Shown here in pieces: positions 1-26,183 of a stretch of 26,183 nucleotides of DNA. Under the pieces are notes generated by a model. The model was given only the letters and a program-made list of their open reading frames with translations. It made no database searches and had not been told where the DNA came from. Numbering within the stretch: position 1 is the stretch's first letter; every line of letters starts with the position of its first letter. Where the stretch lies: positions 1 through 26,183 of the IMG/VR virus record IMGVR_UViG_3300017753_000082, one strand, 5' to 3'. The translations under genes were made by a program, and so were the position numbers. This DNA comes from a virus.

Positions 1-863
1 ATTTTTGCTCTTAATCCACCTGAACCAAATGATACTTTTTTAATTCGTTTGGTTTTGGGATCTCTTACGTAAACGTAATATGCTTTTGAACCACCGCGTT
101 TTGGTTTACCTAATGGTGGATCTTTTTTCTTTTTCTTTGCTTTAGCTTCAAACATTCTTTGATTTGTATCAGCAAATAAAACATATCCATTTCTTCCAAA
201 CATTTTAGTTAGTTCAGTATCTAAACCATCTATATCGCGTTCATTGTCTTCATCATATTGGACAGGAAATCTTGGATCTATATCACTTGGGTAACCAACT
301 TTAACATTAAATCCTTTATCTTTAAGTTTATTTTTGATTTTGATTAAATCTATAAACTTATATTCTTCATTGATAAAAGGAATATCTAAAGCAACATTTT
401 TACCCTCAAATAACCCATATTCACCTACATCAGTACGTTTAATTAAATCTCTATCAAGCTCATTTAATTTTAAAGCACCTTCATTAAATAATTCTCTTGC
501 TTCAGCAAAAAATTCAACATACGCATCTGAACCAATTCTGAAAACGCACTCTGATAATGGTTTTTTATGTGTTTGATGAAATTCTAAACCAGGAGAGGCA
601 TTTACGCCTTCTTGTAGCATAATGCCTTCTGATGTTGGTGCAATTTCTTTTTCTTGAAATGGAGCTATATCTTTAAAGTTAAAAGATTTAGTTGTACCTG
701 TTGTTTCTAATTCTACAGTATAAAAAGGATGCTCTGCCATTGTAACAGTAGCGGTATCACCCTCTACAGTAGTTACTTTATCACCTACAGAAAATTTCGC
801 TGAAACGCCTGCAACATTTTCTATAGCTTCTCGGATTAAATATCTGAGTTTGAGCTGATCCAT
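1..863 (-). CDS. Conserved phage protein with CTS-like N-terminus, SH3-like domain and basic tail (partial, runs off left edge)
   Basis: The frame is open from an ATG at 863 to the window edge (287 codons visible, C-terminus missing). Residues 1-13 (MDQLKLRYLIREA) form a short helix ending in LIRE, like the starts of several neighbours. Residues about 22-68 look like a small SH3/KOW-type beta barrel opening with VGDKV. LQE/G at 83-86 is a possible second processing site. A middle segment (about 95-165) contains DVGEYGLFEGKNVALDIP, which resembles a type of hypothetical protein I recall from T4-like phages. A Lys-rich linker (240-260) leads into a segment with YYVYVRDPKTKRIKKVSFG, which I recall as a recurring C-terminal element in marine phage proteins. 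Function is unknown. The start lies 6 nt after the stop of the Cys-rich peptide gene, so the two are probably on one transcript. Being in the virion is an inference from the N-terminus only. Confidence 0.85.
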   Translation of the reverse strand, partial: MDQLKLRYLIREAIENVAGVSAKFSVGDKVTTVEGDTATVTMAEHPFYTVELETTGTTKSFNFKDIAPFQEKEIAPTSEGIMLQEGVNASPGLEFHQTHKKPLSECVFRIGSDAYVEFFAEARELFNEGALKLNELDRDLIKRTDVGEYGLFEGKNVALDIPFINEEYKFIDLIKIKNKLKDKGFNVKVGYPSDIDPRFPVQYDEDNERDIDGLDTELTKMFGRNGYVLFADTNQRMFEAKAKKKKKDPPLGKPKRGGSKAYYVYVRDPKTKRIKKVSFGSGGLRAK

Positions 864-869
864 AAATTA

Positions 870-929
870 TTATTTGTTACAACCACAGTCACATGAAGTG
901 CCACAGTCGCATTCTTTACAATTACACAT
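870..929 (-). CDS. 19-residue cysteine-rich, metallothionein-like micropeptide
   Basis: This 20-codon frame runs from ATG at 929 to TAA at 870 and encodes MCNCKECDCGTSCDCGCNK. Seven of 19 residues are cysteine, spaced CxC-x2-CxC-x3-CxCxC. The remaining residues are mostly Lys, Asp, Glu, Asn, Gly, Thr and Ser, with no aromatic or bulky hydrophobic residue except Met1. That composition is typical of metallothionein metal-binding clusters and unlike a folded domain. It fills the gap between two genes exactly: its start is 2 nt after one stop and its stop is 6 nt before the next start. That spacing matches the rest of the operon and argues that it is a real gene. The likely role is binding Zn, Cu or Cd ions in the infected cell or the virion, but this is inference. 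It could instead be a chance frame; its length alone proves nothing. Confidence 0.6.
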   Translation of the reverse strand: MCNCKECDCGTSCDCGCNK

Positions 930-931
930 AA

Positions 932-1564
932 TTACTTATCTTCTTTTTCGTCTTTTTTATCATCTTTTTCGTCTTCTTTTTTAGATTTTTTAGATGATTT
1001 TTTTTCAAAGCGTAAACCTTCTTTTTCTAATGCCTCACGTAATTTATCCATTTGCATTTCTAGCATAGATAATTTTTCCATTAAACCATTAGATTCAGAT
1101 GTAAGGGCTTCACGCATGTCTGGATTAGAAGTTGCTTCAGACATTTTACCTTCGATTTGTTTTTTAATTTCGTCAATTGAAGTTTCCATTGTCTTAAGTT
1201 TATCTTGACCTTTTTTATAGGTTTCCTTAAGTTTAATGTCTCTTTCTTTAATCATTTTATTTGCTGCTGATTTTGCTTTACCTTCAGATTTATAAATACC
1301 TGAAATGTCTTCACGAGTTAAACCACTCATAGCAAATTCAAATACGTCTCCACTTTTTATTAGTTCTTCAACAGAAGATTCTTTAGTGGGTTTTGTAACG
1401 TAATAAAATTCAGCGATTTGGTCTTCGATTTTTGCTACTTTTTCTTTTACAGGTACTTTTTCTGTATAAGCCATATCACCACTGTCGGCTTCTGTAGTAG
1501 CTCGTTCAGATAACCAGTCAGTAATATTTTCTTTGATAAGTTTTTTAAGTTCTGTGCGTTTCAT
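932..1564 (-). CDS. Coiled-coil, Lys/Glu-rich protein with CTS-like N-terminus
   Basis: A 210-aa protein starting at ATG 1564. It opens with MKRTELKKLIKEN, a short amphipathic helix ending LIKE at residue 12, shared in pattern with other proteins here. Residues about 95-180 are rich in Lys, Glu, Leu and Met with heptad-like spacing (for example SNGLMEKLSMLEMQMDKLRE) and should form a coiled coil. The last 25 residues are almost only Lys, Asp, Glu and Ser. The family is not recognised. Size, charge and coiled coil would suit a scaffold, internal core or DNA-associated protein, but no specific family motif is visible. A 37-nt spacer with a promoter-like ATATTTAT lies before it, so it may begin its own transcript. 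The next two downstream genes follow within 2 and 6 nt. Confidence 0.85.
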   Translation of the reverse strand: MKRTELKKLIKENITDWLSERATTEADSGDMAYTEKVPVKEKVAKIEDQIAEFYYVTKPTKESSVEELIKSGDVFEFAMSGLTREDISGIYKSEGKAKSAANKMIKERDIKLKETYKKGQDKLKTMETSIDEIKKQIEGKMSEATSNPDMREALTSESNGLMEKLSMLEMQMDKLREALEKEGLRFEKKSSKKSKKEDEKDDKKDEKEDK

Positions 1565-1584
1565 GTGTGTAGTGTTTTACTATA

Positions 1585-1592
1585 ATAAATAT
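1585..1592 (-). promoter_or_regulatory. Candidate phage promoter element (ATATTTAT)
   Basis: On the coding strand the 37-nt spacer reads TATATATTTATTATAG, and the ATATTTAT core ends 20 nt before the ATG at 1564. The same core occurs in the other three spacers of 28 nt or more. T4 late promoters have a single TATAAATA box, and this could be a diverged equivalent. The sequence is very AT-rich, so chance is possible. Confidence 0.4.
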
Positions 1593-1601
1593 ATAAAGAT
1601 A

Positions 1602-2174
1602 TTATAATTCTAACTCTTTTAATTGTTTAATATTTTCTTTTAATGTTTTAATTACTTCAGGGTTTATCTTAGCTTTTGACCAATTTTCTATATCTCCTGC
1701 TTCAGACATAAAATTGTCACCTTTATCATCTAAAAAAGCATCTACAGCCTGTTCATAATCCATAACAAATGAATTTTTATTAGCATTCATTAATTTAGAT
1801 GCATATTCTTTATACCCACCTGTAGCTTTTAAATGTGTTTCGTGTTCTATTACACAGTTAAAACATTTACCATGAATAGTCCACATTTTTTTGTTTAATT
1901 TAGTGGGTTTCATGGGCTTATTACAACCACATTTTAAAGGAAACTTAACCATTTCCCTTAATTTATCATGTTTAGTAATAGTTTGTTTTAAACTATTTTT
2001 AATAGTCCAGGTTTTACCATTTTCCTCCCATATATCCCCCTCACTATATTCTTTCTTTTGTTGTTCAAAACCAGTTTGAACCCTAGTACGGTCCGCTGTG
2101 TTTCCCGAAACTATATTTCTCATTCGCTTAATATCGCGTTCAGAAAATTCTTTATTTAAACGTGATTTACTCAT
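1602..2174 (-). CDS. Conserved T4-like phage hypothetical with zinc-finger-like cysteines
   Basis: A 190-aa soluble protein. The N-terminal stretch FSERDIKRMRNIVSG (residues 10-24) followed by T-x-V-Q-T-G-F resembles a conserved hypothetical of marine T4-like phages that I recall only as unnamed. A cysteine cluster at about 82-107 (CGC, then KCFNC) probably binds one zinc ion, with His or Cys ligands such as those in WTIHGKCFNCVIEHETH. The C-terminal third is helical and charged. It overlaps the upstream HAD gene by 4 nt (ATGA) and so is probably translationally coupled to it. No enzymatic motif is visible. Unlike its neighbours it lacks the LI-x-E N-terminal helix. Function is unknown; a nucleic-acid-binding or assembly role is only a guess. 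Confidence 0.85.
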   Translation of the reverse strand: MSKSRLNKEFSERDIKRMRNIVSGNTADRTRVQTGFEQQKKEYSEGDIWEENGKTWTIKNSLKQTITKHDKLREMVKFPLKCGCNKPMKPTKLNKKMWTIHGKCFNCVIEHETHLKATGGYKEYASKLMNANKNSFVMDYEQAVDAFLDDKGDNFMSEAGDIENWSKAKINPEVIKTLKENIKQLKELEL

Positions 2175-2722
2175 AAACCTAATTTAGATAACTCGTTTGT
2201 AACTTGTTCTGTTGATTTATATAAAATTCCAATTCCTCCTGCAGCTTTCCAAGCAGCAATGTTATCTGATCTATCATCTATTAATATTTTATTTGGTCCT
2301 GCATATTTTGCTTTGCCAGATGCTTTAAAACCAAATTTATATGGTGTACCAGACATATTTCTTTTAATCCATACACCTTTTCCTATACGAGATGATTCTT
2401 CTCTAGAAGGTGAAGTTAAAATAGTTGGTTTATATTTTTTAAGGTATTTGTATAATTTTTCTCCTTCAGGCATCCATGGCATTCCTGCCCAAAAACGAAC
2501 TCCAATTTGTTTATCTATAAGATCCCAAAATTGTTCGTTTGCTTTATCTTTTCCAAATTGAATAGTCTTTTGATCTATATATTCATCTGGTGTAACACCA
2601 GCAAACTGTTCAAAACGTCTTTCAAAGTCAGTTAAGACACCATCCATGTCAACGAAGACTTCATATGCTTTTGCAAGATCTTCTTGCAATAAATCCATTA
2701 AACTTCCTTTTATTCTATTCAT
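2171..2722 (-). CDS. HAD-superfamily phosphatase, 5'-nucleotidase-like
   Basis: HAD hydrolase motifs are clear (numbered from the ATG at 2722). Motif I is VDMDGVLTD at about residues 24-32, with both nucleophile and acid-base Asp. Motif II is the Thr-Ser of ILTSPSR (about 103). A conserved Lys follows (WIKRN, about 120), and motif IV is LIDDRSDN (about 148-155). Size and motif spacing fit the 5'(3')-deoxyribonucleotidase-like branch, which removes phosphate from nucleotides, although substrate cannot be read from sequence. Start choice: the longest frame begins with TTG at 2746, but ATG at 2722 gives an 8-nt overlap with the upstream stop, as in two other gene pairs here, and yields a MNRIKGSLMDLLQE start resembling the neighbouring CTS-like helices. 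A third option is ATG at 2698, which has a chance or real AAGGA before it. Confidence 0.85.
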   Translation of the reverse strand: MNRIKGSLMDLLQEDLAKAYEVFVDMDGVLTDFERRFEQFAGVTPDEYIDQKTIQFGKDKANEQFWDLIDKQIGVRFWAGMPWMPEGEKLYKYLKKYKPTILTSPSREESSRIGKGVWIKRNMSGTPYKFGFKASGKAKYAGPNKILIDDRSDNIAAWKAAGGIGILYKSTEQVTNELSKLGL

Positions 2723-4106
2723 ATATGTGTGGATTTTCACGTCCAAATTTTCTCATTATAACTGCTGCTAATGAATTAGCTTCATTTTCATCTGGTGATC
2801 CATCTTCACCTGAAGTTGGTGTTAACCTATCATCTAGATTTTGCATATGGTGAACCATCTCGTGTGCTACAGTTCTTAATATATCAGCCATATTACGATT
2901 ATGAACTACAACCATTATTTTTTCTTCTGAAGGTAGGTATCCTCCAAAACTATGATATTCCTGAGTGTAATCAGGGGAGTTTATTAGTTTAATTTTGGGT
3001 TTATTTATAGAAAGATATTCGCTAACATAATTTACAAAATCTCCTATTACTTTACCTTTTGAACTATCCCAACCTTCATTTAGGAATTTTTTATATCTAG
3101 CTTCTTGTAGATATCTGTCTTCTTTTTTCATACGTTGAGTTTTTCTTTTAGAAGCCTCTTTACGTTGTTTAATATATTTAAAAGCAGATTTTAATTTAGC
3201 TTTTTTTAATGGATCTTTAGTTCTACCTAAAGCTGCTCTTACTCTTTGATGTATTAAATTTATTACCTGAGATTTTCTAGCATGGGATTTATTTTTAAAA
3301 GTAGTTTTATTTAATGTATCTACTATATCCTGTCTAGTACTAAATTTTATTTTTACTGTATCACTAGGATCTTCATCAGTATATAATCTACGTCCTGATC
3401 CTTTAGGTTTTTTACCTGTACCTTTTTTAGGTTCAGCTTCATTTAAAGGAGTATTATCATGTCCACATTTATGACAGATGTATAAATCATCTCCACCATC
3501 TACTATTTTCCATTCCCACCCACAATTATCGCATACAATTTTATCGCCTACTATAGCTTCGTTTAATTGAAATATAGACATAAAATCATCTACATTAATA
3601 CCATCAGGTATAAATTCAGATATAGTTTCTAAATCGTTATCGCGTATTGCTTTACGTAAATCAGTGGCTGAATATGTACCTTCCATTCCAGCATCAAATA
3701 CCTCTACATGGGGATATTTTTCTTTATCTAATAGTGATTGGAAGCGTTCTTGTTCTCCTTTACCAAATACCGCTCTTATATCATGAGATGGATTATCCTT
3801 AGCATAATCATATACTGCTTTAACAGGTACAGGTGTTTGAATAATTTCTACTTTTTCAAGTTCTGGGTTATTTTGTTTATATAAATCCCAAACTTGTTGA
3901 GCTTCTTCTACAGAAACACCATCACGTTCTTTAGTAGACATAAAGATAATAACACGATCTGTTTTATCATCTATAGCTTTTAAAGCTGTAGCAACATGTC
4001 CTTTATGTGGTGGTTTAAATGCACCAGGATATAAAGATACCTTTTCAGTAAATTGCTCTACTAATAGACTTTTTGCTATTTGATTACCTATTCTTTCGGG
4101 ATTCAT
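2715..4106 (-). CDS. Nucleotidyltransferase / zinc ribbon / zinc metallopeptidase-like fusion with prohead-protease-like sites
   Basis: A 463-aa multidomain protein. Residues about 20-170 are a cytidylyltransferase-like (NMN/pantetheine-phosphate adenylyltransferase) Rossmann domain, with YPGAFKPPHKGH (HxGH at 34-37) and the second nucleotide-binding motif YSATDLRKAI (145-154). Residues 192-214 are a zinc ribbon (CxxC...CxxC). Residues about 245-330 are very basic and helical. Residues about 350-463 hold a zincin-like domain with HEMVH (415-419) and a downstream ENEAN whose Glu could be the third zinc ligand. L-(N/Q)-E followed by A or G occurs at 181-184, 221-224, 333-336 and 342-345, at or near the domain borders. 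The N-terminus contains SLLVEQ (13-18). The start overlaps the kinase gene stop by 4 nt (ATGA). The enzymatic substrate is unknown; NAD+ or coenzyme metabolism is plausible for the first domain. Confidence 0.85.
   Translation of the reverse strand: MNPERIGNQIAKSLLVEQFTEKVSLYPGAFKPPHKGHVATALKAIDDKTDRVIIFMSTKERDGVSVEEAQQVWDLYKQNNPELEKVEIIQTPVPVKAVYDYAKDNPSHDIRAVFGKGEQERFQSLLDKEKYPHVEVFDAGMEGTYSATDLRKAIRDNDLETISEFIPDGINVDDFMSIFQLNEAIVGDKIVCDNCGWEWKIVDGGDDLYICHKCGHDNTPLNEAEPKKGTGKKPKGSGRRLYTDEDPSDTVKIKFSTRQDIVDTLNKTTFKNKSHARKSQVINLIHQRVRAALGRTKDPLKKAKLKSAFKYIKQRKEASKRKTQRMKKEDRYLQEARYKKFLNEGWDSSKGKVIGDFVNYVSEYLSINKPKIKLINSPDYTQEYHSFGGYLPSEEKIMVVVHNRNMADILRTVAHEMVHHMQNLDDRLTPTSGEDGSPDENEANSLAAVIMRKFGRENPHIYE
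3075..3565 (-). other. Cluster of candidate prohead-protease cleavage sites between domains of the 463-aa protein
   Basis: Residues 181-345 of the fusion protein contain four L-(N/Q)-E/(A or G) sites: LNE/A (183/184), LNE/A (223/224), LQE/A (335/336) and LNE/G (344/345). They follow the transferase domain, follow the zinc ribbon, and precede the zincin domain (two close together). The T4 gp21 prohead protease prefers (L/I)-x-E before the cut, often followed by Ala or Gly. The positions are read directly; cleavage is inference. Confidence 0.4.
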
Positions 4107-4903
4107 GCGAAAAATGAGTTTACTCGAGATTTAGCTTCATCTTTAGAAACTGAATTCGCCTTAATGTCTTCTACTTTATCTGAACTTACAAAATCGTTTA
4201 TTTGTTTTTCTAATTCAGCTTTAGATTTTTCAGAACGTGCCTTTTCTTTATCTGTTTTAGGCTTAGTATCAGTTGGAGCATAAGGTGTAAGGTATTTATC
4301 TACTAAATCCTTTAAAGGTTTCATAGATCCTCCTTTTTCTAATGCTTTATCGTTTACAACAGATACAAAATTGCTTCCAAATTCATCTTTGTATAAATCG
4401 TAATTTTGTGTAATGTTATTCCATGTACGTAATACAATAGCAGGTGCTAAACTTCTATCTTTCCCACCTGAACGGTCAAATCGTGTATCATTTCGTTCTA
4501 GTGCTTTTTCTAGTGAAGCAAATACATATACCATCAAGACATCGTATCCTAAATCTTCTAATTCCTTCTTTAATTTTAAAGTAGGACCAGAAGAAGCAGC
4601 AGGACCATCCAAGATAAAATTCTTTTTACCTAAGATAATTTCACGTGTCATTGGGCGAAATTCCTTATTAGCTGCAGCCATTGCTTTAGCTGCCTTGCTT
4701 CTATCTTCAGCATTAGCATTTTTTAAATCTAAAGATACATTTAAATCTTTTAGATTGCGCATATATGCATCGTCTACATTTAAGATTAAAGCATCTTTTA
4801 CATTTTCTATAAATGAAGATTTACCAGCTCCAGGAGAACCAGCGAGGATAAGTGCCTTTGGATTAGCGGATTGTTCTAAAATTATATCTCGTAGTTTATA
4901 CAT
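4103..4903 (-). CDS. P-loop kinase, zeta-toxin / polynucleotide-kinase-like
   Basis: A 266-aa protein. Walker A is AGSPGAGKSS (residues 21-30), preceded by a hydrophobic strand (KALIL). LNVDD (about 41-45) supplies the acidic residues expected after the first strand of the zeta-toxin/P-loop kinase fold. FILDGPAAS (about 96-104) is a later core strand, and ERNDTRFDRSGGKDR (about 134-148) looks like the Arg-rich lid that clamps the phosphate donor. Zeta toxins phosphorylate UDP-N-acetylglucosamine; related phage kinases act on polynucleotides, and the substrate here is unknown. No antitoxin-like partner is adjacent. The first residues (MYKLRDIILEQ) form a CTS-like helix ending in ILE at residue 10. 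The C-terminal 60 residues are a charged Lys/Glu/Ser tail. A 51-nt spacer with a promoter-like element lies upstream, so this may be the first gene of the region 4 operon. Confidence 0.85.
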   Translation of the reverse strand: MYKLRDIILEQSANPKALILAGSPGAGKSSFIENVKDALILNVDDAYMRNLKDLNVSLDLKNANAEDRSKAAKAMAAANKEFRPMTREIILGKKNFILDGPAASSGPTLKLKKELEDLGYDVLMVYVFASLEKALERNDTRFDRSGGKDRSLAPAIVLRTWNNITQNYDLYKDEFGSNFVSVVNDKALEKGGSMKPLKDLVDKYLTPYAPTDTKPKTDKEKARSEKSKAELEKQINDFVSSDKVEDIKANSVSKDEAKSRVNSFFA

Positions 4904-4922
4904 AGGCTTACATTATCAACAT

Positions 4923-4930
4923 ATAAATAT
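4923..4930 (-). promoter_or_regulatory. Candidate phage promoter element (ATATTTAT)
   Basis: The 51-nt spacer before the kinase gene, the longest in the window, reads GTATATTTATATG on the coding strand. The core ends 19 nt before the ATG at 4903. This is nearly the same distance as at 1585 and 14687. The opposite strand reads TATAAATA, the exact T4 late box, so the direction of activity is not settled by sequence alone. Confidence 0.45.
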
Positions 4931-4954
4931 ACGAAAAGATGCTCAGGAAGCCTA

Positions 4955-5719
4955 CTATTTTTTAATAACTGTTGGCCATTTTTCCGATATAGGTTTAAGA
5001 TTAGGATTTTCTAAATCAAATAAAGCCCGTACATGAGAATATATTTCTAGATTTTCATCTATACTACGAGATGATTCATGTACTTCCCATTTTTTACCTT
5101 TAAGTTTTTTACCGGTTTTATCTGCACCTCTTGATCTAGATTTTAACCAAAGTACACCAACTCTATCTACTTTTTGATCGTAGCATTCTTCAAAACAGCG
5201 CGTATAAATCGCTGTCTGTAGGTCATACGTCGTCTGTAGGTGATTAGATGTTTTTAAGTCGATTACCCACAGTTCTCCGTTGATTTTGCACACAAGATCG
5301 CATGTACCAGCTACCTTAAGTGTATCAGAGTATAAGAATACTTCTGTTTCTAGAAGTTCGGCTTCACTAGTTTCCCAGAAGTCTACAAATGCTAGAAACA
5401 TTTTCCAAACTTTAAGATCATATTTAGGGTTGCCATCTTCACCCATCAATTTAATTTCTTTACCTAATAGATAGGCTTCAGCTAAATTATGGACTATTGT
5501 ACCTTCGTCAGCTGATTTTTTAGCTATATAATCAGCATTCATTCCTACTTTTTTAAGCCACTCTTCAAAGTGTCTACCCTTAGGGTAATAGGATAAAACA
5601 TAAGTTACAGAGGGGTATGTTTTTTCCCCATCCTCATAAAAACGAGAATCGTTAGTTGTAATCTGCGTAAATGTTCGATTGTATTCCTGTTTAGGAAAGT
5701 TCGCTTTACGTAATATCAT
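4955..5719 (-). CDS. PD-(D/E)XK nuclease, RecB/Cas4-like exonuclease
   Basis: A 254-aa protein with the ordered motifs of RecB-family nucleases: GTIVH at residues 73-77, Glu126, Asp141 in VAGTCDLV, Asp154-Leu-Lys156 in VIDLKTS, and a Q-x-x-x-Y motif (QTAIY, 168-172). All catalytic residues are present. It should cut DNA, probably as an exonuclease using Mg2+, and could serve in recombination, host DNA breakdown or end processing. The C-terminus has a basic stretch (KTGKKLKGKK, 201-210) suited to DNA contact. No Cas4 iron-sulphur cysteine set is evident. It overlaps the primase gene by 4 nt (ATGA), so both are likely translated together in a DNA replication/recombination pair. The fold call is solid; the precise activity is not. 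Confidence 0.9.
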   Translation of the reverse strand: MILRKANFPKQEYNRTFTQITTNDSRFYEDGEKTYPSVTYVLSYYPKGRHFEEWLKKVGMNADYIAKKSADEGTIVHNLAEAYLLGKEIKLMGEDGNPKYDLKVWKMFLAFVDFWETSEAELLETEVFLYSDTLKVAGTCDLVCKINGELWVIDLKTSNHLQTTYDLQTAIYTRCFEECYDQKVDRVGVLWLKSRSRGADKTGKKLKGKKWEVHESSRSIDENLEIYSHVRALFDLENPNLKPISEKWPTVIKK

Positions 5720-6645
5720 ATAGATAATTTTAGGTTAAGGAGTGAAGAAAATGTAAATTCTTGTGCCTCCTGTATTTTATTTGTAAATAAAGCAAAACCC
5801 ATGTCGGCAGGGTCTTTATCGTCTAACTCTATTACAAATAATTTTTTACCTGCTTTTAATAACTGATCAGCTATTTTATAAGTTGCCTTAATAGCATCAC
5901 TGTCTAAAGCTAGATAAACTTTTTTAACATCTGATGTAACTAATTTTTGCATCAGTTTTCTTGAAATGTTTTTACCAAATAAGGGTATTGCATTTCGTTT
6001 AATAGCGATAGCATCAAAAGCACCTTCACATAATACAATAGGTACATTCCAATTTATCATATTTTCAAACCCTATAAGGTTTTTATCTGAGGATGGTGCA
6101 TCGTATTTTCTAGATGGTTCTTTTTCAAATGAACGAGCTACAAAGTAATCTAACTGTCCTTCAGCACTATGTGTAGGTATAATAATTTTATTTGCATAAC
6201 GCCCATTTTCACAATAACCAATTTGATACTTTAAAATATCAATCATTGTTAAACCCCGTTTTTTAAGATAAGCTAGGGCATGTCTAGCATGTATATCTGA
6301 TTTGGTTAGGTTATATAGGGGTTTGTATTCTTTAGGTAGTTCTACTTTACTATCAGCTACTATAGTATCATATTTTTCTGTTGTACCTAATATTTCACTT
6401 AATTGAGTACGTTTTTCAGTTGATACTTTTAAACGTTTAAATAAACCAAATAGAGTTTTACCCTTAGCATCACAAACCCAGCAATGCCAAAAGTTTTCGT
6501 TTTTCTTATTTGGAATTAAGTTAACCTCTAGTTTTGGATTCTTATGATTACAAAATGGACAATTAAAGGAATGGTTACCTCTAGCTGTCGGATTGCTTCT
6601 ACCTAAAACGGATTGAACTAATCCAAGTAATATTTGATTAACCAT
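5716..6645 (-). CDS. 61: DNA primase, T4 gp61-like (zinc-binding plus TOPRIM)
   Basis: A 309-aa primase. The N-terminal zinc-binding domain has CPFC (29-32) and CWVC (55-58) around a short beta hairpin (FWHCWVC). The TOPRIM core has LCEGAFDA with the catalytic Glu at 207, LALDSD with the metal-binding Asp pair at 248 and 250, and an acidic DDKDPAD at 275-281. The segment at about 145-170 (NKIIIPTHSAEGQ...VARSF) fits the strand region between the zinc and TOPRIM domains. It makes RNA primers for lagging-strand synthesis, working with a replicative helicase not found in this window. The length is close to that of T4 gp61 (about 340 aa). It overlaps the 63-aa gene upstream by 8 nt and the nuclease gene downstream by 4 nt. 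It sits directly behind the tail-fibre genes, so replication and tail modules abut here. Confidence 0.9.
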   Translation of the reverse strand: MVNQILLGLVQSVLGRSNPTARGNHSFNCPFCNHKNPKLEVNLIPNKKNENFWHCWVCDAKGKTLFGLFKRLKVSTEKRTQLSEILGTTEKYDTIVADSKVELPKEYKPLYNLTKSDIHARHALAYLKKRGLTMIDILKYQIGYCENGRYANKIIIPTHSAEGQLDYFVARSFEKEPSRKYDAPSSDKNLIGFENMINWNVPIVLCEGAFDAIAIKRNAIPLFGKNISRKLMQKLVTSDVKKVYLALDSDAIKATYKIADQLLKAGKKLFVIELDDKDPADMGFALFTNKIQEAQEFTFSSLLNLKLSI

Positions 6646-6829
6646 TAACTAATGTTAGTGCCTCTTTTCGACAAGGGTAGATTGTACCATCTTCGTGTTT
6701 CACTTTATACCAAGTCATTTTTACAGTACCCCATGAAGTGTCATCTATACTCTCTAATATTCCTGTATAATTTAAACCAGCAAAGTCAAAACTAACAGTA
6801 TCTCCTACCTTTATCTTTTTTCGAGCCAA
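6638..6829 (-). CDS. Small SH3/Tudor-like protein with a non-ATG start
   Basis: A 63-aa protein. KIKVGDTVSFDFAGLNYTGILESID and the following beta-rich sequence resemble a compact SH3, KOW or Tudor-type barrel, often a nucleic-acid or protein adaptor. The partner is unknown. There is no ATG in frame before the conserved part. TTG at 6829 is the best start, but it has no ribosome binding site. The frame is also in register with the upstream nuclease gene, whose TAA (6854-6856) lies just nine codons earlier, so stop-codon readthrough giving a C-terminal extension is an alternative. It overlaps the primase start by 8 nt. Confidence 0.7.
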   Translation of the reverse strand: MARKKIKVGDTVSFDFAGLNYTGILESIDDTSWGTVKMTWYKVKHEDGTIYPCRKEALTLVNG

Positions 6830-6853
6830 AAAATATTTTTGGGTTAATATACG

Positions 6854-7273
6854 TTAAATGTTTGGGTTGACCAAGTCTTTTCTAAAAAACTTTCCTAAGA
6901 TATTATCGTTTATATATTCTGTATTTTCAAGTACATTATTACAGAATTGATATTTTGTTTCTAGATATGTAAGGTGTTTTTTGTTAAATGCAAATTCTAA
7001 TACTTCACGTGTAAAATCTTCTTGTTTACCTTCTGATAGTAATTGTTTGATCTTAGTGTGTGAACCATAATAAGTTTGCCAGTCACTTTCTTTAACTACT
7101 TTACGTTTACGTTTAGCACCTTTTAAAGGTGGTAAAGTACGATTAAAAAATAGTACCTTTTTACCTAAATATTTTTCTTTAGTTGGAATAAAAGTAGCTT
7201 CATAAATAAAACCAAATGTATTTTCGGGCATCTCTTCGATGCTCCCTATAACCTCTCCTTTATATAACCACAT
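6854..7273 (-). CDS. GIY-YIG-like putative nuclease
   Basis: A 139-aa protein. GFIYEAT (21-27) and KYLGKK (34-39) match the paired GIY and YIG strands. ESDWQTYYGS (62-71), an Arg at 89 in FTREVLEF, and Glu105 in YLETKYQF follow in the order expected for the helix residues and the metal-binding Glu. T4-like phages carry many such proteins, including Seg homing endonucleases and uncharacterised short relatives. A basic loop (KGAKRKRKVVK, 51-61) fits DNA binding. No separate DNA-recognition domain is present, so it is probably a compact nuclease and not a full homing enzyme. It follows the 101-aa structural gene by 9 nt. Confidence 0.75.
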   Translation of the reverse strand: MWLYKGEVIGSIEEMPENTFGFIYEATFIPTKEKYLGKKVLFFNRTLPPLKGAKRKRKVVKESDWQTYYGSHTKIKQLLSEGKQEDFTREVLEFAFNKKHLTYLETKYQFCNNVLENTEYINDNILGKFFRKDLVNPNI

Positions 7274-7282
7274 ATTGTGTTT

Positions 7283-7588
7283 TTATTGATCGTACCTTAT
7301 AATAAAAGTAGTATCAGTATTACTAGACATTGGGATAGGTTGTCCAAATTTACCTACCATTAATAATTCATTTGCTTCATTATATAATCCTATAGTAGTA
7401 GCATAAGCTCTAAATTCAGATCCAGTGGCAAAATCACGTAATGAACCAGAAGTATCAGTTGTTAATGTTGGATTATGTGATACATTAAATTCATTATCTG
7501 AAATTTTACAAATAATTTCTTTTTCAAAAACACGATATTCGTTTCTGAAAGATATTTTATTAGGTCCTACTTGTGCTTGGTGTGCCAT
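7283..7588 (-). CDS. Small tail-associated protein, paralogue of the C-terminus of the 346-aa structural protein
   Basis: A 101-aa beta-rich protein. From about residue 18 to the end it aligns with residues 262-346 of the 346-aa protein encoded at 12967-14007. CKISDNEFNVSHNPTL pairs with VRVRNSDFNYSTNPSM, and TTIGLYNEANELLMVGK pairs with TTVGLYNDANELLSVAK. It is therefore a stand-alone copy of that C-terminal module. The context, directly after the two fibre genes and before the replication genes, suggests a virion tail or fibre attachment part. There is no signal peptide or transmembrane segment. The upstream sequence is A/T-rich without a Shine-Dalgarno motif. The exact function is unknown. 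Confidence 0.85.
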   Translation of the reverse strand: MAHQAQVGPNKISFRNEYRVFEKEIICKISDNEFNVSHNPTLTTDTSGSLRDFATGSEFRAYATTIGLYNEANELLMVGKFGQPIPMSSNTDTTFIIRYDQ

Positions 7589-7598
7589 AATTTATATT

Positions 7599-9317
7599 TT
7601 AACAAGGAGTTGATGATGATAAAATTAAACCATCTGATAAGAGTAAAAACTCATCAGATTCATTTTTATAATAATATCCTCCATCTCCTACAGTATTATA
7701 AGCTAAAGGCCCATCAAAATCATAATAAATAGACCCATCACCACCCTGATAATACGTACTAAAAGTATCATCTCCACATGCTACTGCTAGAGTTTCAGGG
7801 TTAATTAATTCTGGAGTGTCAAATGGGTAAGATGAACTTGGGTAACCATATATACTTAATTGGGTTGTTTCTAATTCTGTTCCACAAGTTTCAAATCCTA
7901 CTATATTTCCTGCACTTAAAATAACATTAGTACCACCTTGTGAATTATTATTGATTGGAAATCTACCAGATAAATTTCTTCCATCTCCTCTTAATTGGTT
8001 ATCTTTATAAAAAATAGTTTGAGATCCACCTATAAATTTAACTCTTTTACATGCTTCTTCTTGTGTAGTAAAAGAACCATCTTGTGTAAATATATCTAAA
8101 GAAGGTAGAATACATGTTTCTAATTTTTGTATAAATCCATTTTTATTAACTACTAAATAAGTGTTAGGAGTAATTAATATATAATTAGTATTAAAGGGAA
8201 ATGTAGGACGTGTTTTTGATTCAGCGTCTTCTCTATTAGTATAAAGATAACTTCCTAGTTGAAAATAAGTTATTTCTGTAGGGTTTACTTTACTATCAGA
8301 ACAAGCCGCATCTTGTGAAATTAAAGGAGTAGAACCAAACCTAATAGTAGGGGTTATAGTTCCATCCATTATATTTGAGGATCCTGTAGCTATAGGAGAA
8401 ACTTGTAATAATGAAAAAGTAGTTGTAGTAGACTCTCCTGTAGGTGGAAAATCTAATTGTCTTATAGTAAAATTAATTCCAGTATCTGGGGGGAAGGTAT
8501 CACTACTATCAACATTTAATAAAGGATTATTAAATCCAGACCCAGTAGTATAAGTAAGTGTTTCTAAACCTATAGTTCTTCTTTGAATAAAGTTTCCAAA
8601 AGTATTTTTTGCACCACCTTTTATAGTTACATTTACATCAGGTGATTTTCCAACTGAGTTCCAAGATCCTGTAAGATTAGAGTTACTATAAGTATAATTA
8701 TAAGTATTTAATGCTGAAATTTTATGATTACTATTTCCTCTTTGACTTCTTATTTGAATCTCCATTGGAGAAGATAAATTATTAAGAAATTGAATATTAA
8801 CGTCTCCTTTAATTTCTTCAGGAGGTATTTCATCATAAGTAAAAGATAATAAATCAGAATTAAAAGATCTATCAGGACTAATTCCACTACAAGAAGTAAA
8901 AGCTCTAAAAAATACAGTACCACTTACATATGAAGAAGTAATAGGAACTAAAGATCCTATAGATGCTGTAAATAATTCAAATGAATTAAAATTATTGGTT
9001 TGACTTATTGAAGCTGAAATTTTAGTAGGGCTATTATTTGAATCTTGGGTAGTATAATTTAAATTAAAATATCCTCTTTGTGATCCAGTATATATCCCTG
9101 TTAATACTGGGGGTTTACATTCATTAATATCTTCTACACAATCAATAGGGCTAAAACTTCTATTAAAATAAGTTTCTTCATCTAAAGACGCAGATAAAGA
9201 AGAAGTTGATAAAGTCACAACAGAATTTGTAGAACCACTAGCTACACTTCCAGAAGGTTGTCCATTATTAAAAGATTGGACTACAGTTTCTATTATTTTA
9301 TATCCTGTCTTAGCCAT
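7599..9317 (-). CDS. Tail fibre / fibre-tip-like protein with tandem Cys-bounded modules
   Basis: A 572-aa protein, Ser/Thr/Asn-rich and almost entirely beta-strand-like. Residues 1-60 are low-complexity and may attach it to the fibre. Residues 100-330 look like Ig/fibronectin-type beta sandwiches. Three C-terminal modules of about 57-65 residues each begin with an AC dipeptide and end at a Cys (339-402, 423-478, 514-572). This pattern resembles repeats I recall from Bacteroidetes phage and surface proteins. The protein ends at the final Cys. The start overlaps the 1217-aa gene stop by 8 nt (ATGGCTAA), so both products are likely made together. Receptor binding is inferred from position and composition. 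No enzymatic motif is visible. Confidence 0.75.
   Translation of the reverse strand: MAKTGYKIIETVVQSFNNGQPSGSVASGSTNSVVTLSTSSLSASLDEETYFNRSFSPIDCVEDINECKPPVLTGIYTGSQRGYFNLNYTTQDSNNSPTKISASISQTNNFNSFELFTASIGSLVPITSSYVSGTVFFRAFTSCSGISPDRSFNSDLLSFTYDEIPPEEIKGDVNIQFLNNLSSPMEIQIRSQRGNSNHKISALNTYNYTYSNSNLTGSWNSVGKSPDVNVTIKGGAKNTFGNFIQRRTIGLETLTYTTGSGFNNPLLNVDSSDTFPPDTGINFTIRQLDFPPTGESTTTTFSLLQVSPIATGSSNIMDGTITPTIRFGSTPLISQDAACSDSKVNPTEITYFQLGSYLYTNREDAESKTRPTFPFNTNYILITPNTYLVVNKNGFIQKLETCILPSLDIFTQDGSFTTQEEACKRVKFIGGSQTIFYKDNQLRGDGRNLSGRFPINNNSQGGTNVILSAGNIVGFETCGTELETTQLSIYGYPSSSYPFDTPELINPETLAVACGDDTFSTYYQGGDGSIYYDFDGPLAYNTVGDGGYYYKNESDEFLLLSDGLILSSSTPC
7602..8309 (-). repeat. Three tandem Cys-bounded protein modules (coding repeat)
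   Basis: Residues 337-572 of the 572-aa protein. Each module begins AC, runs through a central Gly/Tyr-rich segment (for example YLYTNRED, IFYKDNQLRG, IYYDFDGPLAY), continues with a hydrophobic strand, and closes with a Cys (LETC, FETC, STPC). The pattern is visible at protein level only. The DNA is not a direct repeat, which suggests an old duplication. Confidence 0.55.
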
Positions 9318-12300
9318 AAATTACGTTATCTATAAAATATTTTCCTAAAGCTATTGATCTATTATCTAAATCAGCTTGAATTGAACTACTATCAAATACA
9401 TTAATTTGCCCACCCATACCACTATGATTTACACAGTAATAATATAAAGTATCTGGGGCATCTGACGGTAAAGTCATGGTTAATAACCCATCTGTACCCG
9501 CTGTACCAGAATAAACTACTCCGTTGTTAGATCCAGTGTATTCTGTCCCCCCATTATGAGTACCATCTTCTGTAGTAGATAATCTTATAGGATGACCACT
9601 AGTAGTACCTGATGATTGGCCTAAGGTTGAAAGTATTCCTCTTCTTAATGTAAGGGTTGGTTGTAAAACACTATCAATATAATATCTATTTCCAGCTCCA
9701 GGATTTATTACAGTTACAGCATAAGAACCACTTGCAAATGCTGGGGATATATTAGGTGATGTAAATAAATAATAAATTCTATTAACATCTTGTATATTTT
9801 CTAATTTTCTAGAGAATATTTCTCCTCCTCCTAAACCAGAAGGTAATGGCATGTTTGCATTTTCATCTTCAGGTATAATCATAGTATACATGAGATCATT
9901 TACCATTTGTTGTGACCCAGCATAAATTGTATAGTCTTTATAAGTATAAGGATCTAAGTTAGTTCTAGGACTTAAAGGATCAGAATCAAAAAAACTAGCA
10001 CTAGTATAAGAATAAGCTTCTAAAAATCCTATATTATCTATATCAGCTGCTAATAACCAAACTTTATCTGTACGTTGAGTAAAATAATAAGCATTTTCTG
10101 TACCAAAATAACTTGCAGAAATTGATCCACTAAATATTTTCCCATTAGTATATTCTACATTAGACCCAGATATTGTATTTATAATATTTCCAAAAGAATA
10201 ATTAGCTCTAAATAAATCAGAATTAGGCCCTATAAAACTACCAGTATTACCATAAATTATATCTGTAAATTCATTATTACGAGCTATAAAGTTAGATCCA
10301 CTACCATCACTTCCTGTAGTAGCTAAAATAGCAGCACTACCTGTAAAATTATCTCTAATTTTAGAAAGTTGAAATTGATTGTCAAATTTAAAATTAATAT
10401 TGGTATTTTCTACTGCAGCATTTACTTTTGATGCTGTTAAATGTAAAGTTGGAGTTTTATATCCTAACCCAAAAGCTAAAGATGTATCTAAGTTAGAAGC
10501 ATAATCATCCATTCTTAAACTACCAGTTATAATAACAGAATTACTAACTTCATTACCAGTTATAATAGCAGGACTTCCACTAATATCACTTGAACCACTA
10601 AATTCTCTTCTTAAAGAAAAAGCACTTGATGACCCCGTTGAAACATCAATATATAATGTATCGTTTGTATTCCATGTATAACTACCTGTTGCACTACCAG
10701 AAGTAGCAAATTGTACAGGAGTTTCACTTCCTGAACGTACTAATACTTTTACCCAGTTAGAACCCGTAGTTTGATAAAAATTAAGTTTTCTAGTAGTTGG
10801 GGTATTGCTACCAGTACTATTTTCACAAAAAGATTGACTAATTTCCCAAGTTCTAGAATAATATTCTAAACTTGAAGTTGTACCTATAAAGGAAGAAGAT
10901 ATTGATGTTGATGTAAAATAATTAAGTATAGAAGCTGAAACGAGGGTACAATTAGAATTATCTTCAATAAAAATGCTAGCTGATCCAGAAGTTAAACCTT
11001 CGGGGCCTAATTCTATACTTATATTTCCCCCAAAAGAAGAAGTTAAAAGGTAATTAGTATCAGATGTCGAAGCTGTAATATTATAAGGTGGAGTACCTCC
11101 CACTAAATTTTTAATTTCTATAGAACTACTTAAAGAACTACTATAATCAATGGAGGCCGTATAAGTTAGTATAGATGGTGATAATAAATCAAAACTAAAA
11201 CTTGATGTAGCTCCGTCTGCATCAAATATTTCTAGTGTATAACTACCTGAAAAAGCATTAAGAGCATCAATTGAATTTGTTGTATATCCCGTTGATCCTG
11301 ACCAACTCCATGTTAATGGTAACCTTCCACCTTGAATAGGTTCATTCCTTTTTTGGATAAAGCTCCCATCAGACCCACTAAAGCATAAATCATTTGTAAT
11401 AGTATAACTAGCAGTTACAGGTTGTATTTTACCTACAACTATAGATGAAGTATCTGTACACCCATTACTATCTTTAAAAAATACAGAATATGTTCCTTCT
11501 GTTAATGCTGAAAATGTAAGTGGGGTTTCTATAGATTGAGAAAATGATGATGATAATGAAGCAGATATTACTCCTGGAGCACCACTTGCGCTTACTATAA
11601 TTCTACCATCATTAGTATCATTACTAGATACTGCACTTGCATAAATCTTTCTATCTATAGAAGGTAAAGATGTGTTTATTGATTGAGTATAAATTGATTC
11701 TTGAGCATCTTTTACACTTAATATTAAAGATCTAGTAGGAAGGATTGATGCTGATATTATGGGTTGAAATAAATCATTAGATGATGTAGTTAAAGAGGTA
11801 TAATCAGAAAAACCATCTACATTTAAAGAATAGCTATAAGGTGGAATACCTTGATCAATAGAAAATGTTAATGATGCTGATGTAATACTTCCAAACCAGG
11901 ATTCAGTTACACTTGATACACTAGAAGATAGGGGTAATGTTGTTAATTCTAAAAATACAGAAGAGGTATTACTTGGTAAACCTAAAGTATTGTCTACCGC
12001 ATAATTTATTTGATAACTACCAGGAATAGATCCTGATTTATTAGGGGTAATTACTAATTCTCCAAATTGATTTATAGTTGTATCTGGGAAAGAATAATTT
12101 GGATCAGGAATTATTTTAACTGAAGATGTATCTATTCCAGAACAATCATCAAAATCATTACTTAAAATAGGTAAGGTTTTTACTCGTTGAGTATTTAAAA
12201 TTTTGAAATAATCATTTCGAGCTACAGGGTTAGTAGAAGCAAAACATAAATAATCAATATTTGTTATTACTGCTATACCATGAGAATAAAATATGTTTCC

Positions 12301-12963
12301 TACATAATGTTTAGAGCCCGAATCAAAATATTCGGCTTCTGGATCTGAGTATCTTGCACTAGTATAATAATCATCTAGTTCACTATAATCCCATAAATTT
12401 CCTAATCCATCATCTCGAATTAAATAAGTAGAACCAGATAATTCAAATGTATCAGGTTGAATACCATTTCCAAAAATATCTTGAGGGATTGTTATTACTC
12501 TTATTTTAGCACTATTTTCAGAAAAATAAGTTGATTCATCATATATAGCAGAACCAGATTCATCATATTGAAAAAAACTAGACGTAAAATATGGCATTTG
12601 CCTTATAGTAGCATCAAAAGATCCTGAAGCTAATGTATTTTGTAAGAAATTATCGTATGAAGATGAATGCCAGAATTGATTTGTATTTTCTGGATAGGGA
12701 ATTTCTAGGGAAGAAGCTGTTATATAATTTTGATAATATAAATGTCTTATAGAATCAAAAATTAATCTGCGATAATTACCATCAATATCTTTATTATCAT
12801 TAATAGGATCAAACTCAAGATTTTCTATAGGAATATATTCTCCTACATAAAGTTTAACCCCTAAATCATCGTAAGAAGAGGATGGGATATCATATAACTT
12901 ATTAGCTACATACGGTGTTGACTGTAAATCAGACGGTTTTAGTTTTTTGTATGTAAAACTCAT
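9310..12963 (-). CDS. Large tail fibre with Ig-like, SprB-like and cupredoxin-like segments
   Basis: A 1217-aa protein rich in Ser, Thr and Gly. Residues 1-240 are probably the tail-proximal part. Residues 246-340 resemble a bacterial Ig/cadherin-like domain (PVARNDYF...LPILSNDFDDCSG). Residues about 355-682 contain four degenerate SprB-type repeats with GGTPPY-like and GTYSVFFKDSNGC-like hallmarks. Residues 690-1080 are beta-rich without a recognised family. Residues about 1100-1190 end in YYYCVNHSGMGG, with Cys1177, His1180, Met1183 and His1124 placed like type 1 copper ligands. It is most likely a receptor-binding fibre. It starts 3 nt after the 346-aa gene and overlaps the 572-aa gene by 8 nt. 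No chaperone motif is visible. The fibre call rests on size, composition and position next to baseplate genes. Confidence 0.8.
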   Translation of the reverse strand: MSFTYKKLKPSDLQSTPYVANKLYDIPSSSYDDLGVKLYVGEYIPIENLEFDPINDNKDIDGNYRRLIFDSIRHLYYQNYITASSLEIPYPENTNQFWHSSSYDNFLQNTLASGSFDATIRQMPYFTSSFFQYDESGSAIYDESTYFSENSAKIRVITIPQDIFGNGIQPDTFELSGSTYLIRDDGLGNLWDYSELDDYYTSARYSDPEAEYFDSGSKHYVGNIFYSHGIAVITNIDYLCFASTNPVARNDYFKILNTQRVKTLPILSNDFDDCSGIDTSSVKIIPDPNYSFPDTTINQFGELVITPNKSGSIPGSYQINYAVDNTLGLPSNTSSVFLELTTLPLSSSVSSVTESWFGSITSASLTFSIDQGIPPYSYSLNVDGFSDYTSLTTSSNDLFQPIISASILPTRSLILSVKDAQESIYTQSINTSLPSIDRKIYASAVSSNDTNDGRIIVSASGAPGVISASLSSSFSQSIETPLTFSALTEGTYSVFFKDSNGCTDTSSIVVGKIQPVTASYTITNDLCFSGSDGSFIQKRNEPIQGGRLPLTWSWSGSTGYTTNSIDALNAFSGSYTLEIFDADGATSSFSFDLLSPSILTYTASIDYSSSLSSSIEIKNLVGGTPPYNITASTSDTNYLLTSSFGGNISIELGPEGLTSGSASIFIEDNSNCTLVSASILNYFTSTSISSSFIGTTSSLEYYSRTWEISQSFCENSTGSNTPTTRKLNFYQTTGSNWVKVLVRSGSETPVQFATSGSATGSYTWNTNDTLYIDVSTGSSSAFSLRREFSGSSDISGSPAIITGNEVSNSVIITGSLRMDDYASNLDTSLAFGLGYKTPTLHLTASKVNAAVENTNINFKFDNQFQLSKIRDNFTGSAAILATTGSDGSGSNFIARNNEFTDIIYGNTGSFIGPNSDLFRANYSFGNIINTISGSNVEYTNGKIFSGSISASYFGTENAYYFTQRTDKVWLLAADIDNIGFLEAYSYTSASFFDSDPLSPRTNLDPYTYKDYTIYAGSQQMVNDLMYTMIIPEDENANMPLPSGLGGGEIFSRKLENIQDVNRIYYLFTSPNISPAFASGSYAVTVINPGAGNRYYIDSVLQPTLTLRRGILSTLGQSSGTTSGHPIRLSTTEDGTHNGGTEYTGSNNGVVYSGTAGTDGLLTMTLPSDAPDTLYYYCVNHSGMGGQINVFDSSSIQADLDNRSIALGKYFIDNVIYG
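9394..9666 (-). other. Cupredoxin-like copper-site motif within the fibre protein
   Basis: Residues 1100-1190 of the 1217-aa protein. GHPIRLSTTEDGTHNGG supplies His1124 and His1136. After a beta-rich stretch, LYYYCVNHSGMGG supplies C-x2-H-x2-M. Plastocyanin, azurin and related cupredoxins bind one Cu with a distant His plus a Cys-x(n)-His-x(n)-Met loop. Similar motifs occur, as I recall, in marine phage structural proteins. Actual copper binding is unproven. Confidence 0.55.
10918..11901 (-). repeat. SprB-like adhesin repeats in the fibre protein (coding repeat)
   Basis: Residues 355-682 hold four diverged units. Hallmarks are IPPYSYSL (373-380), LTEGTYSVFFKDSNGC (487-502), DLCFSGSDGS then RLPLTWSWSGSTG and SGSYTLEIFDADG (525-584), and VGGTPPYNI with IEDNSNCT (621-673). 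This matches the SprB repeat pattern C-x-G-x-x-G-x-(GG-x-P-Y)-(G-x-Y-x-V-x-V-x-D-x-x-G-C) known from Bacteroidetes surface proteins. The units differ at DNA level. Confidence 0.65.
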
Positions 12964-12966
12964 TCA

Positions 12967-14007
12967 TTAAAAATCTAATTTTACTCTTACTAGAGCTTCT
13001 TTTGTAAAATCTTTAACTAAGGGTTTAGATAATTTAGCTACGGATAGTAATTCATTAGCATCATTATATAAGCCTACAGTTGTTATAAAGGTTTGTGGGT
13101 TATTAATTAGACTAGAATCTACAAATTCTCCACTACCACTAATCATAGAAGGGTTAGTAGAATAATTAAAATCACTGTTTCTTACTCTCACAAATATGTA
13201 ATCTGAGGTGATTGTTTCTTCTGAATTTAATGAGAATGTTTGGGCTAGTTTTATGTTTTCGTATAATTTGCTATTATTAGCAATTAAAGCAGTATCTGTT
13301 AAATCATTATTAACTTGTAATCCAACTCCTCCTAAAGAAGCTGAAAGAGATAATGCTCTTGGATTAATTAAAATTAATCCTACATCTGGTAGAAATTTTC
13401 CATAAGATCCGGATGGTGTATATCCTGCTTCAACCCCTCCGGTAACTGCAGTTGTTACAGCACTACCATTAGTACCACTAACTATATCAAATACTCTACC
13501 AGCATCTGTAAAAGTTAAAGTAGTTACATCTTTAGAGTTATCTGTTAGTTGTAAACGTGTTGTTTCGGTTCCATCTGAACCAGATAAAACAAGATTAAAT
13601 GTACCAGGAAATAATTTTTCTTTATATCTTGCTCTATTGACATTTAATACATAAATGTCTCTTGAATCTGTATTTCCAGTTCCAAAACTAAAATTTGTAT
13701 TTTCATCCCCATTTACTAAAGTACGATATTGACCATAAGTTACTTTAGAAGGAGAACTTCCAGTTACTAAATTGTTAAAAGGAGCAGATCCTGATCCTTC
13801 TACTTCTCCATAAGCAACAGAAAATTGTACTTCTGAATCAGGTCTTACAGAGCTTGTTTGAAAAACATCTAAATAAAAATTATATGAAGATGTTGCAGAT
13901 GAAGTAAAAAACTTATTTAATGTTGGGGCATCACCCGACCATAAAGTAGATGTAATAGAGTCTGCACTAACTACAAAATCACTGGAGTTTAAACTTATAA
14001 AGCTCAT
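12967..14007 (-). CDS. Beta-rich tail/baseplate structural protein, 346 aa
   Basis: The protein starts MSFISLNSSDFVVSADSITS and is Ser/Thr/Asn-rich with no membrane segment. The N-terminal half includes a stretch on virion-like beta strands (STSSYNFYLDVFQ-type spacing, FSVAYGEVEG). The middle has a segment ARYKEKLFPGTFNL...GRVFDIVSG, then KFLPDVGLILINPRAL (about 203-218), which resembles structural proteins of other marine phages I recall only as unnamed. The last 82 residues form a module also found alone in the 101-aa protein at 7283-7588. It starts 1 nt after the stop of the 219-aa gene and ends 3 nt before the fibre gene. It probably links baseplate and fibre. Family not named. Confidence 0.8.
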   Translation of the reverse strand: MSFISLNSSDFVVSADSITSTLWSGDAPTLNKFFTSSATSSYNFYLDVFQTSSVRPDSEVQFSVAYGEVEGSGSAPFNNLVTGSSPSKVTYGQYRTLVNGDENTNFSFGTGNTDSRDIYVLNVNRARYKEKLFPGTFNLVLSGSDGTETTRLQLTDNSKDVTTLTFTDAGRVFDIVSGTNGSAVTTAVTGGVEAGYTPSGSYGKFLPDVGLILINPRALSLSASLGGVGLQVNNDLTDTALIANNSKLYENIKLAQTFSLNSEETITSDYIFVRVRNSDFNYSTNPSMISGSGEFVDSSLINNPQTFITTVGLYNDANELLSVAKLSKPLVKDFTKEALVRVKLDF

Positions 14008-14008
14008 A

Positions 14009-14668
14009 TTATGATGTTATTTTTGTTATGTTAACGGGAATTGTAAGTCTTGCTCCTGAATCCCTACCTGTTACAGTTAAGATTGTACTTAAAGTAGCAG
14101 CGGTTCCAAATAATGTATTAACAGTTGTAGCAGTTAAATTAATTGTTGTACCAATTACGGTTCTTGATACATTAGTACCAATAGTAGAGGTTGTATTTAA
14201 TTGTTGAGCATCTGTTGTATTTACACCTACCCCTTCAAAATTAGATAATGTTCTTGAATCTCCAATTGTAGCTGTATATCCACTAGCTTCAAATGTTGAA
14301 TCTGTACCTAAATAATTTAATGTTTGAGGTGTAATTGATAATGAAGCACCTTGTTTTAAAGTAATAGTAGTGAACCCTAATTCTAAAACAGGAAGTTTAG
14401 CTGTTCCTCTAGGTAGAGTTAACAACTTATATTTCATTGTTTGAGTTTCATCAGGAAATGCTTCTATAATTGGCATGTTTTCAATTGCTTCTCCATAAAA
14501 GGCAGAGCCAGATGGATGGTTTGAGTTATACAATGTATAATCAATTTCATCATCTGCCAAAGAAAATTGTGTAATTCTAAATGATCCATCGTTTCGAGCT
14601 AGTAACTCGCGTCCTTTTTTAGTCAGGATGGCATCAACTGTAACTGAAATGTTATTTAAATATCCCAT
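14009..14668 (-). CDS. Structural protein, 219 aa, probable baseplate/tail component
   Basis: It opens MGYLNNISVTVDAILTKKGRELLARNDGSF, followed by ITQFSLADDEIDYTLYNSNHPSG. This conserved-looking N-terminal domain (about 1-95) suggests a virion part found in several large marine phages, as I recall. Residues 96-219 are Thr/Val/Leu-rich and beta-prone, like a small Ig-type sandwich. There are no cysteines, no signal peptide and no enzyme motif. A 42-nt spacer containing a promoter-like ATATTTAT precedes it, so the fibre genes may have their own transcript starting here. Function is inferred only from position between the 1793-aa tail protein and the fibre genes. Confidence 0.8.
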   Translation of the reverse strand: MGYLNNISVTVDAILTKKGRELLARNDGSFRITQFSLADDEIDYTLYNSNHPSGSAFYGEAIENMPIIEAFPDETQTMKYKLLTLPRGTAKLPVLELGFTTITLKQGASLSITPQTLNYLGTDSTFEASGYTATIGDSRTLSNFEGVGVNTTDAQQLNTTSTIGTNVSRTVIGTTINLTATTVNTLFGTAATLSTILTVTGRDSGARLTIPVNITKITS

Positions 14669-14686
14669 GGTTTATTCTTGTTGTAT

Positions 14687-14694
14687 ATAAATAT
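14687..14694 (-). promoter_or_regulatory. Candidate phage promoter element (ATATTTAT)
   Basis: The 42-nt spacer between the 1793-aa gene and the 219-aa gene reads TTATATTTATATACAAC on the coding strand. The core ends 18 nt before the ATG at 14668. It shares TATATTTAT with the elements at 1585 and 4923 at nearly equal distance. The reverse strand reads TATAAATA. Confidence 0.45.
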
Positions 14695-14710
14695 AATATA
14701 ATTTGTTTTT

Positions 14711-17700
14711 TTATGATATTAAATTTTGTGATTTAAGTTCTTTTACAATGTTACCCGCTCTATCCTGTAATGTTTGAGGGATATCTGCAGGTAAAACAAT
14801 ACCCGATGAAGTTTTTCCATCTTGTTTTGGAAAATCTAACACAATGTTAGTTTCATCTGGTGTTTTTTTCAATATGATAAATCTTTTAATTGCACGTGCA
14901 TCAGCGGCATTAGCAGGTGTTGAAAAATCTTCACAGGCTCTAGCAGGAATATCTTTATCAAATTCTATAGTAACTCTTCTTGTATTAGTTACTTCATCTC
15001 TAAGTACAGTATTTACACGTTTTACTTGTCTTTCAAATGAACGTGGGAATATAGCACTTCCTGATCCTGCTTCACCCGCTTTAGTATCAGCAAATTTAAA
15101 TATATCTCCTTCATTAATAGAGAATTCTTCATCTATTATTCCAAATGAATCTGATCCACTTTCATATATAGAAGAAGTTTGTATAAAATTACCATACCAA
15201 TAAGACATAGAAACAGATGCAGTTAATATATTAAATGAACCTGTATTATTTCTTAAAAAGAAAGCATTACTATTATTTGCATCTCCACCATCTGAAACAC
15301 TCGAAGTTATACTTACTACAGGATCTGAAGGTAAATAATAAGTGTATTGTGGAGTTTGATATTGAACTGAAGAGTTAATTATAGATAAAGAAGCACTTCC
15401 AATTTCGGGACTACCAAAGTCTGTTTTAAATATTCCTCCTAATGCTGAAGGAGAATATTCTAGTTGGGCATTTATATTGTCTGTATTTTTAGGTAATGTT
15501 ACAGAATTATTTAAAGGATATGTTGCGTTTAATAAAGCAAAATCTCCTAAATCAGTAGATGATGATATTAAAGGTAAAGTTCCATTAAAAGGATTCCATG
15601 TAATATCATTTATAGGTGCAGAAGGATTCTTAGGAATTCTAACTTGTAACTCAAATTCACCTTGAAGGTTAACTACTAAATCATTGTCCCACCAAATAGA
15701 GTCTCTATTTACAGGAGTATTTCTAGTTAATTTTATTGAGGGGATACCCGCTACAGAAACTAAATTACTTCCACTTATAACAGAAATAGTATCTGTAGAA
15801 AGATTACCTATTTGAATAAAATTACCATTTAAACTATCAGTAATGGGTTGAAAATCATTTTGACTTAAATTTTCTATTGAATTAGTAGTAAAACTATATT
15901 GTAATGTACTACTACCTGTTGGGTTTTGTAACATAGGAAGATATCTAAAACCACCAGCATATACTGATTTTAGGCCATCTAAATATTTTTGATCTGAAAA
16001 TTCTTGGTTATTATCAAGTGATATATCTATTTCTTTTTTCTGATTAAATATATTTTGAACTTCAAATATAGTTTTGTTACCTCGAGTTAATTCTATAACA
16101 TTAGATCTACCATCAATTAAATATTTAATATAAACATTTGATCTATCTGGAAATGCCGAGCCTGTTTCTACAATTTCTGAGAAGTAAGCAAATTTAAGTG
16201 AATTTAAATCAATTGCAGCAGTTTGTCCATATGAATTATCTCCTATAGTATAATCATTATATTTTTGAGATATTGTTTTACTACCTAAATAACGTGGATT
16301 TACATTACGTAATAAAGTATAATTACTATCTTGAATAGGAGCATCTAAAAATTGGCTATTATCTTCTGTTATATTGCCAAAAGATCTACTAGTAATATAT
16401 CCTATATTAACAGGTGTAACTATATCTGAAGAATAATCAACATCCATATATTTAGTTGATTTTCTAGCTTCAATTACATTATTTAATTCAGGATTAAAGG
16501 GTACGGCAGAGTAAGATACAGCAGTATCATTATCTCCTTGAGTTCTAAAAAAACTTTTTTCTGTAATAACACTAGAAGTAGGTTGAGAATAAACGGTTAA
16601 TTCACTACCACTATACTCACCTGTAAATGGTTCTCTATTATCTGTAAAATTATAAATTACACCTGATGCTGTAATTGTGTTTGCGGAACTTGAGGGGATT
16701 AGTATTTCACCTGTATATTCAGTATTAAGTTTTTGGTTCATTGGATTAGAACCTGTAACACTAACTATATCTAATGACCCACTATGATCTATATATGTAA
16801 AAGAAGGTTCAAATCTTATTGTTTTATTTCTTTCAAGTAGATTCTGTTTAATTAAAAACCCAGTAGATAGTTCAGCGGTTGCAGGAACAAAATCCTCTAC
16901 CATTTTAAATAAAGAACTATCAAAATATGATAATAATTTTACTACATCAAAAACGTTTTGTTTTCTGTAATATTTGTTAAAGTAAAATTGTTTAACAGCC
17001 TCTAATCCACTATATGAAGATGAAGCTGCTAATTTAGGATCGCCTATATATTCATCAATATTAAAGTATCCTAACTGTTCTGTAATATCTCTATTTATAG
17101 AGTCCTGAGGTGAAATTGCTACTTCTACGTCATTAACATCCATTGTGTATCTATCATTTGGATATTGTTGAATAGTAGTATAAGGAGATAATGTTGAACC
17201 TGATGCTTCAGGATTATCGTAAATTCTTATTTTATCATCTATAGGGTTATATGCTCCTAAATTTGGGGATTGAATTAAAGAATAATATTCTGTAGGTTGA
17301 TAGCTTTCTGTTGTAAAATTTGTTATTATACCATAAGAAACAGTAGTTGAACCAGTTCCTAAGAAAAAGGAAGCAGTAGGAACAAACGAACCTGTAATAG
17401 AAGGGTGAACCGAAGTTACAATATTATTTCCATCTGATCCTGATATTTGTAAATCATTTCCTAAAGGTAATCTATAAACTAAGTCATATAATGAGGATGT
17501 AACTTTATTTGATCTAATTGAGCGTGGATCTAATACATGTTGATCAAAAGCAGATTGACTTAATATTGTTGACCACATTCTAATTTCTTGGAAAGAACCA
17601 TCAAATACTACTCCATTTGGAGCTAAAATATTATTACTTCCTGTACCTCCTACATGACCTGCAAGTGCTGCATTATTAGAAACAAATGAGAAATTATTCC

Positions 17701-20092
17701 ATGATCCATTATAAGAGGCAGATTCGGATCCACTAATATTTAAACTTTGTGAAGCTTGATATTTTATAAATGTTCCATCTTTACCATCATAATCTGTACT
17801 TTTTACAGTTAAGGTATAAGTTTGTGCAGAACCACTATCATATAAAAATACACTACCAGTTTCTCTATTTAATTTTAATGTCCACCAACTACCAGAGAAG
17901 AAGGGCATTGTAATAGGTTGTGTTTTAGCATACCCTTGTGAACCAGATAAGAAAAATCTTAATTCTCCATTAACAGAATTAATATCATTTAATATAGGAC
18001 TATCATAAGAAGCATTAGATGCTGATGGGTAATATAATTGTACTCCAAATTGTGTATTTTCATCTTGATTTACTTGGAACAATGATTGACTATAATAAGA
18101 AGCAGATGGTAAACCATTTGTTTTAAATCTAAATTCTACAGTATCAGGTGTGGAACTTGCAGCTTTTGGTCCATTCCATGTACCTTCAATTACGTTCCAA
18201 TCTATATCAATAGCATTCCACTCATCTGAAAAGTTAGTAATAAAAGGCAACCATGGGATTTGAATACTAGAGGATTGTCTAGTTTCAAGCCCATAAGCAA
18301 ACTTATCTACTACTTGGTTAACTGTAGGGATATTTTTCTGATCTCCTCCAAATTCATTTACTTTTAATATTGTTTCAGGAATACCAAAACAATTAAGTAA
18401 TGCTCTTAATCCTTGTTTAGTACCTCTTGTTTTTAATAAGTAAGGTAAATTATTATAAATACGTTTGTATACTTCTTTATTTAAAGTATCTGAAGTATTA
18501 GCATCATTAGAAGCAGATATATAGGTTTCTACTCTTTGAGTACCTGTTGAAGGTGTAGCTGAACCTGAAGGGGTTAAACCTAATAGGTCAGTAAATAGAT
18601 CTTCATTAGTTCTATTAGAAGTATATAATTTAATTCCTAAGGAACGTAAAGCATCTCCAACTAAATCTTTTGATATACCGTAATCAATTCTATTATCACT
18701 ATTTTTTATGTCTCCTATAGCTCTAGTATAAGTCCATAAAGTATCAAAATGTTGACCCATCATTGATACTAGAAAATCTAAATTTTGATTTTGTGGATCT
18801 TCTTTTATATAAGCAGGAAGACCATTCCAAATATAATCTCTATTATCATTATCATATGTAGAGGCACTTAAAATTTGACCTCCATAATATTCATTTTCAT
18901 CATCTAAAGATCCATACCATACAGAAGAAGATTCTGAATTAACAGGGAAATTAGTAAAAGGAGCTATGTTAGAACCTGATTTAGGCCAAGATTTTGAACC
19001 AGAATTAAAGTATAAAAAATACTCATATCCATCAAATTTTTCTATTAAATTATCAACGTTTTGTTGTAAAGTTGATTTTGATGAAGATATATAAGAATTA
19101 TCAGTTAACGGATTTAAAGATTTTAATTGATTTAAATCATTCTGATAATTTTCAATTAATGTTAACTTTGCTTTAAAATTTTCTAATCTATTATAGGCTG
19201 AGGAGAAGTGTACAAAATTATTATAAGAATTGTAATCAATATTAATACTAACATCTTTATCTTCTAATATAGATTTTATCTGTTGTAATGATGAAGTTAC
19301 ATTTGTATCTAATATTTCATTAAGATTTAAATACTTAGTTGAAACATTAGTTTGTAAATTTAAATCAACATTTGTATTAGGACCTCTAAGTAGTTCAAAC
19401 TCTTCTTCTTCTTCTTCAGGTAAAATTTTTATATCAACATTAAAAGAAAAGGGATCAGAAACTTGTTCTGTTACCCATAAAGTGTCTTTTTCTGTATATT
19501 CTATAGGTAAAGGTTCATATAATTTTATATAAACACTTGGTTCTGTAGTTAAAGATGTATCTAATAAAGTATTAACACCTAAAAAAGTTTGATTATCACC
19601 AAAATTTACAAGAAAATCAGAATAAAAACTTTTATTGGTTTTTGAATTAATATAGTTAAAATATGAAGTACTTAAAGCTTCATAAGATAAATCATTAGTT
19701 ACTATTCTAATTTCAGTTCTATCTTCAGATATCTCTTTTATAAAAAATCTCCTATCAGAATTACTTAAAAATAAATTTCTATAAGGATAATAAGTTAAAT
19801 TAAAAGTACCGGCTTCATACCCTAAACTTTGTACATCAATTTCTGGATCAACATAAATTTGGTTAAATAAGCTACTACTTTCTGAGGTTGTTTGGGTTTG
19901 AAAATTTTGGAAATTATAAGAAGAAGTTAAAAGTAATCCAGATTCATCAAAAACATGAAGCTCAATTACATCTTGAGGGGCTCCATAATCCCTAATTAAA
20001 GATGAAGAATTAAGTAAATTCTTATCCTTAGGTATATAGTTTTGATTAATAAAACTTTCTGAACCTGTAGTAATTACATTTATTTCTTCCAT
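14711..20092 (-). CDS. Giant baseplate/tail structural protein (1793 aa) with gpI-like and LamG-like regions
   Basis: The largest gene here. Residues 1-200 are beta-rich. About 225-232 is a run of Glu. About 250-350 is helical, with a possible coiled coil (ENYQNDLNQLKSLN). Residues about 440-580 resemble the tail protein I (P2 gpI) type of domain, with YKRIYNNLPYLLKTRGTKQG and ALLNCFGIPETIL. Residues about 645-860 look like a concanavalin-A/LamG jelly roll (FRFKT...FFSGSWWTLKLNRETGSVFLYDSG...FDGSFQEIRMWSTILSQ). The remaining 900 residues are Ser/Thr/Asn-rich beta structure ending in a charged tail. Position after gp25, gp6 and two smaller genes suggests a wedge protein in the role of T4 gp7, but I see no direct sequence proof. 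The start codon overlaps the upstream stop by 1 nt (TAATG). Confidence 0.8.
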   Translation of the reverse strand: MEEINVITTGSESFINQNYIPKDKNLLNSSSLIRDYGAPQDVIELHVFDESGLLLTSSYNFQNFQTQTTSESSSLFNQIYVDPEIDVQSLGYEAGTFNLTYYPYRNLFLSNSDRRFFIKEISEDRTEIRIVTNDLSYEALSTSYFNYINSKTNKSFYSDFLVNFGDNQTFLGVNTLLDTSLTTEPSVYIKLYEPLPIEYTEKDTLWVTEQVSDPFSFNVDIKILPEEEEEEFELLRGPNTNVDLNLQTNVSTKYLNLNEILDTNVTSSLQQIKSILEDKDVSINIDYNSYNNFVHFSSAYNRLENFKAKLTLIENYQNDLNQLKSLNPLTDNSYISSSKSTLQQNVDNLIEKFDGYEYFLYFNSGSKSWPKSGSNIAPFTNFPVNSESSSVWYGSLDDENEYYGGQILSASTYDNDNRDYIWNGLPAYIKEDPQNQNLDFLVSMMGQHFDTLWTYTRAIGDIKNSDNRIDYGISKDLVGDALRSLGIKLYTSNRTNEDLFTDLLGLTPSGSATPSTGTQRVETYISASNDANTSDTLNKEVYKRIYNNLPYLLKTRGTKQGLRALLNCFGIPETILKVNEFGGDQKNIPTVNQVVDKFAYGLETRQSSSIQIPWLPFITNFSDEWNAIDIDWNVIEGTWNGPKAASSTPDTVEFRFKTNGLPSASYYSQSLFQVNQDENTQFGVQLYYPSASNASYDSPILNDINSVNGELRFFLSGSQGYAKTQPITMPFFSGSWWTLKLNRETGSVFLYDSGSAQTYTLTVKSTDYDGKDGTFIKYQASQSLNISGSESASYNGSWNNFSFVSNNAALAGHVGGTGSNNILAPNGVVFDGSFQEIRMWSTILSQSAFDQHVLDPRSIRSNKVTSSLYDLVYRLPLGNDLQISGSDGNNIVTSVHPSITGSFVPTASFFLGTGSTTVSYGIITNFTTESYQPTEYYSLIQSPNLGAYNPIDDKIRIYDNPEASGSTLSPYTTIQQYPNDRYTMDVNDVEVAISPQDSINRDITEQLGYFNIDEYIGDPKLAASSSYSGLEAVKQFYFNKYYRKQNVFDVVKLLSYFDSSLFKMVEDFVPATAELSTGFLIKQNLLERNKTIRFEPSFTYIDHSGSLDIVSVTGSNPMNQKLNTEYTGEILIPSSSANTITASGVIYNFTDNREPFTGEYSGSELTVYSQPTSSVITEKSFFRTQGDNDTAVSYSAVPFNPELNNVIEARKSTKYMDVDYSSDIVTPVNIGYITSRSFGNITEDNSQFLDAPIQDSNYTLLRNVNPRYLGSKTISQKYNDYTIGDNSYGQTAAIDLNSLKFAYFSEIVETGSAFPDRSNVYIKYLIDGRSNVIELTRGNKTIFEVQNIFNQKKEIDISLDNNQEFSDQKYLDGLKSVYAGGFRYLPMLQNPTGSSTLQYSFTTNSIENLSQNDFQPITDSLNGNFIQIGNLSTDTISVISGSNLVSVAGIPSIKLTRNTPVNRDSIWWDNDLVVNLQGEFELQVRIPKNPSAPINDITWNPFNGTLPLISSSTDLGDFALLNATYPLNNSVTLPKNTDNINAQLEYSPSALGGIFKTDFGSPEIGSASLSIINSSVQYQTPQYTYYLPSDPVVSITSSVSDGGDANNSNAFFLRNNTGSFNILTASVSMSYWYGNFIQTSSIYESGSDSFGIIDEEFSINEGDIFKFADTKAGEAGSGSAIFPRSFERQVKRVNTVLRDEVTNTRRVTIEFDKDIPARACEDFSTPANAADARAIKRFIILKKTPDETNIVLDFPKQDGKTSSGIVLPADIPQTLQDRAGNIVKELKSQNLIS
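17513..18160 (-). other. LamG / concanavalin-A-like domain in the 1793-aa protein
   Basis: Residues about 645-860. The alternating strands, the W-W-x-L-K-L-N-R segment (about 736-743) and the closing FDGSFQEIRMWSTILSQSAFD (about 830-850) match the usual end of LamG-type domains, where a W-x-x-x-L-S-x-x-x-F/I motif follows a G-x-I-D/E strand. This suggests glycan or protein binding, or a structural role. Confidence 0.55.
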
Positions 20093-20442
20093 TATACTGC
20101 AGTAGATAAGTTAACTATCTCTTGTTGTGCTGAGAGTAATTGTATTCTTAAATCGTTTATTTCATCAAGTAAAGATTGAATTTCATCCGCCTGACCTGAT
20201 ACACCTATATAAGATGAACTTCGAGTAACTAATTCTTCATGTGATCCATTAGCTCCATTTCTAGGTATTTCAAAAAATAGTCTATCATACTCAGCAAAAA
20301 ATTCGGCTACAGTCATTTGATCAGGAATAGCTAGTGGTGTTTCTTCAACTACTACTAGTTCTGAAAATTCTGTGTTTACTATTTTAGGGTAAGTAATTTT
20401 ACCAAAAACTTCTTTTGAAAATTTTACTTCTTCTGTTGCCAT
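20092..20442 (-). CDS. Small coiled-coil structural protein, 116 aa
   Basis: A 116-aa protein. Residues 1-75 are mixed, with MTVAEFFAEYDRLFFEIPRNG at about 43-63. Residues about 85-112 (DEIQSLLDEINDLRIQLLSAQQEIVNL) are a clear coiled coil with heptad Leu/Ile, likely for trimerisation or wedge assembly. It shares TAATG stop/start junctions with both neighbours (1-nt overlaps at 20442 and 20092), a sign of translational coupling and fixed stoichiometry. The family is not recognised. Its place between two baseplate-region genes suggests a wedge or connector part. Confidence 0.8.
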   Translation of the reverse strand: MATEEVKFSKEVFGKITYPKIVNTEFSELVVVEETPLAIPDQMTVAEFFAEYDRLFFEIPRNGANGSHEELVTRSSSYIGVSGQADEIQSLLDEINDLRIQLLSAQQEIVNLSTAV

Positions 20443-21503
20443 TATCTAACTATTTTAAAGTAATTACCTTCATCTTCAATAACTAATGTTTCTCCATCAA
20501 TTACAGTTTTAACTAATAACTGATAGTATCTTTCAGGTTCTAACCCATCCATATAAACAGTAAAATAATTACCATCGTTATTAGCACTTATTTTAGTATA
20601 TGAAGTATCAAAATCAACTACCATTTCGTTTGTTTTAATATCTTTTAGACCCCAATATGAAGAGGTAGGTAGTATTTTAGCATTTAAATATACAGAACTT
20701 GTTTGAAAAGCCCTAGCAGGATAAGTATCTCTTGCTCTTAATTTAAAGTTATAAATTCCACTATCTTCAAATTGTTGTTTATTATTTGTAAATGATAATA
20801 TAAAATCACTACCTGTTACTAAAGGTAAAGAAGATGTATAATCTGAATCATCCCATTTAAATTCTAAAGTAGGGGGATATATTGTATGAGTATCTACAGA
20901 AAAATAATTTGTTTCAACAAATGAGCTAGAAAATTCTATGCTAGCACTGTGTTTAACTATAAACCCATCATTAGAAAAACTAGCTGCATTCCATAACTGT
21001 ACTATATCTGTAACATCCATTGAGATATCTTTATCACTAGTATAAGTAAAATCTTGTGAGGATGAAGCTTGGTTTAAATAAAAATCACCACCACCAGTAA
21101 CCCAAGCATTTGAACCAGAAGTTCCTCTCCAACCCCATGAACACCCATCGGTTGTTTTAGGTACATCGCTTACTCTACCAGTTCCCATATCCCATGCTCC
21201 TGATACAGGGTATGATTCTAGGGTATAATTTAATGGCGCGTTTTCAGCGTTTGCTAGGTATAATCTTAAGTTACTTTGGAAAGTCGAACCACTTATTTTA
21301 TTTGAAACAACATCGTTTATATCCGTTGAATTGAATTGAATTAATGCTCGAGTTACAGCAGGTAAATCACCTGTAGCTGATGATAATTGATTAATTCCAT
21401 TATAATTAGAAATATCTAATATTTCATCTCGTCCTGTATTTTGTGAAGGATATTTAGATAAAATAAAAGTATCTTTTTCGGGAAATATTTTATATACTGC
21501 CAT
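20442..21503 (-). CDS. Beta-rich baseplate/tail structural protein, 353 aa (DNRLRE-like N-terminus)
   Basis: The N-terminal 215 residues follow the layout of DNRLRE-type beta-sandwich domains: YKIFPEKDTFI at the start, RALIQFNSTDI (about 52-62), LRLYLANAE, TLESYPVSGAWDMGTGR (about 94-110), MDVTDIVQLW (about 162-171), DGFIVKHS and PPTLEFKWDD. The remaining 135 residues form further beta strands, ending FKIVR. The DNRLRE match is by pattern only. It lies directly after gp6, so a baseplate wedge or tail role is likely. The start is 4 nt after the gp6 stop without a Shine-Dalgarno sequence. There is no enzymatic motif. Confidence 0.75.
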   Translation of the reverse strand: MAVYKIFPEKDTFILSKYPSQNTGRDEILDISNYNGINQLSSATGDLPAVTRALIQFNSTDINDVVSNKISGSTFQSNLRLYLANAENAPLNYTLESYPVSGAWDMGTGRVSDVPKTTDGCSWGWRGTSGSNAWVTGGGDFYLNQASSSQDFTYTSDKDISMDVTDIVQLWNAASFSNDGFIVKHSASIEFSSSFVETNYFSVDTHTIYPPTLEFKWDDSDYTSSLPLVTGSDFILSFTNNKQQFEDSGIYNFKLRARDTYPARAFQTSSVYLNAKILPTSSYWGLKDIKTNEMVVDFDTSYTKISANNDGNYFTVYMDGLEPERYYQLLVKTVIDGETLVIEDEGNYFKIVR

Positions 21504-21507
21504 GTTA

Positions 21508-23382
21508 TTAGTTTGTTACTACTTTTCCTTGAATATCAAGTTCGGGGAATTTTACTTCAAAAATTGAAGGATCTAATGAAGGATAAAGCACACCATTTAT
21601 AGTTGCCCCATTGATATCATAAGCATATTTTGAATAATTACTATTTTCTCCTACTTTATTTACTATTTCTAATTTTTTAACAGTTTGAACACCTTCTATA
21701 ACATCAATAACATTACGAACATTATTAATTAATATAGGTTGGTTAATTTGAGCATTATCAGTATTAAAATAATTTGTTAAAGCTGTATTTATATTATTTA
21801 GTACTAGTCTATTATTAAAATTAGGAAGTAATATTACATCATAGTTAACTCCAATATTAATTATAAAAGTATCTTTAATGGTAACAGCATCTGTTAACAT
21901 TCGGTATTCTGCTAAATAAGTTTTTAAATTTTGTTTTAAAGCAGGATCTGCAAAATTTAAATTTCCATTTTCATCTTTAGATAAGATATGTAAACATAAA
22001 GCATTATCATTTTGATCATCATATACAGGAAGTTTAATTCCTACAGATAAATTTTCCTGAGTTACATATGCTTTATATATAACTCCATATTCAGGAGGTA
22101 AAGATAAAGAACGAATTATATAATCTTCTTTTGTAACTGTTCTTAATTGAGTAGGATATTGTGCTATAGCATTTTGTCTAATATCTTCATTAGTATCACC
22201 ATCACCTCCTCCTATTGCAGGTTCTGGGTTGTTGAATGCTAAAGAATCCCTAACTGTAGATTCTAAAGTGTTATCTAAAGAAGCTCCAAAAAAAGTAATA
22301 GTACCTGTTTGTAAACTAGTAATACTATTAGCAGGGGCATTAGATACAGCTCCACCACCAACTAAATAATTAATAGTTAGGGTTGTATTAGAAGGAGCAA
22401 CTCCATAAGTTTTAGAGTATAAAAAGTTAGATGGATCAAAGGCTGTAGTTAATTTATCTACCCCGTAAGGTAATCCTAAACCTACATTATCCGGATTAGG
22501 TAAAATTACTTCATCTGGGTTAGATGAAATTCCAGAACCAAATTGCAATTGTAAAGTATTATTAGATTGAAATCTTGATGTAAATCTATAAGGAACTTTT
22601 TTAATTTTTAATAAATAAGGAGTAGTATCGTTATATTGAACAAAGTTTGGATCATTAGCTGCTATATTAGCTTGAGGATCAAATACAGTTTCTTGTGCTA
22701 AATAGGGTACTTCTGTATATCTTACACCATCACTATCAGTTACATTAATAACTTTAATTATATTAGTATCTCCTATTTGTATAGTAGGAAATTTTTCGGG
22801 AGCATTAAAATCAAAAGTAGTTGTTTTAATTTCTCCAGATGCTACTCTTCTTGTTTTCTTTAATAAATAAAAATTAGGATTATTATCTGATCCTATTGAA
22901 TAAACAGATATATCTGTTGGGTCTGCACTACTTGATACTGAAAAGTCTATTTTATCTTCGATGTAAAAAAATCCACTACTATTACCAGCTTGTAATTGTG
23001 CACCCTCATCTATAATCATTGAATAGTTAAAATCAGGTTCAATAGAACCTCCCGCTATAGTGGCAGGTAATAATTGAAATACTTCTACATTACAAGTTGA
23101 TGCATTAGTAACTTGAGGAAAGTATCCATGATTGTAAGCTAGAGATAATAAATTATTTCTTTGTTTTGAATACTCTATAAAATTTTCTTGTACTTGATTA
23201 TCAGCATAAAAAGATAAAACATCACCTACATAGGATGCCATTTCAACTAACATTAACCCTGCAGAATTTTCTGAAAAGTCATTATAAGTATTAGGGTAAT
23301 ATATTTCAGCAAACTCTAAAAGTTTCTGTTTAAACCCGTCAAAATCTTTATTTAAATATTGTATTTTTTTAGACTCCGCCAT
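21508..23382 (-). CDS. 6: Baseplate wedge protein gp6-like (baseplate J family)
   Basis: A 624-aa protein, close to T4 gp6 (660 aa). The N-terminus (KIQYLNKDFDGFKQKLLEFAEIYYP, then NDFSENSAGLMLVEMASYVGDVLSFYADNQVQENF) is the usual start of gp6 homologues in T4-like phages. The segment at about 380-440, with DIRQNAIAQYPTQLRTVTKEDYIIRSLSLP, matches the core of baseplate J proteins. The C-terminal part (about 505-600) contains the conserved strands found before the end of the family. In T4, gp6 forms the dimer ring that holds the wedges together and triggers sheath contraction. It overlaps the gp25-like gene by 14 nt, the usual partner in the wedge core. Confidence 0.92.
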   Translation of the reverse strand: MAESKKIQYLNKDFDGFKQKLLEFAEIYYPNTYNDFSENSAGLMLVEMASYVGDVLSFYADNQVQENFIEYSKQRNNLLSLAYNHGYFPQVTNASTCNVEVFQLLPATIAGGSIEPDFNYSMIIDEGAQLQAGNSSGFFYIEDKIDFSVSSSADPTDISVYSIGSDNNPNFYLLKKTRRVASGEIKTTTFDFNAPEKFPTIQIGDTNIIKVINVTDSDGVRYTEVPYLAQETVFDPQANIAANDPNFVQYNDTTPYLLKIKKVPYRFTSRFQSNNTLQLQFGSGISSNPDEVILPNPDNVGLGLPYGVDKLTTAFDPSNFLYSKTYGVAPSNTTLTINYLVGGGAVSNAPANSITSLQTGTITFFGASLDNTLESTVRDSLAFNNPEPAIGGGDGDTNEDIRQNAIAQYPTQLRTVTKEDYIIRSLSLPPEYGVIYKAYVTQENLSVGIKLPVYDDQNDNALCLHILSKDENGNLNFADPALKQNLKTYLAEYRMLTDAVTIKDTFIINIGVNYDVILLPNFNNRLVLNNINTALTNYFNTDNAQINQPILINNVRNVIDVIEGVQTVKKLEIVNKVGENSNYSKYAYDINGATINGVLYPSLDPSIFEVKFPELDIQGKVVTN

Positions 23383-23788
23383 TGTTTATATTTATTTGAA
23401 GTTCATCTTCAATATTAGTATTAGCTAAAGAATAATTTAAAGCTATTATAGTAGTATTACTTTGTTGTTCTAATTGTACAGTTAAATTATTTACAATAAC
23501 GTTTGGAAAAAATGTATCAATTCCATTTATAATTAAGTTTTCAACCTCTTCTACTAAATTTTCAGTTAAAGGGTTAAAAATTACATCTCGTAACCCTGAT
23601 CCAAACCCAGGATTCATTATTCTTTCTCGTTTACCTGTTAAAAGAAAATTAAGTAAATTAGATTTAATTGCATCTTGAGTAGTATAAGTTGTATTAATAC
23701 CAGTAGCTCCATTAAAAGGAATACTAATACCTACTCCTACACTAGGTTGCAAGTCTAAAATATCAACGTTACGTGTTATATATGCCAT
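23369..23788 (-). CDS. 25: Baseplate wedge protein gp25-like
   Basis: A 139-aa protein, near T4 gp25 (132 aa). The family signature is at residues 47-75: NFLLTGKRERIMNPGFGSGL followed by RDVIFNPLTENL. It corresponds to the G-E-R-x-x-x-P-x-F-G-x-x-L-x-x-x-x-F pattern of gp25 and its relatives in contractile injection systems. In those systems the protein anchors sheath assembly to the wedge. It is called lysozyme-like by Pfam but has no lysozyme activity. It overlaps the gp6 gene by 14 nt and shares a TAATG junction with the upstream gene. Together with gp6 it firmly marks a contractile tail. Confidence 0.93.
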   Translation of the reverse strand: MAYITRNVDILDLQPSVGVGISIPFNGATGINTTYTTQDAIKSNLLNFLLTGKRERIMNPGFGSGLRDVIFNPLTENLVEEVENLIINGIDTFFPNVIVNNLTVQLEQQSNTTIIALNYSLANTNIEDELQININNGGV

Positions 23789-24270
23789 TATATTTTACCG
23801 TCTTGTTTCATTTTACCCATTAATCCAGAAAAATCAGGAACAGCATCAATTGATACTTGATTTATATCTGATGTTTTAGGTTGTGAGGCTACCATTTCAT
23901 CTACAGAATTAACTGTTTTAGTTTCACCTCCAGGCATTCCGCCTTGGAAACCAACAGCGTTTTGTGCTGTCATAGTTCCTCCATTCATATCTCTCCATCC
24001 ACCTTCAACATGTGTTTGATTTAGGATATCAGATATAGCACCTGCTCCTTCAAATAAAGGTTGAGTTGGTTGTGGGGGTTGTTGTGGAGTAGTAGGTTGT
24101 ACTGTCTCTGTTAATTCAGATAGTGATTTTCTTGGTGTTTTTTGTTCTACAACCGGCTTCTGAATTATTTTAGTTTCGGTAATAGGAGTACTCATAATTA
24201 AAGAAAGTTCTTCCTTAATTACGTCTCTTACCTCTTCTCGAATGATTTTTCTAAAAGCTTCTATTTTCAT
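23788..24270 (-). CDS. Pro/Gln/Gly-rich protein with CTS-like N-terminus, 160 aa
   Basis: The protein begins MKIEAFRKIIREEVRDVIKEEL, a strongly amphipathic helix ending its first half with IIRE at residue 12, like the N-termini of several region 4 proteins. Residues 55-72 are a Pro/Gln/Thr linker, followed by PLFE/GAGA (71-78), another candidate gp21-type site. The rest is Gly/Met/Asn-rich and probably flexible, ending VPDFSGLMGKMKQDGKI. There is no recognised domain. It sits directly before gp25 with a TAATG junction, so it may be a baseplate or hub assembly part. The N-terminal helix alternatively suggests a capsid-directed or chaperone-like protein. A short AT-rich spacer precedes it. The function is unknown. 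Confidence 0.8.
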   Translation of the reverse strand: MKIEAFRKIIREEVRDVIKEELSLIMSTPITETKIIQKPVVEQKTPRKSLSELTETVQPTTPQQPPQPTQPLFEGAGAISDILNQTHVEGGWRDMNGGTMTAQNAVGFQGGMPGGETKTVNSVDEMVASQPKTSDINQVSIDAVPDFSGLMGKMKQDGKI

Positions 24271-24274
24271 GATT

Positions 24275-24282
24275 ATAAATAT
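24275..24282 (-). promoter_or_regulatory. Possible promoter element (ATATTTAT), close to the start codon
   Basis: The 28-nt spacer reads TTAAATAAATATTTATAATC before the ATG at 24270. The core ends only 4 nt before the start codon, unlike the 18-20 nt of the other three. If active it would give a nearly leaderless mRNA, so it is weaker than the others. Confidence 0.25.
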
Positions 24283-24298
24283 TTATTTAACATATTTT

Positions 24299-26183
24299 TT
24301 AAAAGTTACCCTCTTTAAATGCGAGTTTCTTTTGGACTTCAATTTTACCGTTTGGTAATGTTTTAATTTCATATTTTTCTTTAATTCCTTCTCCACCTAA
24401 TCCAGCATCTACCTCAAGTTGAGTATACCCACTTCTTAAAAGTAGTTTTACCCATTTTGGAATTTCTTTTAATTCTATTTTAGAAATATAAGGTTCAAAT
24501 TCATAAGATTCAGAAGAAGGAAATATTTTTCCACCTATTAAAGGAGGAATACGAGCTGAAAGTTTTAATCTATCAAAATCAGCTCTAGCTTTACCTCTAA
24601 GACCTTCATACCATTGTTTAGTTTTTTCTTTTACTTCATCTACTTTTTCAGGATTTGGATCTACAGTACTTAAAATTTCACCTTTTAATTTTTGAAGAAG
24701 TTCTTCTTCTGTTAAGTTTTCAATTCCTGGTTCTTTTAGGATATTTGAAAGTTGTGATGGAGTTGCCTTATTAATTGTACCTAAATTAGAAGCTAAACTA
24801 CTTAATGATGGAGATTCTTTTATAAAGTCTTGTATTCCAGTTTCGGCAACATTTTTTACATTTAGTGGTTTGCGAGGTGAACTACCATCTGGGCGAATCT
24901 GAGCTGAAAAGCCATCAGGAGTATCTATACCATCATTTCTATTAGTAGTAGTGGGTAATGAAGCTGCCGTTGTATTATTATTTTCAGCTTCAATATTACT
25001 TACAGCAATTGGATTTGCCCCCGTTGTTTTAGCTAAATTAAGTGCATCAGTATCAGAAATTTCATTAGGTTGTGGATCTGAAGTGTTTACTCCTAAAACT
25101 CCAGCGTCAATATCTCTTTTTAATAAAAATTTAACTTCATTAACTATACCAGATAAATTGTCTGAAAATGTTAATTCAGTAGATACAGCTATTTTTTCAA
25201 GACTATCTAAAGCAATACCTCTTCTTCGAGATGCTTTTTGTGCATTTGAGTTTGATTCTATTTCTTCTTGAATTTTAATAGTATATCCTAAATATTTTTC
25301 TGCAAAATTACCAAATCTATCACTAGGATCTACTTCTTGTATTATAGTTTTTCTTTCAGCAGCAAGCCTATCAGCTTCATCTAACATACTCGCTTGAGAA
25401 TTTCTAAATTTATCAAATGTATAAAATGATAGATTTCTATTTCTAAAACTTTGACCTAAAGTATCATTAAAATTAACCCCTGTTGATAATGAAGTTAAAT
25501 CTCCAAAGAAAATTAAATTTCCATTTTCATCAAATCCTATAATAGAATCATTTAAAAACATTATTTCACCATTAGGTAATCTAACAAATGAATTTACACC
25601 ATCAGGGAGTTGATCTGCAGATAATCCCCTTCCTGGGGAATTAGGATCATCATAATAATTTTCACCGGGTAGGGCTCCAGTTAAATCTCTAAGACTTGCT
25701 CTTAAATTATTAACCATAGCTTCCATTCCAGCACCTTGACCATTACCTTTTAAAGCCCCACAACTACCTAATTTAGCTGCTAAAGCAGATCCTTCTACAA
25801 TTAATACTTGTAGACTATTTTTAAGTATTCCTAAATTTCTAGCAACTCTATCTAAAAACTTACTAATTTTTTCTAAAAAAGTAATAGCAAGTCCTAATGC
25901 CTCTTCAGCTTGATCAATTTTATCGGTAAGTTGTTGCACAATCCCTGCAGTAAGAAACATAGTAGGTAAAGCCATAGCAACAGCTTTTATTACTTTAATA
26001 ATAACTCTAAATACTTTTAAAATAGTAGTAATAGTTTTAACTATAGTACTTAAAGTTTTTAAAAGTACTATTAGCATACTCACAATACCTTGTATTATTT
26101 TTGCAAAATCAACAACAAATTTAATAAATTTGGATAATTCACCAAAAGGTATGGCATTTCTAAGAATGTTATTTAAATCTTCG
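24299..26183 (-). CDS. Large structural protein with hydrophobic helical N-terminal part (partial, runs off right edge)
   Basis: The frame is open to the window edge (627 codons visible), so the true start is outside. GTG at 26083 is in frame but has coding-like sequence before it and is not needed as a start. Residues (numbered from that GTG) 1-50 are highly hydrophobic (IVLLKTLSTIVKTITTILKV, then VIIKVIKAVAMALPTMFLTAG), like tail tape-measure or membrane-active segments. 50-110 is helical, about 150-200 is Gly/Asp/Asn-rich, and 240-340 is helical with Arg/Lys. The C-terminal 100 residues (RIPPLIGGKIFPSSESYEFEPYISKIELKEIPKWVKLLLRSGY...) look folded. The family is not recognised. Position before the gp25 gene suggests a baseplate hub or tail protein. 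Confidence 0.8.
   Translation of the reverse strand, partial: EDLNNILRNAIPFGELSKFIKFVVDFAKIIQGIVSMLIVLLKTLSTIVKTITTILKVFRVIIKVIKAVAMALPTMFLTAGIVQQLTDKIDQAEEALGLAITFLEKISKFLDRVARNLGILKNSLQVLIVEGSALAAKLGSCGALKGNGQGAGMEAMVNNLRASLRDLTGALPGENYYDDPNSPGRGLSADQLPDGVNSFVRLPNGEIMFLNDSIIGFDENGNLIFFGDLTSLSTGVNFNDTLGQSFRNRNLSFYTFDKFRNSQASMLDEADRLAAERKTIIQEVDPSDRFGNFAEKYLGYTIKIQEEIESNSNAQKASRRRGIALDSLEKIAVSTELTFSDNLSGIVNEVKFLLKRDIDAGVLGVNTSDPQPNEISDTDALNLAKTTGANPIAVSNIEAENNNTTAASLPTTTNRNDGIDTPDGFSAQIRPDGSSPRKPLNVKNVAETGIQDFIKESPSLSSLASNLGTINKATPSQLSNILKEPGIENLTEEELLQKLKGEILSTVDPNPEKVDEVKEKTKQWYEGLRGKARADFDRLKLSARIPPLIGGKIFPSSESYEFEPYISKIELKEIPKWVKLLLRSGYTQLEVDAGLGGEGIKEKYEIKTLPNGKIEVQKKLAFKEGNF

Follow-up and report, generated by a model that had tools for sequence, protein, structure and literature searches.

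Six proteins encoded in the window, the 26,183-nucleotide stretch of viral DNA analyzed here, begin with short peptides that we consider, with a probability of about 0.8, to be capsid-targeting propeptides cut by an S77 prohead protease, the cargo being ejected with the DNA. All six shared N-termini were found as an earlier note on this DNA had given them, and the tag phenomenon is real and far larger than that note described. In T4-like phages related to Flavobacterium phage immuto, a cultured member of the group, dozens of unrelated proteins, among them enzymes, appear to start with a tag of one of three classes. Class A reads MKxxELRKIIKE, with a shorter form MIKLxDLLxE, class B reads M..FDLKKFLVENKLT.., and class C reads (LSE)QFxRMQKLAGIITE. 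The tags of the window and an untagged neighbor are as follows.

828..863, minus strand: tag MDQLKLRYLIRE, class A, of protein 3-863, whose gene is truncated at the window end
1529..1564, minus strand: tag MKRTELKKLIKE, class A, of the coiled-coil protein 932-1564
1602..2174, minus strand: conserved neighbor gene without a tag, an internal negative control
2681..2722, minus strand: tag MNRIKGSLMDLLQE of the HAD/NT5C-type nucleotidase 2171-2722, ATG at 2722
4056..4106, minus strand: tag MNPERIGNQIAKSLLVE of the fusion protein 2715-4106, with SLLVE at 13-17
4874..4903, minus strand: tag MYKLRDIILE of the zeta-toxin-like P-loop kinase 4103-4903
24235..24270, minus strand: tag MKIEAFRKIIRE, class A, of the small protein 23788-24270, adjoining gp25

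The N-terminus of each of the six follows h..h[LI]xE exactly or nearly, and (L/I)-x-E closes each tag. The Glu at position 12 that had been described for three starts is indeed present in those at 863, 1564, and 24270, the last of which reads MKIEAFRKIIREEV, while the kinase tag has its Glu at position 10, as does T4 IPIII. The fusion-protein start, IAKSLLVE, has Ala at P7 and thus lies outside the strict motif h..h[LI].E but keeps L-V-E; structure prediction gives it a helix at residues 3-16 that ends at LVE17. Beyond residue 25, the best mutual blastp match among the tagged proteins is non-significant (E 0.027), in line with the earlier statement that they are otherwise dissimilar. The kinase matches Pfam Zeta_toxin (E 2.9e-13), and the nucleotidase matches phrog_2643 (E 1.8e-26, from residue 26 of the 2746-start frame). 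The small protein 23788-24270 is housed in the tail gene block, a location that we counted against the packaging reading.

The motif h..h[LI].E was fixed before counting from the T4 IPIII rule (hydrophobic residues at 4 and 7, Ile at 8, Glu at 10) and was sought in the first 22 residues, with internal windows of the same proteins giving the expectation for the window. It occurs in 4 of the 20 complete window proteins versus 0.6 expected (Poisson P 0.004, or 0.0006 when the truncated gene at 863 is added). Across the window and 10 related contigs, 61.6 of 519 protein families carry it versus 12.8 expected (z 15.5), and loci chosen by the S77 protease alone give 26.2 versus 3.9 (z 13.4). In T4, the motif recovers known gp21 substrates, with 11.8 versus 3.4 expected by family. 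The Glu position across tags peaks at 10 and 12, and P2, P5, and P6, which were not used for selection, are rich in Lys/Arg. Some matches are probably false, such as the HAD motif I sequence MIKLIIFDLDGVLVE and FSDLLKEI in a tail-locus family.

Short starts rich in Lys and Leu that include a Glu might simply be common in AT-rich phages, and the loose pattern [LI].E, a poor discriminator when sought over the first 22 residues, is indeed hardly enriched in several genomes (54 versus 54.6 in immuto). However, such an origin by chance or composition is barely credible given the z values of the T4-derived motif, both by family and in the protease-chosen loci, and given that four flavophages without a gp21-type (S77) protease, similar in GC, show no enrichment (7.5 versus 5.6 expected). 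The cyanophage-type genomes S-PM2 and Mel-JY01 bear an S77 protease without tag enrichment, and the protease alone is therefore no predictor of tags.

The earlier note had proposed aligning the N-termini of homologues; in that alignment, [LI]xE stays constant while the remaining residues vary. The kinase homologues keep h..h[LI].E in 9/9 distinct full-length N-termini, and [LI].E is kept in 23/23 distinct N-termini for the nucleotidase, 13/14 for the coiled-coil protein, 16/18 for protein 3-863, and 20/25 for the nucleotidyltransferase of the fusion protein, versus 1/23 (first 24 residues) for the untagged neighbor 1602..2174. The homologues of protein 3-863 in relatives G001 and G004 begin MDKLKLRYLIRE; the start of the small protein 23788-24270 is identical in these two relatives and is MNLEALRKLIRE in G012. 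Against our reading, nucleotidyltransferase homologues of another phage group begin at Met1 without a tag.

The shared starts could also be a recently copied 5' DNA cassette, spread by a recombination hot spot and lacking any function at the protein level, and a few adjacent copies are near-identical in DNA (146-148 kb in G017, 63-64 kb in G011). Most copies diverge in codons, however, and orthologous enzymes differ in residues yet follow one pattern. Codon identity at identical residues is near the genome expectation in G011 (0.71 versus 0.70) and is 0.73-0.76 versus 0.62 in G014 and G017. A cassette origin was mostly rejected on codon identity, and we regard it as scarcely tenable.

The earlier note held that a genome lacking a gp21-like protease would speak against capsid targeting. 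A PF03420 search of the window gave no match, since the record is a 26-kb fragment. The colinear relative G004 (166 kb, covering 90% of the window at 75% nucleotide identity) encodes an S77 prohead protease (Pfam, over cut-off, E 1.9e-32), as does the isolate immuto (Pfam, E 6.9e-36), where it is annotated as such. The relatives' proteases conserve the His and Ser motifs GELDHP and G[IV]SSRG, and all have [LI]xE-type sites near the N-terminus, with a site near the C-terminus that is mostly LNE↓S/G. The earlier note had also suggested looking for the motif on capsid proteins, and the protease, scaffold, and major capsid protein (MCP) of the relatives carry [LI]xE in T4-like places. In [LI]xE[AGSN] content these three rank near the top of all proteins, as T4 gp22 and gp23 do. 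The protease and the capsid-protein sites in relatives support the interpretation as T4-type capsid targeting at the level of sequence.

The scaffold links the tags to the prohead more directly. The gp22-position scaffold of G004 is an acidic coiled-coil protein between the protease and MCP with seven [LI]xE[AGSN] sites versus 1.9 expected. Profile comparison links it to T4 gp22 only weakly (hhalign E 0.0019, probability 14.5%) and Pfam T4_CASP does not match it, so that its identification draws on its position, its acidic character, predicted coiled coils, and the density of cut sites. The class C tag is the extreme C-terminal peptide of the gp22-position scaffold, behind an [LI]xE site. In 4,850 unique proteins, the peptide occurs 43 times at the N-terminus, 93 times at the C-terminus, and 6 times internally, and RxQxLA[GN], exactly or nearly, closes the product of each of the 15 scaffold genes found beside a protease. 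In a structure model, the C-terminal peptide follows a disordered linker and IVE372 and forms a short helix of its own at residues 374-384. It is presumably a docking peptide, which the class C cargo tag apparently mimics. We did not find the class C peptide in print in the searched literature, and both the scaffold identity and the internal sites of the fusion protein described below are new relative to the earlier note.

Each domain junction of the fusion protein has at least one candidate cut site, located in a linker for which disorder is predicted (arrows, predicted cuts).

2715..4106, minus strand: fusion protein, four modules plus tag
3558..3566, minus strand: site LNE183↓A at the nucleotidyltransferase/Zn-ribbon junction, within the pLDDT<50 segment 181-187
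3438..3446, minus strand: site LNE223↓A at the Zn-ribbon/basic junction, within the pLDDT<50 segment 220-235
3075..3110, minus strand: sites LQE335↓A and LNE344↓G before the HExxH peptidase, within the pLDDT<50 segment 328-346

Its modules are a NaMN/NMN adenylyltransferase-fold domain (residues 18-182), a Zn-ribbon (186-222), a basic module (224-334), and an HExxH peptidase (345-463); the protein matches phrog_395 and, by Foldseek, 8aih (E 1.2e-5). When rows whose domain starts at Met1 are omitted, 19 of the 23 distinct contexts of the basic module have [LI].E upstream of it (3.3 expected), as do 14 of 19 for the peptidase module (2.9 expected). Inside modules such sites are sparse, at 0.65 per 100 residues in the nucleotidyltransferase and 0.25 in the basic module. 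In relatives, the modules are reshuffled and some stand alone behind their own tag, which fits the expectation for a packaged polyprotein.

The N-terminal helix might instead serve some other association, with the host membrane, a host enzyme, or a phage complex, (L/I)-x-E being incidental. The helix appears amphipathic and basic, as such a role would suggest, and packaging is something that we infer. This explanation is nevertheless quite improbable, as it leaves unaccounted for the identity of class C with the terminal peptide of the scaffold, the constancy of [LI]xE despite changes elsewhere, its recurrence at internal domain junctions, and the lack of enrichment in the flavophages without S77.

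A further alternative is packaging without delivery: like T4 gp67/gp68, the tagged proteins would belong to the prohead core, being built in and later shredded and expelled. Several tagged genes sit in the head locus among portal, protease, and scaffold (immuto gp072 and gp069, and G013 50546), and some tagged proteins are rich in [LI]xE (G011 64457, 5 versus 0.47 expected). On the other hand, the kinase, nucleotidase, and adenylyltransferase domains keep their catalytic motifs, and the predicted cuts fall at linkers, with few sites inside modules. We thus regard a purely structural role as unlikely.

Under capsid targeting, the tag would dock its protein onto the core or shell during prohead assembly, the S77 (gp21-like) protease would cleave behind (L/I)-x-E, and the trimmed protein, freed within the head, would leave it together with the DNA. 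Class C cargo would use a copy of the scaffold's own C-terminal, presumably docking, peptide, and cuts at each domain junction would release separate enzymes from polyprotein cargo. Features readable in the sequences themselves point strongly to packaging and cleavage: the motif, its enrichment and conservation, the protease, the scaffold identity, and the junction sites. Prohead entry, docking, trimming, presence in the virion, and injection are what we infer from them; we found no virion proteomics or neo-N-termini for immuto or its relatives in the published literature. Since one class of cargo tag is the same as the scaffold end peptide, large enzyme cargo is probably carried into hosts. 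We lean slightly toward a natural enzyme-delivery system with removable docking peptides, copied from the scaffold or of two further kinds, shuffled tagged modules, and some junction-cut polyproteins, in which each head carries a whole set: a kinase, a nucleotidase, an NMN-adenylyltransferase-like enzyme, and a metallopeptidase would arrive at infection. That the adenylyltransferase-like domain restores NAD is speculation. With the tags, virion cargo could be predicted for uncultured phages, a tagged start marking a candidate injected effector, and the tags may bind at the site used by the C-terminus of the scaffold. We also propose that polyprotein cargo is matured by the prohead protease.

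Crass-like phages, which are phages of Bacteroidota, likewise have named capsid cargo proteins. Their crAss_CARG1 (PF25725) has no significant match here, the fusion protein falling below the cut-off with its basic module only (E 0.19, 12.3 bits versus 27). In phiKZ and SPN3US, many head proteins lose propeptides after x-x-E through a distant gp21 relative and are then ejected (PMC5694885, PMC9026906). These inner-body and ejection proteins resemble the tagged proteins in propeptide removal at Glu followed by ejection, but several of their propeptides are longer than 100 residues, phiKZ has the motif S/A-x-E rather than (L/I)-x-E, and a gp22-like scaffold is unconfirmed there. In engineered P22, the coat-binding segment of a truncated-scaffold fusion brings cargo into the procapsid (PMC9962691); that construct is laboratory-made and has no maturation cleavage, whereas the system here would be natural and cleavable. 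The closest likeness is to T4 IPI, IPII, IPIII, and Alt, whose N-terminal peptides of ~10-20 residues are cut by gp21 (PF03420), and in whose targeting sequence residues 4 and 7 target while 8 and 10 are needed for L/I-x-E cleavage (PMC9026906). Hydrophobic residues at P4 and P7, the (L/I)-x-E site, the S77 protease, and the head gene order are shared. Unlike T4, with its handful of tagged families, the phages here have dozens, with three tag classes, enzymes without recognizable relation to T4 internal proteins, polyprotein cargo with internal sites, and one tag class equal to the scaffold C-terminus, where T4 gp22 ends otherwise. The system thus appears to be an expanded version of the capsid-targeting (CTS)/internal-protein system known from T4.

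The earlier note had likened the N-termini of six window proteins to the capsid-targeting sequence of T4, and all six are present as it described. In T4 IPIII, residues 4 and 7 direct targeting, processing requires residues 8 and 10, and the cut follows L/I-x-E (PMC9026906). This rule was rendered as h..h[LI].E ahead of any counting, and the expected counts derive from every internal window of the proteins tested. The motif was found in 4 of the 20 window proteins (0.6 expected, P 0.004), at 2.5- to 11-fold excess in single relatives, and at 0.7- to 1.6-fold in four flavophages lacking an S77 (gp21-type) prohead protease. A count with a single vote for each protein family, the families grouped on the sequence from residue 31, came to 61.6 against 12.8 expected for the window and ten relatives together (519 families, z 15.5) and to 11.8 against 3.4 for T4 (197 families), while counts lay near expectation in the S77-negative flavophages (7.5 against 5.6, 308 families) and in two cyanophage-type genomes with S77 (10.0 against 7.4, 355 families). 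Since the ten relatives had been found via a tagged gene, the test was repeated on 78 loci found only via their protease, yielding 26.2 against 3.9 expected in 149 families (z 13.4). In these tags the Glu is mostly residue 12 (22 families) or residue 10 (11 families). Outside the pattern, at P2, P5, P6 and P8, K, R and E are favoured when compared with chance matches inside proteins. The T4 matches include MKTYQEFIAE, twice, and N-termini at positions that correspond on the T4 map to Alt (MMELITE), gp24 and gp68. A tail-locus family with FGKKxFxDLLKEIHxNQ near its start (G001 37508-37867, G004 73813-74172, immuto 78906-79256 and relatives) also matches the pattern, and this is probably not a tag.

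Among orthologues, tag residues change while the [LI].E rule is kept, as in the kinase starts MYKLRDIILE, MIKLYDLLME, MISLMQLLKE, MVSLLRLLNE, MIKLSTLLKE, MISLVQLLTE, MIGLMSLLKE and MIKLLELLKE. Counted over distinct N-termini of homologues, [LI].E falls within the first 24 residues in 23 of 23 HAD proteins, 9 of 9 full-length kinases, 13 of 14 coiled-coil proteins, 16 of 18 members of the 863 family and 20 of 25 adenylyltransferase-type proteins, and in 1 of 23 for an equally conserved untagged neighbour in the same cluster (1602-2174, minus strand). The start of this neighbour (LxKEFxxxDVxRMRNLIxGK) faintly resembles the class C peptide described below, without [LI]xE. Judged from the sequences, the first strand of the window kinase, HAD protein and adenylyltransferase starts about 4-7 residues past the Glu. 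Codon identity among tag copies is near the genome expectation in contig G011 and exceeds it modestly in G014 and G017; recent DNA copying thus accounts for a few neighbours only. In G011 (62225-65248) and G017 (146358-148412), about five or six adjoining genes are nearly all tag-started, and such cargo islands would be of use in finding new effectors. A small tagged protein adjoins gp25 in the baseplate block of the window (23788-24270, minus strand) and of immuto (81525-81944). A search of open-licence PMC papers returned no earlier report, which does not prove novelty.

The window is a 26-kb virus-record fragment of a T4-like myovirus, with gp25 and gp6-type baseplate genes at its right end, tail genes in the middle, and a GIY-YIG protein, a primase and an exonuclease between the tail genes and the left-end tagged cluster, all on the minus strand. 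Its nearest cultured relative, Flavobacterium phage vB_FspM_immuto (gp6 45% identical), is partly syntenic (baseplate, tail, GIY-YIG, primase, exonuclease, adenylyltransferase, NT5C nucleotidase) and carries, beyond that stretch, terminase, portal, prohead protease, scaffold and major capsid protein (MCP). The 166-kb IMG/VR record G004 is colinear with the window (90% covered, 75% nucleotide identity), which makes it the best proxy for the rest of the window's genome. Relatives are mostly metagenomic, and the simple script that called the genes, taking the longest ATG frames and limiting their overlap, can miss true starts. One window product is named 'NAD synthetase' in PHROGs and the immuto record, which looks like an annotation error:

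6854-7273, minus strand: GIY-YIG SegE-like protein (Pfam SegE_GIY-YIG, E 5e-27)

The gp21-like protease that the tags would call for was sought in the relatives, and S77 is present in every near-complete one examined (immuto, G004, G014, G017) as well as in fragments G011, G013 and G019. Near the N-terminus, six aligned proteases hold one or two short sites, LLIE/VLIE in four and, in all six, L(T/K/S)E or ITE with G or S as the next residue; most also have LNE|S/G near the C-terminus. T4 gp21 has a LIE-9 site and a processed C-terminus (PMC9026906). The MCPs likewise bear the motif in their N-terminal 55 residues, as LFE|G or LLE|S, LLE|G and (I/L)LE|NQAK.

A scan for MQKLAGI, the core of the class C tag, placed most matches away from N-termini, in the C-terminal 7-11 residues of a single protein. 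This acidic coiled-coil protein is encoded between protease and MCP, the position of gp22; its similarity to T4 gp22 is weak. The scaffold ends in ..KPIVE|SNDFVARMQKLAGII in G004, ..EIISE|VSEQVSRWQKLAGIIK in immuto and ..VINE|VSETVRRMQKLAGIIK in G013, and all 15 scaffold genes recovered beside the protease end in RxxxLA[GN] or a close variant, nearly always after [LI]xE. In an AlphaFold2 model of the G004 scaffold, whose mean pLDDT of 59 makes the gross layout alone usable, the protein has long helices, residues 348-366 are disordered, and past the IVE372 site residues 374-384 form a terminal helix of their own. Class C occurrences in 4,850 unique proteins number 43 at the N-terminus, 93 near the C-terminus and 6 elsewhere; those of class A number 42 at the N-terminus, 1 in the middle and 1 near the C-terminus, and all 40 of class B are N-terminal. 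In the scanned loci, 13 proteins of 13 different families carry the core near the N-terminus, 11 with [LI]xE directly after it, and a few proteins (L285, L288, L351, G015 69277) have a class A start and a class C end. We read the terminal scaffold peptide as a docking peptide, later freed by the protease and copied by class C cargo. The six window proteins have class A tags or their short form, none class C.

The tag of the window fusion protein ends at LVE17, and further sites (LNE183, LNE223, LQE335, LNE344) fall at the three junctions between an adenylyltransferase-fold domain, a Zn-ribbon, a basic module and an HExxH peptidase; the chain ends at IYE463, and ISE164 is the only intradomain site. 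In its AlphaFold2 model (mean pLDDT 74), pLDDT drops below 50 at 181-187, 220-235 and 328-346, all holding junction sites, and also at 202-207 and 237-245, which hold none. The first domain has a NaMN/NMN adenylyltransferase fold (Foldseek, 8aih, E 1.2e-5). The third module is:

3105-3437, minus strand: basic module GTGKKPKGSGRRLYTDE.. (aa 224-334 of the fusion; cross-contig identity up to about 85%)

It occurs in many architectures, at up to about 85% identity between contigs whose other domains diverged, and has no match to PHROGs at E<=1 nor, above cut-off, to Pfam.

Relatives lack some modules, have them in a different order or have others set between them; the proteins concerned are about 320 to 1,390 residues long. 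The fusion lacks the basic module in G004, and the Zn-ribbon and basic module in locus L005, in both cases immediately upstream of the YLxE|ARYKKFLNE|G junction. In G011 and G014 the basic module starts short proteins behind its own tag (MIKLVDILKEITE|GDPKVGTGKK). The HAD domain, which in the window is a separate tagged protein, is part of the polyprotein in L021, L054 and G014. When distinct upstream contexts are counted, [LI]xE occurs in the 12 residues preceding the adenylyltransferase domain in 13 of 13 (2.1 expected), the basic module in 19 of 23 (3.3), the peptidase in 14 of 19 (2.9) and the Zn-ribbon in 9 of 15 (2.3); in the 13 residues following the Zn-ribbon it occurs in 15 of 15 (2.5). 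Sites are partly inherited along with each module, and the contexts nonetheless differ. In 21 adenylyltransferase proteins, most of them from another phage group, the domain begins at Met1 and there is no tag, so the tag is an addition and not part of the fold. Another phage group has giant untagged fusions of adenylyltransferase and basic module, up to about 1,390 aa (G015 56371-59916, L026, L028, L047, L052, L073).

The sequences show the anatomy of the tags, their enrichment and conservation, the protease and the peptide common to tags and scaffold; these N-termini are probably capsid-targeting propeptides. Most likely, the tag would dock cargo onto the core or inner shell. With the prohead closed, the S77 protease would cut after (L/I)-x-E, the released peptides would leave, and the trimmed enzymes would stay with the DNA and be ejected along with it. 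The folds alone suggest nucleotide and NAD chemistry for the cargo enzymes. In a ranking of proteins by excess of [LI]xE[AGSN], the leading T4 protein is gp22, with gp23 next; in G004 the scaffold comes top and the protease third. Docking, cleavage and ejection we infer from T4.

Follow-up and report, generated by a model that had tools for sequence, protein, structure and literature searches.

A mosaic phage protein with prohead protease-type sites at its module joints, probably a head-packaged polyprotein

A 26,183-base fragment of an uncultured virus (the window) encodes a 463-amino-acid protein that joins several unlike domains in one chain, and the question raised by this locus is whether the chain is later separated into its parts. 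Polyproteins cut by the assembly protease are, to our knowledge, not usually expected of tailed phages, and our literature search found no report of a prohead protease cutting a phage chain of several enzymes. A sequence-only reading of the window had proposed such processing, with the prohead protease releasing separate enzymes inside the capsid; the span that it singled out (positions 3075 to 3565) runs from E344 to about residue 181. This polyprotein interpretation is the best supported reading of the locus. Judging from sequence comparisons, the 463-aa protein is probably a multi-enzyme polyprotein that a T4-like phage packages in its head and cuts with its prohead protease.

The minus-strand gene run at the left end of the window (Table 1) matches a 166-kb relative, G001 (the record of locus L006), gene for gene, with identities of 96% for the primase, 94% for the PD-(D/E)XK protein, 85% for the kinase, and 90% for the nucleotidase. 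T4-like head genes and an S77 prohead protease are present in both G001 and the cultured Flavobacterium phage immuto. The protease gene is absent from the 26-kb window fragment and present in the syntenic G001. A scan of genome assemblies retrieved three related loci, all in MAGs, which appear phage-like. Because two of the three MAGs are named Flavobacteriales, the host of the window virus is probably a flavobacterium as well. In the ORF list, the nucleotidase begins at a TTG codon; since its homologue in G001 starts at MNRIKGSLMDLLQE, the true start in the window is probably the ATG at about 2722.

Table 1. The 463-aa protein, its modules and candidate cleavage sites, and neighboring genes (window coordinates; a slash marks the candidate cut)
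Feature	Position	Strand	Basis
463-aa mosaic polyprotein ORF (putative)	2715..4106	-	ORF; relatives with shuffled modules
N-terminal extension, residues 1-21, capsid-targeting-like helix, LVE/Q at 15-18	4044..4106	-	Family comparison; pLDDT < 50 at 16-18
Nucleotidylyltransferase (NMNAT/CoaD-like) module, residues 22-180	3567..4043	-	PHROG 395; Foldseek NadD/CoaD matches
Site 1, LNE/A, residues 181-184	3555..3566	-	Motif, codons; low-confidence segment 181-186
Cys4 zinc ribbon module, residues 187-219	3450..3548	-	Two CxxC pairs; recurrent module
Site 2, LNE/A, residues 221-224	3435..3446	-	Motif, codons; segment 220-252 pLDDT < 50
K-rich module, residues 225-329	3120..3434	-	Recurrent, [LI]xE ahead in many contexts
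Site 3, LQE/A, residues 333-336	3099..3110	-	[LI]xE/A kept in 10/10 aligned relatives
Site 4, LNE/G, residues 342-345	3072..3083	-	[LI]xE/[AGS] kept in 9/10 aligned relatives
Zincin-like metallopeptidase module with HEMVH, residues 346-463	2718..3071	-	Motif; weak DUF3920 and PHROG 87 matches; stand-alone homologue in Synechococcus phage B23
Zeta-toxin/P-loop kinase-like neighbor, N-terminus MYKLRDIILE/Q	4103..4903	-	PF06414, 2.9e-13
5'-Nucleotidase-like neighbor, N-terminal LLQE/D	2171..2746	-	PHROG 2643, 1.8e-26
287-aa neighbor, cut by window end; IRE/A at 12 and two internal sites	3..863	-	Homologous to C-terminus of Melnitz NTase fusion
210-aa coiled-coil neighbor, N-terminal IKE/N	932..1564	-	Sequence

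The first module carries the HxGH motif of the NMNAT/cytidylyltransferase superfamily as HKGH at residues 34 to 37. It matched PHROG 395 in a profile search (E = 8e-6), and its best Foldseek match was NaMN adenylyltransferase (E = 4e-6), with a fold like those of the NaMN and pantetheine-phosphate adenylyltransferases; the score for Pfam PF01467 fell below the cutoff. The Cys4 ribbon and the HExxH zincin were assigned from their motifs and weak profile matches. The K-rich module, which we take to be DUF5872-like, gave no match to DUF5872 in a Pfam search of the window protein.

The motif [LI]xE/[AG] occurs exactly four times in the 463 residues, with the glutamates at 183, 223, 335, and 344 (codons TTAAACGAAGCT, TTAAATGAAGCT, CTACAAGAAGCT, and CTAAATGAAGGT, respectively), just as the sequence-only reading had listed them. 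That reading had also placed the sites at or near linkers. In an AlphaFold2 model built from 11 sequences (mean pLDDT, 66.7), all four lie in predicted disordered linkers, namely, segments 181 to 186, 220 to 252, and 329 to 348, where pLDDT is below 50. Such residues make up 107 of the 463, and the probability of finding four of four sites among them by chance is about 0.003. The N-terminal LVE/Q at residue 17 falls in a further segment of this kind (16 to 18). Additional [LI]xE sites had been claimed at the N-termini of neighboring proteins; these were present (ILE/Q in the kinase, LQE/D in the nucleotidase, IKE/N in the 210-aa protein, and IRE/A in the 287-aa protein), but P1' is mostly Q, D, or N rather than A or G. 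The PLFE/GAGA reported for a 160-aa protein encoded beside baseplate genes (window 23788 to 24270) was confirmed; it is kept in G001 and was not seen in immuto_156. The 160-aa protein also has an N-terminal IIREEVRDVIKEE helix.

Relatives were collected by BLAST of ORFs from 79 related loci. The same modules recur among them in differing order and number, making the family a mosaic. Close relatives measure 319 (NTase-zincin), 359, 463, 583, 639, and 864 aa, and more distant ones reach 1,392 aa, with up to seven recognized modules in one gene. Thirteen module models delimited 39 junction types in 48 relatives, which is the shuffled multidomain architecture of polyvalent-type proteins. The hallmark effector domains of that type were represented by HExxH in the window protein and by Tox-ART-HYD1 in L076 and Polbeta in L064, the latter two below the curated cutoff; ADP-ribosyltransferase-like, Pol-beta-like, and other domains are added in relatives. 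The polyproteins of L029 (9992 to 11515) and L076 (8551 to 11025) contain a module beginning LYHYTS, and it is this module that gave the Tox-ART-HYD1 match in L076. In immuto (L080), the gene at 7170 to 9893 is annotated as NadR and actually encodes a 907-aa chain, with the NTase starting near residues 280 to 290 behind another domain and TLAE/A. Sites of the [LI]xE/[AG] type in gp182 of immuto include ELAE/G, TLAE/A, and RLPE/G. Mosaicism extends to neighboring genes of the cluster, such as window 3 to 863 and its homologues in other loci, whose seams likewise carry sites. In L048 and L117, the polyprotein includes a fused 5'-nucleotidase-like domain, and the C-terminal domain of the Melnitz fusion is homologous to the 287-aa neighbor in the window (E = 1e-12). 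Separate cargo genes and joined modules therefore appear to interchange.

Conservation of the sites in homologues with linkers of variable length had been suggested as a check on the polyprotein interpretation, and its outcome was favorable. Site 335 was kept in all 10 aligned relatives, and site 344 retained A, G, or S at P1' in 9 of 10, the exception being V in L001. Sites 183 and 223 track their modules and disappear when the module behind each is missing: LNE/A precedes the ribbon in all four relatives in which the ribbon directly follows the NTase (L001, L002, L006, and L007), and a site precedes the K-rich module in all four relatives having that module (L001, L002, where it lies at the ribbon end, L003, and L009). 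Across the wider family, the K-rich module is preceded by PLNE, EIINE, RRLTE, AINE, DALEE, KPINE, and others and the GRYD zincin by LYE, LTE, INE, LNE, or LKE, and behind the ribbon comes LxE, with sequences of at least seven kinds after it. Codons vary at identical site peptides. The strict motif was found in only 62 of 118 module junctions; upstream of HAD (0/9), DUF6934-like (0/12), and SH3-like (0/5) modules, it did not occur. The 56 junctions without it may mean that some modules remain linked or that cleavage is less strict than [LI] at P3; contexts in the held-out set described below include V or M at P3 with E/G.

Placement of the sites was evaluated in two ways. In the border test, the ends of BLAST matches were taken as module borders in 49 non-redundant proteins, and protein ends were excluded. 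Within 6 aa of a border lay 67 of 114 [LI]xE[AGS] sites, compared with 16.7 expected, a count not reached in any of 10,000 circular shifts of the sites. When K, D, Q, N, or R was substituted for E, the resulting decoy motifs occurred at borders 4, 7, 1, 7, and 0 times, versus 16.6, 9.6, 6.8, 7.6, and 7.1 expected (0.0 to 0.92 times expectation). A control of 274 other ORFs was also enriched (51/196 versus 15.5 expected). This enrichment was found in cargo-cluster neighbors (30/115 versus 9.9) and in unplaced proteins (21/57 versus 4.5), several of which have capsid-targeting-like N-termini. Tail proteins gave 0/22, but with just 1.0 expected, they are a weak negative control.

The second test compared positions inside and outside modules, with K, D, Q, and N decoys pooled and the window protein excluded. 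In 48 non-redundant relatives, 5 of 116 sites were inside modules and 111 outside, compared with 190 and 121 for the decoys. A strict redundancy cut to 13 proteins gave 1 inside and 32 outside (decoys, 52 and 49), and harder cuts gave 0 and 19 for seven proteins and 2 and 13 for four. For a held-out set, the module models were frozen, two fresh scans were run with other modules, and six loci on already-used contigs were dropped; the resulting 118 loci yielded 122 module-bearing proteins, of which 92 were non-redundant and unlike the first set. Here, 10 sites were inside and 195 outside (decoys, 330 and 208), with 4 and 77 in a strict subset of 30 proteins (decoys, 105 and 97). Three MAG proteins gave 1 and 9 (decoys, 10 and 11). 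The P values for the full sets (5e-30 and 9e-51) treat related sequences as independent; those for the strict subsets (8e-8 and 1e-15) are fairer. When inside and outside were instead assigned by BLAST coverage, the polyproteins showed no bias (34 inside and 68 outside; decoys, 91 and 179; P = 0.52), probably because the matches run through the joints.

Inside modules, the motif density was 0.27 to 0.30 per 1,000 aa, compared with 1.55 and 3.54 in the conserved parts of tail and other proteins, respectively, from the same loci; thus, avoidance of the motif is not general. The sequence-only reading had called the placement of the sites, at or near linkers and never inside the catalytic motifs, unlikely if random. 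Placement is indeed what sets the sites apart, and not abundance, as the overall density of [LI]xE[AGS] in the family (3.42 per 1,000 aa) hardly exceeded that in other ORFs of the same loci (3.25). A raised overall density was accordingly discarded as evidence.

The chain also begins like T4 head cargo. The window protein has a short N-terminal propeptide ending in LVE at residues 15 to 17, with Q at P1'. N-terminal [LI]xE was present in 27 of the 30 family members listed as extended, the remaining 3 actually being without an extension; 10 family members start right at the NTase. Cyanophage proteins annotated as cytidyltransferases start with MKNFHQFITE/A, MKSFFQFLSE/A, MRFRQFIIE/A, MKKFSAFLTE/A, LTFLTE/A, or MKSYKEFLSE/A, and the Melnitz NTase fusion starts with MKKFSEIIE/A. 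Taken together, 7 of 9 cyanophage and Melnitz homologues have a start peptide ending in [LI]xE/A, S-PM2 and Syn1 being without one. The window NTase is distant from these enzymes: a direct BLASTP comparison with the Melnitz protein gave an E value of 0.32, and the link is through the PHROG profile. Among the seven, the virion data consulted here cover only S-SZBM1, whose cytidylyltransferase (362 aa as read here, with N-terminal FIIE) is the sole enzyme found in the virion proteome, as far as the available text of PMC9146016 indicates. NMNAT-like proteins have been reported from S-CBWM1, S-SCSM1, and S-CREM2 virions, with a caution about carry-over by the authors in the text available.

Among stand-alone relatives of single modules, the B23 zincin starts with MNYKQFLRE/S, resembling the internal ARYKKFLNE/GW, and the S-SRM01 zincin and the K-rich proteins of Mosig and HTVC033P have no site. 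S-SRM01 and Mosig do have S77 though their stand-alone proteins lack the site; HTVC033P has no S77, as expected. Within G001, a genome-wide census of N-termini showed a mild excess of the motif (47/196 versus 0.16 internally; decoy K, 50/196). In the cargo cluster, which was picked post hoc, the count was 11/13 compared with 36/183 elsewhere (Fisher P = 3e-6), and the K decoy was also raised there (7/13, P = 0.02; [LI]xK[AGS], 6.3 per 1,000 aa). A separate N-terminal feature is RMQKLAG[IL], found in 10 distinct ORFs and always beginning in the first 24 residues (L027 6724, L029 15324, L031 3057, L034 14352, L048 5671, L049 13486, L075 11632 and 11958, L076 14483, and L080 11714). The same residues end the G001 scaffold protein (119754 to 120917), with nearly identical tails in immuto and three further relatives. 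RMQKLAG[IL] may be a capsid-targeting tag that mimics the scaffold tail.

In the first set, S77 protease was found in 7 of 15 records; those in which it was not found were one complete genome (HTVC033P) and seven contigs, possibly fragments. In the second set, it was found in all 10 cultured phages (cyano-, pelagi-, and methylophages). According to the available text of PMC9026906, gp21 of T4 cuts after L/I-x-E, and T4 internal proteins enter the head by means of a short N-terminal sequence that is removed by such a cut. In G001 and immuto, the capsid protein carries LLE/GIS, the scaffold several sites including IAE/A, and the protease itself ITE/G or LTE/S at its N-terminus and LNE/S or LNE/G at its C-terminus, the last resembling the joints of the window protein.

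Other explanations of the joints were weighed against cleavage by the prohead protease. The sites could be chance matches, or recombination seams without a role, as would suit a short motif of ordinary overall density. The decoy-controlled placement tests, the independent held-out set, and the variable codons at identical peptides all disfavor this explanation, which we regard as very improbable. Processing of a polyvalent effector by its own zincin domain is distinctly unlikely. The window protein ends in an HExxH zincin, the domain found most often in polyvalent proteins, and autoprocessing of such proteins has been proposed in the portions of PMC5512222 available. Seed searches detected no zincin in 16 of the 49 family members; of the 33 sites in these 16, 14 were still at module borders, alongside 53 of 81 in zincin-containing members. 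Moreover, S77 itself and its likely substrates carry the very site found at the joints, and the same N-terminal site occurs in cyanophage NTases with no zincin in the chain.

A further explanation treats the motifs as fossils, that is, capsid-targeting peptides of once-separate head proteins left as inert, uncut linkers after fusion. The resemblance between the start of the B23 zincin and an internal joint would fit such an origin, as would neighbors such as the 5'-nucleotidase that occur both alone with an N-terminal site and fused. We consider inert linkers unlikely, as the modules themselves almost lack the motif, suggesting exposure of the entire chain to the protease, and the sites are retained in divergent contexts with varied codons.

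If the prohead protease does cut this polyprotein, the N-terminal helix ending near LVE17 would target it to the prohead core, like the capsid-targeting sequences of T4 internal proteins. At head maturation, S77 would cleave each linker at its [LI]-x-E/[A/G/S] site, behind the glutamate, so that the four modules (nucleotidylyltransferase, zinc ribbon, K-rich, and zincin) would become individual proteins in the capsid and be injected along with the DNA. The released set would comprise a nucleotidylyltransferase of the NAD type and a metallopeptidase, together with a ribbon and a basic module that may bind nucleic acid, and could then act in the host. Phage NAD synthesis has been proposed as a counter to NAD-depleting defenses (PMC9503650, in the text available). 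With a site of its own on every module, the chain could gain, lose, or reorder modules and still be processed. We give roughly even chances to a broader cassette system of aquatic T4-like phages, in which site-bounded modules are shuffled into head-targeted polyproteins and neighboring mosaic genes, enter by N-terminal tags (including RMQKLAGI), and exit as separate enzymes.

Polyprotein processing, if correct, would join polyvalent effectors, T4 capsid targeting, and the NMNAT-like enzymes of cyanophage virions in one mechanism, account for unlike enzymes ending up in the head, and supply a sequence rule for spotting injected proteins in uncultured aquatic phages. Under the cassette system, the proteins that these phages inject could be predicted from the pattern of sites alone.

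Each of the known systems shares part of this arrangement; further literature background comes from the available portions of PMC10665884, PMC9602691, and PMC3037559. Polyvalent proteins (Iyer et al. 2017, PMC5512222), which have been compared with RNA-virus polyproteins, also combine many unrelated effector domains per chain, mosaicism, common zincins, and likely delivery with DNA. Their processing is ascribed, in the text available, to embedded peptidases, whereas here the joints are T4-type prohead protease sites, in zincin-free members too. T4 internal proteins and Alt (PMC9026906) share the short N-terminal helix ending in [LI]xE, the S77 protease found in relatives, and the role of presumed injected head cargo, but the available description is of one end-trimmed protein per gene rather than of several modules per gene with internal sites. 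The virion NTases of cyanophages S-SZBM1, S-SCSM1, S-CREM2, and S-CBWM1, reported as identified by mass spectrometry in CsCl-purified virions, belong to the same superfamily, in which 7 of 9 homologues have a capsid-targeting-like N-terminus; they are mostly an NTase with a short tail, whereas the window protein is a long chain with distant NTase similarity. In phiKZ-like giant phages, head ejection proteins are likewise cut at many sites, after glutamate, in the prohead by a gp21-like protease, but the cuts described in the available sections of PMC9026906 remove propeptides and are not said to free enzyme modules from one chain. Compared with these systems, the 463-aa protein would work like a viral polyprotein and, by kind, appears to be a variant of polyvalent head-packaged effectors processed by the assembly protease.
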